From: Enterobacteriaceae endosymbiont of Donacia proxima
GTDB lineage: Bacteria; Pseudomonadota; Gammaproteobacteria; Enterobacterales; Enterobacteriaceae
NCBI RefSeq assembly: GCF_012569285.1
Contig: NZ_CP046198.1
Span: 64,313 to 128,312 of the forward strand
Direction of reading: 5' to 3'
DNA length: 64,000 bases
Under the pieces are notes generated by a model. That model was not told the origin of the DNA. It did no database searches and was given only the letters and a program-made list of their open reading frames with translations. Below are positions 1 through 64,000 of this stretch, in pieces (the first letter of the stretch is position 1; each line of letters starts with the position of its first letter). A program made the translations under genes and the position numbers.

Positions 1-347
1 GATGCTTTTTCTATTTTTTTAAGTATAATATCTGTAATTAATACAGAATTTATAAATGTTTCACCACCATGAACTATACGATGACCAACACCTATAATAT
101 TATTATATAGTAAATATTTTTTTAATATTTTTTCTACTAAATAATCTAATATAAATTTATGAGTTATTTTATTATAAAATTTAATTTTATGTTTTTTATC
201 ATTAAAATTCCATATAATAGAAGCGCTATTATTATAATAATTTTCAGCTAAACCAAATAATAAAATTTTTTTTTTAATAGGATTTATAACTGAAAATTTT
301 AAAGAAGAACTACCACAATTAATTACAAATATTAATTTATCAAACAT
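1..347 (-). CDS. ackA: acetate kinase, N-terminal part (cut by window edge)
   Basis: Acetate kinase interconverts acetyl phosphate + ADP and acetate + ATP in the cytoplasm. Reading leftward from the ATG at 345-347, the first 115 codons carry the family signature NCGSSSLKF at the N terminus, then GLAE and the motif GHRIVHGGE, aligning without gaps to the N-terminal quarter of the E. coli enzyme. The rest lies outside the window, so completeness cannot be judged. No pta is visible because the downstream side is cut off. It implies that acetyl-CoA overflow to acetate yields ATP. Confidence 0.95.
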   Translation of the reverse strand, partial: MFDKLIFVINCGSSSLKFSVINPIKKKILLFGLAENYYNNSASIIWNFNDKKHKIKFYNKITHKFILDYLVEKILKKYLLYNNIIGVGHRIVHGGETFINSVLITDIILKKIEKA

Positions 348-488
348 TGCATATCCTAAAATATATATTTTATATATAATTAATAATTATATATAAAAAA
401 ATAATAAAATTATATATAAAAAATATTACAAAAATCCCAAAATATATTATATACATAATTAATAATTTATTATATAATTATTTTGCTT

Positions 489-559
489 GGCGCATTGGCA
501 GAATGGTTATGCAGAGGATTGCAAATCCTTTTATTTCGGTTCAATTCCGGGATGCGCCT
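489..559 (+). tRNA. cysT: tRNA-Cys (GCA)
   Basis: The cloverleaf folds with acceptor GGCGCAT pairing with ATGCGCC and an anticodon stem-loop GGATTGCAAATCC giving anticodon GCA. T559 is the discriminator, the U73 expected for tRNA-Cys. CCA is not encoded. It stands 11 nt before tRNA-Leu, as in the E. coli glyW-cysT-leuZ operon, but no tRNA-Gly precedes it here. Confidence 0.95.
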
Positions 560-570
560 AAGTTATTTTT

Positions 571-657
571 GCCCAGATGGTGGAATTGGTAGACACAAGG
601 GACTTAAAATCCCTCGGCATTCACATTGCTATGCGGGTTCAATTCCCGCTCTGGGTA
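571..657 (+). tRNA. leuZ: tRNA-Leu (UAA)
   Basis: This is a class II tRNA of 87 nt with a long variable arm. The anticodon stem GGGA/TCCC encloses a loop with TAA at the anticodon, and the T-arm is GCGGGTTCAATTCCCGC. The first acceptor pair is G-T and A657 is the discriminator. CCA is not encoded. It decodes UUA, by far the most used Leu codon in this genome, and is probably co-transcribed with the preceding tRNA-Cys. Confidence 0.95.
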
Positions 658-675
658 AAAAATATAATAAATATT

Positions 676-1146
676 TTATAAAAAATATTTATATTTATAT
701 AAAATATTATTAAAAAAAATAAATAGTAATGATTTATTATTAGTTAATAATATATAATTATATAATTTTTTATCTATATAATTTAATGAATATAATAAAA
801 TTAATATTATTAAACATCCTTTAAATAATCCAAAAAATAATCCTAATATTCGATTAATATTATTTATATAAATATTTTTAATTCTAAAATTTAAATAATT
901 ATTAATAATACATCCTATTACTAGAATAAATATAAAATAAAAAAATAATAAAATAATCTTTTTAAAATAAAAAATATTTATATCTATTTTTTTTTCAAAA
1001 AAAACATAATGATAATATTTTTTAAAAAAATAAAAAGATAAGAACCATATAAATATAGTTAATATCTCATTTATAAGACCTTTAAAAAAACTAATTATGG
1101 AAAAATATATTAATATAAATATAAATAAATAATCAATTATTAACAT
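676..1146 (-). CDS. cvpA: CvpA family inner-membrane protein
   Basis: This 156-aa protein has about four hydrophobic helices and matches the E. coli colicin V production protein in length and layout. It begins with an IDY-containing first helix, has a conserved GLINE segment after it (GFVRE in E. coli), and an RILGLFFGLFKG segment (RVLGICFGALRG in E. coli) before the last helix. In E. coli CvpA affects envelope homeostasis and colicin V export; its biochemical activity is not settled. The neighbours dedA, accD, folC, dedD and purF of E. coli are gone, leaving cvpA next to truA. The family call is based on motif positions because overall identity is low. Confidence 0.8.
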   Translation of the reverse strand: MLIIDYLFIFILIYFSIISFFKGLINEILTIFIWFLSFYFFKKYYHYVFFEKKIDINIFYFKKIILLFFYFIFILVIGCIINNYLNFRIKNIYINNINRILGLFFGLFKGCLIILILLYSLNYIDKKLYNYILLTNNKSLLFIFFNNILYKYKYFL

Positions 1147-1251
1147 GTAAATGTATATTTTCTTTCTTAAATAAAATAAGATAACATATTTAGATTAATT
1201 TTTGAAAACTGTAAAGTTTTTAAAATTTTTACATTTAAAATAAAAATATTA

Positions 1252-2076
1252 CTAAATTAATTTTTTTAAAATTAAATATGAATTATAATCAGAATAGGGA
1301 ATGCCAAAATGTTTTGGATATTCGACTTCTGTTAAAAATAAACCATTAGGTTTTACCGTAGAAGCTGCTTTCGTTCTATTTTTAATTTTAATTAATTCTG
1401 ATAACCAATTTTCTTTTTGTCTCCCGATGCCAATTTCTATTAAACTACCTATAATATTTCTGACCATATGATATAAAAAAGCATTCGCTTTTATATCTAT
1501 AAAAATATAATTTCCATATTTTTTAATATTACAATATATAATTTTTCTGAAAGAAGAATTATTTGTTTTTTTACCAGATTGAAAAGATGAAAAATCATGT
1601 TCTCCTAATAAATATTGTATTGCATTTTTCATTTTTATGATGTTTAAATTTTTTTTATATAAAGTAACTAGATCATTAAATATAGCAGATTTATATCTAT
1701 TATTATAAATAATATAAATATATCTACGAGATAAAGCACTAAATCTAGCATGAAAATCTTTTTTTACAGAAATTATCCATTTTATTGCTATATCTTTAGG
1801 TAAAAGACTATTTATACCTAAAATCCAAGATTTTTCGCTTCTAAAACTAAATGTTTCAAAATGAATTACTTGTCCTATACTATGTACACCTACATCAGTT
1901 CTCCCTGCACAAAAAACAATTATATTATGATTAGCAATTTTAGAAATAACTTTTTCTAAACATCCTTGTATTGTTTTTTTATAATTTATATTCTGTTTTT
2001 GCCATCCATGATAATTAGTACCGTTATATTCTACTCCTAATGCAAATTTATATTTTTTTTTAAAATTAATATTCAT
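1252..2076 (-). CDS. truA: tRNA pseudouridine(38-40) synthase TruA
   Basis: TruA converts uridines 38-40 of the tRNA anticodon stem to pseudouridine. The 274-aa product has the full family length (270 in E. coli). The catalytic Asp is D61 in the motif AGRTDVGVH, and the C-terminal LYHMVRNIIGSL and GLFLTEVEYP segments are conserved. The start is the ATG at 2076. It is a single gene with its own spacers on both sides. Retention fits the general persistence of anticodon-loop modification enzymes in reduced genomes. Confidence 0.95.
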   Translation of the reverse strand: MNINFKKKYKFALGVEYNGTNYHGWQKQNINYKKTIQGCLEKVISKIANHNIIVFCAGRTDVGVHSIGQVIHFETFSFRSEKSWILGINSLLPKDIAIKWIISVKKDFHARFSALSRRYIYIIYNNRYKSAIFNDLVTLYKKNLNIIKMKNAIQYLLGEHDFSSFQSGKKTNNSSFRKIIYCNIKKYGNYIFIDIKANAFLYHMVRNIIGSLIEIGIGRQKENWLSELIKIKNRTKAASTVKPNGLFLTEVEYPKHFGIPYSDYNSYLILKKLI

Positions 2077-2209
2077 ATTTTTTTACATAACTAAATAATT
2101 TTATTCTGTTTAGTATTTTACTAAAAATTTAGTTACATTTTTAAAAAAAATTATATAAAATATTATTTTAATAAATCTTGTTTAAAATATCTAATAAAAT
2201 TAAAATTCT

Positions 2210-3439
2210 ATGAGTATAGATATGATAAAAATATATAAAAAATTTAATAAATTTATTTTTACAATGATAAAATCAATAATTATTATATTTATAATACATC
2301 CAACAATTATATATGCTAATGAAGATATATTTAATGTTGAAATACAACCGAATATTAATGCTAGATCTTATATTTTAATAGATTATAATACAGGAATAAT
2401 TTTAACTGAAAAAAATTCAAATGAAACTCAAAAACCAGCTAGTTTAGCAAAAATTATGACTAGTTATGTAATTGGAAAAGCTTTAGCTAAAGGGAAATTA
2501 AATCGTAATGATGTTGTTACTATTAGTAAAAACGCTTGGGCAACGGGTAATAATGAATTTAATGGTTCATCATTAATGTTTTTAAAGATAGGAGATCGGA
2601 TTTCTGTAAATTATTTAATAAAAGGTATTATATTACAATCAGGAAATGATGCTTGTGTTGCTATAGCTGAATATATATCTGGAAGTCAACAAAATTTTGT
2701 AAATTTAATGAATTTTTATGCGAAAAAAATAGGATTAAAAAATACTGTTTTTAAAAATGTACATGGATTAGATGAATTAGGGCAATATACTACAGCACAA
2801 GATATAGCTATTATGGGAAAGTCTTTAATAAAAGACTTTCCTTATGAATACTCTATTTATAAAGAAAAAAGTTTTACTTTTAATAATATTCATCAAAAAA
2901 ATCGTAATTTATTATTATGGGATAAAAATCTAAATGTAGATGGAATTAAAACAGGTCATACAAAAGATGCTGGCTATAATATTATAGCTTCTGCAACAAA
3001 AAATAATATGAGATTAATTGTTGTTATATTAGGTGATAAAACAGAACAAGATCGTAAAAAAAATAGTAAAAAATTATTAAATTGGGGTTTCGAAACATTT
3101 CGTACAATTAATCCAATTAAAAAATATCAAAAACTAGCTTCTATTCCAATATTATATGGTAAACAATCATATGTAAGAATTGGAATTAAAAAAGATGTAT
3201 ATTTAACAATTTTTAAAAATCAAGAAAAAAAAATAAAAATTTTATATCATATTAAAAATAATAAAATTTTTGCTCCTATATATAAAAATCAAATATTAGG
3301 ACATATAACTTTTTTAATTAATAATCATATAATTGTAAATTATCCATTAATTGCAATAGAAAATGTTCCCAAAGGAAATTTTTTTGTTTGTTTTTTAGAT
3401 TATATAAGATTATTATTAAGTAAATGGATAAAACAATAA
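2210..3439 (+). CDS. dacA: D-alanyl-D-alanine carboxypeptidase (PBP5 type)
   Basis: This periplasmic, membrane-anchored serine carboxypeptidase trims the terminal D-Ala from peptidoglycan pentapeptides. All three penicillin-binding motifs are intact: SLAK (S78-K81), SGN (144-146) and KTG (247-249). A hydrophobic signal peptide ends near residue 37 (YANED), and the last ~18 residues form the amphipathic membrane anchor seen in E. coli PBP5. Length is 409 against 403. An internal ATG at 2264 would give a more typical signal-peptide length and may be the real start. It shows that the cell still matures peptidoglycan. It precedes lipB and lipA as in E. coli, without ybeD between them. Confidence 0.95.
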   Translation: MSIDMIKIYKKFNKFIFTMIKSIIIIFIIHPTIIYANEDIFNVEIQPNINARSYILIDYNTGIILTEKNSNETQKPASLAKIMTSYVIGKALAKGKLNRNDVVTISKNAWATGNNEFNGSSLMFLKIGDRISVNYLIKGIILQSGNDACVAIAEYISGSQQNFVNLMNFYAKKIGLKNTVFKNVHGLDELGQYTTAQDIAIMGKSLIKDFPYEYSIYKEKSFTFNNIHQKNRNLLLWDKNLNVDGIKTGHTKDAGYNIIASATKNNMRLIVVILGDKTEQDRKKNSKKLLNWGFETFRTINPIKKYQKLASIPILYGKQSYVRIGIKKDVYLTIFKNQEKKIKILYHIKNNKIFAPIYKNQILGHITFLINNHIIVNYPLIAIENVPKGNFFVCFLDYIRLLLSKWIKQ

Positions 3440-3476
3440 AAAATTTATATAAATTCTAAAATATGAATATATAGTA

Positions 3477-4100
3477 ATGTTTAATAAAAATTTTCTTATA
3501 AGAAATCTTGGAATAGAACCTTGGAATTATACTTATAAAAAAATGTGTAATTTTAATTATACAAGATCTAAAAAAACTTTAGATGAAATCTGGTTAGTTG
3601 AACATTATCCTGTTTTTACTCAAGGAAAATTATCTGATCCAAAAGATATTATTAATTATAATCATAATATACCTATATTTTGTACTGATAGAGGAGGTAA
3701 AATTACTTATCATGCTCCAGGACAGCAAATTATGTATATTTTAATTGATTTAAAAAGAAGAAAACTTAATATTAAATCTTTAATTTTTATTTTAAAACAA
3801 ATAATTATAAAAATATTATTATATTTTAATATATCATCTAATCCATCTTTTAATGATATTTCTGGTGTATATATAAATAATAAAAAAATAGCATCTATAG
3901 GTATAAAAATTTCTAAAGGATGTACTTTACATGGAATATCATTTAATATTAACATGGATTTATTACCTTTTAATTATATTAATCCATGTGGTTTAAAAAA
4001 ATTAAAAATGGTAAATTTAAAAAATTATATTTATAACATAAAAATGTTTAAAATTAGAAAATTTTTAATAAATGAATTTCTATTATTAATAGATAATTAA
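3477..4100 (+). CDS. lipB: octanoyl-ACP:protein N-octanoyltransferase LipB
   Basis: LipB moves octanoate from acyl-ACP to lipoyl domains of 2-oxoacid dehydrogenases. The hallmark DRGGKITYHAPGQQ is present (residues 71-84), with catalytic Lys137 in KKIASIG and catalytic Cys171 in NPCG. Length is 207 aa (213 in E. coli). It lies 37 nt after dacA and 86 nt before lipA, so donor and sulphur-insertion enzymes are neighbours. The octanoyl donor would come from the fatty-acid cluster at 14.5-18 kb. Confidence 0.95.
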   Translation: MFNKNFLIRNLGIEPWNYTYKKMCNFNYTRSKKTLDEIWLVEHYPVFTQGKLSDPKDIINYNHNIPIFCTDRGGKITYHAPGQQIMYILIDLKRRKLNIKSLIFILKQIIIKILLYFNISSNPSFNDISGVYINNKKIASIGIKISKGCTLHGISFNINMDLLPFNYINPCGLKKLKMVNLKNYIYNIKMFKIRKFLINEFLLLIDN

Positions 4101-4186
4101 TATAAAAATTGATATTTTATTTTTTTAAAACATAATTTTATAATGTATATTATATTTACTTATTTTAATATACTTTATATAAAAAT

Positions 4187-5056
4187 ATGAAACAAAAAAT
4201 TTTAAAAAAACCTAGTTGGCTTAAAATTAAATTCTCAATAAAAAATATTAATAAAATAAAAAAAATAAAATCTTTTTTAAAACAAAATAAATTACATACA
4301 ATTTGTGAAGAAGCTTCATGTCCTAATTTAATAGAATGTTTTAGTAAAGGACAATTAACTTTTATGATTTTAGGTAATATATGTACAAGAAATTGTCTAT
4401 ATTGTAATGTTATACATGGTAGACCAAAAATAAATTATGATAAACATGAAGCTTCTAAATTAGCTAACATTATTTCCTTAATGAAATTAAAATACATTGT
4501 CATTACTTCCGTTACTCGTGATGATTTACATGATGGAGGTGCACAACAATTTGTTAATTGTATAAAAAAAATACGTGAAAAAAATTCTAAAACTAAAATA
4601 GAAATTTTAGTTCCTGATTTTAAAAATTGTACTAAAAAAGCTTTACAAATATTTAGTAATTCTTTACCTGATGTTTTTAATCATAATATAGAAACAGTAG
4701 AACGTTTATATAAACAAATACGACCCGCAGGAAGATATAAAAAATCTTTAATTTTATTAAATAGATTTAAATTTTTATTTCCTAAAATTTTAACTAAATC
4801 AGGATTAATGGTTGGTTTAGGTGAAACAAAAGAAGAATTATTTTATACAATAAAAGATTTAAAATATAATGGGGTTGATATTTTAACTATAGGACAATAC
4901 TTACAACCAAGTAAGTATCATATACCTGTATCAAAATACATTAGTTTAAGTGAATTTAATGAAATTAAAATTAGAGCAAAAAAAATTGGTTTTAAAAAAA
5001 TAGTATGTGGACCTTTTGTTCGTTCTTCATATAATGCAAAAAATTATTTTTCTTAA
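4187..5056 (+). CDS. lipA: lipoyl synthase LipA (radical SAM)
   Basis: LipA inserts two sulphurs into protein-bound octanoyl groups. Both iron-sulphur motifs are complete: C40-x4-C45-x5-C51 for the auxiliary cluster and C66-x3-C70-x2-C73 for the SAM cluster. The C-terminal RSSY motif that binds the auxiliary cluster is also present. At 289 aa it is about 30 residues shorter than E. coli LipA, because the variable N-terminal extension is missing; the conserved part starts at once with the KPSWLKIK segment. With lipB it forms the endogenous lipoylation route. Confidence 0.96.
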   Translation: MKQKILKKPSWLKIKFSIKNINKIKKIKSFLKQNKLHTICEEASCPNLIECFSKGQLTFMILGNICTRNCLYCNVIHGRPKINYDKHEASKLANIISLMKLKYIVITSVTRDDLHDGGAQQFVNCIKKIREKNSKTKIEILVPDFKNCTKKALQIFSNSLPDVFNHNIETVERLYKQIRPAGRYKKSLILLNRFKFLFPKILTKSGLMVGLGETKEELFYTIKDLKYNGVDILTIGQYLQPSKYHIPVSKYISLSEFNEIKIRAKKIGFKKIVCGPFVRSSYNAKNYFS

Positions 5057-5073
5057 AATTAATAAATAAATAA

Positions 5074-5192
5074 TGCCCCTGAAAATTTTATTTTTTATTA
5101 AAATCATTTAAAATTCTTTTATTTATTCTAGATAAATAAAATTTATTTTATAATTTTAAATAGTTAAAAATTCTAAAAATTTATCAGAGGCA
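5074..5192. other. lipA-cspE intergenic segment closed by an imperfect stem
   Basis: The ends of this gene-free segment are nearly complementary: TGCCCCTGAAAATTTT at 5074-5089 against AAAATTTATCAGAGGCA at 5176-5192, with one mismatch and one bulged A. The GC-rich terminal pairs stand out in an intergenic region that is otherwise almost all A/T. It lies downstream of both convergent genes, lipA (+) and cspE (-). It could be a 3'-UTR structure of cspE or a small RNA; I cannot match it to a known RNA. Confidence 0.3.
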
Positions 5193-5230
5193 AATAATAT
5201 TTTGAACCTTTTCCAACTAACTAAATAAAT

Positions 5231-5440
5231 TTAAATAGCAACAACATTAGCTGCAGAAGGTCCTTTGGCTCCGTTAGTAATTTCAAATTCTACTTTTTGG
5301 CCTTCAGTTAATGTTTTAAAACCACTACTTTGAATAGCAGAAAAATGTACAAAAACATCTTTGCTACCATCTTCAGGAGTAATGAAACCAAAACCTTTAG
5401 ATTCATTAAACCACTTAACGTTACCTTTAATCTTGGACAT
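5231..5440 (-). CDS. cspE: cold-shock-like RNA chaperone CspE/CspC
   Basis: This 69-aa single cold-shock domain protein melts RNA secondary structure. RNP1 (KGFGFI) and RNP2 (VFVHF) are intact. The sequence is almost identical to E. coli CspE, far closer than its neighbours are to their E. coli counterparts, and its codons are visibly richer in G/C. I start it at the ATG at 5440, matching E. coli MSKIKG, and not at an in-frame TTG three bases upstream; an AAGG stands about ten bases before that ATG. In E. coli cspE also lies near lipA. Confidence 0.95.
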
Positions 5441-5465
5441 CAATTATTACCTTTACATAAAAATA

Positions 5466-5482
5466 GACACTGGAATTGTGTC
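5466..5482 (-). other. small hairpin in the cspE leader
   Basis: GACAC and GTGTC (5466-5470 and 5478-5482) form a 5-bp GC-containing stem around a 7-nt loop, about 25 nt before the cspE start on the transcribed minus strand. Cold-shock mRNAs often carry structured 5' leaders, so this may be one. The stem is short and may be chance. Confidence 0.25.
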
Positions 5483-5536
5483 ATATAAAAGTACATCAAT
5501 TAATAATACATTTGTCTAGTGAAAGAAATCAAAAAG

Positions 5537-5550
5537 CTGATAAATATCAA
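5537..5550. promoter_or_regulatory. possible FNR-like box between cspE and fabI
   Basis: CTGATAAATATCAA differs at one position from the FNR consensus TTGAT-N4-ATCAA. It lies about 97 nt before the cspE start and 90 nt before the fabI start in the divergent spacer. A functional-looking FNR is encoded at 9.6-10.3 kb. In such AT-rich DNA a one-mismatch site can easily arise by chance, so this is a weak candidate. Confidence 0.2.
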
Positions 5551-5639
5551 ATTTTTTAAAAAAATATTTAATTTTATTATATTTTTTTTTTAATTTTAAT
5601 AAAAATACTAATAAAATATAAAATTTTTTAGGAAAAAAA

Positions 5640-6419
5640 ATGTATTTATTATTAGGAAAAAAAATATTAATTACAGGTATTTTAAATAAATTATCAATTG
5701 CTTATGGTATAGCTCGTATTATGTATAAATACAAAGCAGATTTAATTTTTACATATCAAAAAAATAAAAATAAAAATAAAATAGAAAAATTAGTAAAAAA
5801 TATGACAAAATATCCAATAATAAAGTGTGATGTATCTAAAGATAAAGATATTAAATTTTTATTTTTTAAAATATCTAAAATCTGGAAAAAATTTGATGGT
5901 TTTGTTCATTCTATTGCTTTTACTCCTGAAAATACATTAAAAAAAAATTTTTTAAATACATCTCGTTTAGAATTCCAAATTTCTCATGATATTAATTCTT
6001 ATACTTTATTAAATATGGTAAAAGAGTGTATAAATATATTACATAATAAATCTTCAATTATAGTATTAACTTATGTAGGATCACAAAATTTTGTACAAAA
6101 TTACAATGTAATGGGTTTAGCAAAAGCTTCATTAGAAGCTAATATTCGTTATATAGCATGTAATATTGGACATAAAAATATTAGAATTAATGGAATATCT
6201 CCTTCACCAATAAAAACTATTGCTTCTTCTAGAATAAAAAATATTAATTCTATAATTAAGTTGTATAAAAAAAAAAGTCCTTTACATGAATCTATTACAA
6301 TAGATCATATTGGTAATGTTGCTACTTTTTTAGCTTCTGATTTATCTTTAGGTATTACAGGAGAAATTATTTATTTAGATTCTGGATTTCACCTTCAAAT
6401 TATTAATAATATTAAATAA
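5640..6419 (+). CDS. fabI: enoyl-[acyl-carrier-protein] reductase FabI
   Basis: FabI is the NADH-dependent reductase that completes each fatty-acid elongation cycle. The short-chain dehydrogenase fold is present with N-terminal LITGILNKLSIAYGIA, and the active-site Tyr-x6-Lys falls in NYNVMGLAKASLEAN. Length is 259 aa (262 in E. coli). A purine-rich TAGGAAAAAAA precedes the ATG. It stands apart from the main fab cluster, as in E. coli, and supplies the only enoyl reductase visible in the window. Confidence 0.96.
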   Translation: MYLLLGKKILITGILNKLSIAYGIARIMYKYKADLIFTYQKNKNKNKIEKLVKNMTKYPIIKCDVSKDKDIKFLFFKISKIWKKFDGFVHSIAFTPENTLKKNFLNTSRLEFQISHDINSYTLLNMVKECINILHNKSSIIVLTYVGSQNFVQNYNVMGLAKASLEANIRYIACNIGHKNIRINGISPSPIKTIASSRIKNINSIIKLYKKKSPLHESITIDHIGNVATFLASDLSLGITGEIIYLDSGFHLQIINNIK

Positions 6420-6554
6420 AAATTTATATATATCTATTTTTATTAAGTAAAATAAAAATTTGAAAAATAATTTAATAAATGATAATTTTAAAATTAAAAT
6501 AAATGTTATTTTTTACATAAAAAATATAATAATTTATAATAGGTTAAGTACTTT

Positions 6555-8105
6555 ATGATGATAATTGGAATACCAAAAGAAAAATATTTTGAGGAAAAAA
6601 GAGTAGCAATGACACCTTTAAATATTAAAAAATTAATAAAATTAGGTTTTAGAATATATATTGAAAAGGGAGCAGGAAATTTATCTTATTTTAATGATCA
6701 AGATTATGAAAATAATGGGGCAAGAATTGTAGAAAATAAAGAAGTTTGGGATGCAAATATAATAATTAAAATTCATCCTATCAATGAAGAAGAAAGTAAA
6801 TTAATAAAAAATAATAGTATATTAATTAGTTTTATTTGGCCTTATCAAAATAAAATACTATTAAATATTTTAGCTAAAAAAAATATTACTACTATTGCAA
6901 TGGATACAATACCTAGAATTTCTAGAGCTCAGGCTTTTGACGCTTTAAGTTCAATGAATAATTTATCTGGTTATAGAAGTATAATTGAATCAATTAATTA
7001 CTTAGGAAGAACTTTAAATGGGCAAATTACTGCTGCAGGTAAAATATTACCAGCTAAAGTTATGGTAGTGGGAGCTGGAGTTGCTGGTTTATCGGCTATC
7101 GGGACAGCAAAAAGTTTAGGAGCAATTGTAATTGCTTTTGATACAAGAAAAGAAGTAAAAGAACAAATCCATAGTATGGGTGCAGAATTTTTAGAATTAA
7201 AAGATCAAGAAAAAAATAATATTCATGAATATGAAACTAATTCATCAAAAAAAAAATCACAATTAATACAAGAATCTTTTAATAAAGTAGTTAAAAAAAC
7301 AGATATTATTATTACAACAGCTATGGTTCCAAATAAAAAAGCACCTATTTTAATTACTAAAAAAATGATTGGATTAATGAAACCTGGTAGTATAATTTTT
7401 GATCTTGCGATTGAAAATGGAGGTAATTGTGAATTAACAAAAAGAAATAAAGTAATTGTTACAGATAATAATATTAAAATTATAGGTTTTGTAAATTTAC
7501 CTAGTAAATTAGCTCCTCAAGCTTCTCAATTATATAGTACAAATATTGTTAATTTAATTAATTTATTATCTAAAAAACATTTAGGTACAATTAATATTGA
7601 TTTAAAAAATGAAATTATTAGGAATATGACTGTAGTTTACAATAATACAATTATATGGCCTGCACCAAAAATTAAACCATCAAAAATAAAAGATAACATA
7701 AAAAAAATAAATAATTCTAAAAATATAAAAAATGTTACAAAAAAAAATAATAATAAATGTTTTTTAACAAATAAATATTTTTTATATATTTTAGGATTAT
7801 TTTCTACATATTATATGACACAATATATTCCTTATGAAGTCATACCTCATTTTATAATTTTTTTATTATCTTGTATAATAGGGTATTATGTAGTATGGAA
7901 TGTTAGTCATACATTACATACACCTTTAATGTCTGTTACAAATGCAATTTCTGGTATTATTATTATTGGTTCTATTTTACAACTTAATAATAATTATTAT
8001 ACTACTATTACATTAGCTTTTTTAGGAACATTACTATCGAGTATTAATATTTTTGGAGGATTAACAATTACTCAACGTATGCTTAAAATGTTTCGTAAAA
8101 ATTAA
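6555..8105 (+). CDS. pntA: NAD(P) transhydrogenase subunit alpha
   Basis: PntA carries the NAD(H)-binding domain I and part of the membrane domain of the proton-translocating transhydrogenase, which makes NADPH from NADH at the expense of the proton gradient. Visible features are the RISRAQ and DALSSM loops, the nucleotide-binding GAGVAGLSAIGTAKSLGA, the NGGNCE segment, and four C-terminal membrane helices ending in QRMLKMFRKN exactly as in E. coli. A Lys/Asn-rich linker near residues 375-400 replaces the E. coli linker. Length is 516 aa (510 in E. coli). pntB follows after 13 nt with a GGAGA ribosome binding site. Confidence 0.97.
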   Translation: MMIIGIPKEKYFEEKRVAMTPLNIKKLIKLGFRIYIEKGAGNLSYFNDQDYENNGARIVENKEVWDANIIIKIHPINEEESKLIKNNSILISFIWPYQNKILLNILAKKNITTIAMDTIPRISRAQAFDALSSMNNLSGYRSIIESINYLGRTLNGQITAAGKILPAKVMVVGAGVAGLSAIGTAKSLGAIVIAFDTRKEVKEQIHSMGAEFLELKDQEKNNIHEYETNSSKKKSQLIQESFNKVVKKTDIIITTAMVPNKKAPILITKKMIGLMKPGSIIFDLAIENGGNCELTKRNKVIVTDNNIKIIGFVNLPSKLAPQASQLYSTNIVNLINLLSKKHLGTINIDLKNEIIRNMTVVYNNTIIWPAPKIKPSKIKDNIKKINNSKNIKNVTKKNNNKCFLTNKYFLYILGLFSTYYMTQYIPYEVIPHFIIFLLSCIIGYYVVWNVSHTLHTPLMSVTNAISGIIIIGSILQLNNNYYTTITLAFLGTLLSSINIFGGLTITQRMLKMFRKN

Positions 8106-8118
8106 GGAGAATTTACAA

Positions 8119-9525
8119 ATGTTTGATAGGTCATTAATATTTACATATACTATATCAGCTGTTTTATTTATATTAAGTATTGCAAGTCTTTCAAAAAAAG
8201 AAACTTCTAAAGAAGGTAATATATTCGCAATTAATGGAATGCTTATAGCAATTATTATAACTATATTAAAGGCAAAAATTAATAATATTGGTTATATATT
8301 AGGAGCAATTTTTTTAGGTGCATTTATAGGAATAAGTATCTCAAAAAAAATTGATATGACTAAAATGCCTCAATTAATTGCAATATTACATAGTTTTGTA
8401 GGATTAACTGCAGTTCTTGTAGGGTTTAATAATTATTTATTATTAATATATGATAAAATTATTTTTAATGAAAATATAGGAATACAATTAATAGAAATAT
8501 TTTTTAGTATTTTTATCGGTTCTATTACTTTGATCGGATCTATACTTGCTTTTAATAAATTATCTGGTTTTATAAAATCAAAAACTCTAAATTTAAAATT
8601 TAAAAATAAAATCAATTTATTAATGATATTAATATCATTTATTTTAATGATAATTTTTTTAAACACACATAATATAAAATTACAAATTATTGTTTTAGGA
8701 TTAATATTTTTAATTTCATTAATATTTGGTTTTCATTTAATAATGAGTATTGGTGGAGCAGATATGCCTGTAGTAATTTCAATGTTAAATTCTTATTCAG
8801 GATGGGCAGCTGCATCTGCAGGATTTATGTTAACTAATGATTTATTAATTATAACAGGTGCTTTAGTTGGTTCTTCTGGAGCTATTCTTTCATATTTAAT
8901 GTGTAAAGGTATGAATAGATCATTTTTTAATGTACTTCTTGGTAATAGTAATAAAATTAATAATCAAAATAATAATTCTATTTTAGAAAAAGGAAATATA
9001 CAAAATTATAAAGAAATATCTATCGATAATACAGTAGAAATATTGAAAAGTTCAAATAATATTATTATTGTTCCTGGATATGGATTAGCTGTTTCACAAG
9101 CACAATATCTACTTTCTGAAATAGTAAATAAATTAACTCAATTAAATATTAAAATTAGATTTGCTATTCATCCTGTAGCTGGACGTTTACCAGGGCATAT
9201 GAATGTTTTATTAGCAGAAGCTAATATACCATATAATATGGTGTATGAAATGGATGATATTAATAAAGATTTCACTAATACAGATACAGTATTAGTAATA
9301 GGAGCTAATGATACAATTAATCCATCAGCTCAAGAAGATATTGATAGTCCAATATCAGGCATGCCTATTTTAGAAGTATGGAAAGCTAATAATATTATTA
9401 TTCTTAAAAGAAGTATGAACCAAGGATATGCTAGGATTAATAATCCTTTATTTTATCAAGATAATAGTTATATGTTATTTGGAGATGCAAAAAATTCTAT
9501 AAATAAAATTTTACAAAAATTTTAA
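8119..9525 (+). CDS. pntB: NAD(P) transhydrogenase subunit beta
   Basis: PntB supplies the other membrane helices and the NADP(H)-binding domain III. The N-terminal two thirds are hydrophobic with the conserved MSIGGADMPVVISMLNSYSG region. The C-terminal domain shows VPGYGLAVSQAQ, HPVAGRLPGHMNVLLAEA and the GANDTINPSAQ loop. Length is 468 aa (462 in E. coli). It follows pntA by 13 nt and clearly forms an operon with it. It is probably an important NADPH source here, alongside any oxidative pentose-phosphate genes elsewhere. Confidence 0.97.
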   Translation: MFDRSLIFTYTISAVLFILSIASLSKKETSKEGNIFAINGMLIAIIITILKAKINNIGYILGAIFLGAFIGISISKKIDMTKMPQLIAILHSFVGLTAVLVGFNNYLLLIYDKIIFNENIGIQLIEIFFSIFIGSITLIGSILAFNKLSGFIKSKTLNLKFKNKINLLMILISFILMIIFLNTHNIKLQIIVLGLIFLISLIFGFHLIMSIGGADMPVVISMLNSYSGWAAASAGFMLTNDLLIITGALVGSSGAILSYLMCKGMNRSFFNVLLGNSNKINNQNNNSILEKGNIQNYKEISIDNTVEILKSSNNIIIVPGYGLAVSQAQYLLSEIVNKLTQLNIKIRFAIHPVAGRLPGHMNVLLAEANIPYNMVYEMDDINKDFTNTDTVLVIGANDTINPSAQEDIDSPISGMPILEVWKANNIIILKRSMNQGYARINNPLFYQDNSYMLFGDAKNSINKILQKF

Positions 9526-9529
9526 TAAA

Positions 9530-9570
9530 AAAGTTTACTCGTTGTATATTATAATACTAGAGTAAACTTT
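9530..9570. terminator. bidirectional terminator between pntB and fnr
   Basis: AAAGTTTACTC (9530-9540) and GAGTAAACTTT (9560-9570) form a perfect 11-bp stem with a 19-nt loop, placed between the convergent ends of pntB (+) and fnr (-). An A-run lies to the left and a T-rich stretch to the right, so it could stop transcription from both sides. Confidence 0.65.
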
Positions 9571-9591
9571 ATATTTTATATATATTAATTT

Positions 9592-10311
9592 TTAATTAAT
9601 AAAATTAATTAATTTTAAATAATTATTGATTATAATATGTTTATTACGAATAATTAACATATTACTTTTTTTAAATTTACTTAAAATACGACTAATAGTT
9701 TCAACTGTTATACCTAAATAATTACTAATATCATTTCTAGTAATAGATAAAAAAAAATTTTTATGTGAGTATCCTATTATTTTAAATTTTTTAGATAAAT
9801 AATATATAAATGTAGCTAATTTTATTTCTGCTTTTTTTCTAAATAAAAGTGATATAAAATAAGAATTTATTTTAATTTCTTTACTCATTAAATAAATAAT
9901 TTTTTGTCCTAAAGAAGGAATTTTAATAAAAATATTATTTAATTCTAAAAAAGATATTTTACATAAAGTAACTGTTTCTAATGCTTGACTAAAATTACTA
10001 TAAATACCACTATAAATACTATCTAAACCAATTAGATCACCTTTAAAATAAAATTTATTTATTTGTTCATTACCTTTTTTTGTAAAATTATAAGTTTTAA
10101 TAGTTCCTGATTTTATAGTATATAAAAAATGCATTTTTTTTTTTTCTTTAAATATTATTTCTCCCTTATGAATTAATTTTTTTTGTTTTAAAATTGTAAT
10201 AAATTTCTTATATTGAAAAAATATACATAATTTATATGTCAAACAATTTTGACAATTAATATTATTATAATAATTTATATTTTTTACATTATATTTTTGT
10301 TTCAGAATCAT
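9592..10311 (-). CDS. fnr: FNR oxygen-responsive transcription regulator
   Basis: FNR is a CRP-family regulator that senses O2 through a [4Fe-4S] cluster and switches anaerobic genes. All four cluster ligands can be placed: C20, C23, C29 (CQNCLTYKLC, same numbering as E. coli) and C117, equivalent to E. coli C122. The cyclic-nucleotide-binding-like barrel is followed by a helix-turn-helix whose recognition helix VETISR matches E. coli, so the DNA target should still be TTGAT-N4-ATCAA. Length is 239 aa (250). Retaining an intact global regulator is notable where most transcription factors are expected to be lost. Confidence 0.95.
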   Translation of the reverse strand: MILKQKYNVKNINYYNNINCQNCLTYKLCIFFQYKKFITILKQKKLIHKGEIIFKEKKKMHFLYTIKSGTIKTYNFTKKGNEQINKFYFKGDLIGLDSIYSGIYSNFSQALETVTLCKISFLELNNIFIKIPSLGQKIIYLMSKEIKINSYFISLLFRKKAEIKLATFIYYLSKKFKIIGYSHKNFFLSITRNDISNYLGITVETISRILSKFKKSNMLIIRNKHIIINNYLKLINFIN

Positions 10312-10362
10312 TTTCTTTTCTCTGAAATGAAAAAAATAAAAAATATTTTTAATTAAAATACT

Positions 10363-10379
10363 ATCAATATAATATTGAT
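10363..10379. repeat. 17-bp perfect inverted repeat before fnr
   Basis: ATCAATAT-A-ATATTGAT is a perfect inverted repeat with a single central base, in the 130-nt spacer between the 3' end of rne and the start of fnr (both minus strand). It is not an FNR box, whose half-sites face the other way, but could be an operator or a weak rne terminator stem. No T-run follows it. Confidence 0.3.
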
Positions 10380-10441
10380 TATATTTTAAATATTTATTTT
10401 AAATATCAAATATTTTATATATTTTATATAATATAAAAAAA

Positions 10442-12946
10442 CTATAATCTTTTTACTGGAGATGTAGCATATTTTTTAGCTGCATGAGCTCCAGCACCTT
10501 TTTTATTATTTAAATTAAATGATGAATTAATTAATTTGTTACTTTCATTAAAACAATTTGTAAAATTATTTTGTATTTTTTTATTATTTGTTGATATATA
10601 ATTTTTATATATTTTTTTTTTATTTATAAAAGTATCATTTTTAATTTTTTGATTATTGGTATCAATAATATTAGAGTTAATTATATTATTTTTAACTATT
10701 ATATTTTTTTTTATTTGTAATTTTATTTTATTTAATATAATTTTATTAATTTTAACTGGATTTTTAAATTTATTTAATCCTATTTTATTTTCTATAGAAA
10801 AATTAGATATATTATTTTTTTTATTATTAGAAATATTAATAATTTTATTAAAATTATTTTTTATATATTTTTTATTATATGATAAATAATTATAATCTAT
10901 TTTTATTTTTAAAAATTTATTTGATTTTATAAAATCAAATAAATTTTCATTATTTTTAATTATTAAATTATTATTTAATTTAAATGATTTTGATTTTTTA
11001 TTTTTAAATTTTATATCAGAGATCGGAAAATTTTTTTTTGTATAAAAATTAAAAAATTTTTTTTTTGTATTTAAACAAATTTGTTGAGAAGAATACTTTA
11101 TATTATTTTCTAAATTTCTTTTTTTATTAAAAATAAAAAATTTTTTATAATGATTTAAAATAAATTTATTTATAAAAATAGTTTTTTGTATGATATTTTT
11201 TATTATTTTTTTTATATAAATAATTTTCTTTTTAAAAAAATCTAAAAAATTAAATATTATATATTTTTGTTTGTGAAATAAATATGTTAAATTATATATA
11301 TAAAAAATAAAATAATGTTCTTTTTTTAAGAAAAGTTTGTTATATGTATTTAATTTTTTTGTTTTTTTATTTTCTTTCATCAAATTTTTAAAAAATTTAT
11401 TTTTTAAATAATTATTCGAATTTAATTTCTGTAATGTATTTATAATATAATAAAGATTTTTTTTATCTTCACCATGTTTAATACGTAAAATAAAATAATT
11501 AGGTGTATTTAATTTAGAATTAGGTATAATAAATGTTTTAATTTTTCTATTTTCAATAGCGTTTACTGAATCTCTTTTTTCATTCAATAAATAAGAAGCT
11601 ATTTTTACTGGAACTATAGCATATACTTCTTTCGTGTCATTTTTTAAAGATTCTTCTTCTATTAATCTTAAAATAGATAATGATAAAGATTTATTATTTC
11701 TTAATGTACCATGTCCTAAACATCTAGGACATAAATAATAATTAGATTCTTTTAAAGAAGATCGCAATCTCTGACGTGACATTTCTAATAATCCAAATTT
11801 TGAAATACTATTAATTTTAATTTTCGCTCTATCATGACGTATTTTATTAAGTAATCTTTTTTCTATAATTTTTCTATTTTCTATAATAGACATATCAATG
11901 AAATCTATTACAATTAATCCTCCTACATCACGTAATCTTAATTGTCTAATAATTTCATCTGCAGCTTCTAAATTAATATTTAATGCTGTTTCTTCTATAT
12001 CAATACCTTTAGTTGCTTTTGATGAATTAACATCTACTGATGTTAATGCTTCTGTCGTATCTATAATAATAGAACCACCTGAAGGTAAACGTACTTCTTT
12101 CCGAAAAATTTTTTCAATTTGAGATTCTATTTGATAATAACTAAATAAAGGAATATTACCTTTATATAATTTAATTTTATTATTTAAATCTGATTTTCCT
12201 AAAATATTAATATATTTTTTTGCTAATTTTAATATTTTAAAATTATCTATTATAATTTCATTTATATCATGATATAAATAATCACGTAATACTCTTATAA
12301 TAATATTACTTTCTTGATGTATTAAAAAAGGAGCTTTTTTTTTTTGAGCAATTTTTTTTATTATTTCCCAATGTTTTAATCTAGATTTTAAATCTAATTT
12401 GAGTGTTTTTATATTTTGTCCTAAACTTGCTGTACGAATTATTAAACTCATATTATTTGGGAGATATAATAACGATAAAGTTTTTTTTAAAATTTTTCTA
12501 TCTTCTCCTTCTATTTTTCTAGATATTCCACTAGAATTAGAACTATTAGGCAACAAAACTAAATAACTACCTACTAAACTGATAAATGTTGTTAATGATG
12601 CACCTTTTTTACCTCTTTCTTCTTTATTTATCTGTACAATAATTTCTTTACCAATTAATACAGAATCTTTAAAATTTATTTTATTATAAAAATTTTCATA
12701 ATAATTATTAGGTAAATATTCTTCTGTAATTTCTTTGATTGGCAAAAAACCATGTTTATCTACTCCATAATCTACAAAAACAGCTTCTAAACTTGGTTCG
12801 ATACGTGTAATTTTCCCTTTATATATGTTAGATTTTTTTTGTTTATAATTAGAATTTTCTATATCTAGATCATATAATCTTTGTCCTTCTACTAGAGCAA
12901 CACGTAATTCTTCATGTTGAGTAGCATTTATTAACATTTTTTTCAT
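10442..12946 (-). CDS. rne: ribonuclease E with eroded scaffold region
   Basis: RNase E is the essential endonuclease of mRNA decay and rRNA/tRNA processing. The N-terminal catalytic half (about 1-510) is well conserved: the S1 domain, the DNase-I-like segment with IDTTEALTSVDVNS and IVIDFIDM carrying the metal-binding aspartates, and the Zn-link CPRC. The rest, about 520-815, is a low-complexity Lys/Asn/Ile/Phe tract with no recognisable RhlB or enolase sites. The very end, KGAGAHAAKKYATSPVKR, again resembles the E. coli C-terminal tip that binds PNPase. Length is 834 aa against 1061. It is transcribed divergently from rluC, as in E. coli. Confidence 0.96.
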   Translation of the reverse strand: MKKMLINATQHEELRVALVEGQRLYDLDIENSNYKQKKSNIYKGKITRIEPSLEAVFVDYGVDKHGFLPIKEITEEYLPNNYYENFYNKINFKDSVLIGKEIIVQINKEERGKKGASLTTFISLVGSYLVLLPNSSNSSGISRKIEGEDRKILKKTLSLLYLPNNMSLIIRTASLGQNIKTLKLDLKSRLKHWEIIKKIAQKKKAPFLIHQESNIIIRVLRDYLYHDINEIIIDNFKILKLAKKYINILGKSDLNNKIKLYKGNIPLFSYYQIESQIEKIFRKEVRLPSGGSIIIDTTEALTSVDVNSSKATKGIDIEETALNINLEAADEIIRQLRLRDVGGLIVIDFIDMSIIENRKIIEKRLLNKIRHDRAKIKINSISKFGLLEMSRQRLRSSLKESNYYLCPRCLGHGTLRNNKSLSLSILRLIEEESLKNDTKEVYAIVPVKIASYLLNEKRDSVNAIENRKIKTFIIPNSKLNTPNYFILRIKHGEDKKNLYYIINTLQKLNSNNYLKNKFFKNLMKENKKTKKLNTYNKLFLKKEHYFIFYIYNLTYLFHKQKYIIFNFLDFFKKKIIYIKKIIKNIIQKTIFINKFILNHYKKFFIFNKKRNLENNIKYSSQQICLNTKKKFFNFYTKKNFPISDIKFKNKKSKSFKLNNNLIIKNNENLFDFIKSNKFLKIKIDYNYLSYNKKYIKNNFNKIINISNNKKNNISNFSIENKIGLNKFKNPVKINKIILNKIKLQIKKNIIVKNNIINSNIIDTNNQKIKNDTFINKKKIYKNYISTNNKKIQNNFTNCFNESNKLINSSFNLNNKKGAGAHAAKKYATSPVKRL

Positions 12947-13298
12947 AATAACTTACTCATGTATTTTAAACTAATCAATATTTTTATATAAAATATAAAA
13001 ATAATATAACAAGAAAATTATATTTAATCTTTTATGAATAGATTTAAATTTAAATATTAATTATTTAAGATAATAAAATATATTTTATGATTATTTTTTA
13101 TTTTAAAGAAAATTTTATAAAATTTTCTTTAAAATAAAAAATAATTGTACTTATGAAAATTTTATAAAAATTATTTATTAAGTTAATAATAACATAAATT
13201 TTTTTTCCAAAAAATCATTTTATATAAAAAATATATTATGTATATTACATTTTTTTTATTATTATTATTAAAATAATAAATATAATTTGTTATATAAA
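12947..13298. promoter_or_regulatory. divergent rne/rluC intergenic region
   Basis: This gene-free spacer of about 350 bp between the divergent rne and rluC starts holds the leaders and promoters of both. E. coli has a long structured rne 5' UTR here that mediates feedback by RNase E on its own mRNA. The outstanding element is the perfect palindrome listed separately. The rest is A/T-rich with many possible -10 boxes, and I cannot single out a promoter. Confidence 0.55.
13090..13145. repeat. 56-bp perfect palindrome in the rne leader region
   Basis: Two 28-bp arms meet without a spacer at 13117/13118. Each arm reads as the exact reverse complement of the other; the core is AAAGAAAATTTTATAAAATT and its continuation. 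It lies about 144 bp upstream of the rne start and 154 bp upstream of rluC. As RNA it would form a long AT-rich hairpin in the rne 5' UTR if transcription starts beyond it; as DNA it could extrude as a cruciform. Possible roles are an RNase E feedback element or a two-way transcription insulator. Confidence 0.85.
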
Positions 13299-14234
13299 AT
13301 GATGAAAAATCAAAATATTATTGTATCTTCTACAATTGATAAACAAAGAATAGATAATTTTTTAATTAAAAAATTTAAAACAGTTCCTAAAAGTTTAATA
13401 TATAAAATTTTAAGAAAAGGAAAAATAAAAGTTAATAAAAAAAAAGTATTTCCAAATTTTAAAATAAAACATAAAGACATAATTGAACTTCCTTATATAC
13501 ATATAAATTATGTAAAAAAAATTAAAAAAAAATTAAATTTAAATAAAATAACATTTTTAAAAAAAATAATTATTTATGAAGATAAATATATTTTAGCTAT
13601 TAATAAACCTTCTGGAATAGCAGTTCATGGAGGGAGTGGAATTAATTATGGAATTATTGAAAGTTATAGATTTTTATTTAAAAAAAAATTTTTTTTAGAA
13701 CTTGTACATAGAATTGATAAAGAAACATCTGGTGTTTTATTAATAGCTAAAAAAAGATCAATTTTAAAAAAATTACAACAACAATTAAAAGAAAAACAAA
13801 TAAAAAAAGAATATATTGCCTTAGTAAAAGGTAATTGTGACATAAAAAAATATATTTATATTAAAAATTTTTTAGTAAAAAATTTTTCAAATAAAAAAAT
13901 TAAAGTTAAAATAAATAATAAAGGTAAATTTTCAGAAACTAAATTTAAAATTATTAAAAATTACAAAAATTTTATGTTAATAAAAATTAACCCTATTACT
14001 GGGAGAACACATCAAATTAGAGTACATATGTCTCATCTAAATTATCCTATAATTAATGATCAACGTTATGGTGATAATAATATAAATTTTAAATTTAAAA
14101 AAAATTTTAATTTAAACAGATTATTTTTACATGCTAAAAAAATTACATTTATACATCCTATAAATAATGAAAAAATTATGATAAATGCCCCTTTAAGTAA
14201 AGAATTAAATAATTGTTTATTTAAATTAAAATAA
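13299..14234 (+). CDS. rluC: 23S rRNA pseudouridine(955/2504/2580) synthase RluC
   Basis: RluC makes three pseudouridines around the peptidyl-transferase centre. An N-terminal S4-like RNA-binding domain (RIDNFL, KSLIYKILRKGKIKVN) precedes the catalytic domain with HRIDKETSGVLL, which holds the catalytic Asp, and GRTHQIRVHMSH. I start at the ATG at 13299; an in-frame TTG at 13287 would add four residues but has no support. Product is 311 aa (319 in E. coli). The order rne/rluC/rpmF follows E. coli with yceF and yceD missing. Confidence 0.93.
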   Translation: MMKNQNIIVSSTIDKQRIDNFLIKKFKTVPKSLIYKILRKGKIKVNKKKVFPNFKIKHKDIIELPYIHINYVKKIKKKLNLNKITFLKKIIIYEDKYILAINKPSGIAVHGGSGINYGIIESYRFLFKKKFFLELVHRIDKETSGVLLIAKKRSILKKLQQQLKEKQIKKEYIALVKGNCDIKKYIYIKNFLVKNFSNKKIKVKINNKGKFSETKFKIIKNYKNFMLIKINPITGRTHQIRVHMSHLNYPIINDQRYGDNNINFKFKKNFNLNRLFLHAKKITFIHPINNEKIMINAPLSKELNNCLFKLK

Positions 14235-14326
14235 TAACAAAAAATATTTTATATATATAAAACATCATATATACTAGTTTATAATTATATATATAAAATA
14301 TATATTTTTATAAAAAGGTAACTATT

Positions 14327-14503
14327 ATGGCTGTTCAAAAACATAAAAAATCAAGATCTAAAAGAGGAATGAGACGTTCTCATGATAAATTATCAAAAAA
14401 TAAATTTTTATTAATTAATAAAAAAACAGGAAAAAAATATTTATATCATCATATAACTGATGATGGTTTTTATAAAGGTAAAAAAATTATAAACAAAAAT
14501 TAA
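14327..14503 (+). CDS. rpmF: 50S ribosomal protein L32
   Basis: This 58-aa basic protein starts [20 protein letters not shown] and matches E. coli L32 (57 aa) through [13 protein letters not shown] near the C terminus. An AAGGTAACT ribosome binding site precedes the ATG. It is the first gene of the fatty-acid cluster, as in E. coli. The plsX and fabH genes that follow rpmF in E. coli are missing here, and fabD begins 38 nt downstream. Confidence 0.97.
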
Positions 14504-14541
14504 TTTAAATTTGATATATATATCAAATATATTAAAATAAA

Positions 14542-15497
14542 ATGAAAAAATTTATTGCTATATTTCCTGGACAAGGAACTCAATTCGTTGGTATGTTATC
14601 TGATTTATATAAAAAATTTACAATTATAAAAGAAACTTTTTATTTAGCTTCAGAAGTATTAGGATATGATTTATGGCATCTTACACAAAAAGGTCCATTA
14701 AAGAAATTAAATAAAACATATTACACTCAACCTGCTATTTTAGTATCATCTATAGCGATATATAATTTATGGTTATATAAAAATAATATTAAACCTAATA
14801 TAGTTACAGGATATAGTTTAGGAGAGTATACTGCTATGGTATGTAGCGGTATGATTAGTTTTTCTGATGCTATTAAAATAGTAACATTTAGAGGAAAATT
14901 AATGTATGAAATATCATCTCACTTAAATGATTTTTATTTAACTGGATACTATATGAAAACAATTATTGGATTAAAAAAAAAATAGTAAAAAAAATTTGTA
15001 AAAAAATAAATAAACCTAATAATATTATTTCAATATCTAATTATAATTCAGATAATAATATTACTATTAGTGGAAATAAATTAGCTGTAGCTCAAGCTAC
15101 AAAAATATTTAAATCTTTAGGAGCACATATTATACCAATAAATATTGATATACCTTCTCATTGTTTATTAATGAAACCTATAATTTTAAAATTTAAACAA
15201 TTTTTAAAAAAAATTATAATTAATGAACCAAAAATTAAATTTATTAATAATATAAATTGTAATTATGAAACATCGTCTCAAAATATTAAAAATATTTTAA
15301 TTAAACAATTATATTTTCCTATTAATTGGATTAAATGTATTAAATTTATAGAAAAACAAAATATATTAAATATAATAGAATTTACTCCTAAAAATTTACT
15401 TAAAAAAATATCACAACAAATCACAAATAATTTAAATATAAATTCTATATATAATGTAGAAACATTTCTTTTAACGTTAAATAAATATAAAATTTGA
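14542..15497 (+). CDS. fabD: malonyl-CoA:ACP transacylase, frameshifted at an A10 tract
   Basis: FabD charges ACP with malonate and is essential for fatty-acid synthesis. The first frame (14542-14985) holds FPGQGTQ and the nucleophile Ser in GYSLGEY. It stops at TAG 14983 straight after a run of ten A (14973-14982). The remainder continues without a stop in the -1 frame from about 14982 to TGA 15495-15497, including the catalytic His in PSHCLLMKP. Together the two parts cover the entire E. coli protein. Adding one A would restore a single ORF of about 318 codons. Rescue by RNA polymerase slippage on the A-run, a recent mutation, or a sequencing error are the options. It sits between rpmF and fabG. 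Confidence 0.9.
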
Positions 15498-15507
15498 AAT
15501 AAAAAAT

Positions 15508-16263
15508 ATGTTATTTAAAAATTTTACATTAGAAAATAAAATAGCTTTAGTAACAGGAGCTAATAAAGGAATAGGATATAGTATTGCTAATACATTAGCT
15601 ATCTATGGAGCCTATGTGATAGGAACATCTACAACTATTACAGGAGTTAAAAAAATTAATAATTATTTAGGATCTAATGGTAGAGGTTTAATTCTTGATT
15701 TAAAAAATAAATCACCTTATATTATAAGTAATCTAATTAGATATATTATTAAAAAATTTAAAAGTATAGATATACTTATTAATAATGCAGGGGCTTTATT
15801 TAATAAATTAGTTATAGAAATGAAAGATTATCAATGGGATAATATTTTGCAAATTAATTTAACTTCTGTTTTTAGAATTTGTAAAGAAGTTATTTATTAT
15901 ATGATTAAAAAATCATTTGGTAGAATAGTTACAATTGGTTCTGTTATAGGAACTATCGGTAATATAGGGCAAGCAAATTATGCGGCATCTAAATCAGGTA
16001 TTATAGGATTTAGTAGATCTTTAGCTAAAGAAGTAGCTTCTAAAAATATTACTGTTAATGTAATATCTCCTGGTTATATTAAAACAGATATGACATCTAA
16101 CTTTAAAAAAGAAGATTATGATAGCATCATAGCACAAATTCCATCAAAACGTTTTGGCAATCCTCAAGAAATAGCTGATGCTGTAATTTTTTTAGTTTCT
16201 GAAAAATCATCTTATATAACAGGAGAAATACTTAATATTAATGGTGGTTTATATATGGGATAA
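15508..16263 (+). CDS. fabG: 3-oxoacyl-ACP reductase FabG
   Basis: FabG is the NADPH-dependent reductase for the first reduction of the elongation cycle. The short-chain dehydrogenase motifs are complete: TGANKGIG for the cofactor, NNAG, and the Ser-Tyr-Lys triad in GSVIGTIGNIGQANYAASK. The glycine-rich C terminus ITGEILNINGGLYM closes the fold. Length is 251 aa (244 in E. coli). It starts 10 nt after fabD and is followed by acpP. Its NADPH could come from PntAB. Confidence 0.97.
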   Translation: MLFKNFTLENKIALVTGANKGIGYSIANTLAIYGAYVIGTSTTITGVKKINNYLGSNGRGLILDLKNKSPYIISNLIRYIIKKFKSIDILINNAGALFNKLVIEMKDYQWDNILQINLTSVFRICKEVIYYMIKKSFGRIVTIGSVIGTIGNIGQANYAASKSGIIGFSRSLAKEVASKNITVNVISPGYIKTDMTSNFKKEDYDSIIAQIPSKRFGNPQEIADAVIFLVSEKSSYITGEILNINGGLYMG

Positions 16264-16314
16264 TTTATTTTTAAAAAAATTATTCTAAAATTTTTTATAG
16301 GGAATATAACAAGT

Positions 16315-16554
16315 ATGCGTAATTCCATTATTAAACGTGTTAAAAAAATTATTATTAATAAATTAGGAATAACAGAAAAAAATATTACTATGTCTTCTTC
16401 TTTTAAAGAAGATTTAGGTGCTGATTCTCTTGATACTATTGAAATTATTATGGCTTTAGAAGAAGAATTTAATATTGAAATATTAGATGAAGATGCGGAA
16501 AAAATTATTAATATTGAAAAAGCTGTAAATTATATTTATAATTTTAAAAAATAA
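16315..16554 (+). CDS. acpP: acyl carrier protein
   Basis: ACP carries growing acyl chains on a phosphopantetheine arm. The attachment serine is Ser38 in GADSLD, within the standard four-helix acidic protein of 79 aa. Compared with E. coli ACP it has more Lys and Ile in helix I, but helix II ([16 protein letters not shown]), the partner-recognition helix, is conserved. A GGGAATATAAC stretch precedes the ATG. It serves the fab enzymes around it and LipB. Confidence 0.97.
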
Positions 16555-16579
16555 AATTTTTAAAAAAAAATTTTAAAAA

Positions 16580-16604
16580 TAGAATAATATAGAATATTAT
16601 TCTA
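16580..16604. other. AT-only hairpin between acpP and fabF
   Basis: TAGAATAATAT (16580-16590) and ATATTATTCTA (16594-16604) form a perfect 11-bp stem with a three-base loop. No U-run follows, so it is more likely an RNA processing or stability element separating the abundant acpP mRNA from fabF than a terminator. That role is inferred. Confidence 0.4.
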
Positions 16605-16653
16605 TTCTATATAGAAATAATTATATTATATATATAATATATAGAAAAATATA

Positions 16654-17895
16654 ATGTTAAAACGTAGAAGAGTAGTCATAACTGGTATCGGAATGATTAC
16701 TCCAATAGGTAATAAAGTAAAATCTAATTGGTATAATCTTATTAATGGTAATAGTGGTATTGATTTGATCAATACTTTTAATACTAGTAAATATAAAACT
16801 AAAATTGCAGGATTAATAAAAAATTTTAAATATAAAAATAATATTTTTTCTAAAAAAAAAAATATTGATTTATTTATCCAATATGGTTTAATAGCTTGTC
16901 AAGAAGCTATTAAACATTCTGGTTTAATGTTTAATAAAGACAATAATCCTAGATTTGGAATATCAGTAGGCTCTGGATTAGGTGGTATTAATTTAATAGA
17001 AGAAAATAATTATATCTTACATAAGAAAGGTCCTAATAAAATTACACCATTTTTTTTAACATCTACTATTATGAATATGATTACAGGAAATATTGCTATA
17101 GATTATAAATTAACTGGACCTAGTTTATCTATTAATACTGCTTGTAGTTCTGGTATTCATAATATTGGAATTGCTTCCAAAATTATTGCTTATAATGATG
17201 CTGATATAATGATAACAGGAGCTGCAGAAAAAGCTGTAACTCCTTTAAGTTTAGCTGGTTTTTGTGCAATGAAAGCTTTATCTAAAAGAAATAATGAACC
17301 TAAAAAAGCAAGTAGACCTTGGGATAAAGATAGAGATGGATTTGTTATCGGAGATGGAGCAGGGATTCTAATTTTAGAAGAATACTATCATGCAAAAAAA
17401 AGAAATGCAAATATTATTGCTGAATTAATTGGTTTTGGAATGAGTAATGATGCTTATCATATAACTTCACCACCAATAAATGGTGAAGGAGCACAATTAT
17501 CAATGTTAAATGCATTAAAAGATGCACATCTTAATCCAGAAAATATAAAATATATAAATGCACATAGTACATCAACAATTTTAGGCGATATTGCTGAAGT
17601 AAATGCTATTAAAAAGATATTTAAAAATAATTATAATAAATTATTTGTAAGTTCTACAAAATCAATTACTGGACATTTATTAGGTGCTGCTGGAGCTATA
17701 GAATCTATTTATTCTATTTTATCTTTAAAAAATCAAATTGTTCCAGCAACAATTAATTTAGATAATCCTGATAAAAATTTAGATTTAGATTTTATTCCAA
17801 ATATATCTCGTAATGTATACAACATGAAATATGTATTATGTAATTCTTTTGGATTCGGAGGAACTAATGCATCATTAATATTTAAAAAAATATGA
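16654..17895 (+). CDS. fabF: 3-oxoacyl-ACP synthase II FabF
   Basis: FabF condenses malonyl-ACP with acyl-ACP. The thiolase-fold catalytic triad is present: Cys164 in NTACSSG, a His in INAHSTST and a His in [12 protein letters not shown]. Length is 413 aa, identical to E. coli. No fabH or fabB is seen here, so unless they lie elsewhere FabF would have to cope with initiation and elongation. pabC and mltG, which follow fabF in E. coli, are absent; tmk follows after 145 nt of A/T-rich DNA. Confidence 0.97.
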
Positions 17896-18040
17896 TTTTA
17901 AAAAATTAATTTTGATAAATTAATAATTAAAATTACTTATAAAACAAGTATAGGAAAATTTTATTTTACTTTTAGTAAAAAGTATGTATTTTACTATAAA
18001 TTATAAATTTATTAATAAAATAAATATTAAAATATAAAAA

Positions 18041-18661
18041 ATGAAATATAAAAAATTTATTGTTATAGAAGGAATTAATGGAGCTGGGAAATCTACAATA
18101 TGTAATTATATAATTAAATTATTAAATAATTTACATATTTATAATATAATTAAGATACATGAACCAGGTAGTACACCTATTGCTGAAAAACTAAGAAATA
18201 TTATTAAGTTTTCTAAAGGAGAAATTTTTTCTCACAAAACAGAATTATTATTAATATATGCTGCAAGATTACAATTATTAGATAATATTATTAGACCTAA
18301 TATAAATAAAAATTGGATTTTATCAGACAGATATGATTTATCTACATATGCTTATCAAATTGGAGGAAGATGTATAAATGAAAAAAACATAATATTTTTA
18401 CAAAAATTTATTAAAAATAATATAAAACCAAATATAACTATTTATTTAGATGTAAATCCAGTAATTGCTTTACAAAGAATAAAACCTCTTCTAAAAGATA
18501 GAATTGAAAAAGAATCTATAAATTTTTTTTCTAAAGTAAGATGTTTTTATATAAAAATGGCAAATAAAGACAAAACAATTAAAATTGTTGATGCTAACAA
18601 AAATTTAAAAAATGTTAAATTTTCAGTTAAAAATATTATTAATAAATTAATTAATACATAA
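18041..18661 (+). CDS. tmk: thymidylate kinase
   Basis: Tmk phosphorylates dTMP to dTDP. The P-loop GINGAGKST, the DR-Y motif in LSDRYDLSTYAYQ and the LID region near DRIEKES are present. Length is 206 aa (213 in E. coli). It precedes holB as in E. coli with a spacer of only 15 nt, so the two are probably co-transcribed. Confidence 0.95.
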   Translation: MKYKKFIVIEGINGAGKSTICNYIIKLLNNLHIYNIIKIHEPGSTPIAEKLRNIIKFSKGEIFSHKTELLLIYAARLQLLDNIIRPNINKNWILSDRYDLSTYAYQIGGRCINEKNIIFLQKFIKNNIKPNITIYLDVNPVIALQRIKPLLKDRIEKESINFFSKVRCFYIKMANKDKTIKIVDANKNLKNVKFSVKNIINKLINT

Positions 18662-18676
18662 TAATCGATATATAAT

Positions 18677-19687
18677 ATGAAAAAAAAACCTATATTATCA
18701 TTGTATCCCTGGTTAAATAATTATTATGATAAAATTATTAATCAATTTCAAAATAAAAAAAATTATACAGCTTATATTTTTTGTTCTTTAAATGGATTAG
18801 GTATAAAATTTTTAATTTATGAATTAACTAAATGGATTTTTTGTATTAATAAACAAAAGATATATAGTTGTTCCATATGTAATAATTGTATTTTAGTCCA
18901 TAAAAATATACATCCCGATTTATATATTATTAAAAATAATATAAAACAAGTTCCCATAGGAGTAGATTATATTAGAAATTTAATAAATAAAATTTATCAA
19001 ACATCCTATAAAGATGTTGGTAAAATTGTATGGTTTCCAAATTTTAAACAACTAAATATTTTTTCTAGTAATGCTCTTTTAAAAATTTTAGAAGAACCTC
19101 CTAAAAATACTTATTTTTTTTTACAATGTAATTATAAAGAAGAATTATTACCTACTATATATAGTAGGTGTCAATTTTGGAATATTTTTCCACCAAATGA
19201 AAAGATAAGTATTTCATGGTTAAAAAAAAATTTACAAAATAATCAAATTTTTAAAACAAAATCTATAAAAAGTGCATTACGTATATGTAACTATTCACCA
19301 ATTAATACATTTTATTTATTAAAAAATAATATATGGAAAAATAGAAATATTTTTTATAATGTTTTATTATCCGCATTTAAAACAGATATTATGTGTTTAT
19401 TATCTATATTAGATAATAAACACATTTTATTTTATATAGATTGGATCTATCTAATTTTATTAGATGTAATTAAATTACATTTAAAAATAGATTTAAAATT
19501 TTTTTATAATGTAGATCAAATTTCTATCATCTATAAAATATTTGATTTAATTTTTATAGATAAAATCAAATTAATGATAAAAAAAATATTATTTTATAAA
19601 AAAATATTAATAAAAATTAATACAATAAATTATAAATTAGTAATAATTAACTTATTATTATCTTTAGAAGATATATATAAATTTTAA
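18677..19687 (+). CDS. holB: DNA polymerase III delta' subunit
   Basis: HolB is the clamp-loader wrench subunit. A zinc-binding module is visible early (C-x8-C-x2-C-x2-C, ending CSICNNC, before HPDLYII), followed by a degenerate AAA+ core with LKILEEPP and the sensor-like SRCQFW. The C-terminal third is diverged and rich in Ile/Lys/Asn. Length is 336 aa (334 in E. coli). It follows tmk and precedes ptsG; ycfH (tatD) of E. coli is missing between them. Confidence 0.9.
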   Translation: MKKKPILSLYPWLNNYYDKIINQFQNKKNYTAYIFCSLNGLGIKFLIYELTKWIFCINKQKIYSCSICNNCILVHKNIHPDLYIIKNNIKQVPIGVDYIRNLINKIYQTSYKDVGKIVWFPNFKQLNIFSSNALLKILEEPPKNTYFFLQCNYKEELLPTIYSRCQFWNIFPPNEKISISWLKKNLQNNQIFKTKSIKSALRICNYSPINTFYLLKNNIWKNRNIFYNVLLSAFKTDIMCLLSILDNKHILFYIDWIYLILLDVIKLHLKIDLKFFYNVDQISIIYKIFDLIFIDKIKLMIKKILFYKKILIKINTINYKLVIINLLLSLEDIYKF

Positions 19688-19728
19688 TTATTTTTATAAA
19701 ATTTTAAAATATAAATATAGGATATTAT

Positions 19729-21186
19729 ATGTTTAATAATACATTTGCTAATATGCAAAAAATAGGTAAATCTTTAATGTTACCAGTATCAGTTTTACCA
19801 ATAGCTGGTATATTATTAGGTATTGGGTCAGCTAATTTTCACTGGTTACCTAATATTATTTCTAATATTATGGAAAAAACTGGTGGTTCTGTATTTGCTA
19901 ATATTCCATTAATATTTGCTATTGGAGTAGCATTAGGATTTACTCAAAATAATGGGGTATCTGCTTTAGCTGCTGTTATTTCTTATGGTATTTTAACAAA
20001 AACTGTTGAAGTAATAATTCCTATATTATTACACAATCATGTTACACAAAACATCATAATACAAAAACATCTTACAGATACTGGAATTATAGGTGGTATC
20101 ATTTCTGGTTCTATTGCTGCTTATATGTTTAATCGTTTTAATAATATTCAGTTAGTAGAATATCTTGGTTTTTTTTCTGGTAAACGTTTTGTACCTATTA
20201 TTTCAGGGTTAACATCTATTTTTATAGGTTTATTATTATCCTTAATATGGATTCCTATCCAAAAAATAATACAATTATTTTCATATTGGGCGATTTATCA
20301 AAGTCCAATATTTGCATTTAGCATATATGGTATTATAGAAAGAGCATTATTACCTTTTGGATTACATCATATTTGGAATGTTCCATTTCAAATGGAAATA
20401 GGATCATTTTTTAGTAATGTTACAAAACAAATTTATCATGGTGATATTGCTAGATATATAGCAGGAGATCCATCTGCAGGAAAATTAGCAGGAGGATTTT
20501 TATTTAAAATGTATGGATTACCAGCTGCTGCTATTGCTATATGGCATACATCAAAAAAAAAAAATAAAAATAAAATTAGTAGTTTAATGTTATCAGCTGC
20601 ATTAACATCGTTCCTTACAGGAATTACTGAACCTATAGAATTTTCTTTTATGTATGTAGCTCCATTATTATATGTAATACATATTATTTTATCGGGATTA
20701 TCTTTTCCAATTTGTATTATGTTGGGAATGAGGAATGGAACTAGTTTTTCTCATGGATTAATTGATTTTATTATTTTAAGTGGTAATGGTTCTAAAATAT
20801 GGTTATTTCCTATAATAGGTATTATATATGCTATTATTTATTATTTTATATTTAAAATACTAATTATTAAATTTGATTTACAAACACCAGGACGTGAAAA
20901 AATAGAAAATAACATATATAATAATAATTATATATCTTCAAATTATGGAGAAAAATTAGTAACAGCTTTTGGAGGAAAAAAAAATATTACTAATTTAGAT
21001 GCATGTATCACTAGATTACGTATAAGTGTTGTAGACATAAAAAAAGTTAATAAAAAAGAATTAACATTATTAGGAGCATCTGCTATTATTATTGCTGGTA
21101 ATGGAGTACAAGCTATTTTTGGAACTAAATCTGATAATTTAAAAACAGAAATGGATAATTTTATAAAAAATAATTCTGATAAATAA
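19729..21186 (+). CDS. ptsG: PTS glucose-specific enzyme IICB
   Basis: PtsG imports and phosphorylates glucose using phosphate from IIA(Glc). The IIC domain has about eight to ten membrane segments and conserved stretches such as [10 protein letters not shown] and GITEPIEF. The C-terminal IIB domain carries the phosphorylated Cys in LDACITRLR. Length is 485 aa (477 in E. coli). A GGATATT lies before the ATG. Enzyme I, HPr and IIA must be encoded elsewhere. It implies that host glucose feeds the glycolytic genes in this window. Confidence 0.96.
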
Positions 21187-21210
21187 AATTAAAATTAATT
21201 ATATATAATT

Positions 21211-21561
21211 ATGAATGATAAAAAAAATATATTTCAAAAAATTTTATCTAAAAAAATAAATGCTAATATTATTTATCAAGATAAACTTGTAACAGCTTTT
21301 GATGATATACACCCTCAAAGTCCAATACATATTTTAATTATACCTAATACTTTTATAAGTACACTTAATGATATTAATAAAAATCATGAATTACTTTTAG
21401 GTAGAATGATATTAGTATCTTCTAAATTAGCTAAAAAAAAATGTATTAGTAATAATGGATATAGAATTATAATTAATTGTAATACTCATGGGTGTCAAAC
21501 AATATTTTATTTACATATGCATTTATTAGGAGGTAGACAAGGTACAAAAAATTTTTTTTAA
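21211..21561 (+). CDS. hinT: HIT-family purine nucleoside phosphoramidase HinT
   Basis: HinT hydrolyses AMP-lysine type phosphoramidates and acyl-adenylates. The HIT triad region reads FYLHMHLLGG: the nucleophile His102 and His104 are present, but the first His of the H-x-H-x-H motif is Tyr100 (codon TAT at 21508). Length is 116 aa (119 in E. coli). It follows ptsG by 24 nt, as in E. coli with fhuE removed. Activity may be reduced but the fold looks intact. Confidence 0.92.
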   Translation: MNDKKNIFQKILSKKINANIIYQDKLVTAFDDIHPQSPIHILIIPNTFISTLNDINKNHELLLGRMILVSSKLAKKKCISNNGYRIIINCNTHGCQTIFYLHMHLLGGRQGTKNFF

Positions 21562-21589
21562 ATTATTTATTAATTTATTATAAATAATA

Positions 21590-21633
21590 TTTGCTATGTA
21601 TTTAAAATAATTAAATAACATAGCAAAATTTTT
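21590..21633 (+). terminator. Rho-independent terminator after hinT
   Basis: TTTGCTATGT (21590-21599) and ACATAGCAAA (21618-21627) form a perfect 10-bp stem with an 18-nt loop, followed by ATTTTT. It lies between the convergent ends of hinT and gapA and may serve both strands. Confidence 0.65.
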
Positions 21634-21638
21634 AATAT

Positions 21639-22637
21639 TTAATTAAAAATATGTAAGATCAAATCTAATATCTTATTAGAATATCCTGTTTCATTATCAT
21701 ACCAGGCAATTAATTTAAAAAAATCTCTACTAATAGAAATACTTGCATTTTTATCGAAAATAGATGTTAAAATCGATCCATTAAAATCACTTGAAACTAC
21801 ATTATCTTCTGTATAACCAATAATATTTTTCATATAATTATTAGATGCGTACTTAATTACTTTACAAATATCTAATAATGTAGTTTTTTTTATAATTTTA
21901 ACAGTAAAATCAACTACAGAAACATTTGGAACTGGTACTCTTAATGATATACCAGTTAATTTATTATATAATTCTGGTAAAACAATCCCTACTGCTTTTG
22001 CCGCTCCGGTAGTTGAAGGAATAATATTTTGATATGCACCTCTTCCACCCCTCCAATCTCTCATAGAAGGACTATCTACAGTTTTTTGAGTCGAGGTTAC
22101 TGCATGTATAGTCGTCATAATACCATTTTCAATAATATAATTATCATTAATAACTTTTGCTAATGGAGCTAAACAATTAGTTGTACATGAAGCATTAGAA
22201 ATTATATTTTCACCATTATAATTTTGGAAATTTACTCCTTTTACATACATAGGTATAGTATCATCTTTAGGAGGAGCAGTAATAATAACTTTTTTAGCTC
22301 CAGCATAAATATGTTTTTCTGCTAATTTTTTTGTTAAAAAAATACCAGTAGATTCGATTACAACATCAATTTTAAAATCATTCCATTTTAATTTACTAGG
22401 ATCTGATTCAGAAAAAATATGAATAATGTTATTATTAATAATTAAATTATTATTATTAATCTTAATTTTACTATTAAACATACCGTGAGTAGAATCATAT
22501 TTTATCATATATGCAATATAATTTATTTCTAATAAATCATTAATAGCTATAATTTTAACTTTAGTATTTTTTTGAGCAGCTCGAAAAAAAATACGTCCTA
22601 TTCTACCAAATCCATTAATAGCAACTCTAATAGACAT
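21639..22637 (-). CDS. gapA: glyceraldehyde-3-phosphate dehydrogenase
   Basis: GapA is the NAD-dependent glycolytic enzyme. It has the N-terminal Rossmann motif INGFGRIGR, the catalytic Cys in SNASCTTNC, the catalytic His in [10 protein letters not shown], and the C-terminal [11 protein letters not shown]. Length is 332 aa (331 in E. coli). RBS-like AGGAGAT lies before the ATG at 22637. It works with fbaA and pgk near 57-59 kb. No epd paralogue is present beside pgk, so GapA is the only such dehydrogenase visible. Confidence 0.97.
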
Positions 22638-22698
22638 TAAAATCTCCTAAATCTAACTGTTAAAATATAAAAAAATTATATATAGAATTATTCATATT

Positions 22699-24495
22699 TT
22701 ATTTATTTAATAATAAAGCATATGTTTTTTGAGAATTTAAAAAATCCATATTATTTATTGAAAATAAATTATTAATAATATTAGTTATAATATAACTATT
22801 TTTTTTAAAAAAAAGATCTGATATCTTTAACACATTTGTATTTTCCCATTGTAATCGAATTTTTTTAATTTTTGTTAATTCAGAAATTTTTAATTTTGCA
22901 TAATCAAAATCACCTAAATCATCAATTAATCCATATTTAACAGCATCTTTACCTAAAAAGATCATGCCATTAGCTATTTTTTTTACATTTTCAATAGGAA
23001 GATGTCTTTCTTTCGAAACTACATTAATGAATTTATCATAACCATTTTGTATTGTTAATTCTATTATTCTCTTTTCTATTTTAGACATTTTCCTACTTAT
23101 AGGAAAATTAAATCTATCAGATAGATTTACACCATCTTGTTGAATACCAAATTTATTTAGTAAATCACTAAAATTATATATGATACTAAATATTCCGATT
23201 GAACCAGTTAAACTAGAAGAATCAGCAATTATAAAATCTGCCGCTGTAGAAATCCAATATGCTCCTGATGCTGCTACTTTACCCATTAAAACAACTATAG
23301 GTTTATGAATTTTTTTTAATAAAATTAATTCATCATAAATAGCTTGTGCTGCTTGTATGTCCCCACCAGGACTATTAATTCTTAATATTAAACCTTTAAT
23401 ATGAGGATCTTGATAAACTTTATGTATTGCTTTTATGATAATATCACTGTTATTTTTACCATACATTATTATTCCATTTATTGTTATAACAGAAATATTA
23501 TTTCGACGATGTTTAATTATATTGTTTTTATTTATATTTAATTTAATATAACTATTAATATCAACTTTATTATATGTATTTTTATTCTTATCAGAACTAA
23601 AAATTTTTATCATTTCATCTTCAAATTCAGTATTATTAGAAATTTTATCTATTAATTTATTTTCTAAAGCAAATAACGCTAAATCTCCATGAGATTTTTC
23701 AAAAGAAATTAAAAAATTTTGATCTGTAGGAAAAATATCTTCAAAAGTTAATTTTCTATTCTCAGCTATAGTTGTTAAATAATCGCACCAAATGTTATTA
23801 AGTAATTTATTTAAAATAATTTTATTATTATTAGACATACTATTTCTTAGTATAGGTTCTACTGCAGATTTATATTCTCCTATTCTAAATATATAAGTGT
23901 TTATTTTTAATTTTTGTAAAAAATCTCTTATAAAAAATTGTTTAAAACTTAAACCATGTAATTTAACAGAACCATATGGTGATAAAAAAATTTTATTCGC
24001 AAAACTAGCTAAATAATATTGATTTTGATCATATGAATCTGAAATCGCATATACTTTTTTCCCTGTTGATTTAAAATCATTTAAATATTTACCTATATAA
24101 CGTAAGATTGATAAATCATGAATATTTAAATTATGTAATTTTAATATAATTCCATTTACATTTTTATCTTTTTTAGCATAATTTATTGCTTGAACTATAT
24201 TTAATATAGAATTATTATCTTTTCTTATGAATTTATTAATTAATTCTAATTTATTATTATTTTGATAAAAAGAATCATCAGTTAAATCTTCATTAAAATT
24301 AATTTCTAAAACTTGATTCTTTTTTTTAAAAGTTTTATTATTAATGTTTTGTTGATGATGAATGTTATATATGTAATAACATAATAAAGATATTAATAAT
24401 ATAAAGATTATATTTATTATTAATATTCTAGTAAAATTAATTAATGACCATAAATAATAAAAAAAAGATTTTACTAAATCAAATAATTTAATCAT
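22699..24495 (-). CDS. sppA: signal peptide peptidase SppA (protease IV)
   Basis: SppA degrades cleaved signal peptides in the inner membrane. An N-terminal transmembrane helix (about residues 20-42) anchors two tandem ClpP-like domains. The catalytic Lys is in RIGEYKSAVEP of the first domain and the catalytic Ser in KVAASGAYWIS of the second. Length is 598 aa (618 in E. coli). AGGTGAC precedes the ATG. Its presence agrees with retained protein secretion, for example of DacA. Confidence 0.95.
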   Translation of the reverse strand: MIKLFDLVKSFFYYLWSLINFTRILIINIIFILLISLLCYYIYNIHHQQNINNKTFKKKNQVLEINFNEDLTDDSFYQNNNKLELINKFIRKDNNSILNIVQAINYAKKDKNVNGIILKLHNLNIHDLSILRYIGKYLNDFKSTGKKVYAISDSYDQNQYYLASFANKIFLSPYGSVKLHGLSFKQFFIRDFLQKLKINTYIFRIGEYKSAVEPILRNSMSNNNKIILNKLLNNIWCDYLTTIAENRKLTFEDIFPTDQNFLISFEKSHGDLALFALENKLIDKISNNTEFEDEMIKIFSSDKNKNTYNKVDINSYIKLNINKNNIIKHRRNNISVITINGIIMYGKNNSDIIIKAIHKVYQDPHIKGLILRINSPGGDIQAAQAIYDELILLKKIHKPIVVLMGKVAASGAYWISTAADFIIADSSSLTGSIGIFSIIYNFSDLLNKFGIQQDGVNLSDRFNFPISRKMSKIEKRIIELTIQNGYDKFINVVSKERHLPIENVKKIANGMIFLGKDAVKYGLIDDLGDFDYAKLKISELTKIKKIRLQWENTNVLKISDLFFKKNSYIITNIINNLFSINNMDFLNSQKTYALLLNK

Positions 24496-24526
24496 TTGTC
24501 ACCTAATTTATTTTAAATAAAATTTA

Positions 24527-25333
24527 TTAAATAATTTTTAAATTTACCCAAATAGGAGCATGATCTGAAGGTTTAATTAAATTACGAATATTATATTCTA
24601 TATTTGAATTTATATAATATTTTATTAATGATTTAGTAATTAAAATATTATCAATTCTTAGTCCCTTATTTAAGGAAAATTTATTCGATCTATAATCAAA
24701 CCAAGAAAATTTATTACTTGTAAAAGGATTCATTAATCTCCAAATATCAAATAGACCCCAATTAAGTAATTTATTTATATAAAACCTTTCCTCTGGTAAA
24801 AAAGAGCATATTCCTTGTTTTAACCATTTCTGACGATTTTTATTCCCAATCCCAATATCTAAATCAGTGATACTTATATTAATATCTCCTATTATTATAA
24901 TATGATTATTAGGTTTTAATTTTCTTTTGATAAAAGAATATAAATTTTTTAAAAAATCAATTTTATATTTAAATTTTACATAATTATATTTATTTCCTCC
25001 TTGAGGAAAATAACCATTTATAATTTTTATATTACCAATAGAACTATTTAAATCAACCATTATTAATCTTTTTTGATTATCATAGTTATTTAAAAATTCT
25101 TTTTTAATATTACAAAATTTTTTTTTACTTAAAATTGCTACTCCATTATATTGTGCCTGTCCACATATACAAAAATTATATCCTAATTTATATATTTCTT
25201 CTTTAGGAAAATTTTTATTATTTACTTTTATTTCTTGTAATCCAATAATATCAGGATTATATATTTTTATTATTAATTTTAATTGATGTAAATGTGCTCT
25301 TATACCATTTATATTAAATGAAAAAATTTTCAT
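24527..25333 (-). CDS. xthA: exodeoxyribonuclease III
   Basis: XthA is the AP endonuclease and 3' exonuclease of base-excision repair. Motifs of the endonuclease/exonuclease/phosphatase family are complete: FNINGIR, LQEIKV with the metal-binding Glu, GDINI, and the C-terminal SDHAPIWV with the catalytic Asp-His. Length is 268 aa, as in E. coli. It ends 31 nt before the sppA start on the same strand. Confidence 0.96.
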   Translation of the reverse strand: MKIFSFNINGIRAHLHQLKLIIKIYNPDIIGLQEIKVNNKNFPKEEIYKLGYNFCICGQAQYNGVAILSKKKFCNIKKEFLNNYDNQKRLIMVDLNSSIGNIKIINGYFPQGGNKYNYVKFKYKIDFLKNLYSFIKRKLKPNNHIIIIGDINISITDLDIGIGNKNRQKWLKQGICSFLPEERFYINKLLNWGLFDIWRLMNPFTSNKFSWFDYRSNKFSLNKGLRIDNILITKSLIKYYINSNIEYNIRNLIKPSDHAPIWVNLKII

Positions 25334-26957
25334 AAAATTTAAATTAATATGAATATTGTATTTATATTATATATTTTATAAAATATATTTAAATAAAAAT
25401 TAATTTTTATATTTTTATTTTATAAAATAATTATTTTTATAATAAAAATAATTTATTTTTTTTAAAAAAAAATATTAATTATATATTAAAATATATAATT
25501 TATTAAATTTTTAATCTTTAATTAAAACAAAAAAATTTTAAAATTAAAATATATATTTTTTATATTTAAATTAATATAGTTTATTAAACTAATTTTATTA
25601 CTATTTTTAATAGTAAAACATCATTTTTAATCCATGAAGATCTATTTTTTAGATAAAATTATTTACAAAAATTTCAATCATATTTTCTTTATCTATATCT
25701 AATCCATTAAATTTTAATGTTCTAAGTATTAAAACTTCAATATTTTTTAAAAAAATGTTTTTAAATTAAAAGATATTTTTTCTTCATTTTTTATGTTATT
25801 CTTATAACTAGTATCTAAAATACTAAGATTTTTTACATTTAAAATATAAACATTTTTATAATAAATATCTGTGACTATTCTAACGTGTAACATCATTTTT
25901 AGTTCTTAATTTATTAGTTATTATATTTTACAATGTTAAATTCTTAACAAAAATATTATTTACTCTACTATTTATTTCATTACCTATAGATATAACATAT
26001 TCAAAATCTAAAATTATTATTTATAATAATTATATGTTTAAATTCCTCATTATTACTAACTTTAATAAAAGATATGTGTAATGATTATATCTTGAGAAGA
26101 AAAAATATCTATTCCATCTATATTACGAATATCATCAGGAATATTTATTTTTATCTCCTAAATATTTAAACTATTTATTTGATAGAATACAATATGAAAA
26201 TTTAATGAATTTATTAAATGTAATTTATATCTAATTATATTATGTTCTGAATTTTTATATGTAGAATTTTTAATTCATAAATTTTAATTACTATATTTTA
26301 TTAATTTATAAAAAAATTTATTATTCTAATAAATTAAAACAAAATTAATATATTCTAAAAAAAATCTTTTGATTTATCTTTAGTTAAAAAAAACATTTAT
26401 AATGTTAATTATAGTAATATTTTCTTTAAAAAAATTATTTTCATTTTATTTATATATTTTTAAATCTTATTAAATTTTTAATTAATAAATAAAATCTATT
26501 TTTTATCTCTATTTTCTAATCAATTTTTAAAACCATGATAATATTATTATCAAATATACTATATCAAATATTTGATTATTTTTATTTTTTTTTAAGAAAA
26601 TTTTAATCTAGTATACTAATACTATATATAATTTTATAATTAGTACTTTTTTTATATTATTTATATATTTTAATAAAATAATTAAAATTATTAATTTTAA
26701 ATTGTTATTTATTTATTCTATCTAATCTTATAAAATAATTTTAAGAAATATTAAAATAATATTTTTATAACATAAATAATCAATTAAAATATTTGGAAAT
26801 TTTTATACCATATTAATAAACTTAGAAATTTTATTTATTTAAGCATAAATATAAAAATAAAATATAATATATAATATAAATTTTATTAATAAAAAACTTC
26901 TATTAGAAAATAATACATATATTATATATAAATTTCTTGTAATATATAAAGAATATT
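25334..26957. other. 1.6-kb region without an intact gene
   Basis: No ORF of useful length occurs on either strand between xthA and ychF, although the window is otherwise tightly packed. The part around 25.65-26.28 kb has protein-like minus-strand segments (separate entry). The stretches 25.34-25.62 and 26.28-26.95 kb are close to pure A/T with short direct and inverted A/T runs and no clear promoter, tRNA or structured RNA that I can see. A decayed locus is the simplest reading. Confidence 0.6.
25649..26280 (-). pseudogene. remains of an unidentified protein-coding gene
   Basis: On the minus strand successive stop-free pieces in changing frames read like ordinary protein sequence: INIPDDIRNIDGIDIFSSQD near 26.09-26.15 kb, EYVISIGNEINSRVNNIFVK near 25.95-26.0 kb, RIVTDIYYKNVYILNVKNL near 25.82-25.88 kb, and a tail LILRTLKFNGLDIDKENMIE ending at a TAA near 25.65 kb. 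These pieces use Asp, Glu, Gly and Arg much more than the flanking noncoding DNA does. They are broken by several frameshifts and stops. I could not recognise the family; in related genomes the ancestral gene would lie between xthA and ychF on the minus strand. Confidence 0.45.
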
Positions 26958-27989
26958 TTAAATTTTAAAAAGAAAATTAATTATATCACCATCATTAATA
27001 ATATATGTTTTTCCTTCTATATTCATTTTACCAGATAATTTTGCTTTTTTTGCATTTTTATAAAAAATAAAATCATTATAATGGATTACTTGTGCTCTAA
27101 TAAAACCTTTTTGAATATCACTATGAATTTTTTTAGCCGCTTCTAATGCTGTTGTTCCTTTTAATATACTCCATGATCTTATTTCTTTTATACCTACGGT
27201 ATAAAAAGTATGTAAATTTAACAGTTTAAAACTGGAAATAATAATTTTTTTTAAATTATTATTTACAGATGATTTTAATTCCTTATTAAGATTTTTAATA
27301 CATATTTTTAATACTAAAAAATTTTTACTAAGAAATAAAATTTCTTTTAAAAATAAATTATTTTTAATGTTATTTCTATCTGTATTAGCAATAATAAGTA
27401 TTGGTTTAATCGTTAATAATTTAAATTTTTTTAAAAAATTTATTTCTTCTATATTTAATTTTAATAAATTTAATAAATTTCCATTTTTTAAATGATATAA
27501 ACAAATTTTAAATAAAGATTCTAATTTATCATTTTTTTTTTGTTTTTTTTTATATATATTATTTTGTAATTTACAAATTAAATTTATATCAAATTGAATA
27601 AGTTCATTATTTATAATTTTAACATCTTTAATCGGATTATATGATAAATTTAATATTTTTTTATCATTAAAACAACGTACTACATGAATTAGAGCGTCAA
27701 CTTCTGATATATTATATAAAAATTGATTACCTAATCCTTCACCTTTGGAAGCTCCTTTAATTAAACCAGCGATATCAACAAAAGTTATTGTAGATTGTAT
27801 AATTTTTCTAGATTTTATTAATTGAAATAAATAAAATAATCTATCATCAGGAACAGTTACTATACTTATATTTGGTTTTATCGTACAAAAAGGATAATTT
27901 AATGCATTTACATTAGAATTAGTTAATACATTAAATAATGTAGATTTACCAACATTTGGTAAACCTATTATACCACATTTTAATCCCAT
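26958..27989 (-). CDS. ychF: ribosome-associated ATPase YchF (Obg family)
   Basis: YchF is a universally conserved P-loop ATPase of the Obg group that binds ribosomes and is linked to the oxidative stress response. The G1 motif GLPNVGKST, the G3 motif VDIAGLIKGASKGEGLGNQFL and the C-terminal TGS-like domain ending DGDIINFLFKI are present. Length is 343 aa (363 in E. coli); the coiled-coil insertion is shorter and Lys-rich. pth starts 11 nt upstream on the same strand, as in E. coli. Confidence 0.95.
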   Translation of the reverse strand: MGLKCGIIGLPNVGKSTLFNVLTNSNVNALNYPFCTIKPNISIVTVPDDRLFYLFQLIKSRKIIQSTITFVDIAGLIKGASKGEGLGNQFLYNISEVDALIHVVRCFNDKKILNLSYNPIKDVKIINNELIQFDINLICKLQNNIYKKKQKKNDKLESLFKICLYHLKNGNLLNLLKLNIEEINFLKKFKLLTIKPILIIANTDRNNIKNNLFLKEILFLSKNFLVLKICIKNLNKELKSSVNNNLKKIIISSFKLLNLHTFYTVGIKEIRSWSILKGTTALEAAKKIHSDIQKGFIRAQVIHYNDFIFYKNAKKAKLSGKMNIEGKTYIINDGDIINFLFKI

Positions 27990-28000
27990 TATTAATCCTA

Positions 28001-28582
28001 TTATTTTTTAGTATGTAAAAATGTTACTGCTTGATTATAATTTTTTTGAATAAAAATTAATAACGCATGAATGCTATTTTTAATAGCAAAATTAATATTT
28101 TTTTGTTCAATTTTTGTAGGTTTACTTAATACAAAATTATTCATTTTTATTTTATTTTTTGGATGACCAATACCTATACGTAATCTATAAAATAATGTAC
28201 TATTAAATGTTTTAATAATATTATTAATGCCATTATGCCCAGCACTACTACCACCATATTTAAATCTTATAATTCCAGGTAAAAAATCTAAATCATCATG
28301 AATTACTAAAATATTTTGTAAAGTAATTTTATAAAAATTAGAGATAATAAATATTGATTTTCCTGAATTATTTATAAAAGAATTTGGTAAAAATAATATT
28401 ATTTTTTGATTTAATAAAAGTAAATTACTAATATATCCATTAAATTTTTGAATTTTTTTAAATTTTAAATTAAATTTTTTAGCTAAATTAATAACATAAT
28501 CTGCACCTATATTATGACGAGTACCAATAAATTGATTATCTATATTATTTCCTAAACCTACAATAATTTTTATATTACTCAA
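28001..28582 (-). CDS. pth: peptidyl-tRNA hydrolase
   Basis: Pth recycles tRNA from prematurely released peptidyl-tRNA. It shows GLGN at the N terminus, the catalytic His in GTRHNIG, the conserved Asn in SFINNSG, and the HDDLDF motif with the acidic residue that orients that His. Length is 193 aa (194 in E. coli). It stands between prs and ychF in one probable transcript; ychH and dauA of E. coli are gone. Confidence 0.96.
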   Translation of the reverse strand: MSNIKIIVGLGNNIDNQFIGTRHNIGADYVINLAKKFNLKFKKIQKFNGYISNLLLLNQKIILFLPNSFINNSGKSIFIISNFYKITLQNILVIHDDLDFLPGIIRFKYGGSSAGHNGINNIIKTFNSTLFYRLRIGIGHPKNKIKMNNFVLSKPTKIEQKNINFAIKNSIHALLIFIQKNYNQAVTFLHTKK

Positions 28583-28602
28583 ATAATTTTATCCTATTAA
28601 TT

Positions 28603-29550
28603 TTATTTAAACATTATAGAAATAGATTCTTCATTATTAATTCTTCTTATTGCTTCCGATAACATAAAAGATAGTGTTAATACTCTGATTTTATTAATTT
28701 TTTTAATTTTTTTATTTAATGGTATACTATCACATACAATAATTTCATCTATTACTGAATTATAAATATTTTTAATAGCATCTCCAGAAAAAATAGGATG
28801 AGTAACATAAACAAAAACTTTTATAGCTCCAGCATTTTTTAATGCTTTAGCAGCTTGACATAATGTTCCAGCCGTATCTACAATATCATCTATTAAAATA
28901 CATTCTTTTTTATTTACATCTCCAATAATATTCATTACTTCTGTTTTATTAGTATTAGATCTTCTTTTATCTATTATAGCCATATCTGTCCCATTAAATA
29001 ATTTTTTTGCAATAGATCTAGCACGTATGACTCCACCAATATCAGGAGAAATTATTATTGGATTATTATATACTTTTTTTGATATATCCATTAAAAATAT
29101 AGAACTAGCAAATACATTATCTACAGGTACATTAAAAAAACCCTGAATTTGTTCAGCATGTAAATCTACAGTTAAAATTCTATTAACACCTACCCTAGAT
29201 AAAAAATCAGCTATGACTTTTGCAGTTATAGGTACTCTAGCAGAACGAATTCTTCTATCTTGTCTTGCATATCCAAAATAAGGAATAACAGCAGTTATTC
29301 TTCCTGCAGAAGCTCTTTTAAAAGCATCTATCATAATAACTAATTCTATAAGATTATCATTAGTAGGATTACATGTTGATTGTATGATAAAAATATCATG
29401 TCCCCTAACATTTTCATTGATTTTAACAGATATTTCTCCATCACTAAATCGTCCTACAAATATTTTACCCAAATTAATATATAAATGATGAGCAATTTTT
29501 ATTGCTAAATCTGGAATAGCATTTCCAGTAAATAATTTCATTTTAGTCAC
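28603..29550 (-). CDS. prs: ribose-phosphate pyrophosphokinase
   Basis: Prs makes PRPP for purines, pyrimidines and histidine, the last through hisG in this window. Conserved segments are [18 protein letters not shown], the flexible-loop [17 protein letters not shown] and the PRPP-binding [10 protein letters not shown]. Length is 315 aa, the same as E. coli. The start is a GTG at 29550 (MTKMKLF against E. coli MPDMKLF), supported by an AAAGG eight bases upstream; a downstream ATG would shorten it by three residues. Confidence 0.97.
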
Positions 29551-29743
29551 ATAAAACCTTTATATTTAAACTAAAATTATATTATATATTATAAATATAT
29601 ATTTTATAATAATTTAAAATTATATTTTGTAGTTTAATTAAACATATTATAAAATATGTATTATGTATTTATACATGAAAGAATAATATATTTTATATAA
29701 ATATTATTTATTTAATAATTTTTTAAATACTAAAGTACAATTT

Positions 29744-30811
29744 ATGAACTCTTATATGATTAAAAAACTTAATCTTTTATATAAAAGATATAATTATTTA
29801 ACAAAAAAATTAAGTGATTATAAAATATATAATGATCACAATTATTTGCGTAATTTATCTATTGAATATTCAAGATTATCTAATATTATTAAACCATTTA
29901 TGAAATGGAATAAATTACAATTTAATTTAATAAATACAAAATCTTTATTAAAAGAAAAAGATAAAGATATATATCTAATGGTTTTAGAAGATATTAAAAA
30001 TATTAATATTAAACAAAAAAAATTGGAAAAAATATTATATGAATTACTCTTACCTAAAGATAAAAAAGATAATCGTAATTGTTTTATAGAAATAAAAGCT
30101 GGTTCGGGAGGAAATGAAGCAGCAATATTTGTAAAAAATATTTCTAGAATGTATATTAGATATGCTGAATCAAAAAAATGGAAAATAGAAATAATACATA
30201 TTCATTATAGTGAACATAGTAATGGATTTAAAGAAATTATTTTAAAAATTATTGGTATAGGTGTATATGGAAAATTAAAATTTGAATCTGGTGGACATAG
30301 AGTACAAAGAGTTCCAGAAACAGAATCACAAGGAAGAGTACATACTTCTACTTGTACTGTAGCTGTTATGCCTGAATTATCAAAAATAGAAATGCCAGAA
30401 ATAAATATTCAAGATTTGAAAATTGACACATTTAGATCTTCAGGTGCAGGTGGACAACATGTTAATACTACAGATTCTGCTATACGTATTACTCATATTC
30501 CGACAAAAATAGTTGTTGAATGTCAAGATGAAAGATCACAACATAAAAATAAATCAAAAGCATTAGCTGTATTAGCAGCTAGAATAAATTCGATAGAAAT
30601 TGAAAAAAAAAATAAAAATAATGCTTTAAAAAAAAAGACATTGTTAGGGACAGGTGATCGTTCAGATAGAAATAGAACTTATAATTTTATTCAAAAAAGA
30701 GTTACTGATCATCGTCTTAACTTAACTATTTATAAATTACATGAAATTATGAATGGGGATTTAGATCTTTTAATAAAACCGATGATTTATCAAAAAAATA
30801 ATAAATTATAA
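29744..30811 (+). CDS. prfA: peptide chain release factor 1
   Basis: RF1 reads UAA and UAG stops. The peptidyl-hydrolysis GGQ lies in SSGAGGQHVNTTDSA and is the target of PrmC, encoded just downstream. The codon-reading PxT tripeptide is PET in RVPETESQG (PAT in E. coli). Length is 355 aa (360). It stands divergent from prs with a 193-nt A/T-rich spacer. hemA, which precedes prfA in E. coli, is not here. Confidence 0.96.
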   Translation: MNSYMIKKLNLLYKRYNYLTKKLSDYKIYNDHNYLRNLSIEYSRLSNIIKPFMKWNKLQFNLINTKSLLKEKDKDIYLMVLEDIKNINIKQKKLEKILYELLLPKDKKDNRNCFIEIKAGSGGNEAAIFVKNISRMYIRYAESKKWKIEIIHIHYSEHSNGFKEIILKIIGIGVYGKLKFESGGHRVQRVPETESQGRVHTSTCTVAVMPELSKIEMPEINIQDLKIDTFRSSGAGGQHVNTTDSAIRITHIPTKIVVECQDERSQHKNKSKALAVLAARINSIEIEKKNKNNALKKKTLLGTGDRSDRNRTYNFIQKRVTDHRLNLTIYKLHEIMNGDLDLLIKPMIYQKNNKL

Positions 30812-30828
30812 TTTACAAAAAATTATTT

Positions 30829-31668
30829 ATGATTATTGATCAATTTTTACAATATTCTTTTAATATTTTAAAAAAAAATAAAATATTAAATTATCAATTA
30901 GAAGCTATTTTATTAGCATCATTTATTTTAAAAAAACCTAAGTCATGGATTTATGGTTTTAATGAAACAAAAATTAATTATAAACAATTTAAAATATTAC
31001 AAAATTTATTAAAAAAAAGAATTAAAGGTATACCTTTAGCTTATATATTAGGTTTTTGTGAATTTTGGTCATTAAAAATTGATGTATCACCTCATGTTTT
31101 AATACCTCGTAAAGATACAGAAATTTTAGTAGATGTTGTTTTAAATAAAATAAATAATAGAATAAAAAAAATATTAGATTTAGGTACTGGAAGTGGTGCA
31201 CTTTCCTTAGCACTTGCTTGTGAATACAATATAATTGATATTACTGCTATAGATTTTTCTAATAAAATTATTAATATAGCTAAAAATAATGCTAAAAAAT
31301 TAAATATTAAAAATATTACTTTTTTAAAAAGTAATTGGTTCAGCCATTTAAAAAATAATACATTTGATATTATCATTAGTAATCCTCCTTATATAAGTTA
31401 TAAAGAATATTTATTTTTTAAAAAACAATTAAAATTTGAACCTATTAAATCATTAGTTTCAAGCGAAAATGGATTAAGTGATTTAAATTATATTATTTTA
31501 AATTCTTTTAAATATTTAAATAATTATGGATGGTTAATTTTAGAGCATGGTTATAAACAAGGATTTATTATAAGAAATAAATTACAAACTCAAAAATTTA
31601 AAAATATTAAACAATATCCTGATATACAAGGATATAATAGAATTATTTGCGGACAAAAAGTTATTTAA
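30829..31668 (+). CDS. prmC: release factor glutamine methyltransferase PrmC
   Basis: PrmC methylates the GGQ glutamine of RF1 and RF2. An N-terminal helical domain leads to the SAM-binding LDLGTGSGALSLALA and the glutamine-binding NPPY motif in IISNPPYISY. Length is 279 aa (277 in E. coli). It follows prfA by 17 nt, so enzyme and substrate are co-transcribed, as in E. coli. Confidence 0.96.
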   Translation: MIIDQFLQYSFNILKKNKILNYQLEAILLASFILKKPKSWIYGFNETKINYKQFKILQNLLKKRIKGIPLAYILGFCEFWSLKIDVSPHVLIPRKDTEILVDVVLNKINNRIKKILDLGTGSGALSLALACEYNIIDITAIDFSNKIINIAKNNAKKLNIKNITFLKSNWFSHLKNNTFDIIISNPPYISYKEYLFFKKQLKFEPIKSLVSSENGLSDLNYIILNSFKYLNNYGWLILEHGYKQGFIIRNKLQTQKFKNIKQYPDIQGYNRIICGQKVI

Positions 31669-31771
31669 AAATATTTTATATAATTAAATTTTCTTATAAT
31701 ATTTTTAATATATTTAGTAAAAAATTTTTGATATTATTAGAAAATGATATTTTTACTTACAAAAATAAAAC

Positions 31772-33037
31772 ATGGAACAAAATGATAATTCTAAAAAAAT
31801 AGAAAAAAAAAATTTTTTATTCGATAAAATACAATTATTAAAGATAGATCATCGAATTATAGGAAAAAAATTAGATTTATATCATTTTCAAGATGAAGCT
31901 CCAGGAATGGTTTTTTGGCATAATAATGGATATATTATTTTTAGAGAATTAGAGAAATTCTTACGTTTTAAACTTAATCAATACAATTATTTAGAAGTAA
32001 AAACTCCTATAATAACTGATATTTCTATCTGGAAAAAAACAGGACATTGGAAAATTTATAAAAAAGCAATTTTTACAACTTATTCAGAAAATAGAAATTA
32101 TTGTATAAAACCAATGAATTGTCCTGCCCATATCCAAATTTTTAAACAAAAATTAAAATCATATAAAGATTTACCATTAAGAATTGCTGAATTTGGTATT
32201 TGTCATAGAAATGAACCATCTGGTTCTTTATATGGTTTAATGAGATTAAGAAATTTTACTCAAGATGATGCTCATATTTTTTGTACAAAAAATCAAGTAA
32301 TAGAAGAAATTAAAAATTGTATTAACATGATGTATGATATCTATCATATTTTTGGTTTTAAAAAATTTTTTGTAAAATTATCTACAAGACCATTACATAA
32401 AATTGGAGATGATCAACTTTGGGATCAAACAGAAAATGATTTATCATTTATTTTAAAAAAAATGAATATTAATTTTAAACATCAAAAAGGTGAAGGAGCT
32501 TTTTATGGTCCAAAAATTGAATTTTCTTTCTTCGATTATTTAAATAGAGAATGGCAATGCGGAACTATACAATTAGATTTTACATTACCTAAATGTTTAA
32601 AATTATTTTATATTAATAAAAATAATAAACGTAGTACTCCTATAATAATACATAGAGCTATTTTAGGTTCATTAGAAAGATTTATAGGTATTATTCTTGA
32701 AGAATTTTCTGGGTATTTACCTGTTTGGCTTGCACCTATACAAATAATTATACTTAATATCAGTGAAAAACATACAGAATATGTTTTAAAAATATTTAAA
32801 ATAATAAAAAAAAATAATATTCGAATTAAATTCGACATTCAAAATAAACAAATTTCTTTTAAAATCAGAAAATATACAATGCAACATATTCCATACATTT
32901 TGATATGTGGAGATCAAGAAATAAAAAATAATTTTATTTCAGTTAGAGATTGTTTTGGTAAAGATTTGGGATTTATGAAAATCCATGATATTATTAATAA
33001 AATTAATAAAGAAATTAATAACTATTATTTAAAATAA
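31772..33037 (+). CDS. thrS: threonyl-tRNA synthetase lacking TGS and editing domains
   Basis: ThrRS charges tRNA-Thr. This version is only 421 aa against 642 in E. coli. It starts just before the linker to the catalytic core (HRIIGKKLDLYHFQ) and keeps the full class II core and the anticodon-binding domain. The three zinc ligands are present: Cys in MNCPAH, His in DDAHIF, His in IHRAILGS. The N-terminal TGS domain and the N2 domain that hydrolyses Ser-tRNA-Thr are absent. Only about 100 nt of A/T-rich DNA lie upstream and no remnant is visible there. The gene heads the conserved thrS-infC-rpmI-rplT-pheST cluster. Confidence 0.95.
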   Translation: MEQNDNSKKIEKKNFLFDKIQLLKIDHRIIGKKLDLYHFQDEAPGMVFWHNNGYIIFRELEKFLRFKLNQYNYLEVKTPIITDISIWKKTGHWKIYKKAIFTTYSENRNYCIKPMNCPAHIQIFKQKLKSYKDLPLRIAEFGICHRNEPSGSLYGLMRLRNFTQDDAHIFCTKNQVIEEIKNCINMMYDIYHIFGFKKFFVKLSTRPLHKIGDDQLWDQTENDLSFILKKMNINFKHQKGEGAFYGPKIEFSFFDYLNREWQCGTIQLDFTLPKCLKLFYINKNNKRSTPIIIHRAILGSLERFIGIILEEFSGYLPVWLAPIQIIILNISEKHTEYVLKIFKIIKKNNIRIKFDIQNKQISFKIRKYTMQHIPYILICGDQEIKNNFISVRDCFGKDLGFMKIHDIINKINKEINNYYLK

Positions 33038-33040
33038 ATT

Positions 33041-33048
33041 AAGGAGGT
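33041..33048 (+). promoter_or_regulatory. strong Shine-Dalgarno of infC
   Basis: AAGGAGGT is a near-perfect Shine-Dalgarno, unusual in this window where most are weak. It stands six bases before the ATT at 33054 and fixes that codon as the infC start. Confidence 0.85.
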
Positions 33049-33053
33049 AAAAT

Positions 33054-33593
33054 ATTAAAATTGGAAAAAAAACAATACAATTATCACGACCTAATAAAAT
33101 TAATAAAAATATTAGGAGTAAAATTGTAAGATTAATAGGATTAAATGGAGAACAAATAGGAATAATTAATCTTAAAGAAGCATTAAAAAAAACAAAAAAT
33201 ACTGGATTTGATTTAGTAGAAATTAGTCCTAATTCTACACCTCCTGTATGTCGTATAATGGATTATGGTAAATTTTTATATACTAAAAATAAGGCTTCTA
33301 AAGAACAAAAAAAAAAACAAAAAATAATACATTTAAAAGAAATTAAATTTCGTCCTGGTACAGATATAGGTGATTATAATGTTAAATTACGCAACATAAT
33401 TCGTTTTATAAAAAAAGGGGATAAAGTAAAAATTACATTAAGATTTAGAGGAAGAGAAATGATGCACACTAGATTAGGTTTTTCTATGCTTAATCGTATA
33501 AAAAATGATGTAGAAAATTTAGCAATAATAGAATTATTTCCTACAAAAATTGAAGGTAGACAAATTATAATGATTTTAATACCAAAAAAATAA
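33054..33593 (+). CDS. infC: translation initiation factor IF-3 with ATT start codon
   Basis: IF-3 discriminates start codons and keeps ribosomal subunits apart. The ORF begins at ATT 33054, as the E. coli gene does, and reads (M)[19 protein letters not shown], giving 179 aa (180 in E. coli). Without the ATT start the first ATG would fall at 33258 inside a conserved segment (RIMDYGKF), losing the N-terminal domain. IF-3 rejects AUU codons, so this start makes its synthesis self-limiting in E. coli. It lies 16 nt after thrS and 25 nt before rpmI. Confidence 0.94.
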
Positions 33594-33618
33594 TAATAAA
33601 TACAATTATGGTTTATAT

Positions 33619-33816
33619 ATGAATAAACTTAAAACAGTACGTAGTGTTAAAAAACGTTTTAAGAAAACGAGTAATGGTTTTTTTAAACATAAAAGAGCTA
33701 ATTTAAGACACTTATTAACTAAAAAAAATAAAAAACATAAAAGATTTTTAAGACAAAAAAAAATAGTTTCAAAGGGAGATTCACGTTCATTAAAAATTTG
33801 TTTACCTTATTTATAA
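33619..33816 (+). CDS. rpmI: 50S ribosomal protein L35
   Basis: This 65-aa very basic protein starts [20 protein letters not shown] and contains [17 protein letters not shown], matching E. coli L35 (65 aa) end to end. It lies between infC and rplT in the standard order and is probably translated from the same mRNA. In E. coli L20 represses this message; I did not identify that operator here. Confidence 0.97.
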
Positions 33817-33858
33817 AATAAATATTTAATAAATAATTATTATAGGATTATATATTAT

Positions 33859-34209
33859 ATGGTTAGAGTTAAACGCGGAATTACTACGAAAACAAGACAT
33901 AAAAAAATTATAAAACAAGCAAAAGGATATTATGGTGCTAGATCTAGATCTTATAGATCTGCTTTCCAAGCAGTAATTAAATCAGGACAATATGCTTATA
34001 GAGATAGAAAACAAAAAAAAAGAAAATTTCGTCAATTATGGATTATTAAAATTAATGCAGCAGCACGTCAAAAAAATATTTCTTATAGTTCTTTAATACA
34101 TAAATTAAAAAAAAATAATATAAATATAAATAGAAAAATTTTAGCTAATATAGCATTATCTGATAATTTGACCTTTAATAAGTTATTAACTTATTCTTTT
34201 AATTCATAA
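33859..34209 (+). CDS. rplT: 50S ribosomal protein L20
   Basis: L20 is an early 50S assembly protein. The 116-aa product has the long basic N-terminal helix ([20 protein letters not shown]) and a globular C-terminal part with [13 protein letters not shown]. coli L20 is 118 aa. It follows rpmI by 42 nt and precedes pheS by 58 nt. No pheM-like leader peptide is seen before pheS. Confidence 0.97.
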
Positions 34210-34267
34210 AATGAATTTTTATTAAATTTTAATTTTTTTATGTTTAAAATATATTAATGAGAATATC

Positions 34268-35263
34268 ATGATAACTAATGACATAGTTGTAATAGCAAAA
34301 AAAGAAATTTCTATAGTAAAAAATCTTAAAGATCTAAATATATTAAAAGTTAAGTATTTAGGTAAAAAAAGTTATATTACTAAACAATTTATGTTAATAA
34401 AAAATTTAAACAAAAATAATAGAATTCATAAAAGTATTATTTATAATAAACAAAAAAAACAAATAAAAAAAATAATAATAAAACGTAAAAAAGAAATAGA
34501 AATAGAACAATATAATAATAAATTTTTAGATCAAAATATTGATGTATCATTACCAGGAAAATATATTCCTTCAGGTTCCAAACACCCTATTACAAATATA
34601 ATTTATGAAATAGAAAATTTTTTTATTAATATTGGATTTAAAATAGTTACAGGACCTGAAATAGAAGATGTTTATCATAATTTTGATGCACTAAACATTT
34701 CAAAATATCATCCAACAAGAACGGAGCAAGATACATTTTGGTTAAATAAAAATATTTTGTTACGCACTCAAACTTCTAATGTACAAATTAGAGTTATGGA
34801 ACAAAATAAACCACCTATAAAAATTTTAACTTCAGGAAAAGTATATCGTCATGATTATGATAGTAATCATACTCCTATGTTTCATCAAATAGAAGGATTA
34901 TTTATTGATAAAAAAGTAACTTTTGTTGATTTAAAAGGAATGTTAGTTTTATTCTTAAATTTTTTCTTTGGTAAAAAATGTAAAATACGTTTTAGACCTT
35001 CTTATTTCCCTTTTACAGAACCTTCTCTAGAAGTAGATATATTAAATAATAATAAACAATGGATAGAAATTTTAGGTGCTGGGATGGTACATCCTTATGT
35101 TTTAAAAAATGTTGGAATAAATAACAACAAATATTGTGGATTTGCTTTCGGATTAGGTATAGAAAGATTAACTATGTTGCGTTATAATCTTTCTGATATT
35201 CGTTTTTTTTATGAAAATGATATACGTTTTCTTAAACAATTTAAATTAAATAATTTTATATGA
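34268..35263 (+). CDS. pheS: phenylalanyl-tRNA synthetase alpha subunit
   Basis: PheS holds the catalytic class II core of the alpha2-beta2 enzyme. An N-terminal coiled-coil (about 1-85) for tRNA contact precedes motif 2 (GKVYRHDYDSNHTPMFHQIEG) and motif 3 (FGLGIERLTML). The alanine that gates the amino-acid pocket (E. coli Ala294) is retained in GFAFG. Length is 331 aa (327 in E. coli). It overlaps the pheT start by 4 nt. Confidence 0.96.
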   Translation: MITNDIVVIAKKEISIVKNLKDLNILKVKYLGKKSYITKQFMLIKNLNKNNRIHKSIIYNKQKKQIKKIIIKRKKEIEIEQYNNKFLDQNIDVSLPGKYIPSGSKHPITNIIYEIENFFINIGFKIVTGPEIEDVYHNFDALNISKYHPTRTEQDTFWLNKNILLRTQTSNVQIRVMEQNKPPIKILTSGKVYRHDYDSNHTPMFHQIEGLFIDKKVTFVDLKGMLVLFLNFFFGKKCKIRFRPSYFPFTEPSLEVDILNNNKQWIEILGAGMVHPYVLKNVGINNNKYCGFAFGLGIERLTMLRYNLSDIRFFYENDIRFLKQFKLNNFI

Positions 35264-37737
35264 TAAAATTTAGTGAATCTTGGTTACGAGAATGGTTTTA
35301 TTATGATGAAGATATTTATTCTCTATCAAATAAAATAACAATGTTAGGATTTCAAATAGAAAAAATTGAATCTATTACTTATAGTAGTAATATCAAACAT
35401 CTAATTAAAGGGAAAGTTATTAACTATAATATATATAAAAAAAATCCTAAAATTTATCAGTTTAAAATATTAACTAATAATGGTAAATTATTAAAAATAT
35501 TTTCTGATATAAATCATTATAATAATAAAATGGAAATTATTTTAGCTACTAAAAATTCTTTTTTATACAAAAAATATATAAAAATACCAAAATATTTTTT
35601 TTTAAAAAAATCAGAAGGATTATTATGTACTCCTAAAATAATTAGTTTATATACAAAATATAATATTATTAAAAATAATATAACTATTTTAAATCAAAAT
35701 AGTAATTTTAAAAAAAATGATAATATTTTAAATTTAAATGATAATATTTTACACATAAATATTCCTACAAATAGATTTGATTGTTTTAATATGTTAGGAT
35801 TTGCGAGAGATTTATCTGTTTTAAATAAAAAAAATAAATTTAATATACCATATGAAAATCATTTAATAAAAAATTCAGAAAAATATCAACTTAATATTAA
35901 CTTTGATAAAAAAATAAAAAATATTTTATATAAATATAGCTTTTGTATAATTAAAAATATTAATTTAACTAAGGAAATTCCTTTTTTTATTAAAGAAAGA
36001 TTATATTATGCAGGAATTAAATTTATATCTAATAATCCATTATTAAATATTCGTAATTATATAATCTTAGAATTAGGATATCCTATACAATTTTATAATT
36101 TTGATCACATTAATGGTAAAATCTATATAAAAAAATACCAGAAAAATAAATTTTATTTTTTAAATTTAACAAATAAAAAAAAAAATTTATTAAATAAAAA
36201 TTCATTATTAATGATTGTAGATGATAGTCAAATAATATCTATACCAGGAATAATACAAAATAAAAATTATTCTGTAAATTTAACAACTAAAAATATTTTG
36301 ATAGAATGTTTATTTTTAAATCCAAAATATATAACTTTTTTATTAAAAAATAATTATCAAGTTAATGATATTTATAATTTCCATAAAAATACTTTAGATC
36401 CATTGATACAAAAAACAGTTCTTATAAGAACTATAAATTTATTATTAGAAATATTTAAAGGAAAAAGAAGTAAAATTCATACAATTAATATTAATAATAT
36501 TAATTATCATAAAAAAACAATAAGTTTATCATTTAAATATGTATATAAAATTTTAGGTTTTTATATTAAAAAAAAAATTATATTTAATATTTTAAATAAA
36601 CTAGGTTTTATTATTATAAAAAAAACAATTAATAATTGTATTATTACGATACCTAGTTGGCGATATGATATAAATATAATGGAAGATATTATAGAAGAAA
36701 TTATGAGAGTATATGGGTATAATCAAATACCTCAAAAAATTAACATTCCTCTTATTAAAAATAATATTATAAAAAAAAATAATTTTATATTAAAATATCA
36801 AAAAATTAATATTAAAAAAATCAAAGATATTTTAATCTATCAAGGATATTATGAAGTAATTAACTATAGTTTTATTAATCCTAAAATACAGTTAATGTTA
36901 TATCCAAAAATAAAATGTATAAAAATTAAAAATCCTCTAACGAGAGAAACATCTGTAATGAGAAATTCTTTATCATATGGATTAATTAATAATATTATTT
37001 ATAATAAAAATAGACAACAAAAAAATTTACGTTTTTTTGAATATGGTTTATGTTTTTTTAAAGATTTTAAAAAAAAAATAGGAATATCACAAAAATTAAT
37101 GTTAGCTGGAATAGTTAATATAAACTCATTAGATACTCATTGGAGTGAGAAAAATAAATATATTAATTTTTATGATATAAAAGGTAATTTAGAATATATT
37201 TTGAATATTTTTTATAAAAAAAATAAAATTGAATTTTATCAACAAAATAATAATACAATACTACATCCTTATATAAATTCATCAATTTATATTAATGATA
37301 CATATGTTGGATATATCGGTATGTTACATCCTAGATTAATTCATTATTTTAATATAAATTCTAATACTTTCTTATTTGAATTATTTTATGATCATATTAT
37401 GATTAATAATACTTTTAATTTTCAAAAATTAATTAATTATCCAATAAATAAAAGAGATATATCTTTTTTTATAAAAGAAAATATTAATTTTAATTGTATT
37501 TTATTACAATTAAAAAAATTAAAATTAAAAAATTTAATAAAAATAAAACTTATAGATATATTTCAAGGAAATAATATCCCTAAAAAATATAAAAATATTA
37601 CTTTAAGTTTATTTTTACAGAACAAAGATCATACATTAAATGATATAGAAATTAATAATATTATAAATAAATGTATTTTAGAATTAAAAAATAAATTTCA
37701 AATTATATTAAGAAATAATATTAATTGTAATAAATAA
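35260..37737 (+). CDS. pheT: phenylalanyl-tRNA synthetase beta subunit, editing site apparently eroded
   Basis: PheT binds tRNA and in most bacteria removes mischarged Tyr in its B3/B4 domain. At 825 aa (795 in E. coli) all domains seem present, including the N-terminal EMAP-like part, the B5 domain (IPSWRYDINIMEDIIEEI) and the C-terminal anticodon-binding domain (PINKRDISFF). The editing pocket looks damaged. The E. coli segment with His261 (GQPMHAFD) reads GYPIQFYNFD at 273-282. The glycine loop reads SIPGIIQN (327-334). The TDASHRYERG segment reads NDIYNFHKNT (369-378). The conserved Glu at ILIEC is kept. It probably aminoacylates but may not proofread. Confidence 0.94.
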   Translation: MIKFSESWLREWFYYDEDIYSLSNKITMLGFQIEKIESITYSSNIKHLIKGKVINYNIYKKNPKIYQFKILTNNGKLLKIFSDINHYNNKMEIILATKNSFLYKKYIKIPKYFFLKKSEGLLCTPKIISLYTKYNIIKNNITILNQNSNFKKNDNILNLNDNILHINIPTNRFDCFNMLGFARDLSVLNKKNKFNIPYENHLIKNSEKYQLNINFDKKIKNILYKYSFCIIKNINLTKEIPFFIKERLYYAGIKFISNNPLLNIRNYIILELGYPIQFYNFDHINGKIYIKKYQKNKFYFLNLTNKKKNLLNKNSLLMIVDDSQIISIPGIIQNKNYSVNLTTKNILIECLFLNPKYITFLLKNNYQVNDIYNFHKNTLDPLIQKTVLIRTINLLLEIFKGKRSKIHTININNINYHKKTISLSFKYVYKILGFYIKKKIIFNILNKLGFIIIKKTINNCIITIPSWRYDINIMEDIIEEIMRVYGYNQIPQKINIPLIKNNIIKKNNFILKYQKINIKKIKDILIYQGYYEVINYSFINPKIQLMLYPKIKCIKIKNPLTRETSVMRNSLSYGLINNIIYNKNRQQKNLRFFEYGLCFFKDFKKKIGISQKLMLAGIVNINSLDTHWSEKNKYINFYDIKGNLEYILNIFYKKNKIEFYQQNNNTILHPYINSSIYINDTYVGYIGMLHPRLIHYFNINSNTFLFELFYDHIMINNTFNFQKLINYPINKRDISFFIKENINFNCILLQLKKLKLKNLIKIKLIDIFQGNNIPKKYKNITLSLFLQNKDHTLNDIEINNIINKCILELKNKFQIILRNNINCNK

Positions 37738-37837
37738 ATTTAAAATTTTACATTTTGATATATAAAAAAAATTTAATTATTTAATTTTTTTTATTAGATA
37801 TAATAAATATATATAATTTCTATAAAAAGAAAGAAAA

Positions 37838-38449
37838 ATGTTTACAGGTATTATTCAATCAATAGGTCAGATTAAAAAAATTTCTTTTAAAAAAGGAAAA
37901 TATTGTATATATATAAAAACTAATAAAAATTTTATTAAAAATTTAAAAATAGGAGAATCTATTTCAAATAATGGATGTTGTTTAACTATTGTAAACATAT
38001 ATAAGAATATTCTTTTGTTTAATATAACAATTCATACTATGAATAATACAACTTTTAAAAAATTAAAAACTAATGATTATATTAATCTTGAAAAACCAAT
38101 AAAAAATAATGATTTTTTTGGAGGACATATCGTATTAGGACATATTACTGATATTGCTATTATAACTAATATAAAAAATTATAATTTTTCTAAAATTTTA
38201 TGGATTAAACCTAATAGTATTTTACAAATGAATTATATTCCTATAAAAGGATCTATATGTGTTGATGGTGTTAGTTTAACAATAGATAAAATATTTCAAG
38301 ATAAATTTAGTGTAAATTTAATACCAGAAACATTATTAAAAACTACATTTTCTAAGAAAAAAATTTATAATTATGTAAATATTGAAACAGATATATATAC
38401 TAGAAATATAATACAAACTGTCGAAAGATTATATAATAAAAATATTTAA
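37838..38449 (+). CDS. ribE: riboflavin synthase alpha chain
   Basis: The enzyme dismutates two lumazines to riboflavin. It is an internal duplication of lumazine-binding barrels: the first starts MFTGIIQSIGQI with CCLT near residue 49, and the second begins near GHIVLGHITD with VDGVSLTID. Length is 203 aa (213 in E. coli, where the gene is called ribC or ribE). It points to riboflavin production, a B vitamin that hosts often need. It is 24 nt before tyrS. Confidence 0.94.
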   Translation: MFTGIIQSIGQIKKISFKKGKYCIYIKTNKNFIKNLKIGESISNNGCCLTIVNIYKNILLFNITIHTMNNTTFKKLKTNDYINLEKPIKNNDFFGGHIVLGHITDIAIITNIKNYNFSKILWIKPNSILQMNYIPIKGSICVDGVSLTIDKIFQDKFSVNLIPETLLKTTFSKKKIYNYVNIETDIYTRNIIQTVERLYNKNI

Positions 38450-38472
38450 TGTATTAAATATAAGGAATATAA

Positions 38473-39762
38473 ATGATAAAAAAAAATAAAATAAATATTT
38501 TAAAAAAATTAAAAGATCGTGATATTTTATATCAAATAACTAATAAAAAAAAATTATTTACAATTTTAAATGAAAAAAATATTAATCTTTATTGTGGCTT
38601 TGATCTAACAGCAGATAGTTTACATATAGGACATCTAATACAATTATTTACATTAAAATATTTTCAAGAATTAGGACATAAACCAATAATTATTTTAGGT
38701 GGAGCTACAAGTTTAATTGGTGATCCTAGCTTTAGATTTAAAAAAAGAAAAATAAATTCAATAGATATTATTAACATTTGGTTTCATAAAATTAGTATAC
38801 AAATAAAAAATATTTTAGATTTTAATTGTGGTAAAAATAGTGCGATTATTATTAATAATTATGATTGGTTTCATAAAATAAATATTTTATCTTTTTTAAA
38901 AAAAATTGGAAGATATTTTTGTGTTAATCATATGATGAATAAAGATTTTATTAAAAATAGAATAATAAATAATGAAATAAATGGTATTTCTTTTACTGAA
39001 TTTTCTTATAATTTATTACAATCTTATGATTTTGCTTATTTAAATAAAAATTTTAATGTTATTCTTCAATTAGGTGGATCTGATCAATGGGGAAATATTA
39101 CATCAGGAATTAATTTAATAAAAAAAATGTATAAGAAAAAAGTTTTTGGAATAACAACTAATTTAATTGTTAAAAATGATGGAACAAAATTTGGAAAAAC
39201 AGAAAAAAAAACAATATGGTTAGATAAAAATAAAACTAACCCATATAAATTTTTTCAATTTTGGTTAAATATTCCAGATTCACTTATATTTAAATTTCTC
39301 TATATGTTTACTAATCTAAAATTAGAAACTATTAATGATTTTAAAAAAAAAAAAAATAACATTAAAAAAAATAGTCCCCAATATTTACTTGCAGAATATA
39401 TGACTAAAATAATACATGGAAAATATAATTTAATTTTATCTAAAAAAATAACAAATATACTTTTTTATAAAAAAATACAAAATTTATCAAAAAATGATTA
39501 TTCAATTTTATTAAATAATATTAATAGTATAACTATAACTATAGATAATAAAATATCTTCTTTACAAGAAATATTAATTTTAAGTAAATTTGCATCTTCT
39601 TATTCTCAAGCATCTAGATTAATTGAATCTAATTGTATATATATTAATAATGAAAAAATATCAACAATATCATTTATATTTACTAAATATCATAAAAAAT
39701 TTAATCATTTTACCTTGTTACGTAAAGGTAAAAAAAAATTTTGTTTAATTTATTGGAAATGA
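38473..39762 (+). CDS. tyrS: tyrosyl-tRNA synthetase
   Basis: TyrS is a class I synthetase. It shows the HIGH signature (LHIGHLIQLF), the Tyr-binding YCGFDLTADSLH, a KMSKS loop reading KFGKT, and a C-terminal S4-like domain (SQASRLIESNCIYIN). Length is 429 aa (424 in E. coli). The gene carries a run of 14 A at 39343-39356 inside codons for KKKK, a slippage-prone site that remains in frame. Bacterial TyrRS has no tRNA-editing domain, so nothing has been lost here. Confidence 0.96.
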   Translation: MIKKNKINILKKLKDRDILYQITNKKKLFTILNEKNINLYCGFDLTADSLHIGHLIQLFTLKYFQELGHKPIIILGGATSLIGDPSFRFKKRKINSIDIINIWFHKISIQIKNILDFNCGKNSAIIINNYDWFHKINILSFLKKIGRYFCVNHMMNKDFIKNRIINNEINGISFTEFSYNLLQSYDFAYLNKNFNVILQLGGSDQWGNITSGINLIKKMYKKKVFGITTNLIVKNDGTKFGKTEKKTIWLDKNKTNPYKFFQFWLNIPDSLIFKFLYMFTNLKLETINDFKKKKNNIKKNSPQYLLAEYMTKIIHGKYNLILSKKITNILFYKKIQNLSKNDYSILLNNINSITITIDNKISSLQEILILSKFASSYSQASRLIESNCIYINNEKISTISFIFTKYHKKFNHFTLLRKGKKKFCLIYWK

Positions 39763-39788
39763 GTATAAAAATAAACAAAAAAATTTTA

Positions 39789-39861
39789 TGCGTTCTAGAG
39801 GATTTGAACCTCTGACCTTCACCATGTCATAGTGACACTCTAACCACTGAGTTAAGAACGC
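39789..39861 (-). tRNA. valV: tRNA-Val (GAC)
   Basis: Read on the minus strand, acceptor GCGTTCT pairs with AGAACGC, with a D-stem ACTC/GAGT, an anticodon loop ATGACAT giving anticodon GAC, and a T-arm AGAGGTTCAAATCCTCT. The discriminator is A. It closely resembles E. coli tRNA-Val(GAC). CCA is not encoded. It is a single gene between the convergent tyrS and mdtK. Confidence 0.93.
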
Positions 39862-39906
39862 ATAAAAAACAATAATTATGTATTAAATCATATTAATAAT
39901 ATTTAA

Positions 39907-41244
39907 TCAACTTTTTTGTATTTTAATAATACGTAATATAATTAATATTACTGCAATAGCTAATCCAACAATAAATCCTATCCAAAAACCTGTAGGGCCC
40001 ATAGAATTTACAATTAAATTTGTCATAGACAAAATATAACCAATAGGAAAACCTATTACCCAACAAGATAAAAAAGTAATAAAAAAAATAAATTTGGTAT
40101 CTTTATAAGCTTTTAAAATACCGCACCCTATTACTTGAATAGCATCTAAAAATTGATAAATAGAGGCTAAAAATATTAATTTAGATGATAAATTAATAAT
40201 ATTTTGATTAGGATTATATAAAAAAGCAATTTTTTTTTTAAAAAAAAGACTTATTAAAATAGTTAAAATAGATAAAATAATACCTATAATTTGCGAAATC
40301 CAACTAATTCTTTTAGCTTTATTTTTATAACCTGAACCTAAATAAAAACCAACTAATATAGTAGTTGCTATACTTAAAGATAATGGAATTACAAAAACAA
40401 AAGAACTAAAATTTTGGGCTATTTGATGGCTAATAATATTATCAATACCCATAGAAGAAATAAATAAAGAAACAACTGTAAATAATGTAATTTCAACAAA
40501 AATAGACAATCCGATAGGAAAACCTAATTTTAATAATTTTTTTAAAATTTTTATATTAGGTTTATTAAATAAACTAAAATAATTTATATTATTAAAATAT
40601 ATTGAATTATACATCCATATCATGGTTATAATAGTTAATATTAAATATATTAATACTATAGATAAACCACATCCTAAAATTCCAAAAGATGGTATATAGC
40701 TAAAACCATAAATAAAAACATAATTAATTGGTATATATATTATGACACCAATCCAACTAATGATCATATCAGGTATAGTTAATGAAAATGAAATACAAAC
40801 ACAACGTAATATTTGTAATAATAAATAACCTGGTATACTCCATATAATTATTCTTAAAAAAATTATAATTTTTGGAACTAAAATTTTATTAGTTAATAAT
40901 AAATATATAAAAAAATTTATTTTATATAAAATTAATATTATTATACATGATAAAATTATTGATAATAAATATGATTGTTGTACATATTTTATAATAATTT
41001 GTTTTTTATTAGATCCATGTAATTTAGTAATAATTGGTATTAAAGATAAAAAAATACCATGACAAAATAATAATAAAGGCAACCATATTGATGTACCTAT
41101 TGATACTACAGCCATATCAAACTTATTAAAAGAACTTGATATAATCATATTTATGATATTAATTAAAAGATAAGCTATTTGTGTTAAAACTATTGGTACA
41201 GTAATATTAAATAATTTTTTCATTTCAATTAAATATTTATGCAC
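39907..41244 (-). CDS. mdtK: MATE-family multidrug/cation antiporter
   Basis: This 445-aa membrane protein with about 12 transmembrane helices in two homologous halves matches E. coli MdtK/NorM (457 aa), including N-terminal LFNITVPIVLTQIAYLLIN, the first-half GHGIFLSLIP-like segment, and LGFPIGLSIFVE at the start of the second half. MATE proteins expel cationic compounds in exchange for H+ or Na+. In E. coli mdtK is next to ribC/ribE; here tyrS and a tRNA intervene. Its substrate in a host-restricted cell is unknown. Confidence 0.9.
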   Translation of the reverse strand: MHKYLIEMKKLFNITVPIVLTQIAYLLINIINMIISSSFNKFDMAVVSIGTSIWLPLLLFCHGIFLSLIPIITKLHGSNKKQIIIKYVQQSYLLSIILSCIIILILYKINFFIYLLLTNKILVPKIIIFLRIIIWSIPGYLLLQILRCVCISFSLTIPDMIISWIGVIIYIPINYVFIYGFSYIPSFGILGCGLSIVLIYLILTIITMIWMYNSIYFNNINYFSLFNKPNIKILKKLLKLGFPIGLSIFVEITLFTVVSLFISSMGIDNIISHQIAQNFSSFVFVIPLSLSIATTILVGFYLGSGYKNKAKRISWISQIIGIILSILTILISLFFKKKIAFLYNPNQNIINLSSKLIFLASIYQFLDAIQVIGCGILKAYKDTKFIFFITFLSCWVIGFPIGYILSMTNLIVNSMGPTGFWIGFIVGLAIAVILIILRIIKIQKS

Positions 41245-41360
41245 ACATATCCTTTCTTATTAAATTTTAATTAAATAAATTTTACTTTTTTAAAATATAA
41301 AATTATTATATATATAATTATATTAATTTTAAATTATTTTAATAAATGAACAGGTATTTT

Positions 41361-41666
41361 ATGAAAATTTTCGATAAAATAAAAAAACAAATTAATGATA
41401 ATCCTATTATTTTATATATGAAAGGAACTCCAGAAAACCCACGATGTGGCTTTTCTGATAAAGCAGTAAAAATAATTTTATTTTATAAAGTTAAATTTAC
41501 CTATATTGATATATTAAAAAATTCTGATATTAGGATATATTTGCCTAAATATGCTGATTGGCCAACATTCCCCCAATTATGGGTAAATAATCAATTAATA
41601 GGAGGTTCCGATATATTATATACATTACATACTAGTAATAAATTAAAAAAAATTTTAAATTTCTAA
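41361..41666 (+). CDS. grxD: monothiol glutaredoxin GrxD
   Basis: Grx4-type glutaredoxins carry [2Fe-2S] clusters for iron-sulphur trafficking, often with BolA. The single active-site Cys is in CGFS, preceded by ILYMKGTPENPR and followed by WPTFPQLWVNNQLIGGSDI. I start at the ATG at 41361 because an AGG lies 7 nt upstream and E. coli aligns from there; an ATG at 41346 would add five residues. Product is 101 aa (115 in E. coli, shorter C-terminal tail). Clients in this window include LipA and FNR. Confidence 0.93.
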   Translation: MKIFDKIKKQINDNPIILYMKGTPENPRCGFSDKAVKIILFYKVKFTYIDILKNSDIRIYLPKYADWPTFPQLWVNNQLIGGSDILYTLHTSNKLKKILNF

Positions 41667-41695
41667 AAAATATTTATCATATATTTAATATTTAA

Positions 41696-42325
41696 TTATG
41701 GTGGCCATCCTCCTTTACTTTTCCAATTATTAACTAATTTACAAAATAATTTAGCAGTACAATAAGCATCATATAATGCAGAATGTGCTTGATTACTATC
41801 AAAGGAAATACCAATTTTATGACATGATTTTGCTAATACGGTTTGTCCTAAAATTAATCCACACATAGATGTTGTATCAAATATTACAAAAGAATGAAAT
41901 GGATTATATTTTTCCATTTTATTTCTTTTTACAGCTTCCATAATAAAACTATGATCAAAACTAGCATTATGAGCAACTATAACTGCTTTTTTACATTTAT
42001 TTTTTTTTAAATCTTTAGTAATTTTTTTAAAAATAATTTTAAAAACTTCTATTTCAGTAATAGCACCTCTTAAAGAGGTATAAATATTAATACCATTAAA
42101 AGCTAATGCATCTGGAGAAATACTTGAACCTTTAAAAGGTATTACATGAAAATGTAATGTTTCATTTTTTTTTAACCAACCATTTTCCATTTTTAATGTA
42201 ATTAAACATATTTCTAATATAGCATTATATTTAGGATTAAATCCAGAAGTTTCAATATCTATTATAACAGGATAAAATCCTCTAAATCTAGAAGATAATA
42301 AATCTAATTTTGATAGATTATTCAT
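41696..42325 (-). CDS. rnt: ribonuclease T
   Basis: RNase T is a DEDDh 3' exonuclease that trims tRNA and 5S/23S rRNA ends. ExoI motif VIDIETSGFNP, ExoII motif VAHNASFDHSF and ExoIII motif HSALYDAYCTAKLF are all present. Length is 209 aa (215 in E. coli). rnt and grxD are near neighbours in E. coli as well, with lhr between them. CCA is not encoded in the tRNAs here, so 3' trimming enzymes matter. Confidence 0.95.
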   Translation of the reverse strand: MNNLSKLDLLSSRFRGFYPVIIDIETSGFNPKYNAILEICLITLKMENGWLKKNETLHFHVIPFKGSSISPDALAFNGINIYTSLRGAITEIEVFKIIFKKITKDLKKNKCKKAVIVAHNASFDHSFIMEAVKRNKMEKYNPFHSFVIFDTTSMCGLILGQTVLAKSCHKIGISFDSNQAHSALYDAYCTAKLFCKLVNNWKSKGGWPP

Positions 42326-42509
42326 TTTTATTTTTTAAAATTATTAAATATATTTAATATTAATATTATATACATTATTAAATTATACTTTTATGTAAAA
42401 AATTACAAGTATAAAATACTTTATATATGTTTATATATTAAAAAAATATTTATATAATTAATAAAATTATTTTAATTAAAAATAATTTTAATTAATTAAA
42501 GGAAAAAAA

Positions 42510-43283
42510 ATGTTTACAAAAATAATTAAATTTAAACAAAATAATTTTTCATTCTATGTAATTTATTTATATAATAATCAACCTGAACTTATATATAATG
42601 CAATAAAAAAAAAAATAAAACATTCTCCTTTATTTTTTAAAAAAATGTCAGTTATTGTTAATATTTTTTATATAAAAAATGAAATAAATTGGGAAAAAGT
42701 TTATAATGCTATTATTTCAACAGGTATTAATATTATAGGAGTTAGTGGATGTAATAATAAAAATATTATTAAAATTATAAATAATACTGGTACACCTATT
42801 TTATTTGATAATTATAAAGATGATAAAAAAATTCAAAATATTGATATTAATGAAAAAAAAGTAAATAATAATAAAAATAATATAGTATCAAAATCTATTA
42901 TTAAAATAATTAAAGAAAAAGGATCTTTATTACTTAATAAAGATATCTATTATAATAAAAGTAAAATTATCTATAATCCAATTAGATCAGGACAGCAAGT
43001 TTATGCTTATAATAGTGATTTAATTATTATCAATAATGTTAGTACAGGAGCTGAATTAATAGCAGATGGTAATATCCATATTTATGGTTTTATGAGAGGT
43101 AAAGCTTTATCTGGAGCTAATGGAGATAGAAATTGTCAAATTTTTTGTAGTCAATTATTTGCGGAATTATTATCAATTGCTGGTGAATATTTACTTCAAG
43201 ATCAAATTCCCCTAAAATTTTTAGGAAAATCATCAAGAATATATTTAAAAAATAAAATATTAAAAATAAAATTATGTAATTAA
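42510..43283 (+). CDS. minC: septum-site inhibitor MinC
   Basis: MinC blocks FtsZ assembly where MinD places it on the membrane. The N-terminal FtsZ-binding domain (about 1-110) is diverged. A Lys/Asn-rich linker leads to the C-terminal beta-helix that dimerises and binds MinD, with RSGQQVYAYNSDLIIINNVS, GAELIADGNIHIYG and GANGDRNCQIFC intact. Length is 257 aa (231 in E. coli). AGG lies before the ATG. minD follows after 33 nt. Confidence 0.94.
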   Translation: MFTKIIKFKQNNFSFYVIYLYNNQPELIYNAIKKKIKHSPLFFKKMSVIVNIFYIKNEINWEKVYNAIISTGINIIGVSGCNNKNIIKIINNTGTPILFDNYKDDKKIQNIDINEKKVNNNKNNIVSKSIIKIIKEKGSLLLNKDIYYNKSKIIYNPIRSGQQVYAYNSDLIIINNVSTGAELIADGNIHIYGFMRGKALSGANGDRNCQIFCSQLFAELLSIAGEYLLQDQIPLKFLGKSSRIYLKNKILKIKLCN

Positions 43284-43316
43284 ATCTTATTAAATTTACT
43301 ATTAAGGAAATTTTTA

Positions 43317-44126
43317 ATGCGTATAATTGTTGTAACTTCTGGTAAAGGAGGTGTAGGGAAAACTACTTCTAGTGCAGCTATAGCTACTGGATTAGCTAAA
43401 AATGGGAAAAAAACTGTTGTTATTGATTTTGATATAGGATTACGTAATTTAGATTTAATTATGGGTTGTGAAAAAAGAGTTATTTATGATTTTATCAATG
43501 TTTTACAAGGAGAAATAACATTAAATCAAGCTTTAATAAAAGACGAAAAATATAAAAATTTATATATATTACCTGCTTCTCAAACAAGGAATAAAGATGC
43601 ATTAACTTATAATGGAGTAGAAGCTATTTTAAAAAATTTAAATACAATGAATTTTGACTTTATTATATGCGATTCACCTGCAGGTATTGAAAAAGGTGCA
43701 TTAACTGCATTGTATTTTGCTGATGAAGCTATTATTACTACTAATCCTGAAATTTCTTCTATTAGAGACTCTGATAGAATTTTAGGTATAATTTCATCAC
43801 AATCTAAAAGAACTAAAAATGGAGAAAAACCTATTAAAGAATATTTATTACTTACACGTTATGATCCTATCAGAGTAAATTGTGGAGATATATTAAGTAT
43901 TGATAATATTATTAAAATTTTAGGTGTTCAAATAATAGGTGTAATACCAGAAGATCCCTTAGTATTAAGAGCATTAAATCAAGGAAAAAGTATTATTTTA
44001 CACAAAAATTCTAATGCTTCTTTAGCATATAAAGATACTGTTAAACGTTTATTAGGAGAAAAAATTCCTTTACGTTTTATAAAAAAAGAACAAAAAAATT
44101 TTTTACAGCGTTTTTTTTGGAAATAA
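43317..44126 (+). CDS. minD: septum-site ATPase MinD
   Basis: MinD is a membrane-binding ATPase that recruits MinC and normally oscillates under MinE control. The deviant Walker A KGGVGKTTSSA, switch I (IDFDIGLRNLDLIMG) and switch II (FIICDSPAGIE) are intact. The C terminus QKNFLQRFFWK is an amphipathic membrane-targeting helix. Length is 269 aa (270 in E. coli). Nothing suggests decay, although the partner gene downstream is dead. Confidence 0.97.
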   Translation: MRIIVVTSGKGGVGKTTSSAAIATGLAKNGKKTVVIDFDIGLRNLDLIMGCEKRVIYDFINVLQGEITLNQALIKDEKYKNLYILPASQTRNKDALTYNGVEAILKNLNTMNFDFIICDSPAGIEKGALTALYFADEAIITTNPEISSIRDSDRILGIISSQSKRTKNGEKPIKEYLLLTRYDPIRVNCGDILSIDNIIKILGVQIIGVIPEDPLVLRALNQGKSIILHKNSNASLAYKDTVKRLLGEKIPLRFIKKEQKNFLQRFFWK

Positions 44127-44131
44127 TATAA

Positions 44132-44386
44132 ATATTATTAATTTTTTTATCTAAAAAAATATTAATTTTATTAAAAAAAGGTCTTAAAAAAACATATTTA
44201 GAAGAATATAAAAAAGGTTAAATATATCTTTGCTAGATACATAATTAAAAAAAAATATTAAAGGTAACTTCTAAAAATATAGAAATAAATTCAAAAATAA
44301 TTAATATATAAATAGATAATAAAAAAAATAATATATTAACATTAGAATTAAATATTATTTTACCTAAAACAAAAAAAATATTATAA
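44132..44386 (+). pseudogene. minE: minE remnant with lost start and four internal stops
   Basis: Directly after minD one frame aligns along the entire length of E. coli MinE (88 aa) without a frameshift. Its parts read LIFLSKK for the N terminus, LKKTYLEEYKKG, KKILKVTSKNIEINSK (E. coli RKDILEVICKYVQIDPE) and LTLELNIILPKTKKIL (ISILELNVTLPEAEELK). The start position reads ATA 44132 in place of ATG. In-frame stops are TAA 44219, TAG 44234, TAA 44246 and TAA 44309, the last at a position that is Gln in E. coli. No MinE protein can be made from this copy. Confidence 0.88.
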
Positions 44387-44416
44387 GAAAAATAATAAAC
44401 AAAACATTAATCTATA

Positions 44417-45094
44417 TTAAAATATATTTTTAATATAATTTATTTGGTAATGTTTTTTTATTTTTTTTTTATTTAAAACAATGGTATTAATAATACTAAT
44501 AATATTTTCTGAAGAATAAAATTTTTTAATAAATACTATTTTAAGATCTTTGTTTAACATTTTTTTAATATTATTTTGAATATATTGATCTATATTAGAA
44601 ATTAATGTAAATATTCCTTTTAATAAAATTATTTTTTTAAAAAAAATATCATAATTTAATAAACATTCACTTTTTTTCCCTATCCATAAACCTTTTAAAG
44701 TTCTTTTATATATAGCAAAATATAATAAATTCTTATTACATTTTATAACAGATATAACATTTTTAATTTTTTTTATTTTCCAAGATTGTTCAGCTAAAAT
44801 CATTAAATGTGATATCCCTACCTTAGGAATATTTAAAACATAAGAAAGACTTTCTACTATTGCTATACCTATTCTTAAACTTGTAAAATTTCCTGGTCCT
44901 AAATTATATCCTAATAAACATATTTGAGATAAAGTAATATTTTTTTCTTGTAAAAAATCATTAATTAATTGTAATATATATTGCATATGTGAATAAGGAG
45001 AATATTGTATTTTATTATGAATAATATTATTTATCTTTAATGAGAGTAAACAATATTCAGTAGATGTATCAATCGCTAAAATATTATTTTTCAT
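44417..45094 (-). CDS. tsaB: tRNA threonylcarbamoyladenosine factor TsaB (YeaZ)
   Basis: TsaB is the scaffold partner of TsaD and TsaE in making t6A37 of ANN-decoding tRNAs. The ASKHA-like N terminus LAIDTSTEYCLLSL and the GPGNFTSLRIG motif are conserved. The C-terminal half is diverged. Length is 225 aa (231 in E. coli). It is convergent with the minE remnant and divergent from hslV. tsaD and tsaE are not in the window. Confidence 0.93.
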   Translation of the reverse strand: MKNNILAIDTSTEYCLLSLKINNIIHNKIQYSPYSHMQYILQLINDFLQEKNITLSQICLLGYNLGPGNFTSLRIGIAIVESLSYVLNIPKVGISHLMILAEQSWKIKKIKNVISVIKCNKNLLYFAIYKRTLKGLWIGKKSECLLNYDIFFKKIILLKGIFTLISNIDQYIQNNIKKMLNKDLKIVFIKKFYSSENIISIINTIVLNKKKIKKHYQINYIKNIF

Positions 45095-45120
45095 ATAAAT
45101 TTTAATTAAATATAAATTTA

Positions 45121-45148
45121 TTGTTTAAAATAAAAATTATGTTATAAT
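45121..45148 (+). promoter_or_regulatory. candidate sigma70-type promoter upstream of hslV
   Basis: TTGTTT (45121-45126), a 16-nt spacer and a perfect TATAAT (45143-45148) lie in the 237-nt tsaB/hslV divergent spacer, about 180 nt before hslV. I saw no sigma32-type element (CTTGAAA and CCCCAT) there, though hslVU is heat-shock driven in E. coli. A/T richness makes false positives likely. Confidence 0.3.
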
Positions 45149-45331
45149 TTTATTGTTTTAATAAAATTTAAAATTATTATATGATTAATTATAATATAAT
45201 TTTTCATGAAATTAAATATGAAATATTAATTTAATTAATTTTTATTTTAATAAATTTTTTAAAAATGTAATTATTATTTATTTTTTTATAAAATTTTAAA
45301 ATAAATAATAATTATAATGAGGAATAAACTC

Positions 45332-45859
45332 ATGACAACAATAGTTAGTGTAAGGAGAAATGGTAATGTAGTTATTGGTGGTGATGGACAAGCAACTCTT
45401 GGTCATATTATAATGAAAGGAAATGTAAAAAAAATTCGTAAATTATATAATGATACAGTAATTGCCGGTTTTGCTGGGGGTACTGCTGATGCTTTTACTC
45501 TTTTTGAGTTATTTGAACAAAAACTAGAAATACATCAAGGAAATCTTATTAAATCGGCAGTTGAATTAGCAAAAGATTGGAGAACAGATCGTATTTTACG
45601 TAAATTAGAAGCATTATTAGTAATAGCAGATAAAATTACTTCTTTAATTATTACAGGTAGTGGAGATGTTATACAACCTGAAAATAATATAGTAACTATT
45701 GGTTCTGGTGGTCCATATGCACAAGCATCTGCTCGTGCTTTATTTGAAAATACTAATTTAAGTGCATATGAAATAGTAAAAAAATCTTTAAACATAGCTG
45801 GAGATATTTGTATATATACTAATCATATTTTTACTATTGAAGAATTACCATCTAAATAA
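45332..45859 (+). CDS. hslV: ATP-dependent protease subunit HslV
   Basis: HslV is the proteasome-like threonine peptidase core of HslUV. I start at the ATG at 45332 so that Thr follows Met ([11 protein letters not shown]), giving the N-terminal catalytic Thr; an upstream ATG at 45317 would bury it. GAGG stands nine bases before the chosen start. Conserved features are GDGQAT, GNVKK and [14 protein letters not shown]. Length is 175 aa (176 in E. coli). hslU follows after 24 nt. Confidence 0.96.
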
Positions 45860-45883
45860 ATAATCATGAGGAAAATTTTCACT

Positions 45884-47203
45884 ATGTCTGAAATGACCCC
45901 AAAAGAAATTGTAAATGAATTAGATAAATTTATCATTGGACAAAAAAGTGCAAAAAAAGCAGTTGCAATTGCTTTAAGAAATCGTTGGCGTCGTATGCAA
46001 TTAGATGAAAATTTAAGATCAGAAGTAACACCTAAAAATATATTAATGATAGGTCCAACTGGTGTAGGAAAAACAGAAATTGCACGCAGATTAGCAAAAT
46101 TAGCTAATGCACCTTTTATTAAAGTAGAAGCAACTAAATTTACTGAAATTGGTTATGTCGGGAAAGAAGTAGATTCTATTATTCGTGATTTAACTGATGC
46201 TTCAATAAAAATGATACGAGTACAAGCATTCAATAAAAATTGTTATAGAGCGAAAGAAATGGCGGAAGAAAGGATTATTAATGTATTAATACCTAATAAA
46301 AATTATTGGGCTAAAGATGATAATATTGAATCTATTCGTAAAAAATTAAAAAATAAATTAAAAAATGGATTATTAGATAATCAAGAAATCGAAATTAATT
46401 TATCTAGTACTCCTATGGGCATTGAAATTATGGCACCACCTGGAATGGAAGAAATGACTAGTCAATTGCAATCTTTATTCCAAAATTTAGGAGGAAATAA
46501 ACAAAAAAAACGTAAACTAAAAATTAAAGATGCAATTAAGTTATTAATAGAAGAAGAAGCTAATAAATTAGTTAATAATGAAGATATTAAACAAAAAGCT
46601 ATAGAAGCAGTAGAACAAAATGGTATAGTTTTTTTAGATGAAATAGATAAAATCTGTAGAAGAAGTAATAATGTATCTTCTGATATTTCTAGAGAAGGAG
46701 TACAAAGAGATTTATTACCTTTAGTTGAAGGGTGTACAGTATCAACAAAACATGGAATGGTTAAAACAGATTATATTTTATTTATTGCTTCAGGATCATT
46801 TCAAATTTCAAAACCTTCTGATTTAATACCTGAATTACAAGGTAGGTTACCTATTAGAGTAGAATTAAAAGCATTAACTAGTAATGATTTTGAAAGAATT
46901 CTTATAGAACCTAATGCATCTATAACGGTACAATATAAAGCTTTATTAGCTACAGAAAAAGTAGATATTATCTTTACTAAAGATGGTATAAAAAAAATAG
47001 CAGAATCTGCTTGGAAAGTTAATGAAACAACAGAAAATATAGGAGCTAGAAGATTACATACTGTATTAGAATATTTAATGTCAGATATTTCTTATAATGC
47101 TAATGAATATAATAGTCAATCCATTATTATTGATGAAAACTATGTAAGTCAACATCTTGATTCACTTATTATTAATGAAGACATTAGTAGATATATTTTA
47201 TAA
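45884..47203 (+). CDS. hslU: HslUV unfoldase subunit HslU
   Basis: HslU is the AAA+ unfoldase that feeds HslV. Walker [10 protein letters not shown], pore-loop GYVGKE, Walker B VFLDEIDK and the arginine-bearing sensor 2 GARRLHT are intact, and the C-terminal ISRYIL can dock into HslV. The I-domain is slightly shortened. By homology the start is ATG 45884 ([10 protein letters not shown]); an in-frame ATG at 45866 would add six residues. Length is 439 aa (443). It is one of the best conserved proteins of the window. Confidence 0.97.
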
Positions 47204-47291
47204 AATATTAATATCTAAAATTTTTATTTAAAATTATCAAATATTATTTTTTTTTAATTTTAGAAATTTAAAATAAAACTTGATTAATAAA

Positions 47292-47906
47292 TTATTTTAG
47301 TTTAGAATTTCTTATTTTTAAAATTTTGATAATATCTTTTAAATTAATATTTTTTACTTTTAATAAAATTATTAAATGATAGATTAAATCTGCTGTTTCT
47401 TGTATAGTTTCTTTTTTATTATTATCATTTGCTGCAATAATAGTTTCTATAGCTTCTTCTCCTACTTTCTGTGTAATTCTTTTTACACCACTTTGGTATA
47501 ATTTAGAAGTATATGAAGATTCTATAGAAGAATTCTTTTTTTTATCTAAAATTTTTTCCAATAAATATAAAAAGGTAAAATCAGATATTGTTTTTTTAAA
47601 ACAACTATATTTATTTAAATGACATGTATTATTTATAGAAATAACTAATATAAGAAGTGTGTCTTTATCACAATCAGTTGTAATTTTTTTTACATATAAA
47701 AAATTACCTGTTGTTTCACCTTTAGTCCATATTTTTTTTTTAGTTCTAGAAAAAAATGTAACTTTTTTAGTTTTCAAAGTAATAGAAAGAGATTCCTTAT
47801 TCATATATGCATGCATAAGTATTTGTCCAGAAATTTTATGTTGTATGATAGTGGGAATTAATCCATTTGTTTTAACCCAATCTAAATTATTTAAAAAATT
47901 TAACAT
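47292..47906 (-). CDS. hisI: phosphoribosyl-AMP cyclohydrolase / phosphoribosyl-ATP pyrophosphatase
   Basis: This bifunctional HisIE does the second and third steps of histidine synthesis. The cyclohydrolase part has [18 protein letters not shown] and the metal-binding CDKDTLL. The C-terminal pyrophosphatase part has [13 protein letters not shown] and ETADLIYH. Length is 204 aa (203 in E. coli). It is the last gene of the operon and overlaps hisF by 7 nt. Confidence 0.96.
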
Positions 47907-48679
47907 ATTCTTACCTCAATATTTTTTTTATGTAAAAATTTTTTTAATGTTTTAATGCTAATAATATTTTTATGAAATACTGATGCAGCTAAAGCTCCAT
48001 CAACATTTATCTTTTTATGGAAAACATTATAAAAATCATTTATAGAACCTGCACCTCCAGATGCAACTAAAGGTATTTTACAAATTTTTCTAATTTTTTT
48101 TAAAAGTTTTATATCATAACCATTACATAATCCATCTTGATTCATCATATTTAAAACTATTTCACCTGCTCCTAATTTTTGAACATATTTTACCCATTTA
48201 ATTGTTTCCCAATTTGTTATTTTTATATTTTTTTGATTTCCAGTATATTTATAAACATAATATTTTTGAGTTTTTTTGTCATACCAAGAATCAATTCCTA
48301 TAACAATACATTGTTTACCAAAATATTGAGATAATTGATTTATTAAATTAGGATTATTTAATGCAGGAGTATTAATTGATATTTTTTCTACTCCTAAATG
48401 TAATATTTTAGCAGCATCATCTATAGATGTAATTCCTCCTGCAACACAAATTGGAATACTAATAATTTTAGAGATTTCTGATATCCATTTCTTATCGACT
48501 AATTGTTTATTAATTGACGCAGTAATATCATAAAATACTAATTCATCAGCACCATCCTTATCATATTTTTTAGCTAAAGATAAAATATCTCCTATAATTT
48601 GATGATTTTTAAATTGTTTTCCTTTAACTACTACATCTTTATTTACATCTAAACAAGGAATTATTCTTTTTGCCAACAT
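47900..48679 (-). CDS. hisF: imidazole glycerol phosphate synthase cyclase HisF
   Basis: HisF is the TIM-barrel partner of HisH and forms the imidazole ring. It starts [12 protein letters not shown], with the catalytic Asp in LDV, and keeps CVAGGI, the second catalytic Asp in NMMNQDG, and VASGGAGS. Length is 259 aa (258 in E. coli). It overlaps hisA by 19 nt and hisI by 7 nt, suggesting translational coupling. Confidence 0.97.
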
Positions 48680-49401
48680 AAATTAGCCTCTTTAATGGTA
48701 AATTTTTTTTCTAAAAATGCTCTTCCTATAATTACATCTTTTACTCCAGTATTTTTTAAATTAATAATATCTTGTAAAGAAGATATACCTCCTGAAGCTT
48801 GAAAAGATATTTCAGGATATTTTTTAACTATTTCAGTATATAAATTTATATTCGGTCCTAAAAAAGTTCCATCTCGAGAAATGTCTGTACATAAAACATA
48901 TTTTAAACCTATATGTAAAAATTTTTCTATAATATCTTCAAAAATTATATTACTTGTATTTTGCCATCCATTGACAAAAATTATTTTTTTATTATTTTGA
49001 TTATACTTTATATCTAAAGCTAAAATAATAGAAAATGGATCATATAATTTAAATATTTTTTTTAGATTTTTAAAATTTTGTAGGATAAAAGATCCTAATA
49101 CAATTTGAGAATTAGGTATTAAATTAAAAATAAAATCTATATCTTTTTTAGATCTTATACCCCCTCCAATTTGTATTGGAGGTAACTGATATTTGGAAAT
49201 TTTTTTTAACAACATTAATTGTTTTGTATCAGGATTTTTTGCACCATCTAAATCTATAAGATGAATTTTACGAGCATTTTCTTTAATACATTTTTTTATA
49301 TAAAATAGAGGTGTATATAAATATTCACGTTTTAAATTAAATTTACCTTGATGTAATCTAACTATTTTACCTTTTATCAAATCAATCGCTGGGATAATCA
49401 T
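48661..49401 (-). CDS. hisA: ProFAR isomerase HisA
   Basis: HisA catalyses the Amadori isomerisation of the fourth step. The TIM barrel begins [19 protein letters not shown] with the catalytic Asp, keeps [18 protein letters not shown] with the second catalytic Asp, and QASGGISS. Length is 246 aa (245 in E. coli). It lies 10 nt after hisH. Confidence 0.97.
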
Positions 49402-49411
49402 ATTTATAATT

Positions 49412-50002
49412 TCACATTTTTAAAAAATTTTTAATTAATTGAATACCATTAATTCCTGATCTTTCTGGATGAAATTGCACTCCAAAAAAATTTTTTTTTT
49501 GAATAACTGAACTAAATATTTCTCCATAAGTAGTTGTAGCTATTGTATAATTATTCATACATATACTATAACTATGTGAAAAATAAAAATAAGAATTTTT
49601 ATTAATATTATTAAATAATGGTGATTTAATAATATTACTCACTTTATTCCACCCCATATGAGGTATAGGAATGTATTTATTGTCCATTAAATGGACAGAA
49701 TAATCCATAATTCCTAATGTAAAAATACCTTTATTTTCTTCACTATATTTTCCTAATATTTGCATTCCTAAACATATTCCTAAAATATCTATTTTACAAT
49801 TTTTAATTAATTGAATTAAATTATCTTTTTTTAATTTTTTTATTATAGATTTAGCAGAACCTATTCCTGGTAAAAAAATTTTATCAGCATTTAAAATTAA
49901 ATTTTTATTATTTGTAATTTTAGAATTAAATCCTAATTTTTTTATAGTAAATTTTAAAGAACAAAAATTACCACAAGACGTATCTATAATAACAATTTTC
50001 AA
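49412..50002 (-). CDS. hisH: imidazole glycerol phosphate synthase glutaminase HisH
   Basis: HisH delivers ammonia from glutamine to HisF. The class I amidotransferase triad is complete: Cys in LGICLGMQ, and His and Glu in GVQFHPERSG. Length is 196 aa, the same as E. coli. Its start overlaps the hisB stop by 4 nt. Confidence 0.97.
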   Translation of the reverse strand: MKIVIIDTSCGNFCSLKFTIKKLGFNSKITNNKNLILNADKIFLPGIGSAKSIIKKLKKDNLIQLIKNCKIDILGICLGMQILGKYSEENKGIFTLGIMDYSVHLMDNKYIPIPHMGWNKVSNIIKSPLFNNINKNSYFYFSHSYSICMNNYTIATTTYGEIFSSVIQKKNFFGVQFHPERSGINGIQLIKNFLKM

Positions 50003-51066
50003 TTTAAAACTCCTTTTGTACTAGGAATAACATTATGTTCAATTTTTATTGCTTGTTTTAATGAACAAGCAAATGCTTTAAATAAACTTTCAATTTTATG
50101 ATGATCATTTTCTCCAGTTACTTTTAAATGTATGTTACATAACATAGAATATGATAATGAATAAAAAAAATGTTTAATCATTTCAGTATTTAAATCTCCA
50201 ATTTTTTGGTATTTAAATTTGACATCATATTGTAAATATGGTCTCCCTGATAGATCTAATGAACATTGCGCTAATGATTCATCCATAGGTAATAAAAAAC
50301 CAAATCTATTAATACCTTTTTTATCACCGATAGCTTTAGCAAAAGCTTTCCCTAAAGTTATCGCAATATCTTCTATTGTATGATGATCATCAATAAATAA
50401 ATCCCCATCACTATAAATATTTAAAATAAAACCTCCATGTATTGCTATTTGTTCTAACATATGATTCAAAAAATTAATTCCAGTATTTATATTACATTTA
50501 CCAAATGTATCTAAAAATAATTCTACATGTATTATAGTTTCTTTTGTTGTTTTTCTTATTATAGCATATCTTTTTATTGGTGTTAATTTAGCTAAAATAT
50601 CTAACCAATTACATGTTTTTTTATTATATAAAATACCTTTAATACCAATATTATTGGCTAATTCTATATCACTAAAACGATCTCCTATAACATAACTATT
50701 TTTTTTATCTAAGGAATCATTTAAATATTGTTTTAACATTATTATATTTGGTTTTCTACATATGCATTTTTCATAAGAAAAATGAGGACAAATAAAAATA
50801 TTTTCAAATTCTATATTTTGTGATTTAAATATATTAATTATAAAATTATGAGGAATATTAAAAGATTCATATGGGAAAAATTTTGTACCTAAACCATCTT
50901 GGTTGGTAACCATAATAAATAAATAAGAAAGTTTTTTTAATTTTGATAATGCAAGAATAACATTTTTTTCAAAAAATAATTTATTAATATGATCGATTTG
51001 AAAATTATTTTTAGGCTCAGATATTAAAGTACCATCTCTATCTATAAAAAGTATTTTTTTAAGCAT
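49999..51066 (-). CDS. hisB: histidinol-phosphatase / imidazoleglycerol-phosphate dehydratase HisB
   Basis: This bifunctional protein does steps six and eight. The N-terminal HAD phosphatase shows FIDRDGTL, a zinc site with CPHF and CICRKP, and GDRFSDIELA. The C-terminal dehydratase shows HMLEQIAIHGG, DDHHTIED and GENDHHKIES with metal-binding His/Glu residues. Length is 355 aa, as in E. coli. It lies 22 nt after the hisDC ORF. Confidence 0.97.
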   Translation of the reverse strand: MLKKILFIDRDGTLISEPKNNFQIDHINKLFFEKNVILALSKLKKLSYLFIMVTNQDGLGTKFFPYESFNIPHNFIINIFKSQNIEFENIFICPHFSYEKCICRKPNIIMLKQYLNDSLDKKNSYVIGDRFSDIELANNIGIKGILYNKKTCNWLDILAKLTPIKRYAIIRKTTKETIIHVELFLDTFGKCNINTGINFLNHMLEQIAIHGGFILNIYSDGDLFIDDHHTIEDIAITLGKAFAKAIGDKKGINRFGFLLPMDESLAQCSLDLSGRPYLQYDVKFKYQKIGDLNTEMIKHFFYSLSYSMLCNIHLKVTGENDHHKIESLFKAFACSLKQAIKIEHNVIPSTKGVLN

Positions 51067-51088
51067 AAATTATTTCTTATAAAATTAA

Positions 51089-53488
51089 TCAAGATATTTT
51101 TTGTAATATATAAAATAATTTTTTACATTCATAAAATGTCCCTATTGTAATTCTTAAACAATTATCTAATATTTTTTCATGATTTTGATCCCGTACAATT
51201 ATATTATTTTTATTTAAAATATCAAAAATAATTTTTGAATTATTAAATTTTACTAAGATAAAATTAGTTTTACTAACAAAAATTTTTTTTACACAATTAC
51301 AATTATTTAATTTTTCTATTAACCATTTTTTATTATTTATAATAGTTTTTACATTATTATTCATAATAATTATATTTTTTGTATTTAAAGCTTGTACTGC
51401 AATATCTAAAACTGGAATAGATATTGGATATGGTGCTATAACTTTAAGTAATATCTTTATAAGATATTTATTTGTTAATATAAAACCACAACGTAAACCT
51501 GCTAAACCAAATGCTTTAGATAAAGTTCTTAATACAATTAAATTTTCATATTTATTAATTAAATAAATCATGGTCTGATCAAGACAAAATTCAATGTATG
51601 CTTCATCAATAACAATTATTATTTTATTTTTTGTGAATTCTAACAATTGTATTATATCATTTTTATTTAAAGTATTTCCTGTAGGATTATTAGGATTACA
51701 AAAATAAATAATTTTAACATTTTTAAGATTTTTTTTAATTTTATTAAAATTTATTTTCCAATTATTTTTTATACTAAAAATCATTAAATATTTAATATTT
51801 AATATATTAGCAGTAACACGATACATATCATATGTTGGAGGACAAAATAAGATTTTATCATATTTTTGATCGCAAAATGTTCTCATAATTATATCTATAC
51901 CTTCATCTGCACCTCTAGTAATTAAAATATTTTTATTATTTAAATTAATATATTTACTATAAAAATTAAGTAATTTTTTAGGTTGTTGTTCTGGATATCT
52001 ATTTAATATTTTATTATTAGTAGAAAATAATGAAATAATAGGAGATTCATTCGCATTTAACATGATTTTATTATTAATATTATTTTTATATAATAATCTT
52101 GCTGATTGATATGGAATTAAATTTAGAATATTGTTTTTAACTATCTGATTAATATTTTTAATTTTTTGTTTTTGTTGATTTATAAAATTTTTTCTTATTG
52201 TTACAGAATTACTATGACCTAATAAATTTTCTGTTTTTGCCATAGTTTCTACTGTAAAAGAAATATTTAATAAACCATTTTTTGTTAATTTTTGTACAGA
52301 GATTTTTTTTTGAAAATCAGAAATACTTAAACAAGAATAAGTTCTAGCATAACCATAAGTAGGTAGAACATGATTAGTCCCAGAAGCATAATCTCCTACT
52401 GATTCAGGAGCCCAATTACCTAAAAAAATAGATCCTGCATTGATAATATTAGATAAAATTTTTTTATAGTTTTTACATTGGATAATAAGATGTTCAGGAG
52501 CGTATGTATTTACTATATTAACACATTCATTTATATTATTTACGATTATAATATAACTATTACTAAGTGATTTTATTATTATATTTTTTTTAGGTATTTT
52601 TTCTAATTGTTTAAAAAGATTTTTTTTAACTAATTTTCCAATTTTTTCCTCAGTAGTTATTAATAATACTTGTGAATCAATACCATGTTCTGCTTGTGAT
52701 AATAAATCTGCTATAATAAAATTATAATTTGCCGATTCATCTGCAATAATCATTAATTCTGATGGACCAGCTGGCATATCTATAGAAGTTTTATTAAAAA
52801 AAGTCATGTTATTACTAACTTGTTTTTTAGCTTCTGTAACATAAATATTTCCAGGTCCAAAAATTTTATCTACTTTATCAATAGATTGTGTTCCATAAGC
52901 CATAGCAGCTATAGCATGTGCGCCTCCTACTTGAAATATATTTTGTATATTACATAAATTAGCAGCAAATAAAATTTCGTTAGAAATCGGAGCAGGAGAA
53001 CATAAAATAATATTAGGACATAAAGCTATTTGTGCTGGTATTCCTAACATTAATACTGTAGAAAATAATGATGATGTTCCTCCTGGAATATATAATCCTA
53101 TCCTAGATATAGGACGAAAAATATGGCTACAAAATACTCCAGGTATAATTTCAATTATTTTTTTTTTTATAACCTGATATTTATGAAATTTATAAATATT
53201 ATTATATGCATTTTGTATCGCATTTTTTATATCATGATTTATATAAAATTTTGCATTAAATATTTGTTTTTTATTAATTTGTAAATTATTAATTTTGATT
53301 TTATCAAATAATAAACTATATTTTTTTAAAGCACTATCACCATTTTCCTTAACTTGTTTCAAAATATTTTTTACATCATTTTTAATTTTTTTATCTATAA
53401 AGAATATTGGTCGAGATAATATTTTTTTTTTGTAATCTTTATTACAATTATCCCAATAGATAATATCGTTTATAATATTCATTATCAT
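51089..53488 (-). CDS. hisDC: fused histidinol dehydrogenase - histidinol-phosphate aminotransferase
   Basis: One uninterrupted ORF of 799 aa covers HisD (about 1-440) and HisC (about 445-799). HisD is complete: zinc ligands Q265, H268, D366 and H425, and catalytic E332-H333 in APEHL. HisC is complete: NANESP, NPNNPTG, DEAYIEF and the PLP-binding Lys658 in LRTLSKA. The junction, residues 434-446 (NFINQQKQKIKNI), replaces the stop/start overlap that separates hisD and hisC in E. coli. HisC lacks its own start Met. The ORF start ATG overlaps the hisG stop by one base. HisC acts at step seven and HisD at the last two, with the HisB phosphatase between them. Confidence 0.95.
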   Translation of the reverse strand: MIMNIINDIIYWDNCNKDYKKKILSRPIFFIDKKIKNDVKNILKQVKENGDSALKKYSLLFDKIKINNLQINKKQIFNAKFYINHDIKNAIQNAYNNIYKFHKYQVIKKKIIEIIPGVFCSHIFRPISRIGLYIPGGTSSLFSTVLMLGIPAQIALCPNIILCSPAPISNEILFAANLCNIQNIFQVGGAHAIAAMAYGTQSIDKVDKIFGPGNIYVTEAKKQVSNNMTFFNKTSIDMPAGPSELMIIADESANYNFIIADLLSQAEHGIDSQVLLITTEEKIGKLVKKNLFKQLEKIPKKNIIIKSLSNSYIIIVNNINECVNIVNTYAPEHLIIQCKNYKKILSNIINAGSIFLGNWAPESVGDYASGTNHVLPTYGYARTYSCLSISDFQKKISVQKLTKNGLLNISFTVETMAKTENLLGHSNSVTIRKNFINQQKQKIKNINQIVKNNILNLIPYQSARLLYKNNINNKIMLNANESPIISLFSTNNKILNRYPEQQPKKLLNFYSKYINLNNKNILITRGADEGIDIIMRTFCDQKYDKILFCPPTYDMYRVTANILNIKYLMIFSIKNNWKINFNKIKKNLKNVKIIYFCNPNNPTGNTLNKNDIIQLLEFTKNKIIIVIDEAYIEFCLDQTMIYLINKYENLIVLRTLSKAFGLAGLRCGFILTNKYLIKILLKVIAPYPISIPVLDIAVQALNTKNIIIMNNNVKTIINNKKWLIEKLNNCNCVKKIFVSKTNFILVKFNNSKIIFDILNKNNIIVRDQNHEKILDNCLRITIGTFYECKKLFYILQKIS

Positions 53489-54387
53489 TACTCTATAATT
53501 TTTTCAATAGGCAAAACTAAAATAGAACTTGCTCCTAATAATTTTAATTTTTCTATTCTTTCCCAAAATAATGTTTCATTACATACCATATGTAATGAAA
53601 TTTTTTCTGTTTCTCCTATTAATGGTAAAATAGTTGGATTTTGTATATATGGTAATAGTAAAAATACTTGTTTTAATTTTTTACTTGAAATATGCAAAGT
53701 AATATATTTTGATGCTTTTGCTTGAATTACTCCTTTAATTCTAGTTAATAATTTATCTATTAATTTTTGTTTAAAATATGATATCTTATCATAACGTTGT
53801 ACTAAACATGCTTGAGAATTATATATAACTTCTACTTCTTTAACTCCATTTGCTTTTAATGTTGCTCCTGTAGAAACTAAATCGCAAATAACATCAGATA
53901 AACCTACCCTTGGGGCTAATTCTACTGAACCATTTAAAATACAAGATTTAAATTTAATATGATGTTGATCAAGATATTTTTTTAATAAATTAGGATAAGA
54001 TGTTGCTATACAAGTATTTTGTAAAGATTTTAATCCTAAATAATTTTTATTTACAGGTATTGCTATTGATAATCTACATATACCAAAATCTAATTTACGT
54101 AATATTATATATTTTGCATTATAACCTTTAGATAATCTATTTAATACTTCTTCTTCTAAAACATTTTTACCTATAATTCCTAAATCAACAACACCTTCCA
54201 TAATTAAACTAGGAATATCATCATCACGTACTCTTAAGATATCAATCGGCATATTTTTTGCAAAAGCTATTAACCGTTGTTGTTGCAGATTAATTTTAAG
54301 ACCACAACTCTTTAAGAGTTTACTAGTTTCATTACTTAAACGACCAGATTTTTGCATAGCTATGCGTAAACGATTGTTATCTAACAT
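53488..54387 (-). CDS. hisG: ATP phosphoribosyltransferase HisG (long form)
   Basis: HisG starts histidine synthesis from ATP and PRPP. The long form has the two-domain catalytic part ([10 protein letters not shown], the PRPP loop [13 protein letters not shown]) and the C-terminal ACT-like regulatory domain that binds histidine ([19 protein letters not shown]). Length is 299 aa, as in E. coli. It is the first gene of the operon. In the 138 nt upstream I found no hisL-like run of His codons, so attenuation appears lost. Confidence 0.97.
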
Positions 54388-54525
54388 ACTATATACCTTT
54401 ATTAAAAATGTTTAAATTTAGAACATAAATGTAATTTTAAAATGAATTAGTTAATTTAAACTTAAAGAAGTTATGGTAAAATAACAACTATTTTTTGTAA
54501 ATTTATATATAAATATTTAAAATTT

Positions 54526-54999
54526 TTAATTTTTTATTTTTTTTATATAGCCCCAATCATCTTCTATAGGATTTTTAGCCAAAATACGAGCTAATTTATC
54601 ACATCTTTTATTTAGAAAATGTGACGAATGACCTTTAATCCATCTCCATGAAATCTTATGATGAATTAAAGATAATTCTAATCTTTGCCATAAATCAATA
54701 TTCTTTACTTTTTGTTTATTATTACGTTTCCAATTAGTTTTTTTCCAATTATGTATCCATTTTGTAATTCCTTTTTTTAAATACTTACTATCAGTTGTAA
54801 GTATAATATTACAATCTTTTTTTAGGAATTCTAATGCAATAATAGAAGCCATTAATTCCATTCTATTATTAGTTGTTAAAAAAAAACCTTTAGTTAAAAT
54901 TTTTTCATATTTATGATATTGTAAAATAGCGGCGCATCCTCCTGGACCTGGATTATTTATACAAGAACCATCTGTAAAAATTTTTATATTTTTATACAT
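54526..54999 (-). CDS. rnhA: ribonuclease HI
   Basis: RNase HI removes RNA from RNA-DNA hybrids. The acidic catalytic residues lie in IFTDGSC, NNRMELMA and LTTDSKYL, with the His/Asp-bearing C-terminal KGHSSHFLNKRCD. The basic protrusion (WKKTNWKRNNKQKVKN) is kept. Length is 157 aa (155 in E. coli). It is divergent from dnaQ with a 38-nt spacer, the same arrangement as in E. coli. Confidence 0.97.
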   Translation of the reverse strand: MYKNIKIFTDGSCINNPGPGGCAAILQYHKYEKILTKGFFLTTNNRMELMASIIALEFLKKDCNIILTTDSKYLKKGITKWIHNWKKTNWKRNNKQKVKNIDLWQRLELSLIHHKISWRWIKGHSSHFLNKRCDKLARILAKNPIEDDWGYIKKIKN

Positions 55000-55037
55000 A
55001 TTTTTCTATTAAAATTAATATTATTTATATAACAAAT

Positions 55038-55766
55038 ATGCAAAAATTAAATATACGTCAAGTAGTTTTAGATACAGAAACAACTGGGATGAATTCATTT
55101 CCTCCTTATTATATAGGACATCGTGTTATTGAAATAGGAATTATAGAAATTATTAATCGTAATATTACTAAAAATTATTTTCATGAATATATCAATCCAC
55201 AACAAATAATAAGTAAAGAAGCATTTAATATTCATGGAATTTCTAATAAATTTTTATCTAAAAAACCAATTTTTGCTAAAATTGTACATAATTTTTTAAA
55301 TTATATTAAAGGATCAGAAATTATTATTCATAATGCTCAATTTGACGTTGATTTTTTAAATTATGAATTATCATTATTAAAAAATAATTTACCTAAAATT
55401 GAAGATATTTGTATAATTAAAGATACATTAAAAATAGCTAGAAATATATTTCCTGGGAAAAGAAATTCACTAAACTCTTTATGTTCAAGATTTAGTATAA
55501 ATAAAAATAAACGTAATTTACATGGTGCTTTATTAGATGCAAAACTTTTAGCATATGTTTTTTTATCTATGACTGCTAAACAAAATCAGTTTACATTAGA
55601 ATTATTAAAAGAAAAACATAATAATATTCATATTAATAATTTTAAAAAAATTTTAAAAAAAAAAAAAAAATTATTAATTATAAAAGCTTCTGATGAAGAA
55701 TTAAAATTACATAATTTAAAATTAAATTTAATTAAAAAAAAATGTGGTTTTGTTTTATGGAAATAA
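55038..55766 (+). CDS. dnaQ: DNA polymerase III epsilon proofreading subunit
   Basis: DnaQ is the 3'-5' exonuclease of the replicase. ExoI (VLDTETTG, D12 and E14), ExoII (IIHNAQFDVDFL) and ExoIII (LHGALLDAKLLA) are intact, followed by a C-terminal tail that in E. coli binds the alpha polymerase subunit. The tail contains a run of 16 A (55655-55670) coding KKKKK around residues 206-211. The frame is open with 16 A and the protein is 242 aa (243 in E. coli), so the tract as read is functional. Gain or loss of one A would sever the tail from the exonuclease domain. Confidence 0.96.
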   Translation: MQKLNIRQVVLDTETTGMNSFPPYYIGHRVIEIGIIEIINRNITKNYFHEYINPQQIISKEAFNIHGISNKFLSKKPIFAKIVHNFLNYIKGSEIIIHNAQFDVDFLNYELSLLKNNLPKIEDICIIKDTLKIARNIFPGKRNSLNSLCSRFSINKNKRNLHGALLDAKLLAYVFLSMTAKQNQFTLELLKEKHNNIHINNFKKILKKKKKLLIIKASDEELKLHNLKLNLIKKKCGFVLWK

Positions 55767-55814
55767 AAAATAGTTATTGATAATAATAATATATTATCTT
55801 ATAATATAAGAAAT

Positions 55815-55888
55815 GGTGCGATAGTTCAGTTGGTTAGAATACCGGCTTGTCACGCCGGGGGTCGCGGGTTCAACTCCCGTTCGCACCG
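55815..55888 (+). tRNA. aspV: tRNA-Asp (GUC)
   Basis: Acceptor GGTGCGA pairs with TCGCACC, the anticodon stem CCGGC/GCCGG encloses loop TTGTCAC with anticodon GTC, and the T-arm is GCGGGTTCAACTCCCGT. The discriminator is G888 as expected for tRNA-Asp. CCA is not encoded. It follows dnaQ by 48 nt, the same dnaQ-aspV order as in E. coli. Confidence 0.96.
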
Positions 55889-55924
55889 GATATTTAAAAA
55901 TTTGGAATAGAAATATGATAAGTA

Positions 55925-56758
55925 TTAATCATTATTTATCCATAAAACACAGGATTTATTATATAACTCCAAGTTATTTTTAATAATATCTATTAAATCT
56001 GAACAAATTTCTTTTTTATTTATAAAATCATTTATCCAAAAAAAAACACTAAAATTAATAGAACTATTAGTAATTCCGTCAACAACAACATTAACAATAG
56101 AATTTTTTATTATTTTATCATTTAGTGATACAGTATCTAATAAAATTTTTTTAATTGTATTGATATCATTTTGTATTAAGTTTCTTGAAAGACTTAAAGT
56201 AATTTTATTACGATATTCACTTGATTTAGAAAAATTTACTATATTTTCTGTCAAAATTTTACCGTTAGGTACTGATATAATACTTCCATCAAATGTTTTT
56301 AAAAGAGTACAAAAAATTTCCACATTAGTTATTCTACCAGTTACATTACTTATATTAATATAATCTCCTACTTTAAAAATACGAAAAGTGATAATTAATA
56401 ATCCTGAAGCTAAATTTGCCAATGCACTTTGCCAAGCTAAACCGATTACTAATCCTATAGTACCGAATGCAGCAAAAATTGATGATGTTTGTAACCCAAT
56501 ACTACTTAAAGCACTAACTATAACAAAAATAATAAAACTATATTTAAAAACATTTGTGAGAAATCCGATAGTAATCGGATCTATATTCCTTTTAGTAAAA
56601 ACATTTCTTATAGTTTTAGTACCAAATTTAACACCCCATAATCCGAAAAATAAAATCATACCTGCTAGAATAAAATGTTCACATTGATATAAAATAAAAA
56701 TTTTATTGTCAAATATCCACATTTTTATAAAATCTAATACACTAATAAACTTATTCAT
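55925..56758 (-). CDS. mscS: small-conductance mechanosensitive channel MscS
   Basis: MscS opens under membrane tension to release solutes in hypo-osmotic shock. Three N-terminal helices include the pore-lining TM3 (FGTIGLVIGLAWQSALANLASG), shortened here only in name, followed by the beta domain with VPNGKILTENIVNFS. Length is 277 aa (286 in E. coli). It neighbours fbaA as in E. coli, with yggR-type genes gone. Keeping an osmotic valve suggests a weak cell envelope or changing host osmolarity. Confidence 0.93.
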   Translation of the reverse strand: MNKFISVLDFIKMWIFDNKIFILYQCEHFILAGMILFFGLWGVKFGTKTIRNVFTKRNIDPITIGFLTNVFKYSFIIFVIVSALSSIGLQTSSIFAAFGTIGLVIGLAWQSALANLASGLLIITFRIFKVGDYINISNVTGRITNVEIFCTLLKTFDGSIISVPNGKILTENIVNFSKSSEYRNKITLSLSRNLIQNDINTIKKILLDTVSLNDKIIKNSIVNVVVDGITNSSINFSVFFWINDFINKKEICSDLIDIIKNNLELYNKSCVLWINND

Positions 56759-56821
56759 ATTTTAATAATCCATTGTATAAAATAATTTGTATTTTGTTTT
56801 ATAATTTAAATAATTTATTTT

Positions 56822-57901
56822 TTATAATATATTAATTGCATTTAATTCTTTAAATGTTCTTTCTAATCGTTTTTTCATAGAAATTTGTGATGCTCTGATC
56901 CATGATCTAGGATCATAATATTTTTTATTAGGTTTATTTAAACCTTCCGGATTACCTAATTGTTTTTGTAAATAAAATTTATATTTTTTATAAAAATTTA
57001 ATATACCTTTCCATGTAGCCCATTGAGTATCTGTATCAATATTCATTTTAACAACACCATATTTTATGGCTTGTTTAATTTCTGTTATTGAAGATCCAGA
57101 ACCTCCATGAAATACAAAATTTATAGGATTTTTATGTAAATGATGTTTTTTCCTAATAAATTTTTGTGAATCTTTTAAAATTTTAGGTAATAATTGTATA
57201 TTACCTGTTTGATATACTCCATGTACATTACCAAAAGAAGCAGCAATAATAAATTGTGAACTAATTAATTTTAATTTTTCATATGCATAATTTACATCAT
57301 TAGGATCAGTATATAATACTTTTTTATTTAAATTGGTATTGTCAATACCATCTTCTTCACCTCCTGTACATCCTAATTCTATTTCTAATGTCATTTTCAT
57401 TCTTGACATTCTTCTTAAATAAGAACTACATATTTTGATATTATCTTTTATAGATTCTTTTGATAGATCTATCATGTGTGATGAAAACAAAGATTTTTTA
57501 TATTTTATATAATATTTTTCATTTTCATATAATAAATCATTAATCCAAGATAACTTATTTTTTGGACAATGATCAGTGTGTAAAATAACTGGTATTTCAT
57601 AATATTGTGCAATGTTATGAACATGTTTAGCTCCAGATATAGCACCTACTATAGACGCTAATCTAGGATTAATTATTTGTAAACCTTTACCAGCAATAAA
57701 AGCAGCCCCTTCATTTGAAAATTGAATAATTACTGGAGATTTCATTTTTGCTGCAGTTTCTAATACTATATTGATAGAATCAGTACCTACACAATTAATA
57801 GCTGGTATAGCAAAATTATTTTTTTTAGCTATTTTAAATATAGTTTGTACATCATGACCAACAACTACACCAGGTTTTACATAATTTAAAATTTTAGACA
57901 T
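56822..57901 (-). CDS. fbaA: class II fructose-bisphosphate aldolase
   Basis: FbaA splits fructose-1,6-bisphosphate using zinc. The zinc-binding HTDHC, the ELGCTGGEEDG segment, NVHGVYQ and FHGGSGS with metal and phosphate ligands are present. I start at the ATG at 57901 (MSKILNYVKPGV), which gives 359 aa as in E. coli; an in-frame GTG nine bases upstream is less likely. pgk lies 66 nt upstream on the same strand. Confidence 0.97.
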   Translation of the reverse strand: MSKILNYVKPGVVVGHDVQTIFKIAKKNNFAIPAINCVGTDSINIVLETAAKMKSPVIIQFSNEGAAFIAGKGLQIINPRLASIVGAISGAKHVHNIAQYYEIPVILHTDHCPKNKLSWINDLLYENEKYYIKYKKSLFSSHMIDLSKESIKDNIKICSSYLRRMSRMKMTLEIELGCTGGEEDGIDNTNLNKKVLYTDPNDVNYAYEKLKLISSQFIIAASFGNVHGVYQTGNIQLLPKILKDSQKFIRKKHHLHKNPINFVFHGGSGSSITEIKQAIKYGVVKMNIDTDTQWATWKGILNFYKKYKFYLQKQLGNPEGLNKPNKKYYDPRSWIRASQISMKKRLERTFKELNAINIL

Positions 57902-57967
57902 AATATACACTTTACATTCAATAATTTTTTATTAGATATTTTATAATATTAATTATAAGATTTAATT

Positions 57968-59122
57968 TTATGAAATATTTTCTAATAGAGTTGTAACGGG
58001 TAATTTATTTTTTTCTATATATTTTAAAAAAGCTCCTCCTCCTGTGGAAATGTAAGAAATTTTATTAAAAATATTAAATAATTCTAATGCAGCTAATGTA
58101 TCTCCTCCACCTACAATAGAAAAAGCATTACTATGAATAATAGAATTGATAATACTTTCAGTACCTTTTCTAAAATTTTTAAATTCAAATACTCCTACTG
58201 GTCCATTCCATAAAATGGTTTTAGCTTTTTTAAGTTCATTTTGAATTATATTTATAGTTTTATTTCCTATATCAAGAATTTTTTCATTTTTTAAAATATT
58301 AGTAATTTTTTTTGTTTTTATTAAAGAATTATTTGATATAGTTGTGCTAACAATACAGTCAATAGGAATAATTATATTTTTATATTTTTGTATTATTTCT
58401 TGAGCTAATAAAATTGCATTAGGTTCATATAATGAATTACCAATATTATTATTTAATGAAATTAATGTATTAGCAATACCACCGCCTACAATAACTTTAT
58501 TTGATAATTTAGATAATTTTTTTAAAATATTAAATTTAGTAGATATTTTAGATCCACCAATAATTGAAATTATTGGTTTTAAAGGATTTTTCAAAAATTT
58601 TTTTAAATTTTCTATTTCACTTATTAATAAAAGACCGGCACAAGATTGTTTAACAAATTTAATAATACCATAAGTAGAAGAATGAATGCGATGAGAAGTT
58701 GCAAATGCATCCATTACAAATATATCGCATAAAGATGCATATTTTTCCGCTAATTTTTCATTATTACTTTTTTCACCAATATTAAAACGAACATTTTCTA
58801 AAAGGATAATTTCATTATTTTTAAATTTTAAACCATTTAAATAATGTTTTTTTAAAACAACTTTATGATTTAAAATTTTTGCTAAATATATACCTATTTT
58901 TCTAAGAGAAAAAAAATCATTATATTCTCCTTCAATAGGATTTCCTAGATGAGAAGCTATAATAATTTTGCATTCTTTTTTTAAAGCATACCTAATAGTA
59001 GGTAATGATAATTTAATCCTGATATCCGATGTAATATTACCATTTAAATCTCTTGGTATATTTAAATCAGATCTAATTAATATTGTTTTATTTTGAATAT
59101 TTAAATCTAAAATACTTAACAT
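57968..59122 (-). CDS. pgk: phosphoglycerate kinase
   Basis: Pgk makes ATP from 1,3-bisphosphoglycerate. The N-terminal RSDLNIPRD substrate site and the ASHLGNP, LLENVRF, GGSKISTK and C-terminal GGGDTLAALELF nucleotide segments are all present. Length is 384 aa (387 in E. coli). E. coli has epd between pgk and tktA; here pgk ends 36 nt from tktA and epd is missing. Confidence 0.97.
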   Translation of the reverse strand: MLSILDLNIQNKTILIRSDLNIPRDLNGNITSDIRIKLSLPTIRYALKKECKIIIASHLGNPIEGEYNDFFSLRKIGIYLAKILNHKVVLKKHYLNGLKFKNNEIILLENVRFNIGEKSNNEKLAEKYASLCDIFVMDAFATSHRIHSSTYGIIKFVKQSCAGLLLISEIENLKKFLKNPLKPIISIIGGSKISTKFNILKKLSKLSNKVIVGGGIANTLISLNNNIGNSLYEPNAILLAQEIIQKYKNIIIPIDCIVSTTISNNSLIKTKKITNILKNEKILDIGNKTINIIQNELKKAKTILWNGPVGVFEFKNFRKGTESIINSIIHSNAFSIVGGGDTLAALELFNIFNKISYISTGGGAFLKYIEKNKLPVTTLLENIS

Positions 59123-59158
59123 AAGTGTTTTAATCCTATATTTTAATAAAAAAAATAA

Positions 59159-61168
59159 TTAATTATATAATTTAAAAAATTTTTTTATTTTTAACAAAAT
59201 ATTTTCAATAGTAAAACCAAATTTTTTAAATAATTTTTCTCCTGAAGCAGAACATCCAAAAGTATTTATACCGATAATAATACCAGTTAAACCCACATAT
59301 TTATACCAAAAATCTTTAGATCCTGCTTCAATAGCTATTTTACATTTTACATGATTAGGTAATACATGATTTTTATATTCTTTACTTTGTTTATCAAATA
59401 TATCAGTAGAAGGCATAGATATAACTCTAACTTTATATTTTAAAATAGATAATTTTTCGTATACTTTAACAGCTAAAGATACTTCTGATCCAGTAGCTAT
59501 TAATATAATTTGAGGATTTTTATTTATACAATCTTTTAAAATATATCCCCCATATGATATATATGATATAATTTTTTTATTTCTTTTTTGTGTAGGTAAA
59601 ATTTGTCTTGATAAAACTAAAATAGTTGGTTTTTCTATGTTTTCAATGCCTATTTTCCAAGCTATAGCTGTTTCAATTTTATCACATGGACGCCAAATAT
59701 TTATATTAGGTATTAATCTTAAACTAGATAATTGTTCTATTGGTTGATGTGTTGGTCCATCTTCTCCTAACCCTATAGAATCATGAGTATAAATCATTAT
59801 ATTTCTAATTTTCATTAACGCAGCCATTCTTATGGCATTACGGCAATAATCTGAAAAAACTAAAAAAGTAGCAGTATAAGTAATAAATCCATTATATAAA
59901 GAAATACCATTAGAAATAGCAGTCATACCAAATTCTCTTACACCATAATAAATATAATTACCATCTTTAAATTTATTAATTGGTTTAGAACGATTAACTA
60001 TAGTTAAATTACTATGAGATAAATCTGCAGAACCACCTAATAATTCAGGTAATAATTTTGAATATTTTTGTAGAATAAATTGTGATGCTTGCCTTGTTGA
60101 TAAACTTAAATTATTATTATTTAGTTTTGAAAGAAATTTATTAATTTCATTATTCCAATTACAAGGAAGAGTTTTATTAATCCTTCTTGTAAATTCTTTT
60201 GCTAAAATTGGAAATTTACAACAATAATTTTTAAACATATTTTTCCATTTTTGTTCTTTTATATAACCTATTTTTTTTGCATCCCATATTTTATAAATAT
60301 GTGAAGGAATTTCAAAAGGTTTAAAATTCCATTTCAAATTTTTTTTTGTTAATAAAATTTCTTTTTTCCCTAAAGGTGATCCATGTGCAATATTTTTACC
60401 TGCTTTATTGGGTGAACCAAAAGCAATAATTGTGTTGCAAATTAATAATGATGGTTTATCATTTATATGTGATTTAGCTTTTTTGATAGCTTTTTCTATA
60501 TTTTCAGAATTATGACCATCTATATTAGATAAAACATTCCAACCATAAGATTCAAATCTTTTCTTAATGTTCTCATTAAACCATCCTTTAATATTTCCAT
60601 CTATAGATATTTTATTATTATCATAAAACACTATTAATTTTTTTAATTTTAATGTTCCGGCTAAAGAACAAACTTCATGTGAAATACCTTCCATTAAACA
60701 TCCATCACCTACAAAAACATAAGTATAATGATCAATTATATTATAATTTAATTTATTAAATTGTGCAGATAATGTTTTTTCAGCTATAGCCATACCTACA
60801 GCATTTGCTAATCCTTGTCCTAAAGGCCCTGTACTAGTTTCAACACCTGGAGTATTTTTAAATTCTGGATGTCCTGGTGTTTTAGAATATAATGTACGAA
60901 AACTTTTTAAATCAGAAATAGATAAATTATATCCAGTAAGATGTAATAAACTATAAAGTAACATCACACAATGTCCGTTAGATAAAATAAATCTATCACG
61001 ATTTATCCACATAGGATTATTAGGATTATGATTTAAAAATTTACGCCAAAGTACTTCTGCTATATCTGCCATTCCCATCGGGGCTCCAGGATGTCCTGAA
61101 TTAACATTTTCTATAGAATCTATACTTAAAAATCTAATAGCATTAACTATATCTTTTCTAGAAGTCAT
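59159..61168 (-). CDS. tktA: transketolase
   Basis: Transketolase exchanges two-carbon units in the pentose phosphate pathway and supplies erythrose-4-phosphate and ribose-5-phosphate. The ThDP motif runs from GDGCLMEG to YDNN, the catalytic Glu lies in GVREFGMTAIS, and HDSIGLGEDGPTHQP is intact. Length is 669 aa (663 in E. coli). It is divergent from metK. It feeds Prs and HisG. Confidence 0.97.
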   Translation of the reverse strand: MTSRKDIVNAIRFLSIDSIENVNSGHPGAPMGMADIAEVLWRKFLNHNPNNPMWINRDRFILSNGHCVMLLYSLLHLTGYNLSISDLKSFRTLYSKTPGHPEFKNTPGVETSTGPLGQGLANAVGMAIAEKTLSAQFNKLNYNIIDHYTYVFVGDGCLMEGISHEVCSLAGTLKLKKLIVFYDNNKISIDGNIKGWFNENIKKRFESYGWNVLSNIDGHNSENIEKAIKKAKSHINDKPSLLICNTIIAFGSPNKAGKNIAHGSPLGKKEILLTKKNLKWNFKPFEIPSHIYKIWDAKKIGYIKEQKWKNMFKNYCCKFPILAKEFTRRINKTLPCNWNNEINKFLSKLNNNNLSLSTRQASQFILQKYSKLLPELLGGSADLSHSNLTIVNRSKPINKFKDGNYIYYGVREFGMTAISNGISLYNGFITYTATFLVFSDYCRNAIRMAALMKIRNIMIYTHDSIGLGEDGPTHQPIEQLSSLRLIPNINIWRPCDKIETAIAWKIGIENIEKPTILVLSRQILPTQKRNKKIISYISYGGYILKDCINKNPQIILIATGSEVSLAVKVYEKLSILKYKVRVISMPSTDIFDKQSKEYKNHVLPNHVKCKIAIEAGSKDFWYKYVGLTGIIIGINTFGCSASGEKLFKKFGFTIENILLKIKKFFKLYN

Positions 61169-61265
61169 AATATATATTTTTCCTAAATTTAAAAATATTT
61201 TATAAAAAATTACTTATATAAAGAAATATATAGGTAAAATGTTTTAAAATCTATTTATTATAATT

Positions 61266-61295
61266 TTAAAATTTTTAATAAATTAAAAATTTTAA
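61266..61295. repeat. 30-nt near-perfect hairpin in the tktA/metK spacer
   Basis: Two perfect 14-bp arms (TTAAAATTTTTAAT and ATTAAAAATTTTAA) flank two A bases, about 70 nt before the metK start. It is made only of A and T. It may act as a transcription-start or insulation element, or be chance in A/T-rich DNA. No SAM-riboswitch-like structure is seen. Confidence 0.4.
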
Positions 61296-61364
61296 TTTTA
61301 TATGCATTTTTTTAAAAAAAATATATACTGAAAATATTAAATATGTTTATAGGAAATAATATTA

Positions 61365-62522
61365 ATGACAGAATATTTATTTACTTCAGAATCTGTATCA
61401 GAAGGTCATCCAGATAAAGTTGCAGATCAAATTTCTGATGCAATATTAGATAGTATAATAAAACAAGATATCAAATCACGTGTAGCATGTGAAACATATA
61501 TTAAAAATAATATGGTATTAATTGGAGGGGAAATAACTACTAAAGCTAATATAAATATAGAAAAAATAACAAGAAAAACTATAAAAGAAATTGGATATAC
61601 TAATTCTGATACAGGATTTAATGCAAATACATGTACAATATTAAATATATTAAGTAAACAATCAGATGATATTAATAGAGGAATCACATCTAATTTAGAT
61701 AAATATAATCAAGGAGCAGGAGATCAAGGTTTCGTTTTTGGATATGCTACTAATGAAACTGATGTTTTTATGCCAGCACCTATTATTTATGCACATAAAT
61801 TAATGTATCAACAAGCACAAGTTAGAAAAAAAAAAATTTTATCATGGTTAGAACCAGATGCTAAAAGTCAAATTACATTTAAATATAAAAAGAATAAAAT
61901 TATAGATATCGATTCTGTTGTTTTGTCAACACAAATTTCTAAAGAAATATCTTCTAAAAAATTAACAGAAGCTGTTATGGAAGAAATTATTAAACCAGTA
62001 TTACCAAAAAAATGGATTAATAAAAAAACTAAATTTTTTATCAATCCTTCTGGTCGTTTTATTATAGGTGGACCTTTTGGTGATTGTGGTTTAACCGGAA
62101 GAAAAATTATTGTGGATACTTATGGTGGCATGGCTAGACATGGTGGAGGGGCATTCTCAGGTAAAGATCCATCAAAAATAGATAGATCTGCTGCATATGC
62201 AGCACGATATATAGCAAAAAATATAGTTGCTTCAAATTTAGCCTCACGTTGTGAAATACAAATTGCATATATAATTGGTATAGCTAAACCGATTTCAATT
62301 ATGGTAAATACTTTTGGTACTAGTAAAATTTCTGATAAAAATATTATGTTATTTATTAAAAATAATTTTGACCTACGACCTTTTAATTTAATTAGAATGC
62401 TAAATCTATTAGCACCTATATATAAAAAAACTGCATCTTATGGACATTTTGGTAGAAATATTTTTACATGGGAAAAAACAAATAAAATAAATGAATTTAA
62501 ACATTTTTTTAATATTAAATAA
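61365..62522 (+). CDS. metK: S-adenosylmethionine synthetase
   Basis: MetK makes SAM from methionine and ATP. The signature [13 protein letters not shown], the [12 protein letters not shown] hexapeptide region, [16 protein letters not shown] and [19 protein letters not shown] are all intact. Length is 385 aa (384 in E. coli). SAM is needed here by LipA and PrmC. An AGGAAATAATATT precedes the ATG. Confidence 0.97.
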
Positions 62523-62527
62523 AAATA

Positions 62528-62554
62528 ATTTTATTTAATATGTATAAATAAAAT
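62528..62554. terminator. weak AT-only terminator hairpin between metK and gyrA
   Basis: ATTTTATTTA (62528-62537) and TAAATAAAAT (62545-62554) form a perfect 10-bp stem with a 7-nt loop between the convergent ends of metK and gyrA. It has no G/C in the stem, so its strength is doubtful. Confidence 0.4.
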
Positions 62555-62564
62555 ATTTAATAAT

Positions 62565-64000
62565 TTAAATTTTTTGTAATCCTATGATTTTTTCATTAAA
62601 TTTAGTTTTAATTATGATAACACCTTTAGTATTACGTCCAATAACACAAATTTCAGATATATTAATACGTATTAATGTACCCATATTTGTTATTATAATA
62701 ACTTGGTTATTTTTTTTAACCCTTAAAGATCCTACTAATAATCCATTTCTTTTATTAATTATCATAGATAAAATTCCTTTAGTATATCTAGATCTTGTAG
62801 GAAATAATTTATTATTTGTACATTTACCATATCCATTTTCTGTTATGGTAAAAATATTACCCTTAAAAAGGGGTTTAATAATAGTTAATGAAACAACAAA
62901 ATCATTTTTTTGTTTTAAAATATTAATTCCTTTTACACCTGTTGTATTTCTTCCCATAGGTCTAACTTTTGTTTCACAAAATTTTACTACTTTTCCTTGT
63001 GAAGTAAATAACATAATTTTATCTTTTATATCTATAATGGATACTCCGATTAAAACATCATTTTTTTTTAATTTAATTGCGATAATACCTTTAGTTCGTG
63101 GATGACTAAAATGTTTTAAATTAGTTTTTTTTACTATTCCTTGTTTAGTTGCCATAATTAAATTAGAATTATTTCTATATTCGTTTACTATTAATAAACT
63201 AGTAATTTTTTCATTTTTTTTTAAAGGAACTAAATTAATAATAGGTTTGCCTTGAGAAAATCTACTAAATTTAGGAATATTATATACTTTTAACCAATAT
63301 AATCTACCTATATTAGAAAATAATAAAATATTATCATGAGTATAAGCGATTAAAATTTTATAAATAAAATCATTTTCTTTTAATTTTGTAGTTAATTTTC
63401 CTTTACCTCCTCTATGTTGTAGATGATATTCATCAATTTTTTGATATTTTATATATCCTTGATAAGATAAAGTAATAATAACTTGTTCATATTTAATTAA
63501 ATCTTTTGTATTTATAATAGGTGTATTTTTATCTAAAATAATTTCAGTTTTTCTATTATCTCCAAATTCTTTTTTAATTATAATTAATTCATTGTATATT
63601 ACTTGCATTAAATATTTATAATTATTAATAATTTTAACTAATTTAGAAATTTTATATATTAAATTTTGATATTCAATACATAATTTTTTATATTCTAATT
63701 TTGTTAATTTATTTAATTTTAAATTTAAAATAGCTGTAACTTGATCATTGCTAAAATGATAATTTTGATTAAATTTTACTAAATTAGAATTAGTTAAATA
63801 ACTATTTAACAGTTTTTGTTCTTGAAATAAGAATAATTGTGATATATCTGGTATTTTCCAAGATTTTGTACAAATTTTATTTTTTATATTTTCTGATATT
63901 TTATCAGAACGTATAATTTCTATTATTTCTTGTATATTTAATAAAGCAACTATTAATCCTTCTAATATATGTGCTTTATTACGAGTTTTATTAATTTGAT
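62565..64000 (-). CDS. gyrA: DNA gyrase subunit A, C-terminal part (cut by window edge)
   Basis: The visible 478 codons cover the end of the breakage-reunion domain (KAHILEGLIVALLN, then a coiled coil) and the entire DNA-wrapping C-terminal beta-pinwheel. The GyrA box, QRRGGKG in E. coli, reads QHRGGKG here. The frame is open up to the window end; the Met at 63608 is internal. The protein stops at VIGLQKI and lacks the acidic tail of about 35 residues found in E. coli GyrA. Confidence 0.96.
   Translation of the reverse strand, partial: QINKTRNKAHILEGLIVALLNIQEIIEIIRSDKISENIKNKICTKSWKIPDISQLFLFQEQKLLNSYLTNSNLVKFNQNYHFSNDQVTAILNLKLNKLTKLEYKKLCIEYQNLIYKISKLVKIINNYKYLMQVIYNELIIIKKEFGDNRKTEIILDKNTPIINTKDLIKYEQVIITLSYQGYIKYQKIDEYHLQHRGGKGKLTTKLKENDFIYKILIAYTHDNILLFSNIGRLYWLKVYNIPKFSRFSQGKPIINLVPLKKNEKITSLLIVNEYRNNSNLIMATKQGIVKKTNLKHFSHPRTKGIIAIKLKKNDVLIGVSIIDIKDKIMLFTSQGKVVKFCETKVRPMGRNTTGVKGINILKQKNDFVVSLTIIKPLFKGNIFTITENGYGKCTNNKLFPTRSRYTKGILSMIINKRNGLLVGSLRVKKNNQVIIITNMGTLIRINISEICVIGRNTKGVIIIKTKFNEKIIGLQKI

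Follow-up and report, generated by a model that had tools for sequence, protein, structure and literature searches.

The thrS gene in the window, which here means the whole 64,000-nucleotide stretch of DNA analysed from the Enterobacteriaceae endosymbiont of Donacia proxima, very probably encodes a working threonyl-tRNA synthetase (ThrRS) without post-transfer editing, as part of a selective loss of threonine, leucine, and phenylalanine proofreading. The evidence comes from the anatomy of the gene and its protein, from the recurrence of the short form across the symbionts of reed beetles and their relatives, and from the state of the editing sites in the other proofreading synthetases of the same genomes.

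Anatomy and surroundings of the core-only ThrRS

The window ThrRS contains two Pfam domains only, tRNA-synt_2b (1.4e-54) and HGTP_anticodon (2.2e-16), and neither TGS nor tRNA_SAD is matched at the same threshold (E ≤ 0.001). N1 (TGS) and N2 (SAD), which are typical of full-length members of the NCBIfam thrS family (TIGR00418), are missing, and the protein matches positions 155–564 of the 565 positions of that model, with both the class II core and the HGTP anticodon domain found. The score of 524.1 bits exceeds the curated cut-off of 383.65; as this equivalog cut-off is passed on the core alone, the window ThrRS is a core-only member. In phmmer alignments, residues 21–420 correspond to residues 238–637 of full-length E. 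coli ThrRS (1qf6), and residues 26–420 to residues 2–396 of the 401-residue chain 1evk_A. The 1evk and 1evl entries are the truncated form of E. coli ThrRS made by crystallographers; this construct can be aligned over nearly the whole window ThrRS, but it is man-made. An earlier note on this DNA, made from the letters alone, had described a 421-residue ThrS that begins at the catalytic core without N1 or N2, and Pfam, NCBIfam, and phmmer all uphold that description. The retention of the zinc ligands (24 of 24 genomes, see below) and of the anticodon domain is likewise borne out, as is the statement that the approximately 100 nucleotides upstream hold no remnant of N1 or N2, since the N1–N2 query finds no match in the 103-nucleotide spacer. 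Rfam gives no match within 31400–34400 (E ≤ 1), and alifold across the 24 genomes finds no conserved structure in the spacer.

The nearest named record is the chromosome of the Donacia piscatrix symbiont, whose ThrRS is 94% identical to that of the window. Both tRNA-Thr genes (GGU and UGU) are present, with G1–C72, C2–G71, and A73. The E. coli gene order thrS–infC–rpmI–rplT–pheS–pheT is retained (Table 1). The infC gene apparently keeps its rare ATT start, and the ATG-started reading frame there, from an internal ATG at 33258, encodes only 111 residues. At a distance from this cluster, on the minus strand at 51089–53488, lies a hisD–hisC-like fusion, a 799-residue reading frame that joins histidinol dehydrogenase to an aminotransferase I/II domain.

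Table 1. Features of thrS and its neighbourhood, in window coordinates
Feature	Position	Strand	Remarks
prmC	30829..31668	+	upstream of thrS in 24/24 reed-beetle symbionts
prmC–thrS spacer	31669..31771	+	103 nt; no N1/N2 match, Rfam match or conserved fold
thrS (ThrRS: short leader, catalytic core, anticodon-binding domain)	31772..33037	+	421 aa, ATG start, exact ORF
ThrRS N-terminal leader, residues 1–20 (MEQNDNSKK...)	31772..31831	+	precedes the part alignable to E. coli ThrRS
Zinc ligand Cys117 (E. coli C334)	32120..32122	+	by alignment
Zinc ligand His168 (E. coli H385)	32273..32275	+	by alignment
Zinc ligand His294 (E. coli H511)	32651..32653	+	by alignment
Anticodon-binding domain (HGTP_anticodon), ThrRS residues 324–413	32741..33010	+	Pfam
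infC (IF3)	33054..33593	+	ATT start; start and name from sequence and gene order
rpmI (L35)	33619..33816	+	65 aa; named from position and gene order
rplT (L20)	33859..34209	+	
pheS	34268..35263	+	
pheT	35260..37737	+	825 aa; B3/B4 recognisable, editing-site residues degraded
PheT B3/B4 domain, residues 225–399	35932..36456	+	H265Q, G318Q, T354N, A356I; E334 kept (E. coli numbering)

Distribution of the short form

The genus sample comprises 24 genomes of reed-beetle (Donaciinae) symbionts, the window's genome among them. Read from stop to stop, the ThrRS frame spans 417–450 residues in all 24, and most of them have a recognisable leader that starts like MEQND or MQQNN. The spacer between prmC and the first ATG of thrS measures 72–230 nucleotides, which leaves no room for an N1–N2 domain pair of approximately 240 residues. 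Within the core, the zinc ligands C334, H385, and H511 are conserved in 24 of 24 genomes, and M332, R363, R375, Q381, D383, Y462, K465, Q479, S517, and R520 are equally invariant, while the position aligned with R589 is His in every case; the positions checked were the presumed substrate-site residues and R589. In 9 of the 24 symbionts, the window's included, the NCPGH motif reads NCPAH (G336 to Ala; window 32126–32128). The dN/dS ratio of thrS lies between 0.08 and 0.24 in all nine pairs computed, which places the core under purifying selection in those pairs. The 24 sequences form a single clade in the ThrRS core tree (support 100/100), and perfect synteny has been described across 26 species of reed-beetle symbionts (PMC7289800). 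The presence of the short form in 24 of 24 genomes makes chance or assembly error very unlikely. Alignment of sister symbionts, suggested in the earlier note as a way to date the deletion, shows the short form to be common to all, and the loss of N1 and N2 is read from these sequences as ancestral to the reed-beetle symbionts.

The short form is not unique to this group. Within a family sample of 392 genomes, ThrRS length was checked in 39 relatives, mostly picked for weak thrS scores together with a few sisters; the frame is core-sized (up to 483 residues) in 26, spans 567–651 residues in 12, and is broken into two fragments in one (G231). The ThrRS frame at the named Westeberhardia locus L052 has 650 residues, a length that spoke against identifying genus g6 with Westeberhardia. 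Three of the 26 short cases (G185, G452, and G294) carry a single stop inside the ThrRS match. Four others of the 26, the genomes of genus g136 (G171, G280, G352, and G412; about 300 kb), show six or seven in-frame TGA codons in each ThrRS match, and more are found in the LeuRS and PheT of G171 and G352, with 19 in the LeuRS of G171; in this genus UGA probably encodes an amino acid, perhaps Trp.

The ThrRS core tree contains 60 sequences, namely the 24 from reed-beetle symbionts, 19 other short ones, and 17 of full length; 19 of the 26 short sequences from outside the genus are included, and the other seven were left out. As 12 of its 57 branches are open and several rows are long, the reading rests on well-supported splits and on pairs within a genus. 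The short state requires seven changes on this tree, five of them forced by well-supported branches, and a single origin appears in none of 200 bootstrap trees. Sister pairs within one genus differ in their ThrRS state (G185/G288, G452/G254, G189/G291, and G273/G161). These patterns are best read as several independent losses of the N-terminal half among the relatives.

Genomes G425 and G299 hold stop-ridden remnants of N1–N2 upstream of a core-sized thrS, and in G273 thrS is split, with a remnant of the N-terminal half upstream of the core-sized gene (L155/L226); from their sequences, the three are taken as snapshots of N1–N2 loss under way. Among 29 full-length ThrRSs of reduced relatives, the four editing residues H73, H77, C182, and H186 are all kept in only three, three of the four are kept in another three, and one or none in 23. 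The deletion of N1–N2 appears to mark the final stage of a common process.

Editing sites of other synthetases and the search for a replacement

The residues scored in the other synthetases are those taken to be important for editing, a choice supported for LeuRS and PheT by their conservation in ten control genomes of larger size (1.7–5.1 Mb). Three enzymes keep these residues unchanged in all 24 reed-beetle symbionts: AlaRS (H564, H568, C666, and H670), IleRS (T241–243, N250, H333, and D342), and ValRS (T222, R223, K277, and D286). In LeuRS and PheT, whose residue states were read from multiple alignments, the sites are degraded. The TTRPDT motif of LeuRS is gone from all 24 (IEKKYI-like in Donacia; leuS loci L327–L346 and L351–L354 of G000–G023) and T252 is altered in every genome, with D345 retained throughout. 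PheT (the window copy and loci L307–L326 and L347–L350) carries G318Q and an altered A356 in 24 of 24 and altered T354 and H265 in 23 each, with E334 retained in all; no genome has all five scored residues intact, and G017 retains three (H265, E334, and T354). The universal retention of LeuRS D345 and PheT E334 means that weak residual editing activity is possible in both enzymes. All ten controls have intact LeuRS editing residues. Seven of them keep the full set of five PheT residues, with one change in two genomes and two changes in G062; each PheT position is intact in nine or ten. Mean pairwise identity falls from 0.73 in the rest of LeuRS to 0.52 in its editing domain; the corresponding values are 0.75 and 0.66 for IleRS, 0.71 and 0.70 for ValRS, 0.68 and 0.65 for AlaRS, and 0.60 and 0.56 for PheT. 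In ProRS, scored in the window's genome only, K279 is retained and H369 is Tyr.

A crude rule was used to count triple losses, with ThrRS scored as lost when short or with at most two of four residues, LeuRS when T252 is changed, and PheT when at most two of five residues remain. The rule could be applied to 57 of 70 reduced genomes, a non-random set for which small size and a weak ThrRS were the selection criteria, in which all three enzymes are scored as lost in 42 (23 of them reed-beetle symbionts), two in 11 (including G017), one in a single genome, and none in three. Some PheT frames are also shortened: those of G008 (L315) and G018 (L325), with 707 and 711 residues, lack about 150 N-terminal residues present in the other 22 (817–859 residues), which may mean that the N-terminal tRNA-binding part has been lost, and in G201 only the C-terminal half of PheT was found (C1:50779–51969; query positions 398–793, 408-residue frame), a form that may lack the B3/B4 editing region.

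A second, free-standing copy of the editing function was sought among SAD, INS, and N1–N2 homologues. A query of N1–N2 from the full-length relative P0001 matches none of the 24 reed-beetle genomes (E ≤ 0.1); it matches 29 of 30 comparison genomes with a ThrRS frame longer than 500 residues and misses G340 (567 residues). In the window's genome SAD is matched once, in an 892-residue frame identified as AlaRS by alignment, and a single SAD match per genome, in AlaRS, is seen throughout the 24; the only INS match in the window's genome lies within the 589-residue ProRS frame. With AlaRS and ProRS as the sole matches, a stand-alone editor of the SAD or INS type was rejected for this genome. The separate N2-bearing reading frame that the earlier note named as contrary evidence was thus not found, nor was any ThrRS-type editor among these SAD, INS, and N1–N2 homologues elsewhere in the genome.

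Predicted consequences for fidelity, competing readings, and significance

In the proposed mechanism, the ancestor shared by the reed-beetle symbionts would have lost N1 and N2, and translation would now begin at the short leader before the core. The core is expected to charge threonine as usual and would sometimes activate serine, because serine, unlike valine, is not rejected at the zinc site (PMC4787780). Once formed, Ser-tRNA(Thr) would not be removed by a ThrRS that lacks N2; a construct of Anabaena ThrRS T2 without N1–N2 has null editing (PMC4787780), and a bacterial ThrRS from which the editing domain has been removed is reported to keep its activation intact but to charge tRNA less efficiently (PMC4267643), which would be a cost to the symbiont as well. 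Remaining discrimination against serine would likely come from the preference of the zinc site for threonine, and the core may retain some hydrolysis of Ser-AMP, as yeast mitochondrial ThrRS does. The expectation that the enzyme should be unable to clear serine mischarging stands for post-transfer editing, since N2 is missing, and is too broad as a blanket statement in view of the Ser-AMP hydrolysis by the yeast core (PMC4267643). A favourable Thr:Ser ratio perhaps softens the loss, as the symbiont produces threonine but no serine; in all four beetle genera the symbionts keep threonine biosynthesis, and pathways for non-essential amino acids have been lost (PMC7289800). Symbiont proteins are therefore predicted to be built, probably, with more errors than usual, with raised substitution of Ser for Thr and a tolerance of such errors.

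The deletion may also bear on regulation. In E. coli, the thrS mRNA mimics the anticodon arm of the tRNA, the enzyme, once bound, blocks the 30S subunit by means of its amino terminus, and deletion of the amino-terminal region abolishes regulation (PMC7373986). The supposition that the N-terminal domains bind the operator does not agree with this account, in which they block the 30S subunit instead; the loss of thrS autoregulation in the symbiont is nevertheless plausible by analogy.

Several other readings of the short gene have to be weighed. An assembly or frameshift artefact that hides the N-terminal half, for which no evidence was found, deserves next to no credence and is contradicted by the agreement of 24 of 24 genomes, with spacers of 72–230 nucleotides and no N1–N2 match in any of them. 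Decay of thrS into a pseudogene, or the charging of tRNA-Thr by an enzyme supplied by the host, would suit a strongly reduced genome in which half of the gene is gone; but the core residues are conserved in every genome, the nine computed pairs indicate purifying selection (dN/dS 0.08–0.24), and the window thrS is the one strong ThrRS match among the matches listed for the genome, so that this reading is exceedingly unlikely and was dropped. An unrelated stand-alone deacylase could edit in trans and keep fidelity normal, for example a DTD-like protein comparable to the ThrRS-ed of some archaea. Archaea with short ThrRS do have such editors (PMC7373986), and the search was confined to the SAD, INS, and N1–N2 types; however, no SAD protein beyond AlaRS, no INS protein beyond ProRS, and no N1–N2 homologue was found in the 464,530 bases searched, which equal the published chromosome (458,077) plus plasmid (6,453) (PMC7289800), and the parallel degradation of the editing sites in LeuRS and PheRS points to a relaxation of selection for proofreading. 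This reading is considered improbable.

A less distant alternative, still unlikely, is that the core itself largely keeps fidelity, through pre-transfer hydrolysis of Ser-AMP or through a site that rejects serine, such as the one changed from NCPGH to NCPAH, so that the loss of N2 costs little. The yeast mitochondrial enzyme, which has no editing domain, does hydrolyse Ser-AMP in its core, yet this does not prevent Ser-tRNA(Thr) from building up in vitro (PMC4267643). Position 336 is Ala in 9 of 24 reed-beetle symbionts and in 7 of the 36 other sequences of the set, but 15 of the 24 genomes that share the loss keep Gly there, and the zinc ligands and ten other listed substrate-site residues are unchanged in all 24. 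The reading preferred here thus remains that of a functional ThrRS without post-transfer editing.

Core-only or editing-less ThrRS as such is already known, as the earlier note rightly stated, from yeast mitochondria (PMC4267643) and archaea (PMC7373986) and, in degenerate form, from Mycoplasma (PMC4014445). Yeast mitochondrial ThrRS (MST1/ScmtThrRS) likewise consists only of the core and a C-terminal tRNA-binding domain and has lost the whole editing domain, but it is a nuclear-encoded organellar enzyme, and that of S. cerevisiae also serves the unusual tRNA-Thr1 with codon reassignment; its residual pre-transfer editing has been measured (PMC4267643), whereas in the symbiont ThrRS such editing is a prediction. 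Archaeal short ThrRS is paired with a separate DTD-like ThrRS-ed (PMC7373986), whereas editors of the SAD, INS, and N1–N2 types, the ones covered by the search, were not found in the symbiont. In Mycoplasma, also host-restricted bacteria with reduced genomes, the same three enzymes (ThrRS, PheRS, and LeuRS) are affected, but by mutations or deletions within the editing domains (PMC4014445), whereas both N domains are completely missing from the symbiont ThrRS. According to PMC7373986, no Mycoplasma with three or more editing losses is known, the limit being two per genome, whereas all three enzymes are affected in the same reed-beetle symbionts. As cited in PMC11020763 and PMC7373986, Melnikov et al. 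2018 (PNAS) described degenerate editing sites in host-restricted bacteria with small genomes. A search of the open-licence literature yielded no description of the ThrRS deletion in symbionts of reed beetles, and the terms "tRNA synthetase" and "thrS" are absent from the main texts of PMC12508126 and PMC7289800; the case may already be listed in Melnikov et al. 2018.

Of greater interest than the single gene is the wider pattern of three losses and three retentions across a symbiont clade. On balance, the comparison favours three synthetases (ThrRS, LeuRS, and PheRS) being editing-deficient at once, beyond the limit of two in Mycoplasma, with the editing of AlaRS, IleRS, and ValRS kept by selection, in a state that is old, stable across the beetle subfamily, and recurrent in other insect symbionts. 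The window ThrRS offers a natural core-only bacterial enzyme for studying residual serine discrimination. The 24 close genomes lack one proofreading domain entirely, have two others in a degraded state, and keep three, and they open to testing the questions of how much mistranslation a bacterium withstands and which errors it does not tolerate. From this pattern, Thr codons should be read more often as Ser, Leu codons as residues other than Leu, and Phe codons as Tyr, with normal fidelity expected for Ala, Ile, and Val.
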